The position numbers and the translations under genes were made by a program. From positions 2,914,001-2,978,000 of the forward strand of contig NC_018025.1 of assembly GCF_000266945.1 (NCBI RefSeq): a DNA stretch of 64,000 bases. Direction: 5' to 3'. The DNA comes from Desulfomonile tiedjei DSM 6799. Its GTDB lineage: Bacteria > Desulfobacterota > Desulfomonilia > Desulfomonilales > Desulfomonilaceae. Positions 1-64,000 of the stretch are shown here, piece after piece (position 1 is the stretch's first letter; each line of letters begins with the position of its first letter). The notes below the pieces were generated by a model. The model worked only from the letters and a program-made list of their open reading frames with translations. It was not told where the DNA came from and searched no databases.

Positions 1-1
1 C

Positions 2-616
2 ATCACGGAACTGAGAAAAGATCGGAAGCAGCGCCTGCCTCTCATTGCTGCGCTCACCACAATCAACAACGTAAACTACAATCGTCTTGTGGATATTTAT
101 GAGGTATTCAAAGACAAGGTGGATGTGTGCGTGTTCTATCTCGCATGGTGGATTGATGAAGCATCAGCGGAAAAGCACACGAAAGATTTCGCTGAACGTT
201 TCGGATTTCAACCTGAAAAGCATTTCGGTTGGATCGGGAGCTGGCGCCCACCGGACTATCAGGTGCTTTCGGATCAGCTAAAAAAGCTGAACGGCTATGC
301 CGCCCGCTTTGACGGCCCTGCAGTAATCATTATGCCTCCACTCACGGAAGTCCCACAGTTGGAGCAATACTATACCGATCATGACAGCACATTCGGGTTC
401 GATCGATGCGTTTCCATATTCAGTGCGGTGGAAATCAACTCCAACGGGGATATGTCCCCGTGCAGGGATTACCATGACTTTGTCGTGGGCAACGTGAAAG
501 AGAACACCATAACAGAGCTGTGGAATTCCGAGCGCTATAAAGTTTTCCGGAAGAGTCTGTCAGAAAAAGGGCTCATGCCGGTGTGCACGCGATGTTGCGG
601 ACTCATGGGGTATTGA
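2..616 (+). CDS. Radical SAM protein, C-terminal SPASM part (5' truncated by window)
   Basis: The reading frame is open from the first bases of the window to the TGA/TAA region at 616, so the gene starts upstream. The visible ~200 residues hold the end of a TIM-barrel-like region and a cysteine-rich tail: a Cys in FDRCVSIF, the segment INSNGDMSPCRDY, a VGNVKENTITELWNSERY segment and a final CTRCC. The GD(I/M)xPCR...GN...I.E.WNS pattern is typical of SPASM domains, which bind auxiliary Fe-S clusters in radical SAM enzymes. The CxxxCxxC radical SAM motif itself would lie outside the window. The substrate cannot be deduced. Sulfatase maturases also carry SPASM domains, but nothing here singles out that role. 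Confidence 0.8.
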   Translation: MTELRKDRKQRLPLIAALTTINNVNYNRLVDIYEVFKDKVDVCVFYLAWWIDEASAEKHTKDFAERFGFQPEKHFGWIGSWRPPDYQVLSDQLKKLNGYAARFDGPAVIIMPPLTEVPQLEQYYTDHDSTFGFDRCVSIFSAVEINSNGDMSPCRDYHDFVVGNVKENTITELWNSERYKVFRKSLSEKGLMPVCTRCCGLMGY

Positions 617-777
617 TCCTCCAAGGCACCGATTATCTTGTGTTTCATTGTTTGGTCTGACTAACCGAAGCCTCGAAGGCACTATCCAATAGCAGTCGGC
701 AGATTCTCTGTCTTTCACGCAAAGCAGCGCGATCGAGTTTGTTTTTGTATTCGCGTGTGCTGAAAGGAAATCTTTCA

Positions 778-1668
778 ATGGATCCGTTCATGGGAAATCT
801 CCCGGCAGATAACGGACCGGAGGGGGCGCGCGTTCCCGATAATCTTCCGGAGATCGTGGATGCTCATGTTCATCTGTTTCCGGATGAGCTCTTTGAAGCC
901 ATTTGGACCTGGTTCGACAATTTCGCCTGGCCGATCCGATACAAAATGCGGTCTGAGGAAGTTGTTGAGTTCATGCTGTCCAGAGGCGTACAACGCATAG
1001 TCGGGCTGCATTATGCTCATAGGCCCGGAATTGCTCGGGATTTGAACCTGTACATGGCTGGTCTGTGCAGAGAATATCCCGAAGTCATCGGCTCTGCCAC
1101 TGTGTTTCCCGGAGAATCCGGAACCCGCGAAATATTGAAAAGTGCATTCGACATGGGATTATCCGCAGTGAAACTTCATGCTCACGTTCAATACTTTTCT
1201 CTCGATAGCCCGGGGATGCATGAGATCTACCAGGTCTGTGCCGAACACGGAAAGCCTCTGGTCATGCACGTAGGCAAGGCACCGAAGAACCCGGTGTTCC
1301 CATACAAGATCGACCCGGATGAGATCTGTGGGGCTAAACACGTGGAGCCCGTCCTGAGACAATATCCCGAACTCAAGGTTCTCGTGCCCCATCTGGGCGC
1401 AGATGAATTCGACCCGTTTCAGAGGCTTACCGAACAGTATGACAATCTGTGGCTTGACGTGGCGATGGCAATAGCCGATTATTTACCTGTAAAGACATTT
1501 CCGCAGCTTCAGGAAATGCGCCTTGACAGAATTTTGTACGGCACGGATTTTCCCCATCTGCCGTACGCTTGGGATAGGGAACTGAAATATATCTGTACGC
1601 TCGATCTTTCAGAAAAAGATCTTCAGGCTGTTCTTGGAGGCAATGCGCTGGGCCTCTTCTCCGGATGA
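778..1668 (+). CDS. Amidohydrolase family (amidohydrolase_2) metal-dependent hydrolase
   Basis: A 296-residue TIM-barrel hydrolase of the amidohydrolase_2 group, which acts on ring-carboxylate or amide substrates with a divalent metal. Seen: the metal-binding strand-1 motif DAHVHLF near the N-terminus, a MHVGKAP segment with the strand-5 His, VPHLGADEFD, and YGTDFPH near the C-terminus with the strand-8 Asp. The ATG at 778 follows AAAGGAAA and was preferred to an in-frame start at 739 that has no ribosome site. No signal peptide, so probably cytoplasmic. The substrate is unknown. The related gene at 8460-9302 has the same fold but is not a close duplicate. Confidence 0.8.
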   Translation: MDPFMGNLPADNGPEGARVPDNLPEIVDAHVHLFPDELFEAIWTWFDNFAWPIRYKMRSEEVVEFMLSRGVQRIVGLHYAHRPGIARDLNLYMAGLCREYPEVIGSATVFPGESGTREILKSAFDMGLSAVKLHAHVQYFSLDSPGMHEIYQVCAEHGKPLVMHVGKAPKNPVFPYKIDPDEICGAKHVEPVLRQYPELKVLVPHLGADEFDPFQRLTEQYDNLWLDVAMAIADYLPVKTFPQLQEMRLDRILYGTDFPHLPYAWDRELKYICTLDLSEKDLQAVLGGNALGLFSG

Positions 1669-1737
1669 ATTATTCTCGGAGAACGGAGGGCTTCTGTCAC
1701 CTCATGAGAGTGAATTCGCAAAGGGGGAGGTAATACC

Positions 1738-2244
1738 ATGAGATATTTTGTATTTTTGGCCTGTCTTCTCGCAATATGGACCGTTGCGGTCGATGCTCAA
1801 GAGACCGAGTTGAAACATTATCCTCTGGATGATGTCTCAGGCCTTATTACGCAATCAGACGTCTCAATAGATAAAGATGTAACATCTGACGGTAAGGGGT
1901 CTCTCAAAGCAACAGCATCACAGCCCCGTGTAGTGCGCCTGTTCGAGACCGGAGATCTCGGGGTTGACAATGCTCGTCTCATTTACAGGGCTCGTCTCAA
2001 AACTGAAGACTTGAAGGGTCAGGCGTATCTCGAAATGTGGTGCCATTTTCCGGGAAAAGGAGAGTTCTTCTCACGAGGGCTGCAGAATCCCCTCTCGGGA
2101 ACGAATAACTGGGTTACCGAAGAGACACCGTTCTTCTTACAAAAAGGTGAAAAACCGGACAATGTCAAACTCAATCTGGTCATCAACGGGACAGGAACAG
2201 TCTGGATTGATGATATACGAATCCTCAGGGCGCCTCTTAAATAA
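1738..2244 (+). CDS. Small exported protein of unknown function
   Basis: A 168-residue protein with a convincing N-terminal signal peptide (hydrophobic stretch VFLACLLAIWTVAV, cleavage probably after VDA). The rest is beta-rich with aromatic residues and ends in GTGTVWIDDIRILRAP. A terminal VWIDDI(R/Q) strand is common in carbohydrate-binding-like jelly-roll domains, so a CBM-like or galactose-binding fold is possible (inference). A strong ribosome site, AAAGGGGGAGG, lies just before the ATG. It stands alone between the amidohydrolase and the MscS channel, and no neighbour points to a role. Confidence 0.65.
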   Translation: MRYFVFLACLLAIWTVAVDAQETELKHYPLDDVSGLITQSDVSIDKDVTSDGKGSLKATASQPRVVRLFETGDLGVDNARLIYRARLKTEDLKGQAYLEMWCHFPGKGEFFSRGLQNPLSGTNNWVTEETPFFLQKGEKPDNVKLNLVINGTGTVWIDDIRILRAPLK

Positions 2245-2282
2245 CATGCAATGTTTTAGCTTCGGAACAATCTGAGCTTCTT

Positions 2283-2315
2283 TCCTGGAGTCGGGGAAAT
2301 ACTGTGACTCCAGGA
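2283..2315 (+). terminator. Stem-loop after the exported-protein gene
   Basis: A perfect 10-bp inverted repeat, TCCTGGAGTC and GACTCCAGGA, with a 13-base loop lies 38 bases after the stop at 2244. No T-run follows, so it may be a factor-dependent terminator or an RNA-stabilising hairpin rather than a classical intrinsic terminator. Confidence 0.4.
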
Positions 2316-2505
2316 GCACCCGCTAGTTTGTCTCGTCAGGTCTGCCCCTTTTGACTGCAATATGAACGTTTAGATTTCTGTGAACGATGAACTGTAGCCA
2401 TGACGTGATTGTCTGCATCACTATCCACTGAATTTTTTGATGATTCCGGTTACGAACAGCAGCTTGCGAGGCCGGGAATCGCATTGCCGAATGGAAAGGA
2501 GCCAC

Positions 2506-3933
2506 ATGGGTAGGGTAATTTATAGAACGGTCGCTTGCATTGCCATAGTAACACTTCTTTCAGTCATTCTTTTCCCGATATGTTTTGTTGCGTATTCTTC
2601 TGATGAGGAAATTGCAGCTTCCGCGCTCCAGGGGGAGAAAAAGAATCAAAAAAAGCCTACGGATGCCGCTGCTCTTCCGGAAAAGATAGTATCCATACAT
2701 ACGGAAAAGATAGACGATACCGCCGCGAATCTCGAAAACTCGGTTAATGGCGCAAAGAAGTTTGCCACTTCTATTTTGGGCAATTGGATAAACAAGCCGG
2801 TGATCTTCGGGATTACTCTCTGGAAAGTGGCGGCTATGGCCGTGATAATCGTCTGCGTGATCATAGTTCAAGCTCTTGCGCGAACAATGCGGAAGAACCT
2901 GAAGGAGCGCTGGTCCAGAAAAAACGGTGCGTGGAAAGCTGCAATCTTTGACGCGATGCAGGCTCCTCTCTCCCTCCTCATTTGGGTATACGGGCTTTAT
3001 GCTGCATTTCTTCCGATTTCTTCCGTGTTCCGTTCGGCAAACGGCACGAATGTCGTGCATTCGGCAGTCCGAAACGTAACTGATGTTCTTGCGACAATAG
3101 CGTTGATCTGGTTTCTGTACGGCCTTGTTAACTTGACCGAATTGCGTGCAAAGAGATGGCTGCTCATTTCAGATAAGCGAATTCCCCCGACACTTGTGGG
3201 AGTGACCTTTAAGATCATGCGATTCCTCGTGATAGCCGTTGCGGTTCTCATAATGGTGCGCAATCTTACGGGACTCGATGTAGCTCCGCTCATTGCATCT
3301 CTCGGACTCGGTGGTTTGGCGGTGGCTCTCGCAGCGAAAGATTCGGTAGCAAACTTCTTTGGTACTTTGACAATAGTCTTCGATAAACCTTTTCAAGTGG
3401 GCGAAAGAATTGTTATTGAGAATTATGACGGCACGGTCGAATCGGTGGGATTCAGGAGCACTCGTCTGCGCTCTTCATCGGAAAACACGCTCATAACGAT
3501 TCCGAATCAAAAGATCATAAATGCTGCAGTCAATAACATGGACCAGCGGCCGTTTCTCCATTGGACTACTCAGCTTCCTCTTTCGCTGCATTCGACTCCG
3601 GCACAAATCGAGAAAGCAATCGACATCATCCGAAGCATTCTCGAGAATCATGAAGGTCTGAACTCGAACATGCCTCCCAGAGTCTTCTTTCAAGGACTCA
3701 AAGACGCGGGAATGATCATTGACGTGCATGCCTGGTACCATCCTGCCCAATGGTGGGACTATCAGGCTTGGGTTCATCGGACGTACCTGGAAATTCTCAA
3801 GCGCTTCGAAGCTGAAGGAATAACATTTGCTGTGTCTCCAAAGACCGTGTATTTGGCAGATCGAGACTACTTGGTGCAGAATATGTTGAACATAAGTAAA
3901 TCGAGCACTGAGGCCAGAATTCCGTCCGAATAG
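2506..3933 (+). CDS. MscS-family mechanosensitive channel
   Basis: A 475-residue small-conductance mechanosensitive channel homologue. After an N-terminal hydrophobic segment (signal peptide or first helix) come about five membrane segments around 110-300. The pore-lining helix is rich in Gly and Ala (SLGLGGLAVALAAKDSV), followed by the beta-domain signature FDKPFQVGERI and TLITIPNQKIINAAV. These channels release solutes on hypo-osmotic shock. The ATG at 2506 is preceded by GGAAAGGAG; an upstream in-frame ATG at 2437 has no ribosome site and would put charged residues before the signal. The second MscS-type gene, at 47117-48829, is a divergent paralogue. Confidence 0.88.
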   Translation: MGRVIYRTVACIAIVTLLSVILFPICFVAYSSDEEIAASALQGEKKNQKKPTDAAALPEKIVSIHTEKIDDTAANLENSVNGAKKFATSILGNWINKPVIFGITLWKVAAMAVIIVCVIIVQALARTMRKNLKERWSRKNGAWKAAIFDAMQAPLSLLIWVYGLYAAFLPISSVFRSANGTNVVHSAVRNVTDVLATIALIWFLYGLVNLTELRAKRWLLISDKRIPPTLVGVTFKIMRFLVIAVAVLIMVRNLTGLDVAPLIASLGLGGLAVALAAKDSVANFFGTLTIVFDKPFQVGERIVIENYDGTVESVGFRSTRLRSSSENTLITIPNQKIINAAVNNMDQRPFLHWTTQLPLSLHSTPAQIEKAIDIIRSILENHEGLNSNMPPRVFFQGLKDAGMIIDVHAWYHPAQWWDYQAWVHRTYLEILKRFEAEGITFAVSPKTVYLADRDYLVQNMLNISKSSTEARIPSE

Positions 3934-3948
3934 AGCATGCGGGCAAGA

Positions 3949-3977
3949 TTGACACCGATTTGTGCCGATGTTAACCT
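3949..3977 (+). promoter_or_regulatory. Possible sigma70 promoter upstream of treZ
   Basis: TTGACA, 17 bases, then TAACCT. The -35 box is perfect and the -10 box is weak (3 of 6). It lies about 190 bases before the treZ start, in the 236-base gap after the channel gene. Confidence 0.35.
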
Positions 3978-4169
3978 AAATACGAAGTTATTGAAGTGAA
4001 TCGGATTTAGCTTGATAGCTGTTCAGAGCGCATAATCCCAATTATTTCTTCTGAATTGTTGGATACCAAAAGACTTATTGTGATGTGAAAATCATGGGAA
4101 AACTACATTCGATGAATGTCGCCATTTGTTTTTATGTAACGAAAAGAAGATGCCGCTCCGGGGGGACCT

Positions 4170-6020
4170 GTGGCAAGTGAGACTATTCCGGTAGCCCGTT
4201 ATGAAGGTAATGGAAAATGCAGGTTTTGTGTTTGGGCTCCCATCAGAAATGCCGTAGAACTGCACATTGTATCGGCACAGGAACGCTTCATCACGTTAGA
4301 CCGAGACGATCGGGGCTATTATTCCGCGACTGCAACGGATGTACATCCTGGTGACCTCTATTTTTATCGCCTCGATCGTGAAGAAGAGTTTCCCGACCCC
4401 GCTTCACGGTTCCAACCCCAGGGGGTGCACGGGCCTTCGCAAGTTATGAGTTCCGAATATGCGTGGAAGAACGATGCTTGGCGCGGAATTCCGTTGAAGG
4501 AATACATTTTGTACGAATTGCACGTTGGAAGCTTCACTCCCGAAGGAACATTCGATGGTGTAGAAAAAAGAGTTGCGGAACTGAGAGATCTCGGAGTCAC
4601 AGCACTGGAAATTATGCCTGTGGCACAATTTCCGGGGGAACGAAATTGGGGATATGACGGTGTTTACCCATTTGCGGTTCAAAATTCCTACGGTGGACCT
4701 GAAGGCCTTAAAAGGCTTGTTGATGCATGTCATGGTGCAGGTTTGGCCGCAGTTCTGGATGTGGTTTACAATCACCTGGGACCCGAAGGAAGTTATCTGA
4801 GTAAATTCGGGCCTTATTTTACTTCGCGCTATCATACTCCGTGGGGCGACGCCGTAAATTTTGACGGCCCATACAGTGATGAGGTCAGGCGTTACTTCAT
4901 ACAAAATGCTTTATATTGGCTCGAAGAATTTCGATTCGATGCTCTCCGCCTTGATGCCATTCACGGCATTCTCGATTTTTCGGCTAAACCATTTCTTGAA
5001 GAACTGTCGAGTGCAGTACATGACCTGAGAGAGCGTACCAATCGCCACATTTACTTGATCGCTGAATGTGACCGAAACGATTCTCGTGTGACTCTGCCCG
5101 GAGCTTGCGGTGGATACGGAATCGATGCCCAGTGGAACGATGATTTTCATCATGCATTACACGTTCTGCTCACCAGTGAGAATCAAGGTTACTATGCGGA
5201 TTTTGGAAGCCTCACCCATATGGCGAAAGCCTACAGGGAAGGATTCGTCTATTCGGGACAATACTCGATTTTCAGGCAACGCAGTCACGGAATACCATCA
5301 ACCATGCTAACAGGGGAACAGTTGGTCGTATGCAGTCAGAACCACGATCAGGTGGGCAACAGGCTTCTGGGCGATCGGCTGACATCTCTTGTACCCGAAG
5401 ATGCTTTGAGGCTTGCGGCCGGTGCCGTGATCCTCTCTCCTTTCATTCCTCTCCTTTTCATGGGGGAAGAATATGGCGAGAAAGCTCCATTCCAATATTT
5501 TGTAAGCCATTCAGATCCCGATCTCGTGCGTGCAGTCAGGGAAGGGAGAAAAATGGAATTTGAGGCTTTCAGGTGGCAGGGGGAATGTCCGGATCCTCAA
5601 TCACAAGCCATTTTCCAGACTGCGCAACTTACCCCATCCCTGAAAGAAGCTGCTCCTCATGACAAAATGTATGCGTATTATCGGAAACTCATCGATCTAC
5701 GCAAGACAGTGCAGTCCTTGGCCGACCTTGATAAAGAGAGTATGGAAGTCACTGAATATGAAGCTCAAAACGTGCTTGTCTTAAGGCGCTGGGCACTGGA
5801 CGACGAAGTAATTGAGATCCTTCATTTCAGTGCAAGTTCTTCTTCAATTACGCTGCAGATTCCTTCCGGAACATGGAATACGATATTAGATTCAGGCGAT
5901 CCGGTCTGGGGGGGGCATGGGATCAGCCTGGACGATGAATTCATATCCAGGGGAGAAATAGTGACACGTGTCCATCCATATGCGTTCATAGTCTTGAGAA
6001 AGATGAGGTCTGCAGTGTAA
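4170..6020 (+). CDS. treZ: Malto-oligosyltrehalose trehalohydrolase (GH13)
   Basis: TreZ releases trehalose from maltooligosyltrehalose made by TreY. The 616-residue length and layout fit the family: an N-terminal CBM48/E-set domain (about 1-95, with RFCVWAP), a GH13 barrel and a C-terminal beta domain. All four GH13 regions are visible: DVVYNH, FDALRLDAIH with nucleophile Asp262, LIAECD with acid/base Glu299, and SQNHDQ with Asp393. The GTG at 4170 follows a GGGGGA ribosome site. Its stop overlaps the next start as TAATG, so the GH57 gene is translationally coupled. No treY is in the window. Glycogen branching enzyme GlgB is related, but the short CBM48 and the NHDQVGNR region favour TreZ. 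Confidence 0.87.
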   Translation: MASETIPVARYEGNGKCRFCVWAPIRNAVELHIVSAQERFITLDRDDRGYYSATATDVHPGDLYFYRLDREEEFPDPASRFQPQGVHGPSQVMSSEYAWKNDAWRGIPLKEYILYELHVGSFTPEGTFDGVEKRVAELRDLGVTALEIMPVAQFPGERNWGYDGVYPFAVQNSYGGPEGLKRLVDACHGAGLAAVLDVVYNHLGPEGSYLSKFGPYFTSRYHTPWGDAVNFDGPYSDEVRRYFIQNALYWLEEFRFDALRLDAIHGILDFSAKPFLEELSSAVHDLRERTNRHIYLIAECDRNDSRVTLPGACGGYGIDAQWNDDFHHALHVLLTSENQGYYADFGSLTHMAKAYREGFVYSGQYSIFRQRSHGIPSTMLTGEQLVVCSQNHDQVGNRLLGDRLTSLVPEDALRLAAGAVILSPFIPLLFMGEEYGEKAPFQYFVSHSDPDLVRAVREGRKMEFEAFRWQGECPDPQSQAIFQTAQLTPSLKEAAPHDKMYAYYRKLIDLRKTVQSLADLDKESMEVTEYEAQNVLVLRRWALDDEVIEILHFSASSSSITLQIPSGTWNTILDSGDPVWGGHGISLDDEFISRGEIVTRVHPYAFIVLRKMRSAV

Positions 6021-8449
6021 TGGAAAAATTTGTGTGCATTCACGGCCATTTTTATCAGCCGCCCCGAGAGAATCCTTGGCTTGAAGCAATTGAAGTGCAA
6101 GATTCCGCTTATCCTTATCATGACTGGAATGAACGGATAACTGCCGAATGTTACGGACCCAATGGGACTGCCCGCATTTTTGACATGGAAGGCAGAATTG
6201 TAGACATCACAAATAACTATTCGAAAATGAGCTTCAACTTCGGTCCGACTCTCCTCGATTGGATGCAAAAGGAACGACCGAGACCGTATGAGTCCATTAT
6301 CGAAGCGGATCGTTTGAGCATGGAACGTTTTGGCGGCCATGGGTCGGCCATGGCTCAAGTTTACAATCACATGATCCTGCCGTTGGGCAATACTGCAGAC
6401 AAATACACGCAAATACGGTGGGGCGTGCGCGATTTCGAGACGAGATTCGGGCGCAAACCTGAAGGCATGTGGCTCGCGGAAACGGCCGTGGATCTCGAGA
6501 GCCTCGATCTGATGGCCGAGCAAGGCCTGAAGTTCACCATATTGGCACCTAACCAGGCCAGCAGAGTTCGTCACCTGCAAAGTGATGACTGGCAGGACGT
6601 CAGTGGAAGCACAATAGACCCCACAACAGCGTATAAGATCGTACTCCCGTCCGGACGAGAGATAGCTTTATTCTTTTATGACGGTCCCATCTCCAGGGCC
6701 ATTGCTTTCGAACGACTCCTCATAAAAGGGGAAATTCTGGCTGACAGACTGATGGGAGCATTTTCAGAAGAAAGGCAGCGGCCTCAACTCGTAAACATAG
6801 CCACTGATGGGGAAAGTTATGGGCATCACCACAAGTATGGGGACATGGCCCTTGCCTATGCCATGAAGGCGCTCGAGGAGAATCCTTCCGTTCAGCTCAC
6901 CAATTACAGCAAGTTTCTTGCCGAGAATCCTCCGGAGTACCAGGTCGAGATTTATGAGAACTCCTCATGGAGCTGCGTGCACGGAGTCGAACGCTGGCGT
7001 TCCGATTGCGGATGCAACTCGGGGGGATATCCTTCCTGGAATCAGAGCTGGAGAACCCCACTTCGAGAAGCTTTGGACTGGCTGAGAGATGCAGTTGCAG
7101 GTCCATTCGAAAAGACTGCAGGTAAACTGTTGAAAGACCCCACCGCTGCGAGAAATGACTATATCGACATTATCCTGGATCGTTCGGACGACAGTGTGAA
7201 TGAATTCCTCAGCCGTCATGCCAAATCGGATTTCAGTTACGAGAATAGAGTGAATTTCTTCAAACTGATGGAGCTTCAGAGACATGCGATGCTCATGTAC
7301 ACGAGCTGTGGATGGTTTTTCGACGAATTATCCGGCATAGAAACGGTCCAGGTGATTCAGTACGCCGGTCGAGTGGTTCAGCTTGCTACGGAGCTATTTG
7401 GGGATTCTTTCAGAGATCCATTTCTCGATCTCTTGGAACAAGCCAAAAGCAACATACCCGAACACGCCGATGGGAAGAATATCTATCTAGAATGGGTCGA
7501 ACCCACAATTCTGGATCTCGGCAAGGTTGCGGCTCACTACGCGATAAGCTCGATTTTTGAGGAGTTCGGCGAAGAAACGTCAATAAACGCGTATTCGGCA
7601 ACTCGTCAACATTTCAACATGTCTCAAGCAGGCAGAGCGAAATTGGCGGTCGGTGAAGTGGAAGTCACTTCCAAGATTACCGCCGAGTCGGACAAATTCT
7701 GTTTTGGAGTGGTCCACCTCGGAGATCACAATATTAGCTGCGGCATAGAGCAATGCATACAGGGACCGGCATTCGACCAATTGGTTGAGGAGATCATCAA
7801 TCCGTTCAGTGCTGCCGATTTCCCGGAGACCATTCGCATACTTGACAAGAATTTTGGAGATTCCCCTTTTTCTCTCACATCTCTGTTCCGTGATGAACAA
7901 CGGAAAGTCTTGAAACTCATTCTTCAGCCGACTCTGGACGAAGCGCATGCAGCCTATTCGGCGCTTTACGAGCACCATGCGCTTCTGATGCGTTTCCTGC
8001 ACGGTTCGGGAACTCCGCAACCCAAAGAACTGGTCATGATGACAAATATCGTTCTGAACACTCGCCTGAGAGCGGCGCTGGAAAACGATCGACTCGACAT
8101 TCAGAATATAGAGTTGCTCCTCGAAGAGGCACGGCTTGCCGGCGTGCAACCTGATGCTCCAACATTGGCGTACGTACTCGGGGATACGATGGAATCCCTC
8201 GCTGATGCACTCTTGGAAGAACCCGAAAATCTGGAGACTGCGGAGAAACTGGAAAATGCCGCAACAGCATTGCGTGTTTTGCCATTTGAGGTCAACACCT
8301 GGAAAATCCAGAACACCTGCTTCACAATACTCAAGGAGCATTACTCCGGCATGCTCGACAAAGCCAAGAAAGGAGATGAAGAAGCACAGGAGTGGGTGCG
8401 CCTGCTGTGTTCGGTTGCGGAAAAACTCCTGATCAGGGTGCCCCAATAA
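6020..8449 (+). CDS. GH57-type glycoside hydrolase with DUF3536
   Basis: An 809-residue cytoplasmic protein of the GH57 alpha-amylase/alpha-mannosidase superfamily fused to DUF3536. The N-terminus CIHGHFYQPPRE is the GH57 opening strand. MWLAETAVD carries the presumed nucleophile Glu, and IATDGESYGHHHKYG a conserved acidic cluster. The following DUF3536 region has a SCVHGVERWRSDCGC segment with clustered cysteines. The ATG overlaps the treZ stop by one base (TAATG), so both proteins are probably made together and act on the same alpha-glucan or malto-oligosaccharides. Its exact reaction has not been defined to my knowledge. Confidence 0.85.
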   Translation: MEKFVCIHGHFYQPPRENPWLEAIEVQDSAYPYHDWNERITAECYGPNGTARIFDMEGRIVDITNNYSKMSFNFGPTLLDWMQKERPRPYESIIEADRLSMERFGGHGSAMAQVYNHMILPLGNTADKYTQIRWGVRDFETRFGRKPEGMWLAETAVDLESLDLMAEQGLKFTILAPNQASRVRHLQSDDWQDVSGSTIDPTTAYKIVLPSGREIALFFYDGPISRAIAFERLLIKGEILADRLMGAFSEERQRPQLVNIATDGESYGHHHKYGDMALAYAMKALEENPSVQLTNYSKFLAENPPEYQVEIYENSSWSCVHGVERWRSDCGCNSGGYPSWNQSWRTPLREALDWLRDAVAGPFEKTAGKLLKDPTAARNDYIDIILDRSDDSVNEFLSRHAKSDFSYENRVNFFKLMELQRHAMLMYTSCGWFFDELSGIETVQVIQYAGRVVQLATELFGDSFRDPFLDLLEQAKSNIPEHADGKNIYLEWVEPTILDLGKVAAHYAISSIFEEFGEETSINAYSATRQHFNMSQAGRAKLAVGEVEVTSKITAESDKFCFGVVHLGDHNISCGIEQCIQGPAFDQLVEEIINPFSAADFPETIRILDKNFGDSPFSLTSLFRDEQRKVLKLILQPTLDEAHAAYSALYEHHALLMRFLHGSGTPQPKELVMMTNIVLNTRLRAALENDRLDIQNIELLLEEARLAGVQPDAPTLAYVLGDTMESLADALLEEPENLETAEKLENAATALRVLPFEVNTWKIQNTCFTILKEHYSGMLDKAKKGDEEAQEWVRLLCSVAEKLLIRVPQ

Positions 8450-8459
8450 CGGAAAAAGC

Positions 8460-9302
8460 TTAATGGCGACGGATAAGTCGGGAGAAGTTCTCGCCAAGAA
8501 TTGCCTTTCGCACGTCTTCACCGATTCCCGATTGTTCTATGTGTTTCACGTAACGGACAACGGAAAGCAAAGGAAAATCGCTGCCGAACAGTATCTTGTC
8601 AGGTCCCAGTATTTTTGTTGCTATGTCATACACGCGAGCGTCATACAAGTACGGTGAAGCGGCAGTATCAAAGTATGTTCTTGCGAGCACGCCGGCTACT
8701 TCCGGCATGAGACCGTACACGAAAATTCCTCCGCCGAAATGCGCGAGAATGAAAGTTACCTCCGGATTGGCTGCTATGACCTGTAACAAACCTTGAAAAT
8801 CCACTGATATTTTACCAGGATACTCGTGTCCCACCGGTTCGTTGACATGAAGCATTACGGGAATCCCGGCCGATCGGGCCATTCCGAGACAAGGGGCCAG
8901 AGCCTCGAAACCCGCTGTGCTCCACCCTCCATGGTACATGGCAAGCTCGCCGATTCCTGCAAATCCGGCTTTGATGATTCTCTCCGTCTCCAGATACGCG
9001 CGGTCACCCGCTGCAGGGGAAAGCACCGCAAATGGATAGATCCTCGCAGGATTGCGCTGAGCAAACTCCCAGACCTCGTCATTGTTCTTGCTGATAAGGT
9101 CATGCGATTCCCAGGGAAAACCGAAAACCACGGCCTTTTCGATTCCCGAGTTATCCATGTAGGAGATTATATCTTCTTCCGATGCGAGCCTGGCTTTGGG
9201 CGAGGAATACAGACTTCCAAAGGCTTCGTCCGAGTGAACGTACATGGTGCGGTCGCTGCGCACTTCTTTTGGCAAAAGGTGTACATGGCAATCTACAATC
9301 AT
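8460..9302 (-). CDS. Amidohydrolase family (amidohydrolase_2) metal-dependent hydrolase
   Basis: A 280-residue TIM-barrel hydrolase. Seen: VDCHVHLLP at the very N-terminus (metal-binding His pair), HVNEPVGH, ILAHFGGG and LFGSDFP near the C-terminus. These match the amidohydrolase_2 family of metal-dependent decarboxylases and hydrolases. The ATG at 9302 sits behind a good ribosome site (ACGGAGGTTGG); an upstream in-frame start at 9377 would add an unconserved tail. It converges on the GH57 gene with only 10 bases between. The substrate is unknown. Confidence 0.82.
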   Translation of the reverse strand: MIVDCHVHLLPKEVRSDRTMYVHSDEAFGSLYSSPKARLASEEDIISYMDNSGIEKAVVFGFPWESHDLISKNNDEVWEFAQRNPARIYPFAVLSPAAGDRAYLETERIIKAGFAGIGELAMYHGGWSTAGFEALAPCLGMARSAGIPVMLHVNEPVGHEYPGKISVDFQGLLQVIAANPEVTFILAHFGGGIFVYGLMPEVAGVLARTYFDTAASPYLYDARVYDIATKILGPDKILFGSDFPLLSVVRYVKHIEQSGIGEDVRKAILGENFSRLIRRH

Positions 9303-9725
9303 AGAACCAACCTCCGTGAGTTTGGAGCCATCAGCATTAAGGGAAAGAATACAATAAGAGCGACAAGATTCAATCATTTTACCAGGCGATAGGACAACGA
9401 TGGATTTTCGGATGTCTTAATTCCTCAACATTACTTTGGTGGAATGATTGCAATACGGGAGCCGCTGCAATATATTTTTGTCTGCATCTATCTCCGACAT
9501 GAGGTGTCTCAAAATTACAATGCCCAGATGCTACGAATATTGTAGGAGACGATTCAATGCGGTGGAAACGCATAGTACGATACTACACCCCGATTCACAA
9601 AAATTATTGCAGGCAGTGAATAACTTAATTTGAAGGTAAATGACTACGCAATCCTGGAACCTCCAGGTATCGATGAACAGATGCTTGGCCGGGAAACGTC
9701 ACAATAGATCACGGGATAGGTAGAT
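9303..9725. other. Intergenic region between divergent amidohydrolase and MES genes
   Basis: This 423-base AT-rich gap should hold promoters for both divergent genes. The only clear structure is a short hairpin at 9653-9667 (CCTGGA, loop ACC, TCCAGG), 59 bases before the MES start. I looked for a Moco riboswitch-like fold and could not convince myself of one. No credible gene is present. Confidence 0.5.
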
Positions 9726-12700
9726 ATGCAGTGTTCAAATAGACCTCAGGAAGGGATCTTTCGTCGGGCCATGTGCGGAATTTGCCCTGCAGGGTGCTGG
9801 GTAGAAGTAAGGTACGACGATTCCGGCCGCATCGTCGAAGTCCGCGAGGATTCCCAATCGGATTACGGAATGATCTGCACGCTTGGCAGGCATTCCCCTG
9901 AGATCGTCTATTCTCCCGATCGCTTGCTGCATCCGATGCGGAGAGTCGGCCCCAAAGGAACGTATGCATTTGAACGAATCTCCTGGGAAAATGCATATGA
10001 TGTCATTGCAGACCGGCTCACATCCATAAAACAGGAGTACGGTCCCGAGGCGAACGCAATCTACACCGGACGCGGCAGTTTCGAACTGGCTGAATGCGAC
10101 GTGTATCAACCCCGCGGAGTTGCAGTATCCAGCGCATCAAGTGTGCTGTTTCCCTTCGATTCACCGAACACTCTCGGAGTAGGAGCACTTTGTTACGTTT
10201 CATTTGCCATGATAGCTCCCCATGTGACCATGGGGGGAATGCTGATCGACATGTTTTCCGATCTGGAGAATGCAGAACTGATCGTGGTATGGGGCGCAAA
10301 CCCTGCCACGGACTCCCCTCCTCTCGATTTCAACCGCATCCAGAAGGCTCGGAGTCGAGGAACTGAGGTCGTTGTGATCGATCCCCGGCGCACGGGCACG
10401 GCTGAAGCAACGGAAGCTGAATGGATTCCCATTCGCCCCGGTACAGACGGTGCTTTAGCGCTTGGAATGTGCAATGTGTTGATCGATGAGGATCTGTTCG
10501 ATGAAGCATTCGTGGATGAATGGACGGTCGGATTTGAACAGTTCTCTCAGCATGTTCAGCATTTTCAGCCCGAGGTGGTGCAGAAGATTACCGGAGTGCC
10601 TGCCGAAAAGGTCCGCTCGTTGGCTCGTCGAATCGTGTCAGCACGCGGTGCTGCCCCGGTCATGTACAGCGGTCTGGAATACAGCGATGGAGGAACTCAA
10701 TCGATTCGAGCTACATTCGTGCTCTGGGCTCTCGCAGGGCAATTGGATGTCCCCGGAGGACGTTGCTTTTCCATGTCAACCAATGAATTCCCCATGAACA
10801 GGGAAGGGCATCTCCCCAACCCTGATGTACGAAAAGCACTCGGTCGAGATCGTTTCCCCATTTATAGCCTCTATCGCGGCGAATCCCATGCAATTGCACT
10901 TCCGGAAGCGGTGTTGAAAGCTCAACCGTATCCTATCAAATCGCTGATTGTCGTTGGGGGTTCCATCATCACTGCGTGGCCGCAGCCGGCAATCTGGCGG
11001 GACACGCTTCAGGCATTGGATTTCCTCGTATGCGTGGACCGCTTTCTCACGGCAGATGCTGCATATGCGGACATCGTTCTTCCTGCCGCCACGTACTATG
11101 AAGCTACATCATACATGCGGTACGGCCCGGTATTTCGTATCAGGGAAAAAGTCATCGAACCACTCGGTGAATCCCGCCACGGCTTCTTCATCATGGCGCA
11201 GTTGGCAGCTCGCCTTGGGTACGGGCATTTGTATCCCCAGAGCGAAGAGGAACTTATCGAGCATGCACTCGAAGGGTCAGGATTCAGCCTCGAAGAAGTT
11301 CGGGCCTCCGGCGGAACCGTTCAGTTGCAGCCCGAAATGATGCAATACAAGAAGTGGCAAAAAGGATTGCTCCGCAAAGACGGAGCTCCCGGTTTCGCGA
11401 CTCCTACCGGAAAATTTGAAATCGCCTCCACTGTTCTCGAAGAGCACGGATACGATGCTCTTCCCATTTACACGGAGCCTTCCGAAAGTCCATTATCCCG
11501 ACCGGATCTCACGGGCGAATTTCCTCTGGTCTTCACTTCAGGTTCCCGCGTCCGGACCGATTTCCGGTCACAGTTTCACAACGTGCCCGGGCTCATGAAA
11601 AAACGGCCTGAACCCACGGTGATGATGAACACTTTGGATGCCGAGTCGCGAGGTATTGTCAACGGAGATCTGGTGGAGATCGTGACTCAGCGGGGTCGCG
11701 TTCGGTATCGAGCACAGGTTACGGATGGAATTATGCAGGGAGTGGTGGACGCAGACATGGGCGGCGGCGGACCGCTCGGACCGCAAGCATGGCAGGACTG
11801 CAATGTCAATGAGCTTACCGATCTGGGCAAATACGATCCGATTTCGGGTTTTCCCGTGTACAAAGCTCTCCTCTGCAATGTGTCCAAAGTAAAAGATGGC
11901 GACAGAGCAGTTGTCCCTGAAACGATCGATCCCGAGATCGAAACCGTCAGAAGACAATCCAGCGCAAAGAACTCGACCGGTCGGCGAATTATCTATCTCG
12001 ATCACAATGCGACTACTCCCATGCATGCTGAAGTTCTGGATGAGATGCTGGAGCATTTGAGAAAAACCGGGGGCAATCCCTCGAGCATACATGGTCCCGG
12101 GAATCATGCGCGTGAAGCAGTTGAAGCAGCACGAAGGAAAGTGGCTCGTCTCCTGAACTGCACGGCCCGGAGGATCGTTTTCACGGGGGGAGGTTCGGAG
12201 GCGGACAATTTGGCGATTAAAGGAGTGGCTCTCGCGTCAGGAATCAACGGGAACCGCATTATAACGTCTTCGGTCGAACACCCTGCGGTCCTCGGGACAT
12301 GCAAATGGTTGGAGACCCTGGGGGTTCAGGTAACGTATCTCGGTGTGGACAGTGAAGGAAGAGTCAGTCCGGATGATTTGAGAAAGGCCTTCACTCCAAA
12401 TACTGTTCTTGTAAGCATTATGATGGCAAACAATGAAACCGGAACGCTCCAGCCTATCAAGGAATTGGCCGAAGAAGCTCATTCTCGCGGAGTCCTCTTC
12501 CACACCGATGCGGTTCAGGCGGTCGGCAAAATTCCTGTCGACATCGAAGAACTGCAGGTGGACCTCCTGACGCTGTCTGCTCACAAGATTCAGGGGCCCA
12601 AGGGAATAGGAGCAATTTTCATCCGCAAGGGCTGCTCTCTTGCGCCCCTTGTGCACGGGGGAAAACAGGAATACGGACTGCGTGCGGGAACCGAGAACGT

Positions 12701-13142
12701 CCCGGCAATTGCGGGTCTGGGCAAAGCAGCGGAAATTGCCGTGAAGCGGTTGCCCGAAATGGAGAACGTTCGCAGACTGAGAGACAGGCTGGAAAGCGGA
12801 ATATTTGAAATAATTCCAACCGCAAGACGAAACGGGCCTCTTCTGGACAGACTCCCTAACACTCTGAATATGACTTTACCGGGACTGCGTGGAGAATCCG
12901 TCGTTATGACCCTGGACACGCGGGGCATCGCACTTTCGTCCGGCTCGGCATGTCGCGCCGGTTCACCTGAACCCTCTCATGCTTTGTTGGCAATGGGCAT
13001 GTCTGAAGAGAGTGCTCACTGTGCTGTCCGTTTCTCTCTCGGTCCTGACAATACAGAAGAAGAGATCGATGCCACGCTCGAGAGTATTCGATGGATGATT
13101 GTGAATATGTCCGAAGGGGTTCGGTTTGCGCCATGTCGATAG
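9726..13142 (+). CDS. Metallopterin-dependent ergothioneine synthase (molybdopterin oxidoreductase fused to cysteine desulfurase)
   Basis: A 1138-residue fusion. Residues 1-740 are a DMSO-reductase/acetylene-hydratase-type molybdopterin enzyme: the [4Fe-4S] motif C17-x2-C20-x3-C24-x26-C51, then the bis-MGD-binding folds (VVWGANPATDSPPLDF, VIDPRRTGTAEATEAEW, DIVLPAATYYE). Residues 750-1138 are a complete IscS/NifS-type cysteine desulfurase: YLDHNATTP, SSVEHPAV, the PLP lysine K954 in SAHKIQGPKG and the catalytic C1076 in SSGSACRAG. This module order matches the metallopterin-dependent ergothioneine synthase described from Caldithrix abyssi, where the desulfurase feeds cysteine sulfur to the metallopterin, which places it on trimethylhistidine. 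The egtD 56 bases downstream supports the call. No Tat signal, so cytoplasmic. The alternative is a formate-dehydrogenase-like enzyme with built-in sulfuration, which I think is less likely. Confidence 0.85.
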   Translation: MQCSNRPQEGIFRRAMCGICPAGCWVEVRYDDSGRIVEVREDSQSDYGMICTLGRHSPEIVYSPDRLLHPMRRVGPKGTYAFERISWENAYDVIADRLTSIKQEYGPEANAIYTGRGSFELAECDVYQPRGVAVSSASSVLFPFDSPNTLGVGALCYVSFAMIAPHVTMGGMLIDMFSDLENAELIVVWGANPATDSPPLDFNRIQKARSRGTEVVVIDPRRTGTAEATEAEWIPIRPGTDGALALGMCNVLIDEDLFDEAFVDEWTVGFEQFSQHVQHFQPEVVQKITGVPAEKVRSLARRIVSARGAAPVMYSGLEYSDGGTQSIRATFVLWALAGQLDVPGGRCFSMSTNEFPMNREGHLPNPDVRKALGRDRFPIYSLYRGESHAIALPEAVLKAQPYPIKSLIVVGGSIITAWPQPAIWRDTLQALDFLVCVDRFLTADAAYADIVLPAATYYEATSYMRYGPVFRIREKVIEPLGESRHGFFIMAQLAARLGYGHLYPQSEEELIEHALEGSGFSLEEVRASGGTVQLQPEMMQYKKWQKGLLRKDGAPGFATPTGKFEIASTVLEEHGYDALPIYTEPSESPLSRPDLTGEFPLVFTSGSRVRTDFRSQFHNVPGLMKKRPEPTVMMNTLDAESRGIVNGDLVEIVTQRGRVRYRAQVTDGIMQGVVDADMGGGGPLGPQAWQDCNVNELTDLGKYDPISGFPVYKALLCNVSKVKDGDRAVVPETIDPEIETVRRQSSAKNSTGRRIIYLDHNATTPMHAEVLDEMLEHLRKTGGNPSSIHGPGNHAREAVEAARRKVARLLNCTARRIVFTGGGSEADNLAIKGVALASGINGNRIITSSVEHPAVLGTCKWLETLGVQVTYLGVDSEGRVSPDDLRKAFTPNTVLVSIMMANNETGTLQPIKELAEEAHSRGVLFHTDAVQAVGKIPVDIEELQVDLLTLSAHKIQGPKGIGAIFIRKGCSLAPLVHGGKQEYGLRAGTENVPAIAGLGKAAEIAVKRLPEMENVRRLRDRLESGIFEIIPTARRNGPLLDRLPNTLNMTLPGLRGESVVMTLDTRGIALSSGSACRAGSPEPSHALLAMGMSEESAHCAVRFSLGPDNTEEEIDATLESIRWMIVNMSEGVRFAPCR

Positions 13143-13198
13143 CATCTAATCAATGTATCCGTCCGAAAGGGCGGAAGTTTCAAAGGAGAGAGTCTCCG

Positions 13199-14203
13199 AT
13201 GTTTCAGCTTTCCCCACAAATACCATCCGGTTTCAGGAAATACGATCATCTGAAAACCCGTATGGCCAGAGCCATTGCAGAAGACGTCGCAACAGGGCTG
13301 AGTGCGTCTCAGAAATCTATTCCGAGCAAGTACTTCTATGATGAACGCGGATCAATGCTGTTCGAAGAAATCTGTCGATTACCGGAGTATTATCCTGCCA
13401 GGACTGAAATATCGTTATTGCGGCAGAATTCCCCGTCAATCGTCCGGAGCTTCGGCCACGGCTATCTCGTGGAATTGGGGTCTGGCGCCAATTGGAAAAT
13501 CAGGTATCTCATTGATGCCCTTGGGCCGGAGAAACGGTCAAAGACGTGCTACGTACCGGTTGACGTCAGCAGCAGCGCTCTGGAGGCTTCGGCAATGGAA
13601 CTGCTCAGAATGTATCCAGGGTTCTGTGTTCAGGGACTGGTTGCCGACTTCACCACCGATCTGCATCTGTTACCCGATGACCGGCGGAAGTTGATCCTGT
13701 TCCTCGGGAGCACCATCGGAAATTTCGACGATGCGCAAACCGAATTATTCTTACGTGCTCTGTCCAATACGATGCAGAATGAGGACAGATTTCTGCTTGG
13801 ACTCGATCTTGTAAAACCCGTTGAAATTCTTGAAGCTGCATACAATGATTCGCGACAGATAACTGCCGAATTCAACAAAAATATTCTCCATGTGGTCAAT
13901 CGTGAACTGGATGCAGATTTCAACCAGAACGATTTCGAACATCTCGCGATGTACATTGAGGCAAAGAACGAAATTCAAATGCATCTCAAAGCAGTTCGAC
14001 CGGTGGAGGTTCACATCGGCAAGCTGCACATGACAGTCTTTTTTGAAGAAGGGGAGACGATACTCACGGAAATATCGAGAAAATTCACCTTTGAATCGGC
14101 TGAAAAAATGCTTCATGCAGCAGACCTGGAGATTACAGACTGGCGTACAGATGCCGCAGGATGGTTTGCTCACGCAGAAATCGTCCACAGGAATGGGGGA
14201 TAG
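13199..14203 (+). CDS. egtD: L-histidine N-alpha-methyltransferase
   Basis: EgtD uses three S-adenosylmethionines to turn histidine into N-alpha-trimethylhistidine (hercynine), the substrate for ergothioneine synthesis. At 334 residues it is near the usual ~320. Seen: the N-terminal KYFYDERGSMLFEEI and LPEYYPARTE signature, the SAM-binding LVELGSGANWK, YVPVDVSSSALE, and LILFLGSTIGNF. The ATG at 13199 follows AAAGGAGAG; the frame is open further upstream into the MES 3' end, but without a ribosome site. The pair is probably one transcript. No egtB, egtC or egtE gene lies nearby, as expected if sulfur is added by the upstream protein. Confidence 0.9.
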   Translation: MFQLSPQIPSGFRKYDHLKTRMARAIAEDVATGLSASQKSIPSKYFYDERGSMLFEEICRLPEYYPARTEISLLRQNSPSIVRSFGHGYLVELGSGANWKIRYLIDALGPEKRSKTCYVPVDVSSSALEASAMELLRMYPGFCVQGLVADFTTDLHLLPDDRRKLILFLGSTIGNFDDAQTELFLRALSNTMQNEDRFLLGLDLVKPVEILEAAYNDSRQITAEFNKNILHVVNRELDADFNQNDFEHLAMYIEAKNEIQMHLKAVRPVEVHIGKLHMTVFFEEGETILTEISRKFTFESAEKMLHAADLEITDWRTDAAGWFAHAEIVHRNGG

Positions 14204-14293
14204 TACCGATTCACATTCGCAACACTTAATCGGGAAAATCACCTTCAAGAAGAATTTTTTCTCGGCCCCCTTGAAACTTCTTGTGTGTCAGCG

Positions 14294-14336
14294 CAGCGAC
14301 CCTGCGCCCTCGCTCATCGCACTATCCGGGTCGCTG
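14294..14336 (+). repeat. 9-bp inverted repeat downstream of egtD
   Basis: CAGCGACCC and GGGTCGCTG pair perfectly across a 25-base loop, 90 bases after the egtD stop. A 3' end-forming hairpin is possible; no T-run is seen. Confidence 0.4.
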
Positions 14337-14448
14337 AGAAGAGTCAAGGAAATTAGGGCCTCAGGCATGATCTGGTAAACCTCTGGACATGCATCCTATT
14401 GAGATGCATCCAATGAGTCTTCTGACGACCTTCGTATACCACTCCCGC

Positions 14449-14477
14449 TTGACAACCCCGGATCAGTACTTAATTAT
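14449..14477 (+). promoter_or_regulatory. Possible promoter upstream of dnaJ
   Basis: TTGACA, 17 bases, AATTAT (6 of 6 and 4 of 6 to the sigma70 consensus), about 145 bases before dnaJ. No CIRCE element or sigma32-type pair was seen. Confidence 0.45.
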
Positions 14478-14622
14478 TCAGCATCGGGACCGATTACTCC
14501 AGATACTAAGATGCCATTCGCTTTTGGCCGGCAAGGGAGCCGGGCCATGCGGTTGAGTACATCTACTAACGAACTGGTATGAGATGATCTTGTTCCTGAT
14601 TCGGTTCCCTGGAGGGTAAAGC

Positions 14623-15771
14623 ATGGCCGAAAAAGATCTCTACGCCGCTCTTGGCGTGAAAAGAGACGCGACCACCGAACAGATAAAAAAGACTTACCGT
14701 AAGCTCGCTCGCAAATATCACCCGGACGTCAACCCTGGAAACAAAGAAGCCGAAGACAAATTCAAACAGATTTCGGAAGCTTATGAAGTCCTTTCAGACC
14801 CCGAAAAACGAAAAACGTATGATGAATTCGGGGAAGAGGGGTTGCGTGCCGGATTCGATCCTGACCAGGCCAGACAGTTTCGTCAATGGCAGCAGACAGG
14901 AGGATTCCGCAGGGGCGCTCGACCGGCAGGCGCAGGTGCCGAATCGTTCACCGACCAGGGTGGATTCCGTTATGGAGGCTTTGAGGATATTTTCGGCGAA
15001 ATCTTTGGCGGAGGTGCTCCTCGAGGTCCTGCCAAAGGAAGAGATATCGAAAGTGAGCTCGAGATCGATTTTCTTACTGCGATACGAGGCGGAACCACAC
15101 GGGTTACCTTTCAAAAGCCCTCTGCGTGTTCGCGATGCGGTGGAACCGGTAGAATCTCTACAGGAACCGATTCCGTTTGTGCAACATGCAAAGGAACCGG
15201 CAAAACCAGAGTCGCTCAAGGGCCTTTTAATTTTACCCAGACGTGTCCGGAATGCCAGGGAACGGGCCGCAGCGGTGAAGTCTGTCCCCAGTGCGGAGGC
15301 ACCGGAAGCGTGCTGACCACGGAGACCATCGATGTGAATATTCCTGCCGGTGTGGACGACGGATCACGTATCAGGCTTGCGGGCAAAGGAGGCCCGGGCC
15401 AGGACGGAGGCCCTCCAGGTGATATGTTCATTGTCATGCGAGTAAGACCCCATACGGTGTTCAAACGGGAAGGTGACAATTTGAATCTGGACCTGCCCGT
15501 GACTGTTTCGGAAGCACTCAACGGAGCACAAGTTACCGTTCCGACACCCACCGGCACAGTAGACCTGAAAATACCGCCCGGCACAAAATCAGGCCAACGC
15601 CTTCGTCTGAAGGGCAAGGGTGTACCCAATTTGAAGACAAAAGTTCCTGGAGATCTTTTTGTTACTGTCAGGATACAAATACCTGTAACCCAGGACCCGG
15701 AAGCCCGTCAGGCCGCAGCGGTTCTTGACCGCTTTTACCAGGGAAACGTACGGCAGGAAATTCGGCTTTAA
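14623..15771 (+). CDS. dnaJ: DnaJ chaperone (type I Hsp40)
   Basis: DnaJ delivers substrates to DnaK and stimulates its ATPase. The 382-residue protein has the full type I order: J domain with the HPD triad at 33-35, a G/F-rich linker (about 75-135), four zinc-binding CxxCxGxG repeats ([32 protein letters not shown]) and the C-terminal substrate domain. A GGAGGGTAA ribosome site precedes the ATG. dnaK and grpE are not adjacent. The small MerR-like gene 39 bases downstream suggests a specialised pair similar to CbpA-CbpM. Confidence 0.93.
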
Positions 15772-15810
15772 CGGCTTCGGAAATTTCTCGAATACAGCAG
15801 GGAACCGGAC

Positions 15811-16122
15811 ATGACCCAGCGATATTACTTCAAGAGAGAAATCATAGAAGAATTCGGATTTGACGAGCATCTTCTCATCAAACTGGAATCGGAGGAGTTG
15901 GTCCACTCTGTTGAAGTGGAATCAGAACCCGAAAGAGTGTATCCCCTTGACCAGTATGACCGTCTCAGAGTGATCTGCAATTTAATGAATGAACTCGAGG
16001 TGAATTTACCCGGAGTGGAAGTCATTTTGGAAATGCGGGAGAACATGATACGCATGCAGCAGCAATTCGATGAAATTCTTGAAATCCTCGTTCGGGAGCT
16101 GAAAATGAGGCTATCGAAGTGA
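15811..16122 (+). CDS. MerR-like chaperone-modulator protein (CbpM-type)
   Basis: A 103-residue protein with a MerR-type N-terminal helix-turn-helix region (residues about 1-60, with YPLDQYDRLRVICNL) and a C-terminal helical segment likely to form a coiled coil. Such proteins sit beside dnaJ/cbpA and bind the J domain (CbpM) or regulate heat-shock genes (HspR). It lies 39 bases downstream of dnaJ, so the two are probably co-transcribed. Which of the two roles applies cannot be told from the sequence. Confidence 0.65.
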   Translation: MTQRYYFKREIIEEFGFDEHLLIKLESEELVHSVEVESEPERVYPLDQYDRLRVICNLMNELEVNLPGVEVILEMRENMIRMQQQFDEILEILVRELKMRLSK

Positions 16123-16177
16123 GATCTTCGAATCACAGATATTCGGACAATCTCTCTGATTCAAAGGAACCCCCCGT

Positions 16178-17770
16178 TTGAAACGCATCAGCAAATTATG
16201 CTTCCTCTCCACTGCGATCGTCTTGGCACTCCTTGTCGTCTTTCCAGCCCATGCCTCGGAAAAAGCTCTCCGTCTCTTGAAACAGGCAAAATCCGAAGAA
16301 GATCCCTTGCGGAAGATTGAGATCCTGGATCAAGCACTGGAAGATCATTCTTTAAAAGGCGATTTGCTGTCGAGTCTTTTCCTTGAGCGGGCCTTTGCGT
16401 ACAAAGCGCATAAGGATTGTTTTCGAGCCATACAGGATTTGGATTCATCCATGGCACATTCCCGCAAATCCTCTCCGGCTCTTTTGGAGAAGGTACACTG
16501 CCTCATTCTCTTGGACCAACTGGATGAAGCGAACCGTGTTCTGGAACCCGTGCTCTTTGCCGGTCCCGGCAATGCGAAGGCATATGTTCTGAAAGGGATG
16601 ATTTACGAAAAAGAGGGATTTCTTTCAAAAGCGGAAGACGAGTATGCCAGAGCGCTTCAGTATGAGCCGAACTCTATCCTTGCATTGGACATGCATTCCA
16701 AGGCCTTGTTGAAAGCTGGAAAACCGCAGCAGGCCCTGGAGGATGTCAATATCTTAACCAAACTGTCGGCCAAGGACCCGGAAATATTCATGACCCGGGC
16801 CAGAATCCATACCAAACTGAAGAATTACTCTGCTGCTTTGGCTGACTATGCCCTTGTGGAAAATCTCCTGCCTGGAGACGATCGCGTTCTGAAAGAGAAG
16901 ATTCTGGTTTACTTCAGGTCCGATCAGGCGCACAAGGCATTGGAAGCTCTCTCCATTGCCACGAAGAAAAGACCTGACGATGTCGAATTACTCGTATTAC
17001 AGGCCAGGGCTTATATTCTTCTCAAGAATGCGGCCAATGCTCAGACGGTGTTGAAGCAGGCTCTCAAGAAGAACACGGCGTATGCGCCCGCGTATCTCTA
17101 CCAGGGGCTCGTGCTCCGCACAGAAGACCCGGATACGGCACTGGCAAATCTCAACAGAGCCCTTGAACTGGATGGATCGTTGGTCGACGCATACAAGGAA
17201 CGGGCTCGTATTTTCATCGATCTCAACGAGCCGGTCCGAGCAGCATCCGATCTTACCATGGCATCCCGACTGGATCCCGGTGACGGCGAAATATTTGCAC
17301 TGAGAGGTCTCACGTGTATGCGGAGAATGTTGTACGATGCTGCAATTGCGGATTTCACCCGGGCTCTGGAGTGTTTGCCTGAGGACAGCCGTATCCTTTA
17401 CGACAGAGCTGTTACCCATTTCCTCAAAGACGATCTGCAACAATCGAGCGCTGATGTGAACAGGATCTTACAAACAAAACCGGATGCTGCACGCGCATTG
17501 AGCCTCAGGGGAATACTCAACGTGCACTTCGGAAACAATGTTCAGGCACGGGCGGATTTCGACAAGTCCGTGTCTGTGAGTCCTCACGATCCGGTCGTGA
17601 GAAACAATCGAGGATTCTTCTTGTTCAAAATGGGGGATTATCGATCCGCTGCGGCAGACTTCAAGCGGGCTTCGACTTTGGATCCCGATTACGCCACAGC
17701 CCGATATAATCTCGGTCTGGCTAACAGCAGAGAAGAATCTCTTAATTCCCGGGAACAAGTCTCACCATGA
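16178..17770 (+). CDS. Exported tetratricopeptide-repeat protein
   Basis: A 530-residue protein starting with a signal peptide (KRISKLCFLSTAIVLALL, cleavage near AHA/SEK) followed almost entirely by TPR repeats, roughly a dozen, with typical spacing (DPDTALANLNRALELD, DAAIADFTRALECLPED, DYRSAAADFKRASTLDPD). TPR arrays bind proteins, so a periplasmic scaffold or assembly role is likely. The start is a TTG behind AAAGGAA; no ATG would keep the signal peptide. Its stop overlaps the next start as ATGA, so the HAD gene is translationally coupled. Confidence 0.8.
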   Translation: MKRISKLCFLSTAIVLALLVVFPAHASEKALRLLKQAKSEEDPLRKIEILDQALEDHSLKGDLLSSLFLERAFAYKAHKDCFRAIQDLDSSMAHSRKSSPALLEKVHCLILLDQLDEANRVLEPVLFAGPGNAKAYVLKGMIYEKEGFLSKAEDEYARALQYEPNSILALDMHSKALLKAGKPQQALEDVNILTKLSAKDPEIFMTRARIHTKLKNYSAALADYALVENLLPGDDRVLKEKILVYFRSDQAHKALEALSIATKKRPDDVELLVLQARAYILLKNAANAQTVLKQALKKNTAYAPAYLYQGLVLRTEDPDTALANLNRALELDGSLVDAYKERARIFIDLNEPVRAASDLTMASRLDPGDGEIFALRGLTCMRRMLYDAAIADFTRALECLPEDSRILYDRAVTHFLKDDLQQSSADVNRILQTKPDAARALSLRGILNVHFGNNVQARADFDKSVSVSPHDPVVRNNRGFFLFKMGDYRSAAADFKRASTLDPDYATARYNLGLANSREESLNSREQVSP

Positions 17771-18558
17771 AATTCAAGTTCAGAGCAATTCTCGCCGATC
17801 TTGACGGCACGATCAACCGAGGAAACCGATTGATCCCCGGAGCGGATCATGTGTACCGAAAGCTATCGGCTAATGGTTTTCAGTGGGTGTTCATATCCAA
17901 TAATGCCATGCGCAAGGCCTCGGAAATCGCACAGAAGATCAGATTCCTCGGGCTCCCGATACAAGACAGTCAGGTGGTAACTTCCGCTTCGGCTCTCTTC
18001 CACACACTCTCGAAATATCACCGCGGCGCCAGCATCATGGCTATAGCTGAAGAAAGCCTCATCGCGGGAATTCAAGATTCCGGATGCACGATTACGACGG
18101 ATCCTTTCGATACAGCCATAGTAGTCGTCGCTCGCGATTCGAGACTCACGTATGAAAAGATCGAAAACGCGTTTTTTGCAATTCAAAACGGAGCTCTCTT
18201 TTGGGCGACAAACACGGACCCGACATTCCCTGTTCCAGGCGGTTTCGTACCCGGAGCGGGATGCATGGTTGCCGCAGTTGCCGCCCCAGTAGGACGCCCT
18301 CCCGATCGCGTCTTCGGCAAACCGTTTTCCGATATAGCCGAAATTGTGATCGACCAGCTTGGGGTTCCCAGGGAGACTTGCCTGGTTGTGGGCGATAGAA
18401 TGGACACGGATATTCTGTTTGCCAGGAACTCCGGATTCAAAAGCGCCCTGGTCCTGACGGGAGCCACGTCTAGAGAAGATTTGTCCCAATATACATATGC
18501 CCCTGACTTCGTGCTGGAAAGTATCGGAGACATAGAGAAAATATTGCCCCCGAAATGA
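17767..18558 (+). CDS. HAD-superfamily phosphatase (NagD-like, class IIA)
   Basis: A 263-residue HAD hydrolase of the NagD/PGP type. Motif I is ILADLDGTI (nucleophile Asp and acid/base Asp), motif II is VFISNNAMR, the class IIA cap lies between, and motif IV is VVGDRMDTDI with the two metal-binding acidic residues. The family dephosphorylates nucleotides, phosphoglycolate or phosphosugars; the substrate is not evident. The ATG overlaps the TPR gene stop (ATGA). Confidence 0.85.
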   Translation: MKFKFRAILADLDGTINRGNRLIPGADHVYRKLSANGFQWVFISNNAMRKASEIAQKIRFLGLPIQDSQVVTSASALFHTLSKYHRGASIMAIAEESLIAGIQDSGCTITTDPFDTAIVVVARDSRLTYEKIENAFFAIQNGALFWATNTDPTFPVPGGFVPGAGCMVAAVAAPVGRPPDRVFGKPFSDIAEIVIDQLGVPRETCLVVGDRMDTDILFARNSGFKSALVLTGATSREDLSQYTYAPDFVLESIGDIEKILPPK

Positions 18559-18567
18559 GCCGGTCTT

Positions 18568-18596
18568 TTGTGTCCACAGCGAACCGGTGGTATAAT
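18568..18596 (+). promoter_or_regulatory. Promoter of the glutaredoxin-FTR operon
   Basis: TTGTGT, 17 bases, and a perfect TATAAT -10 box, 51 bases before the glutaredoxin-like start. The position just after the HAD stop suggests the redox pair has its own promoter. Confidence 0.6.
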
Positions 18597-18647
18597 TTAG
18601 GTAGCCGTAATTTCTATCCATTGCTGAAGATAGGAAAAGGTGCTCAC

Positions 18648-18902
18648 ATGGCTAAACGGGTGAAGATGTATGGAATTAGTACGTGCACCCATAGCAGGTG
18701 TGCGAAAGAATTTCTTAGCTTTCTCGGGGTAGAATTCGAGTGTACCGATCTGGATCTGATCTCCAAGGAGATGGCAGGTCTGCTCATGGAAGAAGTGAAG
18801 CGACTAAACGGTAGATGCTCGTTTCCAACGATCCTCATAGGTGACAAAGTCGTGGTCGGTTGTAGGAAAGAACTCATTCAGGAGGCGCTTGAGAATGACT
18901 GA
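18648..18902 (+). CDS. Glutaredoxin-like protein with CTHSRC motif
   Basis: An 84-residue thioredoxin-fold protein. The active-site region reads ISTCTHSRCAKEF, that is C-x4-C in place of the usual CPYC (C-x2-C), followed by the cis-Pro strand CSFPTILIGDKVVVG. Family members dithiol-exchange with protein partners. The ATG at 18648 follows AGGAAAAGG. Its last 8 bases overlap the start of the ferredoxin-dependent reductase gene, so the two are almost surely made together and act as an electron-transfer pair: ferredoxin to reductase to this protein (inference). Confidence 0.78.
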   Translation: MAKRVKMYGISTCTHSRCAKEFLSFLGVEFECTDLDLISKEMAGLLMEEVKRLNGRCSFPTILIGDKVVVGCRKELIQEALEND

Positions 18903-19227
18903 AGCCGAAAAGCTCTATGATATGCTCAAGAAATATCAGGAGCAGAAAGGTTACTGTTTCAACGATGATAAGGAGAAGGTCCTGGAATTACTGGAGGCTC
19001 TTCTCGTGAACAAGAAGCGATACGGATATATGAGTTGCCCGTGTCGATTGGCCAAGAACGATCGACAGCAAGATAAAGACATCATCTGCCCATGCGTCTA
19101 TCGCGAGCCGGATGTAGAAGAATATGGGAGTTGTTACTGCAACTTGTACGTATCCAGCGAATGGAATCGGAAAGAAATTCCTCAGGAGTATGTTCCCGAA
19201 AGGCGTCCCCTCGAATTGATGTTCTAA
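18895..19227 (+). CDS. Ferredoxin:thioredoxin/disulfide reductase catalytic subunit
   Basis: A 110-residue FTR beta-type subunit, which uses a [4Fe-4S] cluster next to a redox disulfide to reduce thioredoxin-like partners with ferredoxin electrons. The signature is present: CPC, 14 residues, CPC, 12 residues, then CYC. This spacing matches the archaeal and anaerobic-bacterial disulfide reductases more than plant FTR (CPC-x16-CPC-x8-CHC). There is no variable alpha subunit, as in other bacteria. Start ATG 18895 follows GGAGG inside the upstream gene. Confidence 0.87.
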   Translation: MTEAEKLYDMLKKYQEQKGYCFNDDKEKVLELLEALLVNKKRYGYMSCPCRLAKNDRQQDKDIICPCVYREPDVEEYGSCYCNLYVSSEWNRKEIPQEYVPERRPLELMF

Positions 19228-19543
19228 TACACGTCCATCGGATTCCACATCGTATGACTCACTAGTAAGTGAGCCCTTCGGAGTGTCCGCCGGGTCTAAG
19301 GGATACGTCACTGCTCCTCATATACAAAGTGTGTAAACGGTGTCCAATTGCGAAAAGCACTTCTCCACAATTGGTGGGTGCCGTGCCTCCGTGCCGGCAC
19401 ATTTTCAAATACAAATCAACCAGTTCGGACCGGCAGGGATGTCGGCTCTAACCGTTCTTTTAAAGAACAATGTGTTCAAAAGGTCAGAGATATCAACTGC
19501 TACAGAATGAGGTCACCGAGGCAACGAGACGCGTTCTGCCTGC
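19228..19543. other. Intergenic region with one REP-like palindrome
   Basis: A 316-base gap between convergent genes. It contains REP-like copy A (19371-19453); the rest has no recognisable gene. Confidence 0.5.
19371..19453 (-). repeat. REP-like palindromic element, copy A
   Basis: Reads TTGGTGGGTGCCGTGCCTCC... and ends ...CCGGCAGGGATGTCGGCTC. This is the reverse complement of copy B at 33453-33546 with the same two blocks, one containing CCGTGCCTCCGTGCCGGCAC and one CGGACCGGCAGGGA, around a variable AT-rich centre. The arms are only partly complementary here, so it may be a degenerate copy. Confidence 0.65.
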
Positions 19544-19819
19544 CTATTTCTTAACACAGCCTCTCACGTCTATGGCTCTCATAACTGAATCCAACTCTTT
19601 CCGGACGGCTCCCCTCCTCAGCTTATAGTTCTTGATACGGTCCATGTTTCCTGCTTCAACTGCTGAGCCGTACACGGCATCAATGGCCCTCAAATCATGC
19701 TGAAAATTCTCAGCCATGCGAATCAGTTCCGGACAGCTTTTTACAAGTAAATCTTCTGCCTGGCAATTACTGGAAAACGCGACGAACACGCAAACAAGTG
19801 CAAGACAAAGGCTTCGCAT
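19544..19819 (-). CDS. Small exported protein of unknown function
   Basis: A 91-residue protein with a signal peptide (RSLCLALVCVFVAFSS, cleavage near CQA/ED). The mature part is helical and charged with two cysteines (KSCPEL and VRGCVKK) that could form one disulfide. The ATG at 19819 follows AAAAGGAGACC; another in-frame ATG 18 bases upstream lacks a site. Not recognised as any family. Confidence 0.6.
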   Translation of the reverse strand: MRSLCLALVCVFVAFSSNCQAEDLLVKSCPELIRMAENFQHDLRAIDAVYGSAVEAGNMDRIKNYKLRRGAVRKELDSVMRAIDVRGCVKK

Positions 19820-20056
19820 TTTCGGTCTCCTTTTCAAATGGCGCGAGGTGACTCCGCCTTATCTAGGAAGCGTTATATATCACAGTTTTCCAGATGTTAC
19901 AAAATACTTATCAACCTAAATGAAGAAAATTGATACAATACCTTAAAATAAGTCAATGTTGAGGATAATGATACCATCGGTGCAAAGCGGTCCCCATCCG
20001 GAAATCGGGTCAGCGAATGCGGAAGAATTACTCGGCGATGAGAATAAGAGTTCCCA

Positions 20057-20335
20057 TCAATCGTACGGGTCGAGACTGGTATTTACATCCGGGAATTTCA
20101 GGCCGCGAAACTCTCCACTGTCCAACCTCAGACAAACACTGCGGGGCCGGCCTTTTCCTTTGGCGAATTCTCTGAGTTGAGGATCCACCCACTCCCATGC
20201 TGTCTGCAGTGATTTCAGGGCTCCGGCAGGGGCAGGGATGGTGACTATCTCTCCATCGTCCCAGGCAAAGGTAACTGCTCCGGGGTGCATTTTTTCTATG
20301 ATCTTGGTATCCCACTTGGATTCAGGGGTGCTCAT
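20057..20335 (-). CDS. Conserved hypothetical protein
   Basis: A 92-residue acidic soluble protein (starts MSTPESKWDTK) that I do not recognise. No signal peptide or membrane segment. The ATG at 20335 has GGGAGAC before it. It follows the EcfT gene by 30 bases on the same strand, so the two probably share a transcript, but its link to transport is unknown. Confidence 0.6.
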   Translation of the reverse strand: MSTPESKWDTKIIEKMHPGAVTFAWDDGEIVTIPAPAGALKSLQTAWEWVDPQLREFAKGKGRPRSVCLRLDSGEFRGLKFPDVNTSLDPYD

Positions 20336-20365
20336 ATTTGTCTCCCTATCTGGTGAAGGTTTCAA

Positions 20366-21187
20366 TCAAGATTGCGATGCCAGGATGATCTGTCCGGCCG
20401 CGTATACAGCGATGAAGACGCCGGCGTACATGTCCAAAGCTGAAAAACGGAGAGGCCTGAATTCAGAACGGGGCCGTCCCGGCTCAAAACCCCGTGCTGT
20501 CATGGCAAGTGCCACCGTGTCTGCTCTCCTGAAGGATGCAGAGAGTGCCGGAACCAGCACTGCAGCTAAATTTGAAGCTCGCGAAACCAGTCGTCCCCGG
20601 CCGAACTCTACTCCCCGCGCTTTTTGTGCTTCCACAATGGTGCGCACTTCCTGCTGCAGCAAAGGTATGAAACGCATAGCCAACAGCAGCACAATGCCGA
20701 TGTCATCCACGGGAAACCGGTTGCGAAATCGGCGAGTAGCGGTGCTGAATCCCTTAGTTATGTCCAGCGGAGAAGTAGTCAGCGTGAAGCTCATAGACAA
20801 GACTATCGCCGCAGTGAGTTGGATGGTAAGTACAGCCGCTCTCTCCAAACCATCATATGTGAAAGGCAACCCCACGTTTCCTGGCGTTACAGGAGCACCT
20901 TCACGAACGAAAAGAATGTTGAGTATCAGCACGAGAAAAAGCATCCATTTGAACCGCCTCAGTGTTACCATCCACACGCCGTAACCCGCTTTGGATGAAA
21001 CGGCCATTCCTACAGCACAAACGAGTGACACTGCAACATTCGTTGCGCTTGTCAGCGAGAACACCACAGTGAGTAAAACCAGCAGGCCTGCCAGTTTTGT
21101 TCTGGGATCCAGTCTGTGAAGGACTGATGTACCTGGAACAAAGCTGCCAATGAAGATGTCGTACGATCTCGTCACGGTTCTGCCCAC
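20366..21187 (-). CDS. ecfT: ECF transporter transmembrane subunit (EcfT/CbiQ family)
   Basis: A 273-residue membrane protein with about five hydrophobic segments (for example KLAGLLVLLTVVFSLTS, WMLFLVLILNILFV) and the two coupling-helix motifs of EcfT, AQKARGV and AMTARGF, that contact the ATPases. EcfT couples vitamin- or metal-binding S-components to ATP hydrolysis. No EcfA ATPase or S-component is beside it, which leaves the substrate open; queF sits across a divergent gap. The start is a GTG at 21187 with no clear ribosome site; a GTG at 21175 is possible. Confidence 0.8.
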   Translation of the reverse strand: MGRTVTRSYDIFIGSFVPGTSVLHRLDPRTKLAGLLVLLTVVFSLTSATNVAVSLVCAVGMAVSSKAGYGVWMVTLRRFKWMLFLVLILNILFVREGAPVTPGNVGLPFTYDGLERAAVLTIQLTAAIVLSMSFTLTTSPLDITKGFSTATRRFRNRFPVDDIGIVLLLAMRFIPLLQQEVRTIVEAQKARGVEFGRGRLVSRASNLAAVLVPALSASFRRADTVALAMTARGFEPGRPRSEFRPLRFSALDMYAGVFIAVYAAGQIILASQS

Positions 21188-21345
21188 TGCGTTAGATTGC
21201 CGATCTCGGGAGACTACACATGGAAATTATGGAGCGGCGTCTTGAGGTTATCCGCTTTTGCTGGTAACGTTTCCAGGGAAATTTCGATTTCCTCTGACTG
21301 CCAGTTTCTTGAAAGTCCGAATATCCAGCGAATGAGAACGATATC

Positions 21346-21786
21346 ATGTCCGACAAAACAATTGAAGGTCTGACTTTACTGCAAAAGAGTTGCACGACTG
21401 TTTATCGTGACAGTCCGGAAGACGCCATTTTAGAGACTTTTCCGAACAAGTACCCGCACCGCAATTATGTTATCGAATTCGATTGTCCCGAGTTCACGAG
21501 TCTATGTCCGATAACGGGACAGCCGGATTTCGCCAAGATAAAGATTACCTATATCCCGGATCTCAAGTGTGTCGAATCCAAGTCCTTAAAGATATACCTC
21601 TTCTCGTTTCGCAACTGCGGAATGTTTCATGAAGAGATAACCAATAGAATCCTCGACGATCTCATTGCCGCATGCGATCCGCGCTGGATATCGGTAAGAG
21701 GAATGATGAATCCCCGGGGAGGCATCGGTATCGACGTGACGGCTGAGTATTGCCGCCCCGGTTTTGAAGGACCTACGAGCAAGTAG
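21346..21786 (+). CDS. queF: NADPH-dependent 7-cyano-7-deazaguanine reductase
   Basis: QueF reduces preQ0 to preQ1 in queuosine biosynthesis. At 146 residues it is the short, homomeric type. Catalytic Cys54 and Asp61 lie in TSLCPITGQPD and the QueF signature ESKSLKIYLFSFRN follows, with a C-terminal His-Glu in MFHEE. It stands 6 bases before the ABC transporter gene. I found no preQ1 riboswitch in the 158-base leader. Confidence 0.93.
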   Translation: MSDKTIEGLTLLQKSCTTVYRDSPEDAILETFPNKYPHRNYVIEFDCPEFTSLCPITGQPDFAKIKITYIPDLKCVESKSLKIYLFSFRNCGMFHEEITNRILDDLIAACDPRWISVRGMMNPRGGIGIDVTAEYCRPGFEGPTSK

Positions 21787-21792
21787 CCATTT

Positions 21793-22443
21793 ATGAACTC
21801 CGTAGCTCCCGCACTGTTCAGTGCTACCGGCCTGAAATTCCGGATTGGATTTCAGAATGTATCCCCTGGCACGACTTTTGTACTGAACCAGGGCAAGACA
21901 GTGTGGATCTCCGGCCCTTCAGGCAAAGGAAAAAGCACGCTGCTTCGCACCATCGCAAGGCTTGCCGAACCTGCAGGCGGGGATATGTTCCTCCAGGGGA
22001 TTTCCTGGCAAAATATTGCCGCTTTATCGTGGCGAATGCGAATAGTATATATTCAACAAAAGCCTGTTCTTTTCAGGGGCACGGTCTGTGAGAACCTGAG
22101 AAAGGCATTTTCCTTCCGTTGCAGATCTTCAGCCGTTTTTGATGAAAAAACCGCACAGTCCCTGTTATCAAGGCTTCTATTGCCTTCGGACATTATGGAC
22201 AGAGATGCCATATCGCTTTCCGTGGGGGAGGGCGCTCGAGTCACTCTGGTGCGGGCTTTACTGGTGGATCCGGAGATTCTTCTCATAGACGAAATTACCG
22301 CCGCGTTGGACCGGGAAAGTCGTGATGAAGTGATATCGCTCATTCAGGAATGGTTGCTTGCCGATGGTCGAGGAGTCGTCGCAGTCTCTCATGACGATCG
22401 GCTTAAAGAATTATTGCCGGGCACTGAGATTGTTTTGGAATGA
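21793..22443 (+). CDS. ABC transporter ATPase, FetA/YbbL-like
   Basis: A 216-residue ATPase with Walker A GPSGKGKST, Q-loop IQQKPVLF, signature LSVGEGARV, Walker B ILLIDE and the H-loop SHD. It is followed after 12 bases by a FetB-type permease, which together form the putative metal (iron) exporter FetAB known from E. coli. The start is the ATG at 21793. Confidence 0.83.
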   Translation: MNSVAPALFSATGLKFRIGFQNVSPGTTFVLNQGKTVWISGPSGKGKSTLLRTIARLAEPAGGDMFLQGISWQNIAALSWRMRIVYIQQKPVLFRGTVCENLRKAFSFRCRSSAVFDEKTAQSLLSRLLLPSDIMDRDAISLSVGEGARVTLVRALLVDPEILLIDEITAALDRESRDEVISLIQEWLLADGRGVVAVSHDDRLKELLPGTEIVLE

Positions 22444-22455
22444 AGGTGTGGAGTC

Positions 22456-23259
22456 ATGGAACCCTCGCACGTTATACCGATTTCGGACGCGCAGCTTGCC
22501 TTCAGCGCTCTCTTGGTCATTATTTCTGCGGGAGTATCCGCTGTCTTTCGCCTTGGATTAGTCACATCCTTACTCTGGGGCGCTATTCGCTGTTTTGTTC
22601 AGCTTACGGTCATGGGGTTTTTGTTGACCTGGATCTTCGCAACTCAAAACCCATTGGTGGTGATGATTGTCGTCGCTGTTATGTGCGGCATAGCGTCTCG
22701 GACTGCCACGAGAAGGACTCCCAACGTAATGGATTTCCCGGCTTTTTTGGCGTTCGTCTCGCTTGCGTCCAGTACATATCTGGTACTGGTAATCGTGTCT
22801 GCGGTAATTATCCGTGCGGACCCCTGGTATACTCCGCGAATTGCCATACCTATTGCAGGGATGATTCTTGGAAATGCCGCAAACGGGATAGCTCTGTCCA
22901 TTGACAGGCTCTATGCTGAAGTCAGATCCAGGCGCGATGAGGTGGAAGCCTTTCTTACTCTGGGAGCAACGCGCTGGGAGGCAGTACAGGACTGCGTACG
23001 CGAGGCACTTCGAGCGGGAATGACTCCTGCCATCAACAGCCTTATGCTCGTAGGGCTTGTAAGTATTCCAGGAATGATGACAGGTCAAATTCTGGGAGGG
23101 GCTAATCCTGCGGAGGCAGCGCGATATCAGATCGTTGTAATGTTGATGATCTCTGCTGCTGTAGCTTTCGGCAGCATGATGCTCGTCGGAATCTCGTATA
23201 TTCGCCTTTTTACCCGGGATGATGCATTACGTCCTGAACTCTCGACCAGCAAACACTAA
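22456..23259 (+). CDS. ABC transporter permease, FetB/YbbM family
   Basis: A 267-residue integral membrane protein of the UPF0014 family with about seven helices (for example FSALLVIISAGVSAVFRLG, TYLVLVIVSAVIIRA, AINSLMLVGLVSIPGMMTG). The conserved motif TLGATRWEAVQDCVREALR is the ATPase-coupling region. In E. coli the family, with FetA, is linked to iron export and peroxide resistance; the substrate here is unproven. Confidence 0.85.
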   Translation: MEPSHVIPISDAQLAFSALLVIISAGVSAVFRLGLVTSLLWGAIRCFVQLTVMGFLLTWIFATQNPLVVMIVVAVMCGIASRTATRRTPNVMDFPAFLAFVSLASSTYLVLVIVSAVIIRADPWYTPRIAIPIAGMILGNAANGIALSIDRLYAEVRSRRDEVEAFLTLGATRWEAVQDCVREALRAGMTPAINSLMLVGLVSIPGMMTGQILGGANPAEAARYQIVVMLMISAAVAFGSMMLVGISYIRLFTRDDALRPELSTSKH

Positions 23260-23276
23260 CGTTGTGTTATTTTTTT
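23252..23276 (+). terminator. Weak intrinsic terminator after the permease gene
   Basis: AACAC and GTGTT form a short stem over a 7-base loop, followed directly by ATTTTTTT. The stem is short and AT-rich but the T-run is good; it begins just before the permease stop codon. Confidence 0.35.
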
Positions 23277-23697
23277 CGTTGATTGAGAAATCAGTAAAAA
23301 TCGATCTTGTTCCCATATACAGCCATTTTTTGCTTGGGAATCCAGGTCTAATGGTGTAAGAATTCTGTGAGCACTTCCGGGTGTGTCAGTTTCATTTTGA
23401 AACTCGACCTGGAGAACCGACAAGCGATGCGGCCACGCAACTGAGTAGTGTCATAAAGGGGGGATACCGGTTCACCGAGGAATGTCCGAATAGCTGTTGC
23501 TGTATGGATGTTGGCACTCGTACAGACAAGGTTTATCCCTTTGATATACCGACAGCGACTGAAGAAGTGAGATCGGGGAAACGCTTCTTAACAAAGTGGA
23601 GCATCCCAAATCCTGCTGGTGGAAGCGCTTGGTACGAGACGGTTCGGCACGTCAGTCTTTCAGGTTCTAACACGCGATTCAATTCAAGGAGCGGTCC
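23260..23697. other. Intergenic region upstream of the acyl-CoA ligase
   Basis: A 438-base gap. An open frame at 23381-23716 overlaps the ligase start and has no ribosome site or recognisable protein; I consider it non-coding. Nothing else is clear. Confidence 0.5.
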
Positions 23698-25374
23698 ATG
23701 GAAAAGATTTGGCTGAAATCATATGCTCCGGGAGTACCCCCTGAAATCAAGTTTGACGAGATCCCCCTGGGCGAGGCTCTTGCGAAATCTGCCAAGAGGT
23801 TCCCGAACAATCCAGCCCTCCTGTTTCAGGGCACCACAATTACCTTCAAGCAGCTCGATGATATGGTTTCTCGTTTCGCTGCAGGGCTCAAAGGCCTGGG
23901 AGTGAAACCCGGCGACACCGTTGCCATGCTCCTCCCGAATCTCGTGCAGATGGTGGTCGCAACGTATGGAGCATTTAGAGCAGGAGCTGCAGTGGCATTG
24001 AATAATCCGTTGTATACGGATCGAGAGCTGGAGCATCAATACAATGATTCCGGCTCCACTATGCTCGTGTGCCTTGATGTGTTGATGCCGCGGATGATCA
24101 ATCTCAGGCCGAAGACAAAGATCAAACAGTTGATCTCCTGCCACATCAGGGACTATTTGCCGTTTATAAAGAAGCAGCTCTTTCCCTTCGTGAGGAAAGG
24201 TATGCATCTGAATACCCCTGCCGGTCCGGATATTTATGAGTTCACCGATCTTGTCAAGAACAATGCTCCTATAAAGGAGCCTCACAAATCGAAGATGCAG
24301 GACACGGCGGCACTGATTTACACTGGAGGCACAACGGGAGTATCCAAAGGAGTGCAACTGACCCACGGTAATCTGTCGTACAATGTGCAGCAATGCCTCG
24401 CCTGGTTCCCCGGTTTCGAACAGGGAGGAGAAATAGCAATCGGTTGCCTGCCGTTTTTCCATTCATTCGGTCTCACGACTGCAATGAACATGTCCATCTA
24501 CAATGGATGGGCTATCGTTTTGATCCCCAAACCCGAGCCACAGTCGATCCTGGAGGGTATCAGCAAGAGCAAAGCCACGTATATGCCTGCAGTGCCGACA
24601 TTGTACAACGGTATGATCAATTTCCCGGATCTCAAGAAATACGATATTACATCACTAAAGGGATGCTTCTCCGGGGGGGCTCCACTCCCGCTAGAAACTA
24701 TTAAGAATTTTGAGGCGCTCACGGGTGCGCAGATTTGTGAAGGTTACGGTTTGACCGAGTCTTCTCCTGTCACACATATCAACCCATTCGGCGCCAGAAC
24801 AAAACCAGGAACCATCGGACTTCCCATTTCCAATACCAACGCCAAGATTGTGGATGTGGACGATTATACGAAAGAAATTACCGAACAGGGCCAGCCGGGA
24901 GAATTGTGCCTGAAAGGGCCGCAAATCATGACAGGATACATTAACAGGCCTGATGAAACATCTGCCACATTGAAAGAAGGCTGGCTCCTCACCGGCGACA
25001 TCGCTATTTGCGATGAAGATGGTTTTTACAGCATTGTGGATCGAAAAAAGGATATGATCATCTCAGGGGGATTCAATATCTATCCTCGTGACGTGGACGA
25101 AGTCCTATTCACGCATCCCAAGGTCATGGAAGCATGCGTCATCGGCGTACCGGATGCCTATTCGGGAGAACGCATCAAAGCGTTCGTCGTGCTGAAGCCT
25201 GGTGAAAATGCGACACCGGAAGAAATTATCGAATTCTGCAAGAAGAATCTGGTGAAGTACAAAGTGCCCAAGTATGTCGAGTTCGTGGAAGAACTCCCCA
25301 AGAGTGCGGTAGGAAAGATTCTGCGAAAAGAGTTGCGACGCCTCGATCAGGCAAAATCTGCCAAATCATCATAA
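23698..25374 (+). CDS. fadD: Long-chain fatty acid-CoA ligase
   Basis: A 558-residue AMP-forming acyl-CoA synthetase. The phosphate-binding loop is YTGGTTGVSKGVQLTH, followed by EGYGLTESSPV, the LTGDIA hinge region, the DRKKDMIISGGFNIYPRDV motif and the C-terminal catalytic Lys in SAVGKILRKEL. The N-terminal AMP-binding and C-terminal caps are complete. The ATG at 23698 follows AAGGAGC. Chain-length preference cannot be read from the sequence. Confidence 0.9.
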   Translation: MEKIWLKSYAPGVPPEIKFDEIPLGEALAKSAKRFPNNPALLFQGTTITFKQLDDMVSRFAAGLKGLGVKPGDTVAMLLPNLVQMVVATYGAFRAGAAVALNNPLYTDRELEHQYNDSGSTMLVCLDVLMPRMINLRPKTKIKQLISCHIRDYLPFIKKQLFPFVRKGMHLNTPAGPDIYEFTDLVKNNAPIKEPHKSKMQDTAALIYTGGTTGVSKGVQLTHGNLSYNVQQCLAWFPGFEQGGEIAIGCLPFFHSFGLTTAMNMSIYNGWAIVLIPKPEPQSILEGISKSKATYMPAVPTLYNGMINFPDLKKYDITSLKGCFSGGAPLPLETIKNFEALTGAQICEGYGLTESSPVTHINPFGARTKPGTIGLPISNTNAKIVDVDDYTKEITEQGQPGELCLKGPQIMTGYINRPDETSATLKEGWLLTGDIAICDEDGFYSIVDRKKDMIISGGFNIYPRDVDEVLFTHPKVMEACVIGVPDAYSGERIKAFVVLKPGENATPEEIIEFCKKNLVKYKVPKYVEFVEELPKSAVGKILRKELRRLDQAKSAKSS

Positions 25375-25381
25375 AGAATCG

Positions 25382-25411
25382 GGAGACCTTCTCATCGCAG
25401 AGAAGGTCTCC
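25382..25411. terminator. Bidirectional hairpin between convergent fadD and alkD
   Basis: A perfect 12-bp inverted repeat, GGAGACCTTCTC and GAGAAGGTCTCC, with a 6-base loop (ATCGCA). It starts 8 bases after the fadD stop and overlaps the 3' end and stop codon of the convergent alkD-like gene, so it probably ends both transcripts. T-runs on either side are weak. Confidence 0.55.
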
Positions 25412-26123
25412 TGACTTCCGGTATCCTTCTCTGAACAGCTTCGCTCGTTAATTCCCGCAGAGCATCCGCTGCTATCCATCGAGCCGCTTTGGAATCCATG
25501 TTCCGGATTCGTTCCGCGCATTCTATGGCTGCCCGGTTCAAAACCACATTACGTTTTCCGATTTGCCTGAGTGCCCAGTTTACCGCTTTTCTTACGAAGT
25601 TCCTCTCGTCTGAAGATTCCCGTTTTATGATGGAAAAGAATCGCACGAAACGTTCATCCGGCTCTTTGTTCTCATGTACGGCCAAAGTCGCCATAAGAAC
25701 GAATCCGGCTCTTTTCACCAATTCTTCCTGCTGTCTGCTCCATTCCAGAGCCTTGTCCCAGGCAAACGGAGTCTTGCGGAAAAAATTGTTGCAGCACTGA
25801 TCGCAGACATCCCAGGAATCCAAATCTCTCACCCAGGAATCCATCTGCTCTTCAGTAAGCTCCGAGGGGACTGCAATCATAGAAGCGAGTATGCGTGCCT
25901 CATGAATGCCTGAATCCCATAACAAAATCGCCAACTGATGATTTCTTCTGACTTCACGAGCGATCTTTCGCAGGCGGGGAATGGAGATTCCGTATGTTTT
26001 CTCAGGACTGATACCGTAACGAGCCATTCCCAGGACTGCCTCCGGATTTCGGCATGACTCGAATGTCGCAAGAATCCATTCCATGAGCTCTTTGTTGCTG
26101 CGGTTTGGTAGTGATTTCTTCAA
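25392..26123 (-). CDS. DNA alkylation repair protein, AlkD-like
   Basis: A 243-residue all-helical HEAT-like protein of the AlkD family, which removes alkylated bases. Seen: MARYGISPEKTYGISIPRLR near the N-terminus, DSWDVCDQCCNNF and RNFVRKAVNWALRQIGKRN (family motif). The start is taken as a TTG at 26123 with GAGG behind it; an ATG at 26084 is also possible. It follows uvrA by 8 bases on the same strand, so two repair genes may be co-transcribed. Confidence 0.85.
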   Translation of the reverse strand: MKKSLPNRSNKELMEWILATFESCRNPEAVLGMARYGISPEKTYGISIPRLRKIAREVRRNHQLAILLWDSGIHEARILASMIAVPSELTEEQMDSWVRDLDSWDVCDQCCNNFFRKTPFAWDKALEWSRQQEELVKRAGFVLMATLAVHENKEPDERFVRFFSIIKRESSDERNFVRKAVNWALRQIGKRNVVLNRAAIECAERIRNMDSKAARWIAADALRELTSEAVQRRIPEVRRPSLR

Positions 26124-26131
26124 AATTTGCC

Positions 26132-29092
26132 TCAGTTCAGTCGCGAGGCTGATTTTCGGACGCCGGGTTTGGCGGCCTTGCGACGTTCCCGAGTGGGAGT
26201 CGTATTGTTCTGATGGCTAAGCACAACAGTTGCCACCTGTTCCGTATCAATGGAAAAAGGTTGATATCCTTTGTCGTTTTCCAGGACCTCTTTTAAGTAA
26301 AGCCCGGTATACGATCCGGGCGTCGCAGAGACTTGCTCGGGAGTCCCCTGAGCTATGATGGTGCCTCCTTCGTCTCCGCCTTCAGGTCCCAGATCGATGA
26401 TGTGATCCGCAACTTTGATGACATCCATATTGTGCTCGATAACAACGACGGTGTTGCCGGCATCCACAAGGCTCATGAGAACATCCAGAAGCTTCCGCAC
26501 GTCTGCGAAGTGCAAACCTGTAGTGGGTTCGTCGAGTATATACAGCGTTCTGCCTGTACTTCGTTTCGAAAGTTCACGGGAAAGCTTTATGCGCTGTGCC
26601 TCTCCTCCGGAGAGAGTCGTCGCGGCCTGACCGAGCTTGATATATCCGAGTCCTACTGCCTGAATTGTTTGTAATTTGTTGAACACGGAAGGAATATTGG
26701 CCATGAATTCTGCAGCCTGATTCACCGTCATATCCAATACTTCGGATATATTTTTGCCCTTGTAGCGAATGTCGAGCGTCTCTCGGTTGTATCGTTTCCC
26801 TTTACAGACCTCACATTTTACGTACACGTCCGGAAGAAAATGCATTTCTATCTTGATGATGCCATCACCTCTGCACGCTTCACACCTTCCACCTTTCACG
26901 TTGAAACTGTAGCGGCCCGGCTTGTAACCACGGACCTTGGATTCCGGTAGATTTGCGAATAACTCTCTGATGAAGGTAAACACGCCGGTATACGTGGCCG
27001 GATTCGATCGAGGAGTGCGACCGATGGGGCTCTGGTCTATATCTATTACTTTGTCCACCAGGGACATTCCTTCAATGGAATCGATCTCTCCGGCTTTATC
27101 TTTGCTCTTATAGAGTCGTTGTGCCAGTGCTCGGTAGAGAATATCCATGACCAGCGTGCTTTTTCCAGATCCCGAGACCCCGGTTATGCAATTAAACACA
27201 CCTAAAGGAATCGCCACTTCAATATTCTTGAGATTATTTGCACGTGCACCTCGAATCGTAATCTTCTTTTTCCCTTTGGAACGTCTCTTCTTTGGTACCG
27301 GGATAAACTCGCGGCCAGAAAGGTACTTTCCCGTGAGCGAATCTTCGCTCTTGAGAATATCAGCCGGTTTCCCGGAGAAGACAATTTCACCTCCCATGCG
27401 ACCCGCACCGGGCCCCATATCGATTACATGATCGGCATTCAGGATTGTCTCGGGGTCGTGCTCAACGACAAGAACGGAATTGCCCTGATCCCGTAAGTCC
27501 ATTAACGTGGAGAGCAACCGACGGTTGTCACGCTGGTGCAATCCTATGCTCGGTTCGTCGAGGATATAGAGCACACCTACCAGAGACGATCCTACCTGCG
27601 TGGCCAATCGTATACGCTGCGATTCCCCCCCGGACAAAGTGGCCGAGGACCTGTCCAGAGTAAGATATCCCAGGCCCACTTTCTCCAGAAAACCGAGGCG
27701 GTCCCTTATTTCCTTAATGATACGTCTTCCGATTTCAGTTCGGCGGGCATCCAGCTTGAGATTTTCGACAAAACGAACAGTCTCCCTCACGGAGAGAGCA
27801 GTCAACTTGTGGATCGGCATATCTTCTATGAGTACGAACCGGGCCTCTTTCTTGAGCCTGGCCCCTTCGCAGGTCGGACAGGGAATGGAGCTCATGAATC
27901 GAGTGAATTCCTCGTCCAGCTCGTCTCTTTCGGATTCACGATATCGTCGTTCCAGGTTCGGTAAGACTCCCTCGAAACTCTTGCGAAAATAGTGTTTCCG
28001 GCCGTCACGTTCATAGGAGAAATCGATCTCTTCGTGTCCGGATCCGTGGAGAATGACTCCCTGCACTTTTTCGGAAAGCTTGCGGAACGGTGTATCCGAA
28101 TTAAAACCATAGTGCTGTGCCAGAGCTTCAATCATCTGATAAAAGAAGATGGAGCCCCGTTTTTCCCAGGGTGCGATTGCCCCTTTTTTCAGAGAAAGAT
28201 CCGGATCGGGAATCACAAGGTCAGGATCGAATCGTATCTTTACGCCGAGCCCCCCGCAGGTCTCACATGCGCCAAAAGGGTTGTTGAACGAAAACAGACG
28301 AGGTGACATTTCTCCCAGAGACACCCCGTGCTCCGGACAGGCGAACTTCTCACTGAACAGATGAACAGGTCCCCCCAACTCTTCGACCATGACGATGCCT
28401 TGACCGAGCTTCACAGCTTGTTCCATGGAATCAGTGAGGCGTTTCTCCACACCTTCTTTGATTACTAGCCGATCTACCACCACCTCAATAGAATGTTTCT
28501 TATTCTTCTCCAGTTGTATCTCATCCGAAAGACCCCGGAGTTGCCCGTCAATTTTCACCCTCGCATAGCCTTCCCGCTGCAGGTGCTGTAATTCCTTTTG
28601 ATACTCTCCCTTCCTGCCGGTAACTATGGGAGCCAACAAATGCACTCGAGTCCCCGAGGGAAAACCGAGAACCTGATCGACCATCTGTTGGACTGTCATT
28701 GAACTGATGGGCCGTCCGCATTCCCAGCAATGAGGAACTCCGATTCGTGCGTACAAAAGACGCAGATAATCGTAGATTTCAGTGACCGTACCTACTGTAG
28801 AGCGAGGATTCTTGGAAGTAGTCTTCTGCTCGATGCTTATTGCAGGGGAGAGTCCTTCTATTAGATCGACGTCAGGCTTATCCATCATCTCCAGAAATTG
28901 CCTTGCGTATGCAGATAACGACTCCACATAGCGCCTTTGACCTTCTGCATAGATGGTGTCAAAAGCGAGAGTGGATTTTCCTGAGCCGGAAAGACCTGTT
29001 ATTACGACGAGCTTGTCGCGAGGAATGTTAATATCGATATTCTTGAGGTTATGCTCCCGCGCACCCTTGATGATAATTTCTTTTGCTCCCAC
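26132..29092 (-). CDS. uvrA: Excinuclease ABC subunit A
   Basis: UvrA is the damage-sensing ATPase of nucleotide excision repair. The 986-residue protein has both ABC modules: Walker [10 protein letters not shown] (residues ~31-39) and [18 protein letters not shown] and LSGGEAQRI signatures, two Walker B segments ([24 protein letters not shown]) and zinc-binding cysteines, including the [14 protein letters not shown] pair. About 40 extra C-terminal residues (basic, KAAKPGVRK) exceed the family length. The start is GTG 29092 with no strong ribosome site. Confidence 0.96.
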
Positions 29093-29463
29093 GATAAACC
29101 GAGTTCCCTGATCCGAGTCGATTCAACCCGAAAAATTGGGGCGAACACGCGTCCGCCGCTGTTTTTTCGTGCAACATTGCCGGCCTGTCGATTAATCGGG
29201 GGACATCCAATTTCCCCCGAAAGGCCTGGTAAGAATTAACAGCATGTGGCGGCTGGTGTAAAGGGGAGGGCCTCGGAACGCGCCGGAAACGGTCTTTCCC
29301 AGTGCTGAACTAACATTTTTACTATTTCTTCGGGAAGATGCACGAAAACTATAAACTATTGCTTGACTAACCCAGGGGGGCGTGTTATTTCGCCAGTGTT
29401 TCCGAGAGTCAGGCACGTCGGACCTCTCTCGGGTGTCTCACCTTTCCGCTAGGAGGTATGGTT
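29093..29463. other. Divergent intergenic region between uvrA and the 142-residue gene
   Basis: A 371-base gap expected to hold promoters for both genes. One candidate is annotated at 29363-29391. No LexA box of the CTGT-N8-ACAG type was convincing. Confidence 0.45.
29363..29391 (+). promoter_or_regulatory. Possible promoter upstream of the 142-residue gene
   Basis: TTGACT, 17 bases, TATTTC, 73 bases before the ATG at 29464. The -35 box is 5 of 6; the -10 box is 3 of 6. Confidence 0.4.
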
Positions 29464-29892
29464 ATGTTGTTTTCTTTTTCCAATCCGGCCGATGGAGTCT
29501 CCGAACCTCCCGGTGACTTCAAAAGCAATTACCGCCACCTCAAACAAATCATTAACAAGGCCCTTAAAGAGGGGACGCCACTGGAGGAACTGAATCTTAT
29601 CCCCAAAAACCGCTCCGGTAAACCGCAACGCCAACTATCGAGAGACGATCTTCTCAAACTTCTCCACGTGATCAGGAGAATCAAGACCAAGTATCAGAGG
29701 CTGTTGCAATCACCCGTGCCCAAGGAACTGGAACGAGATATCCTGGTAAAAGATCCTGCAGCGCGGCTTCCATGGGAAGAAGAAGCACTGGAAAAGATCG
29801 AGCAGTGGCGAAAAGACCTGAAATCGGTACAGGCTCAGGTCAGGAAAGAACTGAATGATCACCTCACTAGTCAGTTCTTCCGGGACATTTAA
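29464..29892 (+). CDS. Hypothetical basic helical protein
   Basis: A 142-residue protein rich in Lys, Arg, Glu and Leu with predicted coiled-coil helices (KSVQAQVRKELNDH). No family is recognised. The ribosome site AGGAGGT at 29451-29457 abuts an ATG at 29458 with no spacer, so the second ATG at 29464 (spacing 6) is the likely start. No signal peptide. It converges with the DUF362 gene. Confidence 0.55.
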   Translation: MLFSFSNPADGVSEPPGDFKSNYRHLKQIINKALKEGTPLEELNLIPKNRSGKPQRQLSRDDLLKLLHVIRRIKTKYQRLLQSPVPKELERDILVKDPAARLPWEEEALEKIEQWRKDLKSVQAQVRKELNDHLTSQFFRDI

Positions 29893-29913
29893 GACGAGGC
29901 CTTCCTTTTTCCG

Positions 29914-31002
29914 CTAGGCCGGATACAGGTCAAAGAGCTTTCCCCATTTGCTGGTCTTCTTGAAGGCCTCCATTTGGGGTTTTGCTTTTAGAGGCCAGTA
30001 AACGAAATCGTGATAGAAAAAAGATCCGAACACGAAAGCGTATACGAGCGGGGTCCTGAAGAACAGCTTCTGCACGGATCTGAGCGGTCCGAACCAGATG
30101 AATCTGCCTACCAGCGAAGCGGCATTATTCCCAACTGTAAAACCCCAACTTTCTTGTGAAATGTCCGTTCCGACGATCTCGATATCCCTGAGGTCTCCCT
30201 GTCCCAGGCCCGATTCGTGGGCAATCCGGATGAAATTCAGATCTAACGGATTGAACCCCATCAGCTTCGCTGCCACAGCGTCGATAGCTGTACAGTCGCC
30301 TGCTGCGAGCATCAGATCCTTTTCCACCGGAATCATAGTCCGGGGGCCCGGGCCGTTTCCGCAAATCGTTCCATCCATGACAGTGAAGATCCCGGCGTGA
30401 ATCTCTTTCTGAATTGCCAGCAGATCGTTCAGCGTTTCGTGAATGACTGAGTGGGTATAATGTCTCCGGGTGGTGAGCAATCCTCCGAACGCATTCTTCA
30501 TGGACCCGGTGGTGCCCGTGTAAATGTGGCATTTTACCGTGGGAAGATGCACGATATTCTTGCCTATGAAATATTCCGGAATTGTTATCCCTTCCGGGTA
30601 AATATCGTCGAGCACCCGCATTTTTGCTTTGGGAATGTACCGAATCCAGCGCATATCTTCCTTACGGAAATTATAGAGTACCGGTATGTTGTACTTCTTG
30701 AAGATCGGAACGTACTTATTGAGCTGTTCCCCTTTGAATGCATCTGTCACCACCGTCTCGTTCTGAACGCAGACAATATCGTTGTATCCGGCATCTTTCA
30801 GAGTGAGGATCACTCCTTCCAGTTGCCATGGTGTAGTATTTGCCCCGAGAAAGGGAAAGTGCCAGGAAATATTGTCTTTGAGGATTACCGGGGCTGCCGG
30901 ATCCAGATAATCTCTGAACCTCGCGTTTTCCATGGCTGTTCTGACATCTTCAAGTATTGTCTCAGGCGTTGCTCTTTGCACCGCAACAATCGATTTTTCC
31001 AT
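29914..31002 (-). CDS. DUF362 domain protein
   Basis: A 362-residue protein of the DUF362 family, common in anaerobes and often associated with Fe-S proteins. Seen: LKDNISWHFPFLGANTTPWQ, IVHLPTVKCHIYTGTTGSMKN (the conserved K-x-H...G..K core), DGTICGNGPGPRTM and AGDCTAIDAVAAKLMG. There is no C-terminal ferredoxin domain as in some members, and the tail is aromatic and basic. Its biochemical role is undefined. The zinc-ribbon gene upstream ends 17 bases before this start, so they may be co-transcribed. Confidence 0.8.
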   Translation of the reverse strand: MEKSIVAVQRATPETILEDVRTAMENARFRDYLDPAAPVILKDNISWHFPFLGANTTPWQLEGVILTLKDAGYNDIVCVQNETVVTDAFKGEQLNKYVPIFKKYNIPVLYNFRKEDMRWIRYIPKAKMRVLDDIYPEGITIPEYFIGKNIVHLPTVKCHIYTGTTGSMKNAFGGLLTTRRHYTHSVIHETLNDLLAIQKEIHAGIFTVMDGTICGNGPGPRTMIPVEKDLMLAAGDCTAIDAVAAKLMGFNPLDLNFIRIAHESGLGQGDLRDIEIVGTDISQESWGFTVGNNAASLVGRFIWFGPLRSVQKLFFRTPLVYAFVFGSFFYHDFVYWPLKAKPQMEAFKKTSKWGKLFDLYPA

Positions 31003-31018
31003 ATATTTCCTCGCAGTT

Positions 31019-32128
31019 TTACCTTTTCAACAAATCCCAGACCCACCCGACGATGTCCGCGGTGTAAAGAGCTCCCTGTGCTCCCGGATAGTTGTCCCAG
31101 GAATCCGATGTTCCGCGTCCGGAGATTTGCATGTTCTTGATTTTTTGCATTTTCTCTTCAGCCTTGAGGCGTTCCAGTTCTTCTATTTTGGCTTTCTGGA
31201 GCCCGCCTCTAGCTACGAAATCCATGATCTTCTCGACCTCACCCGGATCGAACCACATGCCGTGGCCCTTGCAGGAATCTATGATAATTCCCGAGATACG
31301 AGCAAAATTCATTCGATTCATCACATTTCGGCAAACTGGGCACCTCACGTATCGAATTGCCATATCACTCTGGGCGGGAGCGCGTTTGCCTCCATCAATC
31401 GAAACCACGACACGTTGCGAGTTCTCTTGCATCATCTCGAAAGTTTCCTCCGGGATGAAGCTTCCCGTACACTTCTCGCAATGCATTACAGAGAAGTCTC
31501 CAATTTTCCTTGCACGCATAGGAAGTTCGCAACGGGGACACAAACGGTCTTCCAGAACAAGCCCATCTTTTATCAGACCTTTCACGGTCTTTGCGCATTT
31601 TATGCAGAAGCGGCTGTCAGCCGGAATTTCAGCGAAACAATGCGGGCAGTTGATCGTTTTTCCCTTGAGTGAAAAATCCAGAGGTGCCGAGCAGTACTCG
31701 CATCTTTGAGCATCTCGTTTTACTGCCGCGCCACAGGATGGGCAATGCAGCACCAGGCCGGTATTGAGATCCACTGCCAGCGATTCTTCCGAATCGCGCG
31801 GGCCTTGCGGGCTGCCGAATCGAATCTTCAGATTGTTTTCTCGCTCCCGCGCTATTTCCGCTGTGAGTTGCCCTCTTTCCTTGAGGACTCCCACCAGCCT
31901 GCTCAATTGCGAATGAGTGAGGCCGAATTTTTCTCGGAGTTCCTGATCCGAAGCCCCTCTCGAGAAATCATCGAGAAAACTGCTGACGTTGACTCTTTTT
32001 CTGCCGTCCTCAGACACGTTTCGCTCCCTGGTGAAAATAGCTGTGCCGGAAAGACTCTCCGGGTCGGCGGATATATAGAATAGAGTACCAGAAGGCAAAC
32101 GAAAAGAGGTAACTGCTTCGTTGTTCAA
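31019..32128 (-). CDS. Multi-zinc-ribbon protein with winged-helix-like N-terminus
   Basis: A 369-residue protein. An N-terminal region (about 30-90, SDQELREKFGLTHSQLSR) resembles a DNA-binding helix-turn-helix. It is followed by at least four CxxC zinc ribbons: CPSCGA/CEYC, CPHCFA/CIKC, CPRCELP/CEKC, and a zf-TFIIB type CPVC...CKGHGMWFDPGEVEKI with the family GMWFDPGE signature. A coiled-coil stretch (LERLKAEEKMQKI) precedes the end. Role unknown, perhaps protein or nucleic acid binding. The start is TTG 32128, uncertain. Confidence 0.7.
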   Translation of the reverse strand: MNNEAVTSFRLPSGTLFYISADPESLSGTAIFTRERNVSEDGRKRVNVSSFLDDFSRGASDQELREKFGLTHSQLSRLVGVLKERGQLTAEIARERENNLKIRFGSPQGPRDSEESLAVDLNTGLVLHCPSCGAAVKRDAQRCEYCSAPLDFSLKGKTINCPHCFAEIPADSRFCIKCAKTVKGLIKDGLVLEDRLCPRCELPMRARKIGDFSVMHCEKCTGSFIPEETFEMMQENSQRVVVSIDGGKRAPAQSDMAIRYVRCPVCRNVMNRMNFARISGIIIDSCKGHGMWFDPGEVEKIMDFVARGGLQKAKIEELERLKAEEKMQKIKNMQISGRGTSDSWDNYPGAQGALYTADIVGWVWDLLKR

Positions 32129-32394
32129 TGAAGAATGGCTTCAGCATGCTGGTGAGTTCGCCAGGGATTGTTCTTATGCTCGATTGGTGCAATCAACCTC
32201 AAAGCCAGTTTTCGATAGCGAAAATCAACCAATGCCACCCGGCCAAAGATTGTCATTGCGTGGAGCGTACCCGCGTGGCACTCTCCCATAAAGAGAGGCT
32301 TGCTCACATTGAGGGAAATTGTTTCGTGCCCGCCCTCATGATGATAGACACATGCATCGAACCGGTTTGACAAATGAATGATGGGAGATTCACC

Positions 32395-32949
32395 ATGCAA
32401 AAATCAAAGATTAGCGTGTTGGGAATAATGATTTGTACGGTATTGCTTATTTGTTCCACATCGTTTTCTGACCAGAATTTGGAGCTTATTGAAGCGGCTC
32501 AAAAGGGAGACTTGAAACGAGTGCAAGATCTTTTGAACAAGGGCTGCGATGTAGAGACTAAGAATAGGGATGGGATTACGGCCCTAATGGCTGCTGCATT
32601 CAACAATCATCTCGAGATCATGAAACTGCTTTTGGAATGGGAAGCCAACGTCAATGTCATGGCCAATGGCGTATCTCTACTGATGGTGAGTTCCACCATG
32701 GGGCAAACCCCGGTTGTACAACTACTTTTGGAATGGGAAGCTGATGCCAACGCCAAGGATAGTAGCGGTGTTACGTCCCTCATGGCAGCCTCATACGAAG
32801 GTCATTTCGATATTGTAAAACTGCTCATCGAAAATAGAGCCGATATCCATGCAAAGAGCAAAGACGGAGATACCGCATTATTGGCAGCTACCACAAAGGG
32901 TCACACCAAGATAATGGAATTGCTCAAGGCTCACGGAGCCAAAGAGTAA
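32395..32949 (+). CDS. Exported ankyrin-repeat protein
   Basis: A 184-residue protein: signal peptide (KISVLGIMICTVLLICSTS) then five ankyrin repeats, for example NRDGITALMAAAFNNHLEIM and DSSGVTSLMAASYEGHFDIV. Ankyrin arrays bind proteins. The ATG at 32395 follows GGGAG; an earlier in-frame start at 32374 would precede the signal. It stands alone and no partner is evident. Confidence 0.8.
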   Translation: MQKSKISVLGIMICTVLLICSTSFSDQNLELIEAAQKGDLKRVQDLLNKGCDVETKNRDGITALMAAAFNNHLEIMKLLLEWEANVNVMANGVSLLMVSSTMGQTPVVQLLLEWEADANAKDSSGVTSLMAASYEGHFDIVKLLIENRADIHAKSKDGDTALLAATTKGHTKIMELLKAHGAKE

Positions 32950-33127
32950 AGGCTGACTGGCGAGTTCTTGACGGCAAGAACAGGAAGTACACTTGAGTCG
33001 AGCTAACGCGATTGCCGAATTTGCAGCTTCCTCTGGGCGAGCGTGCATTTTTGCGGATTACGCACAGATAAACAGTCGTTCAACTACCACCCGAAACTGA
33101 ATCTCTATCATGATCCGGCTATGGGCC

Positions 33128-33156
33128 TTGACAAATGAACCGGTTGGGGGTAATTT
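33128..33156 (+). promoter_or_regulatory. Promoter of tRNA-Lys
   Basis: TTGACA, 17 bases, TAATTT, with the -10 box ending 14 bases before the tRNA. Both boxes are good (6 of 6, and 4 of 6 to the consensus). Confidence 0.7.
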
Positions 33157-33170
33157 AGCAAATTCAAAAA

Positions 33171-33246
33171 GGGCCGTTAGCTCAACTGGTAGAGCAACTG
33201 ACTCTTAATCAGTAGGTTTGGGGTTCGAGCCCCCGACGGCCCACCA
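33171..33246 (+). tRNA. tRNA-Lys (anticodon CTT)
   Basis: A complete 76-base cloverleaf. The acceptor arm GGGCCGT pairs with ACGGCCC, and discriminator A and CCA are encoded. The D arm has GCTCAACTGGTAGAGC. The anticodon stem ACTGA/TCAGT encloses loop CTCTTAA, giving anticodon CTT (Lys, AAG codon). The T arm is GGGGTTCGAGCCCC. A promoter and a terminator flank it. Confidence 0.96.
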
Positions 33247-33258
33247 GAGAAAACAAGA

Positions 33259-33287
33259 GGTTAGCCAATTTCTGGCTGGCCTTTTTT
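33259..33287 (+). terminator. Intrinsic terminator after tRNA-Lys
   Basis: GGTTAGCCA and TGGCTGGCC form a 9-bp stem (two G-U pairs) over a 5-base loop, followed by six T. It lies 12 bases after the tRNA. Confidence 0.8.
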
Positions 33288-33452
33288 GTTGAGGGATACT
33301 CAGGGATAATCATTCTGCCAGAAATGCCTCCTGCAGAAAACCATGCAGGCGCTATTTCAAATTCAGATAATCTCTTATACATCCTTAGTTATCGCTTGTT
33401 ATAGTCAGCGCCAAAAATTTTGTCGTTTGTCCCGCGTGTGAATTACAGGATA

Positions 33453-33546
33453 TTGGTAGCGACCGGCGTCCCTGCCGGTCCATTCAATCGATATCATTAA
33501 TCATATTAAAGAGTGTGCCGGCACGGAGGCACGGCACCTACCAATA
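33453..33546 (+). repeat. REP-like palindromic element, copy B
   Basis: Begins TTGGTAGCGACCGGCGTCCC and ends GGCACGGAGGCACGGCACC followed by TACCAA. The outer arms TTGGTAG/CTACCAA are complementary and the blocks resemble copies A and C. The AT-rich centre is about 35 bases. Confidence 0.75.
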
Positions 33547-33644
33547 CCCCCCTGTCCCTAATCGGACATTAGTTTTGGCAATTCGTGTGTGTGTTTGGGC
33601 TCCAGTTTCCGTGACCGACAGACTGCAAGGGCTTAAAGAAACGA

Positions 33645-33672
33645 CGGCGTTTCAGATTGTATTGAAACGCCG
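33645..33672 (-). terminator. Terminator of katG
   Basis: A perfect 10-bp stem, CGGCGTTTCA and TGAAACGCCG, over an 8-base loop. Read on the minus strand it is followed by TCGTTTCTTT. It lies 126 bases after the katG stop. Confidence 0.5.
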
Positions 33673-33797
33673 CCCTCATATATTGCCAATAGCCTCCTTG
33701 AGCATTTCAAAACACCATCAATTCGTGGCGGCTATCGCTTCCCGATCATCCGATCTGCAGTTCAGACGTGCTTCAGAAGCCTTCGAAGACGTTTATG

Positions 33798-36035
<2,238 letters not shown>

Positions 36036-36056
36036 TTAACGTTCTGCACGAGAATT

Positions 36057-36072
36057 GTTATCTCTCAATAAC
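36057..36072 (-). promoter_or_regulatory. Possible katG operator (inverted repeat)
   Basis: GTTAT, 6 bases, ATAAC, with a further GTTATCTCT unit repeated at 36074-36082. It lies about 50 bases upstream of katG on the template side and might bind a peroxide-responsive repressor, but it does not match the PerR box. Confidence 0.25.
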
Positions 36073-36229
36073 CGTTATCTCTTTTTGGCCAAGGAAATTT
36101 CTGTGTCACGTATCCTCTTGACATTTCCGACATAAACCAAAGAAGTCCAAGCGATGATTGTAAATTCTAAAGCCCGTCTTTTTGGAAAAGCACATGAAGA
36201 AATTCTGGTGCTGTAGGCGTAATCTTTAA

Positions 36230-37903
36230 TTATACAACAGGGAAGAACAGATGAAACGTGGTTCCCTGTCCTGTTTCACTGGTAACGGTTATGTCACCTC
36301 TCAATTTCTTCATAATACCGTAGCAAATAGCAAGTCCGAGACCGGTACCTTTTCCCACAGGCTTTGTGGTAAAGAACGGATCGAAAACCTTGGTCAGATG
36401 CTCTTTCGGGATTCCAGGGCCGTTATCCGATACATCAACAACAACGTAATGTCCGTGAAGCCTGGTTGTGATCGCGATGCTCCCCGCACCGTGTTCCATG
36501 GCATCCAAGCTATTATTGATAAGATTAACCAGTATTTGTTCCACTTCGGAAGGAGAAACCTGCACTTTCGGAAGATCGGGCGCAAGTACGGTCGTAAAGG
36601 TAAGGTCGCCGCCTTGCGATCTGTGTGAATAGAGTTCCACGACATTCTCGAGAATGCTGTTTAGTTGGATGACTTCGGCCCTATGGTCCACCGGGCGTGC
36701 AAAACTCAAGAGTTTGTGCGTGATGCCCCGGCATCGTTTCCCGTGTGCCTGGATCCGGGACAATGCGACTCTGAATTCAGGTATGTTCTCCCGGATCTCG
36801 TCCGTTCCATCGTCCAGTAGATCTTGCATCCAGCCGGCTTCCTGAACCATGACGGCCAGTGGGTTGTTTATCTCGTGGGCTATTCCGGCTGCCATCTCTC
36901 CCAGGGAGGCAAGCTTCGCCGTTTGCATGAGTTGCTCATTCATGAGCTGTCTTTCCTGATCCATGTGTGCTACGTGATGGGCCAGACGTCGCGACACAAA
37001 CGCAGCAACCAGCCCTAAAATAAGTGCTCCCAGGAAAACGGCTGCTATCGACGAACGGCGCGCATCGTAGATTGCTGCATAAGCGTGGTCTTTTTCTTCG
37101 AAAAGTGTCAGCATCCAAGGGGTATTCGTGATTCTTATCTTCAGACAAATAGTAGAACCCTCAGGGCTTTCGTTAATTTCCGGTACAGCACAATCCTCCT
37201 GTCCGGCCATTCGTTCATCGTAGGCTACTTTTTCCGGAAGTGCAGCATCAGCCGGAAATGCTACCTGAACCTCCCCTGTTCTGTTGACGATGAAAATTCT
37301 GGCTGCCGGCTCCAGATCGAGCCCGCCGAGCACCCGGGTTAGAGGATCGGTGCTGAATGCTGCAAGAAGGACCCATTTTTTCCGATCGTGTTCCACAGGA
37401 AGAGCAATCGTGAAACTGTTCCCTCGGGTCTTATCCGTTGCAACATCAGTAATATACAGTCCTCTTTCATTGGTCCGCTGGAGGAACGGGAAAATCGAAG
37501 AATCGGACGGAGTATCCTCGACGGTATCTGGGGACCATGCGACCTGCTTCCCCTGGGAGTCCAATAGAACCAGCGACTGGACAGTGTCTCCGAATATTGA
37601 CTTCAGGACCTGGAAATTCTCGGAGACAGCGGATTTCGTTCCAAATGAGGCGGAAGGATTCTGAGCCAGCACTCGAAGGGCTATAATCCGGGCTTGGATA
37701 ATATTCTCCAACTGTGCCTGTCCGTTCAGAATGATTTCCTTCAAACGCTGCTGTACCTCAACTTTATAAGAGGAGATAAAATAGTATCTGGCCACAGCTC
37801 CTAATATGAGAAGAGGTATGATGGACACCGCAAAGGTGGTGAGGAACATCTTTGAGGCAAGAGAGCGATACTGAAATCTGTATTGACTGACCGTCACGTC
37901 CAT
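36230..37903 (-). CDS. Sensor histidine kinase with extracytoplasmic domain
   Basis: A 557-residue membrane kinase. A first helix ([19 protein letters not shown]) and a second ([19 protein letters not shown]) enclose a ~270-residue periplasmic sensor of the dCache type. Then come the phosphoacceptor box [18 protein letters not shown], with the His in AHE, and the ATP-binding domain: N box [13 protein letters not shown]1 [10 protein letters not shown] box VFDPFFTTK and G2 GTGLGLA. No response regulator is adjacent. The ATG at 37903 was preferred to a TTG at 37975, which has no ribosome site. The upstream kinase-like gene is 21-90 bases away on the same strand. Confidence 0.88.
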
Positions 37904-37996
37904 CAGATGACGCCTTTTCTTGGATATTAATGCGACGTGATCCTGAAGCCCTAAGCTCAGGATCGATTCGACCAAGAGACATTTCCAGTCCTAAGG

Positions 37997-38818
37997 TCAT
38001 TCGGGAGCAAAGACAACTCCGTTGGTTCCTCTAATGTACACTTCTTTGACGACGGGAATACGCTGAGCCATCTCCGTCAACCACCGAACCGTTTCCACCG
38101 AACGCTTTCCCGATGAAAGTTCTAATTCTACTAAGATTATCACAGTCCCCTGCTGAGCAGTCACTTTGGCAGTCGGATAGTTTGCGACAATTTCGGCCTT
38201 GATTCTCGCTGCTAAGGTGAGGTCGTCCACAGCGCTCTGAGATTCGACAGTCGTTCTGAAACTAGCCATTCCTGCTGTACGGACTATCAGTTCCACCGCA
38301 TCGTCCACGGAGATTTTCCGAATGTGCAGGACCATATCGTACAATGCCGGATCGCTTGTATCAATGCCGAAAAGCTTAAGGCTCCATTGCCTCCGCTCTT
38401 CATCGTCCTTCTTTAGGATGTACGCTGCTTCATCACGCGAAATCCCTTCGCGTTCCATCTCGAAGTGAACGCGATCTTCAAAATCCGCGAGAATCCTCAC
38501 ATTCAGGACATGACCGATATTCTGGAGATAGAAATGGCCAGCCAAGCCGTGATATACGAGGTTATCCTTCTGAGCCTTCTCAAGAAGAGCCGAGGCAAAA
38601 TAGGCCAAATACTTCTCTCTGCCATGTGAAAATCGTTCCAGTATCGTTGGTGCGTCGTGCAGGGCTCGTATCAGCTTGATTTCAGGAGTGTTGAATTGTT
38701 CTGAAGCCTCGACGAGCAGATCTCTGGAGATACAAGTGTAGCCCAGCTTGAGCGCTACCTTTTCGGCCACCTCTTTTCCCTTACTGTATGATCCTCGTGA
38801 GATGGTAATTATTGCCAC
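37997..38818 (-). CDS. Cytidylate kinase-like protein with BON-like C-terminus
   Basis: A 273-residue protein. The N-terminus ITISRGSYSKGKE is the P-loop of the cytidylate-kinase-like family, followed by GYTCISRDLL. The C-terminal part (about 195-270) resembles a BON domain (VRWLTEMAQRIPVVKEVYIRG). The family is widespread in Desulfobacterota and is not the housekeeping Cmk; its substrate is unknown. The GTG at 38818 with GGAGGAG is the start; an ATG 72 bases upstream would add a basic tail. It precedes the sensor kinase. Confidence 0.75.
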   Translation of the reverse strand: MAIITISRGSYSKGKEVAEKVALKLGYTCISRDLLVEASEQFNTPEIKLIRALHDAPTILERFSHGREKYLAYFASALLEKAQKDNLVYHGLAGHFYLQNIGHVLNVRILADFEDRVHFEMEREGISRDEAAYILKKDDEERRQWSLKLFGIDTSDPALYDMVLHIRKISVDDAVELIVRTAGMASFRTTVESQSAVDDLTLAARIKAEIVANYPTAKVTAQQGTVIILVELELSSGKRSVETVRWLTEMAQRIPVVKEVYIRGTNGVVFAPE

Positions 38819-39389
38819 CTCTCCTCCTTCAGGTCGAAGTTTTCTCCGTTCGCCTGTCTTCCTGAGTTGATGCAGCCTCCGCCACGGCATTCAATGGGCC
38901 TGAGGGCTGGTTTATCGAAGCATGTATCACGTGCCCATCTCGAGGTATAGCACGTTTCTTCTCATTCTCAGAGCCAAGGGACCGTTGCATGACACATCTT
39001 TCCTTCTCGTAATCCAACAACCCCAGAAAGACGTCCTATCGGACAACCCGGACATCCCGCCCCCATCAAAGTCACCGCCCCTTAATAGCCGGCATTCTCC
39101 AGCCGAGACGATACCGATTACTGTCTAATAATAGTGTTTATCACCATTTAGTATCACGATATATTTCCTTTGTGATGATTTCCGTACAGGCTGCAGGATA
39201 TCGGAGTATACTTCTGCCGTGCTTCATTCATCTGCTTTATGGGAAAAGCGCTCCATGATCGATTCGATTGACATGCTTCTTGGCATCGGGTTTATTTGGT
39301 CACCATGTTATTAACAGATTGTCTAAGCTTGGCGAGCTTCACTCCTTGGCATGGGGACAGATGGCTTACCAATGCAGTGAGGACATGTG
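38819..39389. other. Divergent intergenic region before the M20 amidohydrolase
   Basis: A 571-base gap. One promoter candidate is annotated. Nothing else, including the short open frames, looks like a gene. Confidence 0.5.
39268..39296 (+). promoter_or_regulatory. Possible promoter of the M20 amidohydrolase
   Basis: TTGACA, 17 bases, TTTATT (6 of 6 and 4 of 6), 94 bases before the ATG. Confidence 0.45.
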
Positions 39390-40550
39390 ATGGTTCTTAT
39401 CCCCGGAATAGTTGCAATACACGATGAAATGATTGGATGGCGCCATGAGTTTCACCGGCACCCTGAAATCAGTTTTCACGAGCACAGGACAGCAGCCAAG
39501 GTTGCGGAATTGCTCAGGTCCTTCGGGTTAGACGAGATAGTGGAAGGCGTGGGAAGCACAGGAGTGCTTGGAATTCTAAAGAACGACGAAGGTCCTGTGA
39601 TAGCATTGAGAGCCGACATGGACGCTCTTGCCTTTTCCGATCAGGGTCAACACGACCATAAATCCACAGCAGACGGCGTTACACATGCGTGCGGACACGA
39701 CGGACATGTTGCGATGCTCCTCGGTTCGGCAAAGTATCTTTCATTTTCCCGCAGGTTCAGAGGAACCGTGGTGTTCGTGTTTCAGCCTGCCGAAGAAGTC
39801 ACCGGCGGAGCGAAGCACTTGCTCGAACAGGGATTCCTCGAACGTTATGGAGTCCAGTCCATTTTTGCAGTTCACAGCTTCCCCGGGTTGGCAGCCGGAC
39901 GCATAAGCATCACACCCGGAACCGCATTGGCTGCCGTGGACAATTTCAAGATCACCATCACCGGCCGCAGTGGTCACGCGGGCGCTCCGCATTTGGCGCG
40001 AGATCCTATTGCAGCGGCTGGTGCAATGATTTCGCGACTTCAGACAATAGCGACGCGTACCGTAGATCCCATCGATTCGGTAGTGGTTGCAGTAACGAGC
40101 ATTCAGTCCAGTTCCAACTTGCACAACGTCATTCCCGAAAGCGTTCGGCTCAAGGGGACGGTTCGTTATCTGAACCCCGCTTATGGAAAACCTGTTCCGA
40201 TGGAGATGAAGGCGATTGTCGACGGTGTGGCCGCTGCACATGGGGTGATAGCATCCATCGAATATAAACGGAGCACTCCTCCGCTGATCAACGCTTCACC
40301 TGCATGCGAATTCGCAACCAATGTTGCAAAAAGTCTGCTCGGCGATGATGGCGTGGTTCAACTCCCTCCAATGATGGGAGGCGAAGACTTTGCGTACTAC
40401 CTCCAAAGAATTCCGGGAGTCTTCGCGTTCATTGGAAATGGCGAGGACTCTGCTTCTCTTCACAACGCAGCCTTTGATTTCAACGACAAAGCGCTGCCGG
40501 TAGGTGCGAGCTATTTCGTGCGCATGGTCGAGACCAGCTTGCCCCTGTAG
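39390..40550 (+). CDS. M20-family amidohydrolase (hippurate/IAA-amino acid type)
   Basis: A 386-residue metallo-amidohydrolase of family M20D. Seen: WRHEFHRHPEISFHEH near the N-terminus, the metal-site motif ALRADMDAL, HACGHDGHVAMLLG, the PAEEVTGGA acidic pair, the dimerisation domain between about 180 and 290, and the C-terminal MMGGEDFAYYL. The family cleaves N-acyl amino acids such as hippurate or indole-acetyl conjugates. The ATG at 39390 follows GAGG; the GTG directly before it is the alternative. It stands alone. Confidence 0.9.
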   Translation: MVLIPGIVAIHDEMIGWRHEFHRHPEISFHEHRTAAKVAELLRSFGLDEIVEGVGSTGVLGILKNDEGPVIALRADMDALAFSDQGQHDHKSTADGVTHACGHDGHVAMLLGSAKYLSFSRRFRGTVVFVFQPAEEVTGGAKHLLEQGFLERYGVQSIFAVHSFPGLAAGRISITPGTALAAVDNFKITITGRSGHAGAPHLARDPIAAAGAMISRLQTIATRTVDPIDSVVVAVTSIQSSSNLHNVIPESVRLKGTVRYLNPAYGKPVPMEMKAIVDGVAAAHGVIASIEYKRSTPPLINASPACEFATNVAKSLLGDDGVVQLPPMMGGEDFAYYLQRIPGVFAFIGNGEDSASLHNAAFDFNDKALPVGASYFVRMVETSLPL

Positions 40551-40867
40551 AGAATCCGGGGAACAAAATTAGAGAAAGTCTTTATTTACCGGTCTTTGCT
40601 TGCAGATGAACCTTCGGCAGTCGATCTATAGCTGTTATCGAAAGTCTTGACGGAATCCAATGCCTGCAATGGGAAGAATCAGTAGCGCCGGCGTCCCTGT
40701 CGGCGATAACTTATTGCTTTGTTTGGTGAATTGTTCGCCGGCACGGAGGCCGGCGCTACCAATTGCTGGGAACTGCTCTTCACAATCCGTGATTACTTTC
40801 GAGAATCGATCTATCCCTGTAAATACAAGTCCAACTTGATAAAGGACTGGGAATCGAGCCCAAAGGC
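40551..40867. other. Intergenic region with REP-like copy C
   Basis: A 317-base gap between convergent genes, holding one REP-like palindrome and no recognisable gene. Confidence 0.5.
40681..40763. repeat. REP-like palindromic element, copy C
   Basis: The best preserved copy. Outer arms GTAGCGCCGGC (40682-40692) and GCCGGCGCTAC (40749-40759) are perfectly complementary, and the inner blocks GTCCCTGTCGGCGA and TCGCCGGCACGGAGG are related to those of copies A and B. A likely cruciform or RNA hairpin. Confidence 0.8.
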
Positions 40868-42457
40868 TTAGTCTTCAATCTGCAAGAATTCACTCAACAG
40901 GCGTTGAAAGCGAGCATACTCATTCGGAGCGACGGTAAAATAGCCGATTTTCGGATTACCATCAAAGATCCCGATGCTCCGTGCTTGCTCGACTCGTGCT
41001 GCGGCCAAGTTCGTGCCGACATGAGAATGGCAATTCCCGTCATGACATCCCACTACGAGTACGCCTTTTGCCCCGGCGGCTAATGCTGACCAAATAGAAT
41101 GTTCCGACACGCTGCCGGCACACGGAACTTCCAAGAAACGAGCATTCTCAGGCATCTCCATCGATTTGGCCATCATCGCTGCCGATCGTTTACAGCCAAA
41201 CACGAACGTCGTCTTGGGCAGGTCGGAAGGGCTCACGTCGTTGATAAAGGCATTGATGGATTCCTGGGGGCAAGCGGTCAGTGTAATTGCGGCAGCCGGA
41301 CACACTGAAGCGCATATCCCGCATTCGACGCAGAACGAGGATAACGGCTGGATGCGTGAACGAGAAGTGTTTACCTGTAAAGACAACGCACCGTGCGGGC
41401 ATACCCTGTAGCATGTCAGGCACCGAACGCATGTCGTATCAATTGAAAGAGTCTCTTTATTTCTTTTAAGGAGGGAGTTCTCTATCCATGCCTTCGCTTC
41501 AGCGGCAGCAGCGTAAGCTTGAGCCGTGGAACCAATGTAGTCCAGGTTACCTGTTGCTCCTCCCACCACGAATACGCCGCTTTGCAAAGATCGACCTACA
41601 CTCGAATCGATACTGTCGGATAACATGTATCCCCGGCCGTCGAAATCGCCTTTGATAATTTTCTGTGCCCATCCCGGAATTGACGAAGCATCCGGCCCGG
41701 TAGCAACTATCAGTCGGTCAGATTCCCAGACGAATTCATTTCCACTGTCAATGACGTCTTCCGTCGCCACCTGAAAGTGTTTTCGCCCTTCCTTGTCACC
41801 GGAAACCTGAATCTCAGGTAATTTCTCTCCGAAACGGACAAAACGCACCCCAGCTTTTCTTGCAGCTTGATACAGTGTTTCTCCGAAAACATGTAGCACT
41901 GGGGCATGTTTGAAACAGATGAGAGCCTCTCCTCCATTGCGTACGTGATCGGTAGCAACACGGATTGCAGACATCCCCACGGCAGGCGCGGTCAACTCGG
42001 CATAATCCAGCAAAAAGGCTACCCGCTCGCTGGGGAGTACCCCGGTTTGTGCAGTGAAAAGCTCGGTTCCTTGAGGAAGACGTTCGGGGACCGGTTTCAG
42101 TGCAACGCCTGGAGACAAGAAGATACAATCGTTTGTTGATTCCGTCTTGTCCTCGAAAACGGCTCTGAACATACTCTCAGTTCGCTCGATGACAGGTATT
42201 TGCGTGACATCAATTATCTCGATCTCACCCGGCAGGGCTGCCAGATCCTTCACGAAATCGTCAGAACGAGAAGGATAGGGGACATAGACATTCTCAGAGA
42301 TGTCTTGGATTCTCGCAAACGTTACCTGCAGGCCTGTGTTTTTGAGAGCTTGAGCCGCTATAGCAGCCGAAATGCCGCCTCCTAGTATCAGAACCCGCGG
42401 GTTTGTTTCGCCATCGGGTACGGTTTGCAGTGCCTCTTTGGAATGCCTCAAGCTCAT
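40868..42457 (-). CDS. QmoB/HdrA-like flavoprotein with ferredoxin and MvhD-type domains
   Basis: A 529-residue protein. An N-terminal FAD-binding region begins RVLILGGGISAA. Two [4Fe-4S] motifs follow at about 345-400: CVRCLTCYRVCP and CVECGICASVCP. The C-terminus (about 410-520) resembles the MvhD [2Fe-2S] delta domain, with Cys in FVFGCKRS, EVPCAGSV and GCHDGNC; one of the usual cysteine pair near the start is replaced by Arg. The order (FAD, 2x[4Fe-4S], MvhD) is that of QmoB in the Qmo complex, which carries electrons to APS reductase. The start ATG directly follows the QmoA-like stop, behind AAGGAAAGG. No QmoC or apr genes are in the window. Confidence 0.8.
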   Translation of the reverse strand: MSLRHSKEALQTVPDGETNPRVLILGGGISAAIAAQALKNTGLQVTFARIQDISENVYVPYPSRSDDFVKDLAALPGEIEIIDVTQIPVIERTESMFRAVFEDKTESTNDCIFLSPGVALKPVPERLPQGTELFTAQTGVLPSERVAFLLDYAELTAPAVGMSAIRVATDHVRNGGEALICFKHAPVLHVFGETLYQAARKAGVRFVRFGEKLPEIQVSGDKEGRKHFQVATEDVIDSGNEFVWESDRLIVATGPDASSIPGWAQKIIKGDFDGRGYMLSDSIDSSVGRSLQSGVFVVGGATGNLDYIGSTAQAYAAAAEAKAWIENSLLKRNKETLSIDTTCVRCLTCYRVCPHGALSLQVNTSRSRIQPLSSFCVECGICASVCPAAAITLTACPQESINAFINDVSPSDLPKTTFVFGCKRSAAMMAKSMEMPENARFLEVPCAGSVSEHSIWSALAAGAKGVLVVGCHDGNCHSHVGTNLAAARVEQARSIGIFDGNPKIGYFTVAPNEYARFQRLLSEFLQIED

Positions 42458-43498
42458 CTAAATTCCTTTCCTTCGAAGATCCGCCATAATTGCTTCGGCA
42501 GTCTGACCTGCGTGCGACACGGTATTCTCAATGTTTTTCGGCCCACAGCAGGTTCCTGCCACATACACATCGGCGACGGAGGTTCGACTGCTGTCCAGCG
42601 TGTCTTTCGATTGTATGAATCCGAAATCATCTGCAGAAAGGCCCAACTGCTCTACAAATGACTCCAATGCGTTCGGCCTTTGCCCTATGGAGAGGATTGC
42701 TCGGTCAAAAGTCTCATGCAGGTTTTGACCTTGCGATTCTATAATAACTTCCAGAGAGTCGTTCGAATTTCTGATTTCGCCCGGTACACCTTGGAGCAGG
42801 CGAACACCCTTGTCTTGGGCTGCCTTCAACAGTGCTCCGCCATATTTACCGGCCAACTGCAAATCAATGTAGAAAAGGGTGACAGCAATCCGGGGATCTT
42901 CATGGATCAGTTTAAGAGCCATCCTCAACGCAGCCTGACAGCAATATTGCGAGCAGTAATTTCCACCGGAGCTGGCGTCCCTGGATCCCACACATTGAAA
43001 GAAGGCAACTTTGAGCCCATCCCTATCGCCAGTAAACAGGGACAGCTTGTCTGTTCGCAAGAGTGAGTCAACTTCAGCCAACGTGAACACCTGGTCCAAG
43101 CGACCGTGTCCCAACAGAATCTTCTCAGCAGGATTGTACGGTTGAAATCCGGTGGTAATGACCAGAGCTTCAGCCTGTTCAATCTCTTCTCTGGCCGTTC
43201 CGGTCTGCTTCAGTAGTGCTTCCTTGGCAATTCCCGCGGACGGAGAAAACGATGCCAGTTCCCAGCCGGTACGCACTTCGATCATGTCGGATGTAAGCGC
43301 GTAATTCACCATTTCTTCAACGGAACAGCAATGACACCTGAGACACGTATCCGTCGCCATGCAAGCCCATTGGCCGACGTGCCCTCCGAGGTTGTTTTCT
43401 CGTTCCACTACGATGCTCTTGATGCCATTCCCGGCCAATAATCTGGCGACCGTGAGACCGGCAACTCCGCCTCCAACGATAACGATTGGTCTATCCAT
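42458..43498 (-). CDS. QmoA/HdrA-like FAD oxidoreductase
   Basis: A 346-residue flavoprotein. N-terminal VIVGGGVAGL binds FAD. The cysteine segment CLRCHCCS and the later QCVGSRDAS...YCSQYCCQAA are the HdrA/QmoA hallmark, where a CxnCxxCC-type set binds an Fe-S cluster. QmoA is usually near 400 residues. The preferred start is the ATG at 43498, directly before the FAD motif; an ATG at 43591 would add 31 residues and has no ribosome site of its own. It is joined to the QmoB-like gene with no gap. Confidence 0.8.
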   Translation of the reverse strand: MDRPIVIVGGGVAGLTVARLLAGNGIKSIVVERENNLGGHVGQWACMATDTCLRCHCCSVEEMVNYALTSDMIEVRTGWELASFSPSAGIAKEALLKQTGTAREEIEQAEALVITTGFQPYNPAEKILLGHGRLDQVFTLAEVDSLLRTDKLSLFTGDRDGLKVAFFQCVGSRDASSGGNYCSQYCCQAALRMALKLIHEDPRIAVTLFYIDLQLAGKYGGALLKAAQDKGVRLLQGVPGEIRNSNDSLEVIIESQGQNLHETFDRAILSIGQRPNALESFVEQLGLSADDFGFIQSKDTLDSSRTSVADVYVAGTCCGPKNIENTVSHAGQTAEAIMADLRRKGI

Positions 43499-43660
43499 CA
43501 GTTTGGGAACCTCAGTCCTGCTCAAGAATTTTCTTCCGGGATTTAAAGTAATGTACGGTCTGCGCCCTGGTTCGACGGCTTGGAATTTCATTCGGGGATA
43601 CAGTTAATGGAACCCACGAGAGGAAAACTCCTTGAATGAACAAGCCGCAGATTGGGAGGC

Positions 43661-43669
43661 ATTATAGCA
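43661..43669 (-). promoter_or_regulatory. Extended -10 promoter of the QmoAB-like operon
   Basis: On the minus strand TGCTATAAT, a perfect TATAAT with the TGn extension. No good -35 box is present. Transcription would start about 43650. Confidence 0.5.
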
Positions 43670-43771
43670 GATAATAGTGAGATCGACTACCGCCTGATGA
43701 TGTCGAAACTCGATAAAAAACTAGGAGGTATCTTCTCGAAATGCTCGAAGCCGAGAAAATGAACAGGTTCT

Positions 43772-44452
43772 TTAATCGTACATCTCTTGAATTCCCTTGC
43801 TTCGGTCTATAACCAGAATGAGCTTTGCGGTGTTCGCCAGTTCATCGCGGAGTTCCTGGATGGATCTGTTATCGATGTGAAAACATCGGATATAGAGAAA
43901 TTTGTGACCTTCGGGAGCATTCGCGTACAGGCTCATGATGGCCATGAGACGAGCATCATGTCTATGAAGCACCTTGAGAACGTCATTGATACAATCTTCC
44001 CGATCTTCCACCAAGAACCCGAAAAGGATCCCCATCGATGTCACTCCGCTTGCTTCCGTAAAGGCTTTGAGGCAATCCTTTTTGGTTATGATTCCCACTA
44101 TCTCTCCATTATGATCCAGCACAGGGCATCCGGGAATTCTTCGTTCCAGAAGAAGCTGTGAGGCCTCTTCTACCGTGTACTCAGGTGGCACAGCTATAAT
44201 CGATCTGCACATGATCGTATCCACCTTCTGCTGTAGCACTGCCTCCGGAATATTCCGCATATCAGGCTTGGAGCCTTTGGTGTCTCTCAGCTTGCGCAGG
44301 TCGCGATGTGTAATCAGTCCCACAACCTTGCCGTCATGTTCGACCGGTAAGATGCTGGAATTGTGCTGCATGAGCAGGCTTATTGCCTCTTGAACGCTGT
44401 CGTTAATGTTTACGGTAATTACTTTAGTACTCATCCAATTTCTTACTATCAT
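43772..44452 (-). CDS. Tandem CBS-domain protein with ACT-like C-terminus
   Basis: A 226-residue cytoplasmic protein. Two CBS domains (about 5-60 and 75-135) with the typical GLITHRDLRKL and GIITKKDCLKAF ends bind adenine nucleotides. The final 80 residues (MGILFGFLVEDREDCINDVL...) look like an ACT-type fold. Such proteins sense energy charge. The start follows GGAGGG. It lies upstream of the QmoAB-like genes on the same strand, but the 270-base gap with its own promoter makes it a separate unit. Confidence 0.8.
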   Translation of the reverse strand: MIVRNWMSTKVITVNINDSVQEAISLLMQHNSSILPVEHDGKVVGLITHRDLRKLRDTKGSKPDMRNIPEAVLQQKVDTIMCRSIIAVPPEYTVEEASQLLLERRIPGCPVLDHNGEIVGIITKKDCLKAFTEASGVTSMGILFGFLVEDREDCINDVLKVLHRHDARLMAIMSLYANAPEGHKFLYIRCFHIDNRSIQELRDELANTAKLILVIDRSKGIQEMYD

Positions 44453-44878
44453 TTACTTTTCCCTCCGCGGAACCCGCAAAGTCTCAAATTGCACGCGAAT
44501 GAGAGAGGAAGAAGCAGTGAGAATTCCCCAATCGTACCACATCCAACTATCATTGAATTTATGGTCTCAGCCCCCGATACGCAATTCTCCGGCCAGATCG
44601 TGGGAAGATTCTGCCGTGAGCAAACACACCTTATCGGTTAAGGCACCGGGGAAGGCTGTCAAGCCCGTTCATCGGAGGGGTAAAAGACGACGTTCACAGT
44701 AACACTGATAACAGCACAAAACAAGTCGTCAATGTGTTTCCGTCCGGGTGATTGGAGGACCGATCCGGATCGCTTGAACAGTTTGCCTTTTGAACTCCGA
44801 CGGATCGATCTAACACAGCAGTTCAAATATGAACCCTGAGTCTGCGAACCGCCGGAATCGAGCCATCCAGTCGATTTG
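44453..44878. other. Intergenic region with an MscS relic
   Basis: A 426-base gap between two leftward genes. It contains the decayed MscS fragment; the rest shows no gene. Confidence 0.55.
44755..44870 (-). pseudogene. Decayed MscS C-terminal fragment
   Basis: On the minus strand this stretch reads RFRRFADSGFIFELLC, stop, IDPSEF, matching RFRRFGDSALDLELLC-W-IDPPEL of the intact MscS at 47117-48829, with an in-frame TAG in place of the Trp. The nucleotide match is also visible over about 65 bases. Only the end of the cytoplasmic beta domain is left, and the frame closes soon after. It is probably a relic of a former neighbour duplicate. Confidence 0.75.
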
Positions 44879-46039
44879 TTAATCGCTCTTAGCCTGATCT
44901 TTGCTCGTAAGACGAACCATTAACCACTCCTGGGTTTTATCTTTCCCAAAGTGGACAAGCACACCGGCCTGATCCTTTGTAAGGTTGTACAAGCCCGTGT
45001 CAAAGACCGTATTTTTGTTATCCCCCGCGGTCCACGCGACACGTTGCGTTTGCTTATCTACTGCTCCCTGAATAGGCACGTTGATTTCAGAAATTACGTA
45101 ATAACAGTTGCCTCGTATGACCCCTTGATGGTTTACGGCCAACTGAACGATCATGGTCGGATCGGTTTGCTGGCCTTGGACCATTCCGAACACGCCCAGA
45201 GGCAACCAGTTCGCGTCATCATCCTTCTTGTCTTGACCGGAAGTTGCGAGCGAGCTGGCCTGGTCGTAGTATTGTTCGTCAGATCCCGCAGACTGACCTT
45301 CCACATACACATCGCCGCCCTGATACAGCACTGTGCTGCCATAATCGTAGTCCTCGGGCATCTGGTCGCATCCCACCCAGTTGGCAGCACTCGACCATGT
45401 TGCAGCCGTCCAGGCGGAAGCCGCTATACCGGCGCCAACCCAGGCTCCAGGATGACGTCGCCACCAATCGGGATTGAAGACATGATGTCCGTCAAAATTA
45501 TGCCGTACGTTCCACGCCTGAGCCCTCCGATCGTCAGGCGGAATATACGGGACATGGGTTCGGGATACGACGTTCGCTGAAAGGCTGCGAGATGTGACAT
45601 CCAGTCGCCCGGCTTCTCCGCTGAGATGGCCGATACCTGCGTCAGTGGGCATGCCAAGGAAATTGTCCAGGCGGGTTCGAGATGTCCCTGCGAAATCACG
45701 ATCCGGAAGCGATCCCCATCTGTTTCTGTCTCGGTCCAAGCGCTGTCCTTCTCTGTCACGGAATGCATCCGCGTGTTCCGAGCGAAACCGACCGGCATCT
45801 CCCTGGAAGTCACGGCGGAATCCCTCCTGCCTGAATCCACCCCAATCGCCTCCCCCGAAACTCCGGTCACGGAATCCACCACCAAAATCGCCTCGGTCGA
45901 ATCCACCACCAAAACTTCCCCGGTCGAATCCGCCGCCGAAGCCACCTCGAAAGCCTCCAAAGCCGCGAGCGAAGACTTCCTCCATCGGAAGGGTTGCAAC
46001 CAACATTGCCGCCAGCAGTATCCCTATGAGATTATTCAT
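44879..46039 (-). CDS. Exported Gly/Arg-rich protein of unknown function
   Basis: A 386-residue protein with a signal peptide (NNLIGILLAAMLVATLP, cleavage near VFA). Residues about 28-95 are low-complexity repeats of GGGFDRG/GGGFRDR type. A structured C-terminal domain begins near residue 265 (NWLPLGVFGMVQGQQTDPT...), with many aromatic beta strands. I do not recognise the family. The ATG at 46039 has GAGG before it. It may be surface-exposed or bind polyanions; this is inference. Confidence 0.65.
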   Translation of the reverse strand: MNNLIGILLAAMLVATLPMEEVFARGFGGFRGGFGGGFDRGSFGGGFDRGDFGGGFRDRSFGGGDWGGFRQEGFRRDFQGDAGRFRSEHADAFRDREGQRLDRDRNRWGSLPDRDFAGTSRTRLDNFLGMPTDAGIGHLSGEAGRLDVTSRSLSANVVSRTHVPYIPPDDRRAQAWNVRHNFDGHHVFNPDWWRRHPGAWVGAGIAASAWTAATWSSAANWVGCDQMPEDYDYGSTVLYQGGDVYVEGQSAGSDEQYYDQASSLATSGQDKKDDDANWLPLGVFGMVQGQQTDPTMIVQLAVNHQGVIRGNCYYVISEINVPIQGAVDKQTQRVAWTAGDNKNTVFDTGLYNLTKDQAGVLVHFGKDKTQEWLMVRLTSKDQAKSD

Positions 46040-46113
46040 GATCGGCCTCACGTTCGAAGTTGAGTTTCATCGATAATTTGCTGTTCGATCCGTTCCTGAT
46101 GCGATGAGTCCGG

Positions 46114-47040
46114 CTATTGAGCCTTCCTTTTCAGCACAACGGGTTCACTGTCATTTAGTCGCTGTCCTGCTACGGTTCTGTTGACTGACTGCCACCGAAT
46201 ACTGTTGTCGTCCATCCTGGACAGGATGTCGGTGGAAGCAGTGGAGGCACCGTCAGGGAGTGTTCCGCTGGATTCGACCATCAACCCTTTCTTGAGGAGC
46301 TTCCAAAGCCCTCGACCGTAGCCTCCGTTGGAATCGAAGCTCCAGGAAACCACTTCGCCTGAAGAAGGATCGATGCCTATCACCTGAATTCCGGACCGGG
46401 TTGGCAGCGATCCTTGGTCCCAAGCGGAGTATGAGAGTTCGATGAACTTTTTGTCGGCAATCCACCGGTAAACGAATTGCAGCTTCTTGGAGTCCTTGGC
46501 CGCTGTCCAGGTTCCGATGAGCCAGTCGAGGTTCCTGAAGTTCGGTCGTGCTGCCGGTACGGGCAAGGGGTATTCGCGGACGCTTGCCATCAACCATTTT
46601 CCACCTTCCTTCAGAAGAAAAGCGGTATAGGAGGCCCTCGAGACCGGTGAGTTGTCAGCTTTCCTCAGAACGGACGTTCCATCCTCAATGGCTGCATGAG
46701 CGTTCAGGAACTTCATGGACGAAACTGTTGTCTCCAACTTCAGATTCGGATGCCGAGCGAAAAATGCGGCATATTCCTTCTCGATAGACTCTCGTCCCCG
46801 GAATGCCCGACCGTTTTCGTCCACATATTCCCCATCGGCAGTCCAAAGATTGCCGACAGCTTTGGCGTCACCCCTGTTGAACGCTGTGACGAATTCCTTC
46901 GCTGAAGAGCGAGCAGCCAGAAGGCTCTCTGATTGAGCTAAGAGTGAGGCCCTGTCCGCTCCCTTCTCGCCCTCTGCCGCGAAACCGGCCGCGGGGCTTA
47001 TACTCACAACGAGTACCATCAGTAGAATTGCACTTCTCAT
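46114..47040 (-). CDS. Exported SnoaL-like (SgcJ/EcaC family) protein
   Basis: A 308-residue protein with a signal peptide (RSAILLMVLVVSISPAAGF). The first domain (about 45-155) is an NTF2/SnoaL fold (AFNRGDAKAVGNLWTADGEY, GRESIEKEYAAFFARHPN), followed by a second beta-rich part about 160-305 (LDWLIGTWTAAKDSK). The family occurs in planctomycetes and other bacteria with unknown activity. It runs in the same direction as its neighbours at similar spacing. Confidence 0.75.
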   Translation of the reverse strand: MRSAILLMVLVVSISPAAGFAAEGEKGADRASLLAQSESLLAARSSAKEFVTAFNRGDAKAVGNLWTADGEYVDENGRAFRGRESIEKEYAAFFARHPNLKLETTVSSMKFLNAHAAIEDGTSVLRKADNSPVSRASYTAFLLKEGGKWLMASVREYPLPVPAARPNFRNLDWLIGTWTAAKDSKKLQFVYRWIADKKFIELSYSAWDQGSLPTRSGIQVIGIDPSSGEVVSWSFDSNGGYGRGLWKLLKKGLMVESSGTLPDGASTASTDILSRMDDNSIRWQSVNRTVAGQRLNDSEPVVLKRKAQ

Positions 47041-47116
47041 ACAGCGCCTTCCTTTCCTTACATGCCCGCTAACTGCGGAGTAACTGGATTCTGCAGCGAG
47101 CTTTCAAACAGCCAAG

Positions 47117-48829
47117 CTACCGGTCCGTACGAATATGGATGTCCCGCTGCGGAAAAGGAATCTCGATTCCTTGTTTCCGGAATTCTTCATGGATGGCCCA
47201 GCTTAGTTGATGAATTATTCTACCCCTGAGTTCCGGCGGATCGATCCAGCACAACAGCTCAAGATCAAGGGCTGAATCACCGAAACGCCGAAATCGAATT
47301 CTCGGAGCCGGATGAGACAAGACAAGTTCGTTTTGCTGCACGATCTTCAGCCATACCTCCTCTACCTTTGCCAGATCCGAACCATAGGCTACTCCGATTT
47401 TAACCCGAATTCGAGACGCTGGAACAGGAGCACTCTCATTGATCATCTTGGCATTAGCTATTACTGAGTTGGGAATCGATATCAGGATGTCGTCTCGTGT
47501 TCGAATGCGAGTGCTCCGGAGGCCCACTTCGGTAACCTCTCCTCGTTCCCCTTCTCCGAGAACAATGTAGTCCCCCAACTTAAACGGACGGTCCAGAATG
47601 ATCATCACTGTGCCGATGACATTGGACAGCGCTTCACGACCTGCCAGTGCCACGGCGAGACCGCCGATTCCCAGTCCCGTGATGAGAGAGTACGTGGGCA
47701 GTCCCAATCTGGCACCCAGATTGACCATCATCACGCCGACAATGATCACCGACAGAGCTTGAAAGCCGAGGCGAACCAGTTGATCGTCCACTCCTCCTCG
47801 TACAATTCCGCCCACGAACACAAAGATCGCAGCAATTCGATTGAGTACCGCACCGATCAACCATATCCGAGCGCCATAGGATATGAGCAAAAAGACAAAT
47901 GCTATCGGCATATAGACGTCGGCATTGAGGAAGCGCAATCCGTAGATGATAAACCAGAGGCCGACGTGCGAAAAAAGAATCAGAGTTACAGGTAGAATAA
48001 GGCCGCCCACCGAGTGCTTCACGCCCCATTGGAACTTCTCATCCAACATGCCGAGGAGTCCACCGCCCCCCTTGTATAGCAACAGAATCGTTCCGGCAGC
48101 GATCCCAAAATAGATGATAAGTCCTATCCATTGCCACGTTGCCTCACCGAAGATCTCTGTTCGAGCCCAGTTTGGCAACCGCTCTACAAGAGATTTTGGC
48201 ACAATCAGACTGCCCGTGTCCTTGAGCTGGTCCAGGAGCGCTCCGCCTCCGGACTGAGGCGTATATGGCAGGTCTTTTACCTTCTCGTAATATGATTCCG
48301 CATTTCTGACCGTATCGCTCGAAAAGAGGAACCGTTCGGTGGAAGATCCCTCGCTCACGAGCGCAATGGAGATCTCCGTGTAAGGGATGGTCCAACTGGT
48401 CATCTTTTCCGTTCGGACGGCTTTGGCATCAGGAATTTCATCATAGGGTGGTATTTCAATTCGATCCAGAGTCTCCTTGAGATACAGGGTCATATAGAAC
48501 CCCATTACGTGTCTCAGTGCGGGTGGTTCTTTCTCCAGATTCAGGCATCGAGCCGCTCGTTCGGCGAGTGCAACGGCCTTGTGTTCGTGCCCCGCCTTGT
48601 ATGCCTGAGTAGCATCGTTCATGGTGTCAAGAAAAGTCTTGAGAGTGGCTCTCGGGCTGGAAACGTTCGGAGGAGCAAGAGGATGCAGATCCACGGCTGC
48701 TTCGGCTCCGTTTGTCCAAAAAAAACACAGAAACAGTACCGTAAGCTGGAGACCGTAGCGCAATGACCCCATAATCCTGTACGGTGCAGCGTTCCTTGCA
48801 TATCTAAGCGGAGTGGTATTATTGGCCAT
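47117..48829 (-). CDS. MscS-family mechanosensitive channel with large N-terminal domain
   Basis: A 570-residue channel homologue. After a signal-like segment (RYGLQLTVLFLCFFWTNGAEA) comes a periplasmic region of about 170 residues, then several membrane helices and the MscS core: ITGLGIGGLAVALAGREALSN and ILDRPFKLGDYIVLGEGERGEV, followed by DDILISIPNSVIANAKMINE. The ATG at 48829 overlaps the end of the PsiE-like gene by 11 bases; an ATG at 48772, closer to the signal segment, is also possible. A fragment of a related gene lies at 44755-44870. Confidence 0.85.
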   Translation of the reverse strand: MANNTTPLRYARNAAPYRIMGSLRYGLQLTVLFLCFFWTNGAEAAVDLHPLAPPNVSSPRATLKTFLDTMNDATQAYKAGHEHKAVALAERAARCLNLEKEPPALRHVMGFYMTLYLKETLDRIEIPPYDEIPDAKAVRTEKMTSWTIPYTEISIALVSEGSSTERFLFSSDTVRNAESYYEKVKDLPYTPQSGGGALLDQLKDTGSLIVPKSLVERLPNWARTEIFGEATWQWIGLIIYFGIAAGTILLLYKGGGGLLGMLDEKFQWGVKHSVGGLILPVTLILFSHVGLWFIIYGLRFLNADVYMPIAFVFLLISYGARIWLIGAVLNRIAAIFVFVGGIVRGGVDDQLVRLGFQALSVIIVGVMMVNLGARLGLPTYSLITGLGIGGLAVALAGREALSNVIGTVMIILDRPFKLGDYIVLGEGERGEVTEVGLRSTRIRTRDDILISIPNSVIANAKMINESAPVPASRIRVKIGVAYGSDLAKVEEVWLKIVQQNELVLSHPAPRIRFRRFGDSALDLELLCWIDPPELRGRIIHQLSWAIHEEFRKQGIEIPFPQRDIHIRTDR

Positions 48830-49232
48830 TCTCAACGGTGTCCTCAGCTCCAGCAGTTTTTTGCACTCCATTCATGAGATACTTCCTGGTAGCCATGAGT
48901 GCAGCGAAAGCGGCTACTCCCAGTGGAATCTCCCAGAAAAGAATTTGCGGTTCGAGCATTCTTCTCGCTATGACAAAAGACATCAAATTTATGAGTGAAG
49001 ACAGCTCGTGCGAGATAAGAGTCCGCACCAACTCGAGACCTATGGTCATCAGGAGAATTCTCTGACTAATCTCGTGCAGAGTGGCCAGAGATTTCCAGTC
49101 AAGATCCAAGGCCATCCTCAGTGTTGCTAAGAAGAAACTGAGCACCCCGACAAGAAGAGCCAGGGCTATGATACGCTCACACCAGCCGACCAGTTCTTGA
49201 TTGATTGCGGAGATCCGATCGCCCAAATTCAT
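48819..49232 (-). CDS. PsiE-like membrane protein
   Basis: A 137-residue protein with three to four hydrophobic helices (IIALALLVGVLSFFLATLR, ISQRILLMTIGLELVRTLI, LGVAAFAALMATRKYL). Size and pattern fit the phosphate-starvation-inducible PsiE family. The gene overlaps the MscS start, so the two membrane proteins are probably translationally coupled. Confidence 0.6.
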   Translation of the reverse strand: MNLGDRISAINQELVGWCERIIALALLVGVLSFFLATLRMALDLDWKSLATLHEISQRILLMTIGLELVRTLISHELSSLINLMSFVIARRMLEPQILFWEIPLGVAAFAALMATRKYLMNGVQKTAGAEDTVENGQ

Positions 49233-49593
49233 GGAAATCTCTTTCTTGAGAAAGACTCAGTTCAATGAGGTGCCCGTCCTCTTATCATGAGATGTAGTCG
49301 ATTGACAGATTTACCTCTTTCGTTTAAGCGAGGGCGGAAACAAGGAGCGTAATTGAGACCGCCCTCTGTCGAGTCCCTACTGACCACATTGGCGCTGACT
49401 TTTCTGAAATTCTTTGTCCCGCAGGGACTAAAGAAAATAGCCAGGTAATTCATTGCCGGGAATTCAGTATCAGCCGCCCCTCCGGGAGTCGAGAATCATT
49501 GTATTTTTCCTTAACCGGCGATGAATCGCCGGCCTATTGTCAGTTGTTCCTCTGGAACAAACGGCCAAAAAGACACCAAGTTAGCGCCTATGC
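49233..49593. other. Intergenic region with MITE-like repeat
   Basis: A 361-base gap between genes on the same strand, mostly occupied by an imperfect inverted repeat. Open frames inside it are repeat sequence. Confidence 0.55.
49413..49561. repeat. MITE-like imperfect inverted repeat
   Basis: Left arm 49413-49463 (starts TTTGTCCCGCAGGGACTAAA) and right arm 49511-49561 (ends TTCCTCTGGAACAAA) are complementary at roughly 70 percent. The right arm contains CCGGCGATGAATCGCCGG, itself a small palindrome. No transposase is near. It resembles a non-autonomous element or regulatory hairpin family; terminal duplications could not be identified. Confidence 0.6.
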
Positions 49594-51081
49594 CTACTGG
49601 CCGCCCGTCACGCTGGGGAGTTTCTGCACCTTAACGATCGGCGGCGGATTCCACTTGCCGACGAGAACTTCCTGTTTCGGCGCATACAGGCGCATGGTCA
49701 AGTTGAAAGGTCCTTTTGGTGCCGGTAGCCAGTTCGCTTCCCTGTTTTTGCCGGGACTTTCATTCTGGAAATAGAGGTCAAGAGAACCGTCCGGGTTGTA
49801 AGTAAACGGCATCCAGCTACTGACAGCGAACCGATCCAGGCTGTTCGCGACCTGGAACCCTTCCTGATCGTAAAGAGTGATCGACCAGAAGGCACTCACA
49901 GGCGGCAATAATCCCTTATCGAAGTGAATCGTATAATTGTTCGCACCGTCAAGAGGCTTGCCTGTCTCATCTCCGAGATTCAGAGGATAGATGGCATCTC
50001 CGGGCAGGTTGGCACCGAGACCGAGTTGGGAAACGATGGCGCGCTTGAGATAGTAGTTGCCATAAACCCCCATTGTATCCGTGTTCATCGACCAGTCGTT
50101 GACGACGCGAGCGAGCGAGGGTATTTTCCATTCCATGAGCTTCTGGGCGCTTTCCGGCACTGTCGCGAGCGCTTTTTGAACGGACGGATCGAGTTTGGTG
50201 AAGTCGAAGCTCCGCCCCACTTCGATGCCGATGTGTTTCATGCGCGCAACGATCGGCTCATCGGTGGTGTGCGGCGGTATGACTTTCAGCAGCTCGGCGG
50301 CGTAAGCGAAGAATTTGTCCGCAGACATAGTGTCCACCTGAACTTTCGGTGGCGTCTTCATGTCAACCGTGGGATCGATTTTCACTGGGACAGGCTCCGG
50401 CGTCTTGCCCCAACGCGAGAGCGGCGTGACTTTGAAGCCTGCCTGGATCTTGTGAACAGCGTCATAGTCTTTTGGGCCGTCAGTCTTGGTGCGGCCGATG
50501 ACCCACACATAGGGTGTTGGAGCATCAATTAGTTGTGTGTTTTTGGGGAGTTTAAATTCCTCGATGAACCGATCTCTTAAATCAGGACGCCAGCAAGAAG
50601 GAACCACGAGAAAATTTATTGCCTGAGTGCCGGTCGTACGCCAACCCGGAGAAGCGAAGACGTCCGTCCACATATCGAGCATCGGCAACAGGTAATACCG
50701 TCCACCCGTATCCGGAGCGGAGACGACCACAGGTTCCGTCGTGAGATCCAGCCACGCGATGGAATACAGGGTATCGAAATTCGGCCTTACAACCGTCCTC
50801 ATGGTGGCGGGCGGATACTCCGGAATATTGACGAACATGTTCATCGGCCCTTTGCCGAACTCTTTTCCGGGCTCGATGTTCGTTGATTGCTTCCGGGTGA
50901 TATCCATTGTCACCAACGAATAGAAGTAGAGGTACGCTTCGATACCGATGGCGTGGGCCTCGTCCTCTGCTATTTTCATCTTTTCGGCGTGGGCGGTCAT
51001 GGGCAACAGTAGCATTGCTGAAACAGCGATAATCGCGAAGAGACCGCCTCTCGGTCGAAACCTCATATTATTCTTGTTCAT
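49594..51081 (-). CDS. Exported DUF1254/DUF1214 protein
   Basis: A 495-residue protein with a signal peptide (GGLFAIIAVSAMLLLPMTAHA). The N-terminal part is DUF1254 (AYLYFYSLVTMDITRKQ, RPNFDTLYSIAWLDLTTEP, RYYLLPMLDMWTDVFASPG), the C-terminal part DUF1214 (LPPVSAFWSITLYDQEG, SLDLYFQNESPGKNREANWL, TMRLYAPKQEVL). The family is widespread and its activity is undefined. The ATG at 51081 follows AAAGGAA. Confidence 0.87.
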   Translation of the reverse strand: MNKNNMRFRPRGGLFAIIAVSAMLLLPMTAHAEKMKIAEDEAHAIGIEAYLYFYSLVTMDITRKQSTNIEPGKEFGKGPMNMFVNIPEYPPATMRTVVRPNFDTLYSIAWLDLTTEPVVVSAPDTGGRYYLLPMLDMWTDVFASPGWRTTGTQAINFLVVPSCWRPDLRDRFIEEFKLPKNTQLIDAPTPYVWVIGRTKTDGPKDYDAVHKIQAGFKVTPLSRWGKTPEPVPVKIDPTVDMKTPPKVQVDTMSADKFFAYAAELLKVIPPHTTDEPIVARMKHIGIEVGRSFDFTKLDPSVQKALATVPESAQKLMEWKIPSLARVVNDWSMNTDTMGVYGNYYLKRAIVSQLGLGANLPGDAIYPLNLGDETGKPLDGANNYTIHFDKGLLPPVSAFWSITLYDQEGFQVANSLDRFAVSSWMPFTYNPDGSLDLYFQNESPGKNREANWLPAPKGPFNLTMRLYAPKQEVLVGKWNPPPIVKVQKLPSVTGGQ

Positions 51082-51400
51082 GTTCTTATATTCCTTTACT
51101 CCTTGAATCGAATATTTTGCGACGATTAGCACTCCGAAGTAGCTTTTCACGGAATCAGCAGACGGAGCACCGTTCACGTGTCATCACCGGGCCGAACGTT
51201 CGATAGTCCTTTTCTTGCCTAAGGACTGGTTCCGAAGGACATCCTGTCCGGTAACCAGTTTGACAACACTTCAACAAAGGCGTTCATGCATCATAGGTAT
51301 TGCAGACAACGATCTGCTTCCAGTTGAGGAATCACAGCCGCCAATAGTACAAATCCCCGGACCTTTAAAAGCGATGTTCGTGCCAGTCTCATTTTGGCAG
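51082..51400. other. Intergenic region between marC and DUF1254 genes
   Basis: A 319-base gap with one strong hairpin and no recognisable gene. Confidence 0.5.
51225..51259. repeat. Nested hairpin
   Basis: ACTGGTTCCG and CGGTAACCAGT pair with one bulged base around an inner GGACA/TGTCC stem. No T-run follows in either direction, so its role is unclear; RNA or protein binding are options. Confidence 0.5.
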
Positions 51401-52054
51401 CTACAAATGCACGATACCGTATTGCCGTAAGGCCTGCACAACCCCATGAAACACAAGCCCCATCCCCATGGAAGCCACGAAAAAGCCTACTATCCGGGTA
51501 GCTGCATCCACCCCTTTGATCCCTATCCAGCTATAGATCTTTCTTGCGTACAAGAGAGATAAATAGGTAACAAACATAGTTGCCACGATGGCAAGAACGA
51601 CAGACGCTATAATTCCGCTGCCAGGATGTTCTACCAGTGAACTCATGCCCAGAACGGTAGCAATAGCTCCCGGACCAACCATTATTGGCATAGCCAGAGG
51701 GACGAAGGCGACATCCAGTGGCTTTTCGGTGGAATCTGCGCCAGAACCGGGTATCATTCCACCATTTGGAGAGGGAGAGAACAACTCGAAACCGAGTCGC
51801 ATGAGAATAATGCCCCCCACAATGCGAACCATGCTCAGCGGGATAGAGAAAATCCACAAAACCAGATTTCCGAACACCAGAAAGAATACTAATAAGAGCG
51901 TTGCATATAAACAGGATTGGCGTGAGACTTCGAGACGGACACTGTCTTCTCGACCCGCTGTGAGCTGGAGGAATACGGGAATTGCTTCAAACGGATTAAT
52001 AATTGCCAGCAAAGTAGTGAACGTTCCCACAAATAATGTGACAGCGTGTTCCAT
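51401..52054 (-). CDS. MarC-family integral membrane protein
   Basis: A 217-residue UPF0056/MarC protein with about six helices. Conserved family segments are seen: IINPFEAIPVFLQLT, IVGGIILMRLGFELF, and FVPLAMPIMVGPGAIATVLG. The name comes from an early, since revised, link to multiple antibiotic resistance; the function is unknown. It stands alone in the leftward run. Confidence 0.92.
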   Translation of the reverse strand: MEHAVTLFVGTFTTLLAIINPFEAIPVFLQLTAGREDSVRLEVSRQSCLYATLLLVFFLVFGNLVLWIFSIPLSMVRIVGGIILMRLGFELFSPSPNGGMIPGSGADSTEKPLDVAFVPLAMPIMVGPGAIATVLGMSSLVEHPGSGIIASVVLAIVATMFVTYLSLLYARKIYSWIGIKGVDAATRIVGFFVASMGMGLVFHGVVQALRQYGIVHL

Positions 52055-52154
52055 TCGAAACCTCTACATTTGATGATATCGCACCAACCAGAAAAAGAAC
52101 CAGGATCGATAAAGCATGAACAGGTGACCAATCCAATCCTGTCTTCAGGAGATG

Positions 52155-52562
52155 TCACAATTGAGGAAGCGCCAAGCTGGGGCAAACATTCTGGAGCATC
52201 CCCCACGCTTTCCAGAGCACCTGGTCGTCTTGAAAATCACGCGTCTGCCAGGTTGCCAACATTTGTCTTTTCCAGATTTCCGCAGTTGCCATCAACTCAT
52301 TTATGGCGACACTGCCGCGGGAATCGTCTTCAGCCAGACTGTTTGCCAAATTCTGAAGTTTCATTCTAAAATTCACGTCAATCTGAGCCCACTGATCCCA
52401 CGCTACCGGTTCGGTGGCGTTGTTCAGGAAGAGAGATACTGATGTAACAAAATCTTGAAGAATAGGGCACAGTTGGCCCATAACCGAGTCTTGCGGATAA
52501 GCATCCGCGACCATGCAACAAAGGAAAGTTACCGTCATCAAAGCACACAACAGTCTCATCAT
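52155..52562 (-). CDS. Small exported protein of unknown function
   Basis: A 135-residue protein with a signal peptide (MRLLCALMTVTFLCCMVADA). The mature part is helical, Trp-rich and has two Cys (GQLCPIL and QNVCPSL), probably one disulfide. GGGGG precedes a double ATG at 52562/52559. Not recognised. Confidence 0.6.
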   Translation of the reverse strand: MMRLLCALMTVTFLCCMVADAYPQDSVMGQLCPILQDFVTSVSLFLNNATEPVAWDQWAQIDVNFRMKLQNLANSLAEDDSRGSVAINELMATAEIWKRQMLATWQTRDFQDDQVLWKAWGMLQNVCPSLALPQL

Positions 52563-52711
52563 GCCCCCAAGAGTGCGAACCCTCGCAATCGTGAATTGCT
52601 GCTAAGGCAGTGTATGGAATGAAGCGAATCCGAATCCAGCCGCTGCTTTTTTTTTACCGATGAAAAGACTCTCCTGTCTTCGTGAATGAACAGATACGGG
52701 CAGCCAACCCT

Positions 52712-53074
52712 TTAGCTACCTGATTCTTTCCTGCGAGCTGTTTTTCGCCATCCTATGAGAAGAAGCGCGGTCAGATTGGCATGCACCAGGACCGCCGGCC
52801 ACAACAGCGGCCCGGCCCATTCTCCACAGATGCCCATGTAGGCGAGAAAGACCGTTACCAAGGCGCTGTAGGTCAACATGCCAAGCAATGCCAATCCCGG
52901 TAAGCATGCGATACCTAAAGCAATCAGTGCAATGCCGGCCACACGAGCTACCGGAATCGAAGCTCCGGTAAGCTCGGTGCCGAGCAATAACCACCCGACG
53001 AGAGCCGGGACAACCAGCAGTGCCAAACCCGTGGTCGCTTCGGCTACTGCGGCAAGGGTCAGCAGTTTTTTCAT
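52712..53074 (-). CDS. Small membrane protein downstream of the sulfatase
   Basis: A 120-residue protein with four hydrophobic helices (LLTLAAVAEATTGLALLVVP, RVAGIALIALGIACLPG, LTYSALVTVFLAYMGI, VLVHANLTALLLIGW). It starts 23 bases after the first arylsulfatase stop on the same strand and is probably in its operon. Function unknown. Confidence 0.7.
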   Translation of the reverse strand: MKKLLTLAAVAEATTGLALLVVPALVGWLLLGTELTGASIPVARVAGIALIALGIACLPGLALLGMLTYSALVTVFLAYMGICGEWAGPLLWPAVLVHANLTALLLIGWRKTARRKESGS

Positions 53075-53097
53075 TCGTCGAACTGACTTCAGTCTCG

Positions 53098-55599
53098 CTA
53101 CCGGGCGACAGTCCCAGTGGCTTGTTTGTCTCCCGTTTCGGTGTGCCGCTCCGGTTCGAGCTGAACCGTAAGCTTATTGATCTTCCCTGTGAATTTGAAG
53201 GGAACATCGTAGCGATACTCCAGCATCGCGACCCCGGTGCGGGTGTCCTGACCGATGTCGAAGGTTTCGTCTTCCGGGAACGTGATCGGGGTGGTGTGTT
53301 CCATGGAATTCCGGGCCACCTCCTTACCGTCAACGTACAACACGCCCGTGCCTCCCTTGCCCAAGCCCGGACCATCGGACTTGAAGTCGAAGACGATAGT
53401 GTGCTTCCCGGCTTTCAACTCAGGCCCTTCCCACGTCGTGCGCTTGAGGTCGAGCAGGTTGTATAAGAACACCACCTTGCCCCGGCCGAATCCAAACTCG
53501 CCCTTGGTCAGGAACAGGCCGTAGCCACCGAAGCGTCCGCCATCGGTGACGATCATGCCTTCCGCTCCACCTTCAGGAATTTCAACTTCGGCAGTAATGC
53601 TGTACGATTTATTCAGGATGTTCGGAGCACCACTGTTGGGTACACCGGTCAGTGTACCCGAATACGTGAAGACCGATCTTCCCGCTGTGAGGTTCGGCCG
53701 CGGCGTGTTCCAGCGAGCGAGCGTCGAATTGTCGAGCGGCAGCACGTCATACTTCTGCGCTTCCAGATAGAATAGGGCCTGCATCTGTTTGAGCTTCTCG
53801 GGCATCTTGGCTGCCATGTCGTTGAACTGGGTGGGATCCTCCTGGACGTTGTAGAGTTCCCAGTTGTATCCGGTGATCACATCTGGGGGCGGCTTGGTAC
53901 TGAGTTCCCATGGGAGCGTCACCGGAGTTGTGCACGCCACCCAGCCGTCGTGGTAGATGGCGCGATTGCCGAGCATCTCGAAGTATTGTGTGGTGTGCCG
54001 GGTAGGAGCATTTGCGTTGGCCTTTTCCCAGGTGTAGACCATGCTCACGCCTTCGATGGGCCGCTGCTTGATGCCGTCGATAGTCTCGGGCGCCTGGATG
54101 CCTGTCGCTTCGAGGATGGTCGGCACGATGTCGATTATATGGTGGAACTGGCGGCGAATGCCGCCAACATCGTTAATGTGGCCGGGCCAGGACATGGCCA
54201 CGCCTTGTGCGGTTCCGCCAAAGTGCGATGCCACCTGCTTCATCCACTTGAACGGCGTGCTCATGGCCCACGCCCAACCTGCCGCAAAGTGCGGAAACGT
54301 GCGTTCCGAGCCCCAGAACTCATACCAGAGAAACTGGTCCTTGACCGGCACTGAGACGCCATTGAACGTGGTGAACTCGTTCGGGGTTCCGTTGAGCATG
54401 CCTTCCGCGCTAGCCCCGTTGTCACCGGCGATGTAGACGATCAGAGTGTTGTCGAGTTCGCCCAGGTCTTCGACTGCCTGGATGACGCGGCCGATCTCGT
54501 GGTCCGTGTAGGCAAGATAGGCTCCGAAGACATCGGCTTGTTTGATAAAGAGTTTCTTCTCGTCCCAGCTAAGAGTATCCCACTCCGGCAGTTCCTTCGG
54601 CCACGGAGTTAGCTTGGCGTTCTCGGGCATGATACCCAGGCGCTTCTGGTTAGCGAAGATGGTCTCGCGCAATTTGTTCCAGCCTTGGTCGAAGAGGTGC
54701 ATGTCGCTGATCTTCTTGATCCATTCCTGGGTTGGATGGTGTGGAGCATGGGTGCCGCCCGGTACGTAGTAGACAAAAAACGGCTTGTCGGGCGCGATCT
54801 CCTTGAGCTCCTTCATGTATTGGATTGCCTCGTCCGCCATGGCCGTGGTCAGGTTCCAGCCTGGATTACCCTGAAAAGGATAGATGGCCGTCGTGTTGCG
54901 GAACAGGTTCGGTTGCCACTGGCTGGCGTCACCACCGACAAAGCCGTAGAAATACTCGAAGCCCAATCCGTTCGGCCACTGATCGAACGGTCCTGCCTGA
55001 GTTGCCTGATAAAAAGGTGTGTTGTGGTTCTTGCCGAACCATGAAGTTGCATAACCGTTGTCTCTCAGGATGGTGCCGATAGTTCCGCACTCCTTGCGGA
55101 TGATCGAGTCGTATCCTGGAAATCCCGTAGCGATTTCGCCCACTACCCCGAAGCCTGCTACGTGATGGTTGCGGCCTGTGACGATCGCCGCACGGGTGGG
55201 CGAGCACAGCGACGTCGAGTGAAAATTCGTGTACCGCAGCCCGCTCTTAGCGATTCGATCCAGTGCGGGGGAGGGGACGACACCGCCGAACGTGCTCGGA
55301 GCACCGAACCCGCTATCGTCAGTCATGATGAGCAGCACGTTCGGCGCGCCTTTCGGCGGCACGACGCGTGGCGCCCACCATGCCTTCGACTCCGAGGCCT
55401 TCTCTTTGATCACTCCGCCGAATTTCGGATCAGTCGGCGGCAATTGCTTACCATCAATGGTCGTTGTTGCGCTAGGCGAGCCCGGCACTCCGGTGATCTG
55501 TTCGGCTGCAACCGGCAAGGCCGACAGCACTGAGATTAAGCATGCCAGGAATAGTCTGTGGAAACTTAGATTCCGAATGTGTTTCCGCGAGACAGACAT
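53098..55599 (-). CDS. Exported arylsulfatase (first of tandem pair)
   Basis: An 833-residue sulfatase that hydrolyses sulfate esters. A signal peptide (RLFLACLISVLSALPVAA) precedes the mature protein. The metal-binding LLIMTDD (Asp94-95) and formylglycine site C132 in CSPTR are intact (CxPxR type), followed by GRNHHVAGFGV and the GDNG motif. A C-terminal beta-jelly-roll (about 660-830) follows the catalytic domain. It resembles the neighbouring 846-residue sulfatase throughout, so the two arose by tandem duplication. AAAGGAG precedes the ATG. It runs 80 bases after that gene, probably one operon. Confidence 0.93.
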   Translation of the reverse strand: MSVSRKHIRNLSFHRLFLACLISVLSALPVAAEQITGVPGSPSATTTIDGKQLPPTDPKFGGVIKEKASESKAWWAPRVVPPKGAPNVLLIMTDDSGFGAPSTFGGVVPSPALDRIAKSGLRYTNFHSTSLCSPTRAAIVTGRNHHVAGFGVVGEIATGFPGYDSIIRKECGTIGTILRDNGYATSWFGKNHNTPFYQATQAGPFDQWPNGLGFEYFYGFVGGDASQWQPNLFRNTTAIYPFQGNPGWNLTTAMADEAIQYMKELKEIAPDKPFFVYYVPGGTHAPHHPTQEWIKKISDMHLFDQGWNKLRETIFANQKRLGIMPENAKLTPWPKELPEWDTLSWDEKKLFIKQADVFGAYLAYTDHEIGRVIQAVEDLGELDNTLIVYIAGDNGASAEGMLNGTPNEFTTFNGVSVPVKDQFLWYEFWGSERTFPHFAAGWAWAMSTPFKWMKQVASHFGGTAQGVAMSWPGHINDVGGIRRQFHHIIDIVPTILEATGIQAPETIDGIKQRPIEGVSMVYTWEKANANAPTRHTTQYFEMLGNRAIYHDGWVACTTPVTLPWELSTKPPPDVITGYNWELYNVQEDPTQFNDMAAKMPEKLKQMQALFYLEAQKYDVLPLDNSTLARWNTPRPNLTAGRSVFTYSGTLTGVPNSGAPNILNKSYSITAEVEIPEGGAEGMIVTDGGRFGGYGLFLTKGEFGFGRGKVVFLYNLLDLKRTTWEGPELKAGKHTIVFDFKSDGPGLGKGGTGVLYVDGKEVARNSMEHTTPITFPEDETFDIGQDTRTGVAMLEYRYDVPFKFTGKINKLTVQLEPERHTETGDKQATGTVAR

Positions 55600-55679
55600 G
55601 AATACGCTCCTTTCATTTTCAATCGCGTAGAGGGGGCTCGCGAGGCTAACCTGATTATGCTTGCCGGCCTTTTGCAGAA

Positions 55680-58220
55680 CTAATTCGGTCCGCGCTGCAT
55701 ATGCTTCGCTGCGCCGTCGGCTGCCTTGGCTTCACCTTCCTTCAGCTTCTTCAGGTCCTCAGGTGTGAGCTTAGGCGGTTCGACCGAGATCGTCAGCTTG
55801 TTGATCGTGCCCGTCAACTTGAACGGCACCTGGTAGTCGCTGTCGGCAACCGGAGTGCCTGTATCCGATCCGATGTCGAAGGTTTCGTCCCACGGTAAGG
55901 TCAAAGGGACTGTGTGGTCCAGTTTTTGGGTGGCCACCACCTTCCCATCGACCTTGAAGGTTCCCGTGCCCGGGCGACCGAGTCCGCTGACGTTGTTGAA
56001 GGCCAGCGTCGCAAAGCCCAGGCCGTCGTACTTGAAATCGAACTCGAGCGTGTGCCTACCGGGAGTGAGGGCATCCTTACCTTCCCAGCGGACTCGTTTA
56101 AGATCGAGCAGGTTCCACAGGAACACCGGCTTGCTCTTCAAGAGATACAGCCCATAGCCGCCGAATCGGCCGCCGTCGGTCACGATCATGCCCTCGGCGC
56201 CTCCTTGCGGCACCTCAATGTCAGCGGTGATCGTGTAGGACGTGTTCAGAACGCTCGGAGCCGTACCTCGGGGTATTCCGGTGACCGGGTTGCCGGAATA
56301 CGTAAACACCGACCGCCCAGCCGACAACGACGGCCGAGGGGTGACCATACGGGTCGCCACAGAGGCATCGAGCGGCAGCACCTGATATTTCGCGAATTCG
56401 GCGAACATCAGGTCCCGCATTTCTCGCATCTTACCCGGATTTGCGTCGGCGACGTCGGTGAACTGGGTCCAGTCGTTGCGGACGTCGTACAGCTCGAACT
56501 TGAACGCGCTGGCCGGGTCCAGGATGGCGGATCCAAGCAGTTGCCAGGGCGGACGGATCGGGACTGCGCTCAGCATCCAGCCGTCGTTGTACAGGCCCTG
56601 CACCCCCATCATCTCGAAGTACTGCGTCTTATGTGTCGACGGCGCGTTTACGTTGGCCTTGTCGAAAGTATAGGCCATACTCACACCTTCGATCGGCTTC
56701 TGGGCCACACCGTCCACCATCACCGGCGCTGGGATGCCGGTCACTTCCAGAAGAGTCGGCACAATGTCGATGACGTGGTGGAACTGGTGGCGGATGCCGC
56801 CTTTGTCCTTGATCGCCTTCGGCCAGGAGATCGCCATGCCCTGGCGCGTGCCGCCGAAGAAAGACGGAATCTGCTTTGTCCATTTGAATGGAGTGTCAAA
56901 AGCCCAGGTCCATGCGACCGCCATATGGTTGTAGGTCAGGTCGGAACCCCAAACGTCGTACCACTTCATCTGCTCGGCAACCGGCAGCTCTATCCCGTTG
57001 AATTGGAGCACTTCGCTGGGAGTGCCGTTGGGCGAACCTTCAGCGCTGGAGCCGTTGTCCCCGCTGATATAGATGATCAACGTGTTGTCGAGCTTGCCCA
57101 GATCCTCCACCGCCTGAATCACACGGCCGATCTCGTGGTCGGTATACGCTAGATAAGCGGCGTAGACGTCGGCCTGGCGGATGAAGAGCTTCTTCTCTTC
57201 AGCCGTGAGGGAATCCCACTTCTTCAGGAGGTCATCCGGCCAGGGAGTCAGCTTGGCATCCTGGGGAATCACGCCGAGCTTTTTCTGGTTTTCAAAGATC
57301 TGATCGCGCAGGGCATTCCAACCCTTGTCGAACAGATGCATGTCACTGATCTTTTTGATCCACTCCGGCGTCGCGTGGTGCGGAGCGTGGGTAGCGCCGG
57401 GGACATAGTGGAGAAAGAACGGCATCGACGGATCGATGTCGTTGAGTTCATTCAACCAGTGGATAGCATCATCGGCCATCGCTGTGATCAGGTTCCATTT
57501 CGGATTGCCCACGTAGGGATAGATCGCCGTCGTGTTGCGGAAAAGGTTCGGTTGCCACTGGCTGGTGTCACCACCGACGAAGCCGTAGAAGTACTCGAAG
57601 CCCATGCCGGTCGGCCACTGGTCGAACGGTCCGGCCTGACTCGCAGTCCACTCCGGCGTATTATGGTCCTTGCCGAACCAGGAGGTGCGATAGCCATTGT
57701 CCAGCAGAATGCGCCCAATCGTTGCGTTGTCCTTGCCAATATAGCTGTTATAGCCAGGGAAGCCGCTTGCGCCCTCGGAGACGACGCCGAATCCCGCCGA
57801 GTGGTGGTTGCGCCCGGTGATGAGTGCGGCACGCGTGGGGGAGCACAGCGATGTGGAATGGAAATTGGTGTAGCGCAGGCCGTTGTTGGCGATGCGATCG
57901 AGAGCCGGCGTCGGAATCACACCTCCAAAGGTGCTCGGTGCGCTGAACCCGCAGTCGTCGGTCATGATCAGCAGGATATTCGGCGCACCCTTTGGGGGCA
58001 CCACCCGCATCGGCCAAGCCGGCTTTGACTGTGCTGCGTTCAACTCGATCCGGCCCCTGAACGGCTGGGGCGGTGACGGCAAGTACCGGCCGTCGATCGT
58101 CGTAGTGGCGTCGGGCGAGCCGGGCGTCCCGGTAATTTGCTGTGCAGTGGAGAGTCCGACTGATAGCATTGATGTCATGATAACCGCTAGAATTGCCGAT
58201 AACAGTCTTCTTTCGTTCAT
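55680..58220 (-). CDS. Exported arylsulfatase (second of tandem pair)
   Basis: An 846-residue paralogue of the preceding sulfatase, with a signal peptide (LSAILAVIMTSMLSVGLSTA), metal-binding LLIMTDD (Asp88-89), formylglycine Cys126 in CSPTR and the same C-terminal beta domain. It starts the leftward pair: this gene, the 833-residue sulfatase, then a small membrane protein. Conversion of the cysteine to formylglycine is needed for activity; in an anaerobe a radical SAM maturase is the likely agent (inference). A poly-G ribosome site precedes the ATG. Confidence 0.93.
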   Translation of the reverse strand: MNERRLLSAILAVIMTSMLSVGLSTAQQITGTPGSPDATTTIDGRYLPSPPQPFRGRIELNAAQSKPAWPMRVVPPKGAPNILLIMTDDCGFSAPSTFGGVIPTPALDRIANNGLRYTNFHSTSLCSPTRAALITGRNHHSAGFGVVSEGASGFPGYNSYIGKDNATIGRILLDNGYRTSWFGKDHNTPEWTASQAGPFDQWPTGMGFEYFYGFVGGDTSQWQPNLFRNTTAIYPYVGNPKWNLITAMADDAIHWLNELNDIDPSMPFFLHYVPGATHAPHHATPEWIKKISDMHLFDKGWNALRDQIFENQKKLGVIPQDAKLTPWPDDLLKKWDSLTAEEKKLFIRQADVYAAYLAYTDHEIGRVIQAVEDLGKLDNTLIIYISGDNGSSAEGSPNGTPSEVLQFNGIELPVAEQMKWYDVWGSDLTYNHMAVAWTWAFDTPFKWTKQIPSFFGGTRQGMAISWPKAIKDKGGIRHQFHHVIDIVPTLLEVTGIPAPVMVDGVAQKPIEGVSMAYTFDKANVNAPSTHKTQYFEMMGVQGLYNDGWMLSAVPIRPPWQLLGSAILDPASAFKFELYDVRNDWTQFTDVADANPGKMREMRDLMFAEFAKYQVLPLDASVATRMVTPRPSLSAGRSVFTYSGNPVTGIPRGTAPSVLNTSYTITADIEVPQGGAEGMIVTDGGRFGGYGLYLLKSKPVFLWNLLDLKRVRWEGKDALTPGRHTLEFDFKYDGLGFATLAFNNVSGLGRPGTGTFKVDGKVVATQKLDHTVPLTLPWDETFDIGSDTGTPVADSDYQVPFKLTGTINKLTISVEPPKLTPEDLKKLKEGEAKAADGAAKHMQRGPN

Positions 58221-58242
58221 GTTTTCCCCCCCCCGATTTCAT

Positions 58243-58746
58243 TTATTGCGCCAGCACACCCTTGGATTCAGGATGCGTAGCCGATCGTGAAGCCACAAGG
58301 CAATCGAATAGGCATCGCACGCGACAATCAGTACTCTCACCACATTTGCCCTTGCATTGGGACCAGCATGGAGAGATTAACGAGCTAGGCATGATTATCA
58401 CCTGCGGGACTCCCATAGATTCACCATCGGGCGTGACGATCCTCACGTCCCATAAATCCGTCGCAGTGTCCTGACCGACTTCAAGCACATGCCGTGTAAC
58501 AGAGCCTTTTCGGTCGACGAGCAACACAGCTCTCTGTATTACATCCGGATCTCTTTCAATCTTGATTATTTTGCCGCCCAAACGAGATTCTATATAATCT
58601 CTCGGAGTCTGAACTCGTTCAGGAGTCGAAGAAGACTCTTTTCCTCTGTTACCTTCAGCTAAGGGTTTGTCGATTGCCAATCCCTGAGCGCAAACCAATG
58701 TGCTCAACAAGGCAAAGGAAATATATGTTAAGACACGCATCGGCAT
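58243..58746 (-). CDS. Exported protein with Cys-rich tail
   Basis: A 167-residue protein. A signal peptide (MRVLTYISFALLSTLVCAQG) is followed by a domain with RLGGKIIKIERDPDVIQRA and a C-terminal Cys cluster, CWSQCKGKCG...CRVRCLFDC (seven Cys in about 25 residues), which could form disulfides or bind metal. ATG 58746 follows GGGAG. It lies 22 bases upstream of the second sulfatase on the same strand and may be in its operon. Not recognised. Confidence 0.6.
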   Translation of the reverse strand: MPMRVLTYISFALLSTLVCAQGLAIDKPLAEGNRGKESSSTPERVQTPRDYIESRLGGKIIKIERDPDVIQRAVLLVDRKGSVTRHVLEVGQDTATDLWDVRIVTPDGESMGVPQVIIMPSSLISPCWSQCKGKCGESTDCRVRCLFDCLVASRSATHPESKGVLAQ

Positions 58747-58905
58747 ATTTTGGACTCCCAAAGTGTAAGCATCTCTGCGCCACTCAAGCAACACATGATG
58801 TGTGACTACATAGATCTATTGATAAATGATGGTGCCAATTTGTTTCAGTTCTTTTCTCCACATCTCTCCTTTGAAGCCTTCAACGGAGAACTGACATTCT
58901 TCTAC

Positions 58906-61572
58906 CTACGCAGTAAACCCCATCTGTCTGAACTGGAGAGCAGCCATTTTCAAGAGATTGAGCCCGATTTGAGGATAAACTCTCATTATCTCATGGAATT
59001 GACTTTGAGGCAGAACAAGAATTTCCGCATCCTGAGTTACGACCGACGTATTTGCCGGAGATAAATTAGTAAACATAGGCACGAAATTGAGATACCCGTT
59101 TTCTTCTGCAGTCCTGAGCTCCTTCTGGTCGGCTGTCCCGTAATCCTCATATGTGGTTATCTGTCCGGAAAGTATCAAGTAGATCGAGGGGTTCTCCTCA
59201 CCAGCCCGGAGAACAATCTCCCCCTTGTCTAGTTTGCCCGATTTTGTAATGGAAGCAACGGCATGGAGTTCTCGCGTACCCAGGCCTTGAAAAAGTGGAA
59301 AAGTCTTGAGTTTGTTGATGATGTCTATGATTTCCGGCATGTGTGCCTCCCTTCCCGAAGCTATCGCTGAAGCATATTCCGCAACCTGGCGTACTAAAGG
59401 ATCATCGTCTTCCAGGCGTGATTCCGTTACTGGAATCAAGGCTTGATTCGGCATAAGATCCGCCACGGCGTACACAGCCAACATCCTGGTAAGACTGTCC
59501 TCCGACTGGGCCAATAGAGCCAAAAGACGCTCCGGTGAATCGCGGGCCACGAGACTGAACATTTTGCGCCCTTTCTCGATCTTTTCGTCCAATGGCAGAT
59601 CATCGATGAGGGGAACCAGATATGGAAGATTCTGCCCTCTTATGGAAGTCTCGACCATTTCGACGGCCACTGATGCATTTTCGGATTTGAGCGCCTGATA
59701 CATGAGCCGCATGTCCGCGTGATACACCCACAACGCGTAGAAGAGGAGTCCGAGGATTTCATCGTTTCGAGACAAAAGATGCTCTTTGAGCATCTGCGTC
59801 CCGTGACGTTGTTCCAGCCTGTGCAACATGCGGATAACTATGAGATTTCCGTATGCCTCTTCGACGAGTGTTTCGAAAAGATGCGCCATTTCAAAGTCGT
59901 TGATCTTCGAAGACAATCGGATGACCTCCAGGATCGCCTGTTTGCCACGTACATTCGCTTGCAGGAATGACGCTTCTAAAATAGGCAGGATATCGGGAGG
60001 ATAAGAAATCAAAGCCTCTATTGCGGCTGTGCGGAGTTCTTCATCGGGTCCTTCCAGACAGCGAATCAGTTTTCTCGCAGCCCTCATGTCCGGTTTGATG
60101 GCGAAGGCAAGGGCGGCCTCGGTGCGGACTTGTGGGCTTGGGTCATCAATGAGTCTGAGAGCCACCTCCGGTGCCAAGATCCGAGGTTTCTCTTCTTTGC
60201 TGGCTTCTTCACCGGGGAGCATCTCGGTTACAGCGGATTCCAAGCCCATGGGAGCGCCCCCCGCCTCAAAAGCGCTGCCGGCCTCAACCCGGTCGAAATC
60301 GATCTTGTCGACGACGATCACTTGCTTGAGAATACGCTTGTACTCCTTACGAAAGACCAGGGTTTCAAAGCCCCAATAAGCAGCGAGAACTACCGCTATG
60401 TACGCAAAATCATGAGGCTCCATTACCGGTTTCAGAAGGATCATGAGAAGAGACCCGGCCAACATGCCGACCTTCAGCAGAGTGCCTCGGATGAAGGTAC
60501 GGCTCCATGGCACCAGGGCTTTCGGAATCACGTTGAAAAGGATCTTGTTTACCGGACCGGCGATCGCCCGCTGGATAAGGATCAGCGTAAACTGGCCGTA
60601 CGCTGCGACGTAAACGTTGAAAAAGGTTGTGAGTGCTCCAAAAACAATGGTGAAATTAACCGGCTGGACCAGGGATGCGTTTGGTAATCCCATTGCCGAG
60701 TACAACCGTCCTGCGAATAAGAGAATAACGAATGTAACTGACGTCGTTGCGCCGCGGAACACGCTGAGGAACGTTATCAGGCTCTGTTCCGACGCGAAAT
60801 TGTTGTTGGCAATCACGCTGAACTGGTAAGAGAAGATGGGCAGCAAGATATTGGGTATGAGACCGCAAACGATCAAAAAGCGAATTATCGGGAATTCTTT
60901 CATGATACCGGGAATTTCGCTTAGGCGCTTTGTTTCCGGCGCTTTCTGTGTCACAACCGCTTCAGGTTTTGTTTCTCCCACGATGTTCCGGGCCGTGATC
61001 GTCATGAACATCGCGACGAGCATAAAGACCAGTGCGAACACCAGCAGTGCGGCGTCTTCGCCGATGCCATAGGTGATTGGACGAGTCAAAAAGCTTCCAA
61101 CCGTGGTCCCCAAAACCTGTGCTGCGGTCACTAGCGGAAAGATTCGCTTGCCCTGGCGTGCATCGAACAGATCCCCGGCAATGTTCCAGAGGTACACGAG
61201 TTGGATGGCATCCAGCAGACCCATGAGTTGATACAGCGCCGGATAGACGATGGACAACTTGGACTTGACCATAAGCCAGCAGAGAGTCGCCGCAGCAGCA
61301 TACCCTCCAAAGACGAGGATCATGAGATACGTGTCGGAGAAGCGTTTTGCTATCCTATCGGCATAAGCGAGAACCACCATCGTGAGCACTGCGCTGATGA
61401 CGAGCATCCACGGGATATAGTCCGGTCCATATCGTTTCAGAAAGGCAGTATCCACGTAGTTGCGGAAGATCGCTGTCACGAAGAATACCGCAAAGAAGAT
61501 CACGGCAAGCCATGTGAATCGGGCGATCTCGTGTTCGTAGATTTTGAGACTTTTTTCCAGGAAACGTTTCAT
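58906..61572 (-). CDS. ADP/ATP-carrier-like transporter fused to HEAT repeats and cNMP-binding domain
   Basis: An 888-residue chimera. The N-terminal about 430 residues contain about 11-12 membrane helices with the pattern of the Npt1/Npt2 nucleotide-carrier family. Residues about 480-740 are a HEAT-like helical array (RLIDDPSPQVRTEAALAFAI), and the C-terminal about 120 residues a cyclic-nucleotide-binding fold (FPLFQGLGTRELHAVASI, SIYLILSGQITTYED). The combination suggests a transporter gated by a soluble signal. ATG 61572 follows GAGGGG. It stands alone; substrate and ligand are unknown. Confidence 0.8.
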   Translation of the reverse strand: MKRFLEKSLKIYEHEIARFTWLAVIFFAVFFVTAIFRNYVDTAFLKRYGPDYIPWMLVISAVLTMVVLAYADRIAKRFSDTYLMILVFGGYAAAATLCWLMVKSKLSIVYPALYQLMGLLDAIQLVYLWNIAGDLFDARQGKRIFPLVTAAQVLGTTVGSFLTRPITYGIGEDAALLVFALVFMLVAMFMTITARNIVGETKPEAVVTQKAPETKRLSEIPGIMKEFPIIRFLIVCGLIPNILLPIFSYQFSVIANNNFASEQSLITFLSVFRGATTSVTFVILLFAGRLYSAMGLPNASLVQPVNFTIVFGALTTFFNVYVAAYGQFTLILIQRAIAGPVNKILFNVIPKALVPWSRTFIRGTLLKVGMLAGSLLMILLKPVMEPHDFAYIAVVLAAYWGFETLVFRKEYKRILKQVIVVDKIDFDRVEAGSAFEAGGAPMGLESAVTEMLPGEEASKEEKPRILAPEVALRLIDDPSPQVRTEAALAFAIKPDMRAARKLIRCLEGPDEELRTAAIEALISYPPDILPILEASFLQANVRGKQAILEVIRLSSKINDFEMAHLFETLVEEAYGNLIVIRMLHRLEQRHGTQMLKEHLLSRNDEILGLLFYALWVYHADMRLMYQALKSENASVAVEMVETSIRGQNLPYLVPLIDDLPLDEKIEKGRKMFSLVARDSPERLLALLAQSEDSLTRMLAVYAVADLMPNQALIPVTESRLEDDDPLVRQVAEYASAIASGREAHMPEIIDIINKLKTFPLFQGLGTRELHAVASITKSGKLDKGEIVLRAGEENPSIYLILSGQITTYEDYGTADQKELRTAEENGYLNFVPMFTNLSPANTSVVTQDAEILVLPQSQFHEIMRVYPQIGLNLLKMAALQFRQMGFTA

Positions 61573-61807
61573 ACACCCCTCTGATGTCATTGCATTTCAG
61601 ATGAAAAGCTCAACTTCCGACCGTTTTTCAGGTCTGCTACACCAGCCTTTCTCCGCTGTGATTTATCATCAGCGGCCTGGGCCCCTTTAGCACGGAAATA
61701 TTTGTATTCCTCTCGCTGGCTTCTCGCAAGCATAGTCGAACAGGAGGAACGGAGGCGAGGGCTCTTCAAAGCGGTCACTTCCATGGGTAGGAAAGGCCAT
61801 GATAAAT

Positions 61808-61828
61808 GGGCGCCCTTTAAGAGCGCCC
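61808..61828 (-). terminator. Possible terminator of the third sulfatase
   Basis: GGGCGC and GCGCCC pair over a 9-base loop, 20 bases past the sulfatase stop on the minus strand. The following T content is low. Confidence 0.5.
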
Positions 61829-61847
61829 TTCATGTGGAGAGTTTCGA

Positions 61848-63539
61848 CTATTGGCCTCGTTGATTCCTGAGTGCTTCCTCGATCTTCTTCTTTATAGCTT
61901 CAAGATTGAAACTCGCCGGATCCTGCATCGGTGGATACTCGAGAGCCGTTTTCGCGAGCTTCCCGACATATTCCTGAACCATCACGAATCGCCAGAACTC
62001 CCGTGCATAGAAATCGTTGATGTAGCCGCCGCCGAGGTCGTTCAGGCTTTGACCGCCGATTGCCGGGGTCCGCTCGAATGGATCCTGGCGGATGTTCACG
62101 ATGGTGGGCATGTCTGTTGTGACCTTCGGCCCGGGCCAGCCAAGCGGCTGTTGGAAAAACTGGAACTTGAGATCATCGATACGGATTGCCCCCAGGTGGG
62201 GACCTCCGAAGTAGAAGATCTCGTGACGAACTGACGGCCCCTTGCCAGTGAGAAGGTCCATCTGATTGTACCCGTCGAGATGATTCTTGTACGTTCGGTC
62301 GCCGAGCTTCACGCCCTTCAAGAGCTGGTCCTTTATGTTGGGATTGCCGGCGGCCGCCATGAGGGTAGGGAACCAATCCAGCCCCGAGAAGATGCCATTT
62401 TCGATTGTGCCTGGTTTGACCTTGCCCGGCCAACGGATGATTGCGGGAACTCGGAACCCTCCTTCAAAGACGGTGCCCTTGGTTGCTTTGAACGGCGTCA
62501 TGCCACCGTCCGGCCACGTGAATACCTCCGCCCCGTTGTCGGTGGTGAAGACGACGATCGTGTTATCGGCCTCGCCGATCTCCTCCAGGTGCTTCAGGAG
62601 AGCGCCGATGCTATCATCCATTTGGGCCATACCCGCCTCTTCCAGACCATAATTACTTTTGAAATTCATAAGCGCCTGGTACTTCGGGGAGAGAAAGGTG
62701 AAGACATGCATACGCGTCGTATTGTGCCAGACGAAGAACGGCTTTCCATCCTTCTTGGCCTTGTCTATGAACCCCTTGGTTCTCTCGACCAGCACTTCAT
62801 CAAAAGTCTCCATATTGTACTTGGCCTTGCGGCCCTCCTGCCAGTTTTGGCGGCCGGCCATGTTTGGGAACGGCGCCAAGGGTCCTTCGTCCACGATCTT
62901 CTGTTTTCCGACTTTTCCCCAACGAGGCATTTCGGTGGGATCATCCACATCCGTTGCCCAGGAGTGCACAAGATTGCGCGGCCCGTACTTGTCCACCCAG
63001 TCCTGAGGATAGTCGAACCAGTACGGATCGGACATCGCGTCGAGGTGGTACAGGTATCCGAAGAACTCGTCAAAACCATGCACTGTTGGCAGGTATTTGT
63101 TCAGATCGCCCAAGTGGTTCTTGCCGAATTGCCCGGTGGCATAGCCAAGTGACTTGAGTGCAGTGGCGAGCGTGCATGCCTCAGCAGGGATGCCGACGTC
63201 TGCCCCGGCCTGGCCCACCGTCGTCAAGCCTGTACGGATCGGCAGTTCGCCGGTGATGAAGTTTGCTCGGCCAGCGGTGCAGCTTGCTTCAGCGTAGTAG
63301 TCGGTGAATACCATGCCCTCGGCTGCAAGCTTGTCCAGATTTGGCGTCTTGCCGGACATGATGCCGCGATGGTAAGCACCAACGTTGAACCAACCTATGT
63401 CATCACCCATGATGAACAGAATGTTGGGCTTCTTCGCATCAGACTTTTTGGATTCCTGCGAATGAGCTGCACCGGCGAAAGTAATCGCCAGTACGATTGT
63501 CAGCAGCAGAATCCTTGTCTTCATTGTCATCACTTTCAT
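61848..63539 (-). CDS. Exported arylsulfatase with CxAxR-type site
   Basis: A 563-residue sulfatase unlike the tandem pair. A signal peptide (RILLLTIVLAITFAGAAHS) precedes LFIMGDDIGW. The formylglycine site is C87 in CTAGR, i.e. Ala in place of the usual Pro (CxAxR). This variant is compatible with radical SAM sulfatase maturases, which tolerate C/S-x-A/P-x-R (established knowledge). FTTDNGAEVFTWPDGGMTPF and KATKGTVFEGGFRVP follow. ATG 63539 with GGGGG is the start; a TTG further upstream is unlikely. Confidence 0.92.
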   Translation of the reverse strand: MKVMTMKTRILLLTIVLAITFAGAAHSQESKKSDAKKPNILFIMGDDIGWFNVGAYHRGIMSGKTPNLDKLAAEGMVFTDYYAEASCTAGRANFITGELPIRTGLTTVGQAGADVGIPAEACTLATALKSLGYATGQFGKNHLGDLNKYLPTVHGFDEFFGYLYHLDAMSDPYWFDYPQDWVDKYGPRNLVHSWATDVDDPTEMPRWGKVGKQKIVDEGPLAPFPNMAGRQNWQEGRKAKYNMETFDEVLVERTKGFIDKAKKDGKPFFVWHNTTRMHVFTFLSPKYQALMNFKSNYGLEEAGMAQMDDSIGALLKHLEEIGEADNTIVVFTTDNGAEVFTWPDGGMTPFKATKGTVFEGGFRVPAIIRWPGKVKPGTIENGIFSGLDWFPTLMAAAGNPNIKDQLLKGVKLGDRTYKNHLDGYNQMDLLTGKGPSVRHEIFYFGGPHLGAIRIDDLKFQFFQQPLGWPGPKVTTDMPTIVNIRQDPFERTPAIGGQSLNDLGGGYINDFYAREFWRFVMVQEYVGKLAKTALEYPPMQDPASFNLEAIKKKIEEALRNQRGQ

Positions 63540-63585
63540 GATAATCCCCCAAGACAATCAAATGAGTTCATTTCCGGTCGTAGGA

Positions 63586-63720
63586 ATGTGCGATTTTTGT
63601 CATTACGTTCAGGTTGGTGACGCCTCCCTTTTCTGTCCCCGTGTCGGTTACAATGTGAGGACAAATGCTGCCTGTCAGCACTACGGCTCGAATGCGAAGA
63701 GTCGCTTCCAGTCGTTCTTC
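63586..63720 (+). other. Possible remnant of a small Cys-rich zinc-ribbon-like protein
   Basis: The frame from an ATG at 63586 reads MCDFCHYVQVGDA, then SLFCPRVGYNV and NAACQHYG. Four Cys in CxxC...C...C order look like a small metal-binding protein, but the frame continues into the antisense strand of the HAD-like gene. It could be a relic or coincidence; not called as a gene. Confidence 0.2.
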
Positions 63721-64000
63721 ATGCTGATAACGGTCCAGCCGTTCTTCTTCGCCTCGTCGTACAGCGCCTGCGTGAAAGTACCGACCTTGGTGTTTGGCAG
63801 CCGCTCGGCCGGTCCGTACGCGTACTCGCGTTCCCCATCATCGTGCAGCACGAGCATAGACAACCTCGTTCCTTCACCGGCTTTCGTGTATTCAAGCATC
63901 TGCCGGTCGCCGGTGGAGTTGCCGAAGGCAGCGCAGGGCCGGCGACCTATCATTAGGTGAATGCCTTCGGGCTTACCCGCGTTGTTGTCGTTGAGCAGAA
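63681..64000 (-). CDS. HAD-like hydrolase, C-terminal part (5' cut by window)
   Basis: The frame is open on the minus strand from the window end to a TAG at 63681-63683, about 106 residues. It reads LNDNNAGKPEGIHLMIG, FGNSTGDRQMLEYT and GWTVISMKNDWKRLFAFEP. The FGNSTGDRQM motif is HAD motif IV, so it is the C-terminal half of a phosphoserine-phosphatase-like HAD protein. The nucleophile motif DxDx lies outside the window. The family occurs near arylsulfatases in other genomes in my recollection (not verified). Confidence 0.75.
   Translation of the reverse strand, partial: LLNDNNAGKPEGIHLMIGRRPCAAFGNSTGDRQMLEYTKAGEGTRLSMLVLHDDGEREYAYGPAERLPNTKVGTFTQALYDEAKKNGWTVISMKNDWKRLFAFEP

Follow-up and report, generated by a model that had tools for sequence, protein, structure and literature searches.

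A probable metallopterin-dependent ergothioneine synthase gene beside egtD in Desulfomonile tiedjei

A single open-reading frame in the genome of Desulfomonile tiedjei DSM 6799 joins a molybdopterin enzyme to a cysteine desulfurase, which raises the question of what reaction such a polypeptide would catalyse. From our analysis of a 64,000 nucleotide stretch of contig NC_018025.1 (the window, positions 2,914,001 to 2,978,000) we conclude with high confidence that this frame encodes a metallopterin-dependent ergothioneine synthase (MES), acting with the EgtD encoded by the next gene. Cysteine sulfur would very probably be carried to trimethylhistidine via a molybdenum or tungsten cofactor, the known oxygen-free route to ergothioneine. 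Architecture, residues, gene pairing, co-occurrence and shared ancestry all support the MES identity. The gene has an already described orthologue and its novelty is low; the family context described below is newer. Our search of the open-licence literature found nothing linking Desulfomonile with ergothioneine, and D. tiedjei may be among the 55 genomes for which an egtD neighbourhood has been described (Beliaeva and Seebeck 2022, PMC9516567).

Two modules in one polypeptide

The initial annotation had proposed a metallopterin enzyme fused to a complete cysteine desulfurase, and this was borne out by one unbroken frame and its Pfam domains (Table 1). The Molybdopterin and Molydop_binding domains were recovered at 3.9e-41 and 2.2e-20, the Aminotran_5 domain at 5.5e-81, whilst the Molybdop_Fe4S4 match lay barely above its threshold (23.1 bits, cut-off 22.7). 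Acetylene hydratase (2e7z) was the nearest solved structure to the N-terminal module (about 1.4e-75 to 8.3e-75), and Cys17, Cys20, Cys24 and Cys51 are consistent with a [4Fe-4S] site, in agreement with the acetylene-hydratase-like fold and iron-sulfur motif claimed from the first reading. With Cys156 as the predicted metal ligand, the module carries the full set of cysteines expected of an MES. The C-terminal half, nearest in structure to the cysteine desulfurase 9wep (9.1e-105), contains both the pyridoxal phosphate (PLP) lysine and the persulfide cysteine, Lys954 and Cys1076, whose positions had been given exactly in the initial annotation.

Table 1 Features of the predicted ergothioneine synthase locus, numbered from the first base of the window
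Feature	Position	Strand	Basis
Predicted metallopterin-dependent ergothioneine synthase (MES) orthologue, 1138 aa	9726..13142, stop included	+	Domains, residues, clade
[4Fe-4S] domain, aa 14-63	9765..9914	+	Pfam Molybdop_Fe4S4 and cysteine positions
Molybdopterin oxidoreductase domain, aa 66-495	9921..11210	+	Pfam; acetylene hydratase 2e7z nearest solved relative
Cys156, predicted Mo/W protein ligand	10191..10193	+	Aligns with Cys of acetylene hydratase 2e7z
Molybdopterin dinucleotide binding domain, aa 602-714	11529..11867	+	Pfam
Cys717, metallopterin module end	11874..11876	+	Conservation
Cysteine desulfurase domain, aa 756-1116	11991..13073	+	Pfam Aminotran_5; NifS/IscS models
Lys954, PLP Schiff-base lysine	12585..12587	+	Motif SAHKIQG
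Cys1076, desulfurase persulfide cysteine	12951..12953	+	Motif SGSACRAG
Cys1099	13020..13022	+	Taken as CaMES Cys1097
Cys1137, penultimate residue, predicted second relay cysteine	13134..13136	+	Taken as CaMES Cys1135
Ribosome-binding-site-like AAAGGAGA ahead of egtD	13182..13189	+	Read from sequence
egtD, L-histidine N-alpha-methyltransferase, 334 aa, makes trimethylhistidine	13199-14203	+	TIGR03438

Conservation was counted over 44 unique homologous open-reading frames, each denominator being the frames that cover the position. Lys954 is Lys in 42/42, Cys1076 is Cys in 39/39 and Cys156 is Cys in 42/42, the last aligning with a cysteine of 2e7z which we take to be the tungsten ligand of acetylene hydratase. 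Cys717 is Cys in all 44 unique MES frames, and is shared by the sister clades and by some of the other metallopterin paralogues. A Cys-Arg/Lys C-terminus ends 38 of the 39 homologues that reach a stop there, the lone exception (L136) having its stop before the tail, and three checked of the four free-standing desulfurase matches in the D. tiedjei genome lack the Cys-Arg terminus. Cys1099 is Cys in 38/39 homologues and Gly in one. The desulfurase half has its PLP lysine and persulfide cysteine in common with NifS/IscS enzymes; it scores above the loose IscS subfamily model NF002806 (314, cut-off 304) but below the NifS equivalog threshold (TIGR03402, 488 bits against 530.75).

The MES of Caldithrix abyssi (CaMES), named in the initial annotation as having this architecture and an oxygen-independent sulfur route, is described in those terms in PMC9516567. 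Its two modules follow the same order, and its [4Fe-4S], metal-ligand, PLP and relay residues all have counterparts here, offset by +2 to +3 and matched by spacing, motif and the Calditrichota homologues L061 and L067 in place of the CaMES sequence itself. D. tiedjei belongs to a different phylum, and its MES is predicted from sequence. In the account of CaMES, ergothioneine was formed in E. coli and was lost on mutation of the Lys, of both relay Cys or of the metal-ligand Cys, whilst mutation of Cys1097 merely incurred a two-fold cost (PMC9516567). Lys954, Cys1076, Cys156 (taken as the counterpart of CaMES Cys153) and Cys1137 would correspond to the residues important in that enzyme.

An AlphaFold model of the full-length protein from 30 aligned sequences reached a mean pLDDT of 63.8 and a pTM of 0.46; the metallopterin module was too poor for judging the geometry of the relay, with residues 105-178 around Cys156 below a pLDDT of 50. 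The best MobA match in the genome scored 95 bits, below the cut-off of 151.85 that 13 of 14 control genomes likewise failed to reach.

The egtD neighbour and its co-occurrence with the fusion

The strongest support for the MES reading is the adjacent egtD, which starts on the same strand after a 56-base gap. Its product scores 349.2 bits against the TIGR03438 equivalog (cut-off 290.9), has EgtD 4pim as its best PDB match (2.1e-70) and is the sole PF10017 match in the genome at E<=0.001. An adjoining egtD is likewise part of the neighbourhood described for 55 genomes in PMC9516567. The case for a shared transcript is one of spacing and strand, since our promoter and terminator scans were at shuffle level (7 against a mean of 4.2, and 6 against 5.1). 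Neither this neighbouring gene nor the penultimate Cys1137 appeared in the initial annotation.

Across 395 genomes of the phylum, EgtD was present in 15/15 with the fusion and in 6/380 without it (Fisher p about 1e-22, although the genomes are related and hence not independent). At E<=1e-40 the EgtB model found 0/14 MES genomes versus 6/6 of the EgtD-only genomes, three of these six EgtB-like genes exceeding the family cut-off. None was above cut-off in D. tiedjei, where the best of five TIGR03440 matches reached 77 bits of the required 360, a level of match also seen in 4/14 control genomes. As outlined in PMC9516567, EgtB and EanB also convert the trimethylhistidine made by EgtD to ergothioneine, yet are proteins unrelated to MES. 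Over 28 rows, metallopterin-module and EgtD distances were correlated (r 0.68, 0/9999 permutations as high), with shared species descent left in. A quick tree placed 38 MES metallopterin modules, including those of Calditrichota, in one clade (SH-aLRT 97). Together with the sequence features that could be checked, this clade, the adjacent egtD and the lack of an EgtB over cut-off uphold the first interpretation of the gene as an MES.

Predicted sulfur route and alternative reactions

In the predicted reaction, EgtD would methylate histidine to trimethylhistidine, whilst the PLP desulfurase (Lys954) would draw sulfur from cysteine and keep it as a persulfide on Cys1076. Cys1137 on the C-terminal tail would then pass the sulfur to the Mo or W of a bis-MGD cofactor, with Cys156 as the protein ligand, where attack of the imidazole C2 on the metal-sulfido group would yield ergothioneine and a reduced metal, to be resulfurated for the next turn. 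This metal-sulfido chemistry is the proposal of PMC9516567, and we infer for D. tiedjei the same reaction as in CaMES, the direction of sulfur flow and the choice of metal.

The same sulfur chemistry could instead be directed at another heterocycle, such as an imidazole other than trimethylhistidine, the EgtD product being used elsewhere. Another methyltransferase accompanies the sister clades of the metallopterin module, so that members of the wider family may differ in substrate, but the presence of EgtD in all 15 fusion genomes, the EgtB-like gene in all six EgtD genomes without MES, and the four homologues reported to make ergothioneine (PMC9516567) leave a different substrate improbable here.

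We consider it very unlikely that the desulfurase serves only to mature the cofactor, supplying a one-time sulfido ligand as in ABA3 to an otherwise ordinary hydratase or oxidoreductase. The metallopterin module alone is no proof of the reaction, because acetylene hydratase, its nearest solved relative, does other chemistry: that enzyme shares with MES the [4Fe-4S] cluster and the cysteine at the ligand position, yet lacks a desulfurase and catalyses hydration, and its metal ligand is given as a cysteine in PMC9516567, where sulfuration of cofactors by desulfurases is also noted. Against mere maturation stand the egtD linkage, the conserved terminal relay cysteine and the isotope exchange reported in the same paper, in which an enzyme with a dead desulfurase still exchanged sulfur between ergothioneine and trimethylhistidine and the metal-ligand mutant did not. 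A respiratory molybdoenzyme, such as a formate dehydrogenase, fused by chance to NifS has a negligible probability and is rejected on scores: Fdh-alpha (TIGR01591) was the top molybdoenzyme model among the best 25 of 53 NCBIfam families but reached only 292.9 bits of a 666.25 cut-off, the other molybdoenzyme models in that set were also far under theirs, and the fusion recurs in records of many phyla. The Fdh-alpha score also speaks against the alternative offered in the initial annotation, a formate dehydrogenase without desulfurase fusion.

MES within a wider metallopterin family

Returning to the ergothioneine synthase and its relatives, egtD was not seen in the stretch examined at 10 of 30 MES loci, five of which were cut by contig ends. 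Two near-identical lake draft genomes (L071 and L073) carry the metallopterin module but no desulfurase, in frames that are broken in both, and in L071 egtD follows directly; the fusion may be dispensable in some MES members. A split MES for ergothioneine among the standalone proteins was unsupported in the 395-genome sample, where 0/12 genomes with only the standalone metallopterin form had EgtD, but L071 lies outside that sample and keeps the idea alive.

In the sister clade of MES the desulfurase is missing, and the gene comes immediately after one for a Trm112-like methyltransferase. Among solved structures, this methyltransferase is closest to the 5-seleno/5-thiohistidine N-methyltransferases OvsM/OvoM. 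This pairing occurred in 23/44 loci when a second metallopterin clade was counted in. In the 8 of 44 relatives scanned, TIGR04345 (OvoA C-terminal/OvoM) was the top family each time, yet at 76-113 bits it stayed below the cut-off of 170, and we therefore regard these methyltransferases as relatives of OvoM rather than members. The closest relatives of MES elsewhere adjoin a different methyltransferase and their product may be a related thiol; the pairing suggests a putative oxygen-independent route to ovothiol-like compounds. Ovothiol synthesis is described as proceeding via the sulfoxide synthase OvoA (PMC12631010). Tentatively, and with more doubt than conviction, we propose that MES belongs, as one branch, to a wider set of acetylene-hydratase-like metallopterin enzymes, of which several are coupled with a histidine-derivative methyltransferase, and that the sister clade and the second, more distant clade, each directly downstream of an OvoM/OvsM-related Trm112-like methyltransferase, could with the latter form ovothiol, or a relative of it among the seleno or other 5-thiohistidine compounds, through an oxygen-independent, metal-sulfido thiolation of histidine. 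Our open-licence literature searches found nothing joining thiohistidine with molybdopterin, and nothing under OvoM/OvsM terms.

The wider family offers a concrete candidate for an oxygen-independent ovothiol-type pathway, and is relevant to the suggestion, made in PMC9516567, that there may be further unassigned molybdoenzymes that add sulfur to heterocycles. Oxygen-independent ergothioneine synthesis in a probably culturable anaerobe, whose genome has two cytochrome bd genes, would make the role of ergothioneine under anoxia or brief oxygen exposure addressable in a native host. Elsewhere in the D. tiedjei genome, an apparent second desulfurase fusion (a 1163-aa open frame at G000:C1:4859307) was rejected as two reading frames read through one TGA, a 380-aa NifS-like frame followed by a separate 771-aa frame that is penicillin-binding-protein-like (named by eye).

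The fusion gene and its published counterpart

The initial annotation had placed the metallopterin-dependent ergothioneine synthase (MES) gene at coordinates which proved exact, the reading frame being uninterrupted over 1138 codons, and had described a metallopterin module and a cysteine desulfurase in one polypeptide. The four Pfam domains agree with this, as do the closest solved structures: acetylene hydratase (2e7z, 1.4e-75) for the N-terminal module and cysteine desulfurases for the C-terminal half. Among the best 25 of the 53 NCBIfam families matching the protein, only NF002806, a loose IscS subfamily model, was exceeded (314 bits, cut-off 304), all others fell below cut-off, and none models a desulfurase-metallopterin fusion.

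The annotation had also likened this architecture to the Caldithrix abyssi enzyme (CaMES), and PMC9516567 does describe such a fusion, of an acetylene-hydratase-like module to a desulfurase. There, the module carries Cys14, 17, 21 and 48 plus the metal ligand Cys153, the desulfurase carries Lys952, Cys1074 and the relay Cys1135, and ergothioneine was all but lost in mutants of Lys952, Cys1074, Cys1135 or Cys153, whilst mutation of Cys1097 had merely a two-fold effect. The whole set is matched in the window protein: Cys17, Cys20, Cys24 and Cys51 are compatible with a [4Fe-4S] site on reading the sequence, Cys156 falls within the segment expected to bind the metal, Lys954 (SAHKIQG) and Cys1076 (SGSACRAG) stand at exactly the numbers first annotated, Cys1137 is penultimate in the C-terminal RFAPCR, and position 1099 corresponds to Cys1097. 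The correspondence was set by spacing, motif and two Calditrichota homologues (L061, L067) rather than by alignment to CaMES.

In 44 unique homologous open-reading frames of at least 700 codons and above the score limit (shorter fragments left out), every key residue was retained wherever covered, with two exceptions. Cys1099 is Gly in one (L022), in agreement with the dispensability published for CaMES Cys1097, and in L136 (genome G117, a draft 62% complete) an in-frame stop precedes the conserved C-terminal Cys tail, which is either error or decay. A further conserved residue, Cys717, has no equivalent mentioned in the available portion of PMC9516567.

The egtD product, a histidine methyltransferase whose product trimethylhistidine is the MES substrate, scored 349 bits against the EgtD NCBIfam model (cut-off 290.9), had EgtD 4pim as top PDB match (2.1e-70) and was the sole match to its Pfam family across the genome (E ≤ 0.001). 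An alternative start, at 13091, would make egtD overlap with the end of the MES gene; we favour 13199. The window gene, with egtD adjoining, is convincing as an addition to an enzyme family that is already known, though recent; what makes it valuable is the family context together with a host that is probably tractable. The host genome holds two cytochrome bd subunit I genes, and the label 'strict anaerobe' therefore calls for caution. The amidohydrolase, DnaJ and MerR-like neighbours have no evident link to MES. Elsewhere in the window, a gene for the catalytic chain of ferredoxin-thioredoxin reductase comes after a glutaredoxin-like gene (18555-19227), and a GH57/DUF3536 gene after an alpha-amylase-type gene, with a one-base overlap (4170-8449).

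Features and loci (window positions unless a locus or genome is named; SAA, desulfurase-free sister clade of the MES module; SAB, similar set outside it; MPB, second, more distant metallopterin clade)
Feature	Position or loci	Strand	Remarks
MES gene	9726-13142	+	Pfam, N to C: Molybdop_Fe4S4, Molybdopterin, Molydop_binding, Aminotran_5
Cys717 codon	11874-11876	+	Cys present in examined MES, SAA, SAB and MPB rows, plus L005, L035, L036; missing in L007, L008
egtD	13199-14203	+	gap to MES gene 56 bases; AAAGGAGA precedes ATG
Amidohydrolase gene	8460-9377	divergent	5' of MES gene
DnaJ and MerR-like genes			3' of MES gene and egtD
Cytochrome bd subunit I genes	G000:C1:2461411-2462688; 4978308-4979585		host genome
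Desulfurase-free MES-type modules	L071 271-3528; L073 678-2956		lake draft genomes
SAA	L029, L030, L151, L152, L154, L155
SAB	L031, L032, L153, L156, L157, L158, L159
MPB	L187, L200-L205, L207, L210, L213, L219, L223, L225, L228, L229, L235, L236		17 loci
Radical SAM loci	L195, L197, L206, L211, L220, L221, L222, L226, L231, L234

Distribution with EgtD and EgtB

Of 197 relatives in a scan of named genomes 80 were kept: 50 are free-standing desulfurases, and at the other 30 loci there is a metallopterin module or a desulfurase of the MES type. Contig ends truncate several of these 30, and nearly all come from draft metagenome genomes. Record titles place among them Desulfomonilaceae, Zixiibacteriota, Nitrospirota, Chloroflexota, Aminicenantes, Myxococcales, Actinomycetes, Calditrichota, Planctomycetota and one Methanomicrobiaceae archaeon. 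egtD lay within the available flanks at 20 of them, 5' of MES in four (L051, L055, L057, L058); five without it were cut short (L059, L066, L069, L070, L073), and five had enough flank yet no egtD (L049, L061, L062, L067, L079), EgtD sitting on another contig in the L049 genome (G008).

Across 395 evenly drawn genomes of the same phylum, EgtD was present in 15/15 fusion-bearing genomes (one, G082, counted from a contig-end fragment) versus 6/380 others (Fisher p 1e-22, the genomes not being independent). With G082 left out, the EgtB model (E ≤ 1e-40) matched in none of 14 EgtD genomes with MES and in all six without, three of these above cut-off, two full-length with sub-threshold scores (335 and 244 bits) and the sixth split in two pieces, which implies that MES and EgtB-like genes substitute for each other.

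Two lake drafts carry a MES-type module, 68–69% identical to that of the window, with no desulfurase found 3' of it; they share 98.5% DNA identity, egtD follows directly in L071, and both contain frame breaks at differing positions, so that the arrangement may reflect error, decay or a real variant.

Desulfurase-free relatives and a paired methyltransferase

In a quick tree (L071 and L073 outside the sample) 38 MES metallopterin modules formed one clade (SH-aLRT 97), a grouping which suggests that the module was fused to the desulfurase just once. SAA (6 rows, 48–51% identity to the window module) is sister to MES, and SAB (7 rows, 43–49%) lies outside both. The [4Fe-4S] cysteines, Cys156 and Cys717 are retained in SAA and SAB wherever covered, whilst 17 positions are fixed differently between MES (17 rows) and SAA, including 134-136 and 155, where Leu in MES is Pro in SAA beside the metal ligand. 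EgtD was present in none of the 12 sampled genomes carrying SAA/SAB forms alone, and neither EgtD nor an OvoM-like gene occurred in the SAB flanks examined.

Directly 5' of SAA, at 6/6 loci, is a gene for a ~313-aa protein with a Trm112-like zinc domain followed by a methyltransferase domain. Of two scanned with Pfam Trm112p, L029 was above cut-off and L030 slightly below; the four zinc-domain cysteines are retained in 26/26 aligned relatives. Among NCBIfam families, L029 scored highest (113 bits, cut-off 170) against the 5-thiohistidine N-methyltransferase family of the OvoA C-terminus, and all eight relatives scanned fell below that cut-off. Top PDB matches were OvsM (2.7e-26), OvoM (3.0e-20) and OvoA (3.3e-17); with L152 as query only OvsM (8.1e-18) and OvoM (4.4e-14) passed 1e-10.

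Relatives at E ≤ 1e-25 occurred in 44 of the 395 genomes. A same-strand metallopterin gene lies immediately 3' at 23 of these loci (6 SAA, 17 MPB), a B12-type radical SAM gene 5' without metallopterin partner at ten, a contig edge 3' at two, and neither partner in the available stretch at nine (L230 and L232 cut close 5'); both together were seen at none in the available stretches. One radical SAM protein scanned was nearest to ApyD (270 bits, cut-off 750). MPB members share 57–68% identity with L207, only ~30% with the window module, and are not sister to SAA, acetylene hydratase being the nearest solved structure for both. The methyltransferase tree requires five changes in pairing, which is thus clustered, yet no single block.

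As the MES metallopterin enzyme thiolates a methylated histidine and its SAA relative pairs with a thiohistidine-methyltransferase relative, the simplest reading common to both clades is an ovothiol-like route without oxygen, in which histidine would be thiolated at another ring position, then methylated. We hold this only tentatively and rather doubt it: against it count the sub-threshold methyltransferase scores, a substrate which is only putative, the fact that no close, same-strand desulfurase gene was seen, and an ordinary OvoA above cut-off in one (G127) of 16 genomes searched among the 23 with a pair. Alternatively, the paired metallopterin protein may do something other than histidine thiolation, as suggested by the ten loci where radical SAM is the partner instead.

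L201 (3925-10334) and L235 carry an additional, more distant metallopterin gene 5' of the methyltransferase; in L201 it lies between a pair of related genes encoding 160 and 164 aa.
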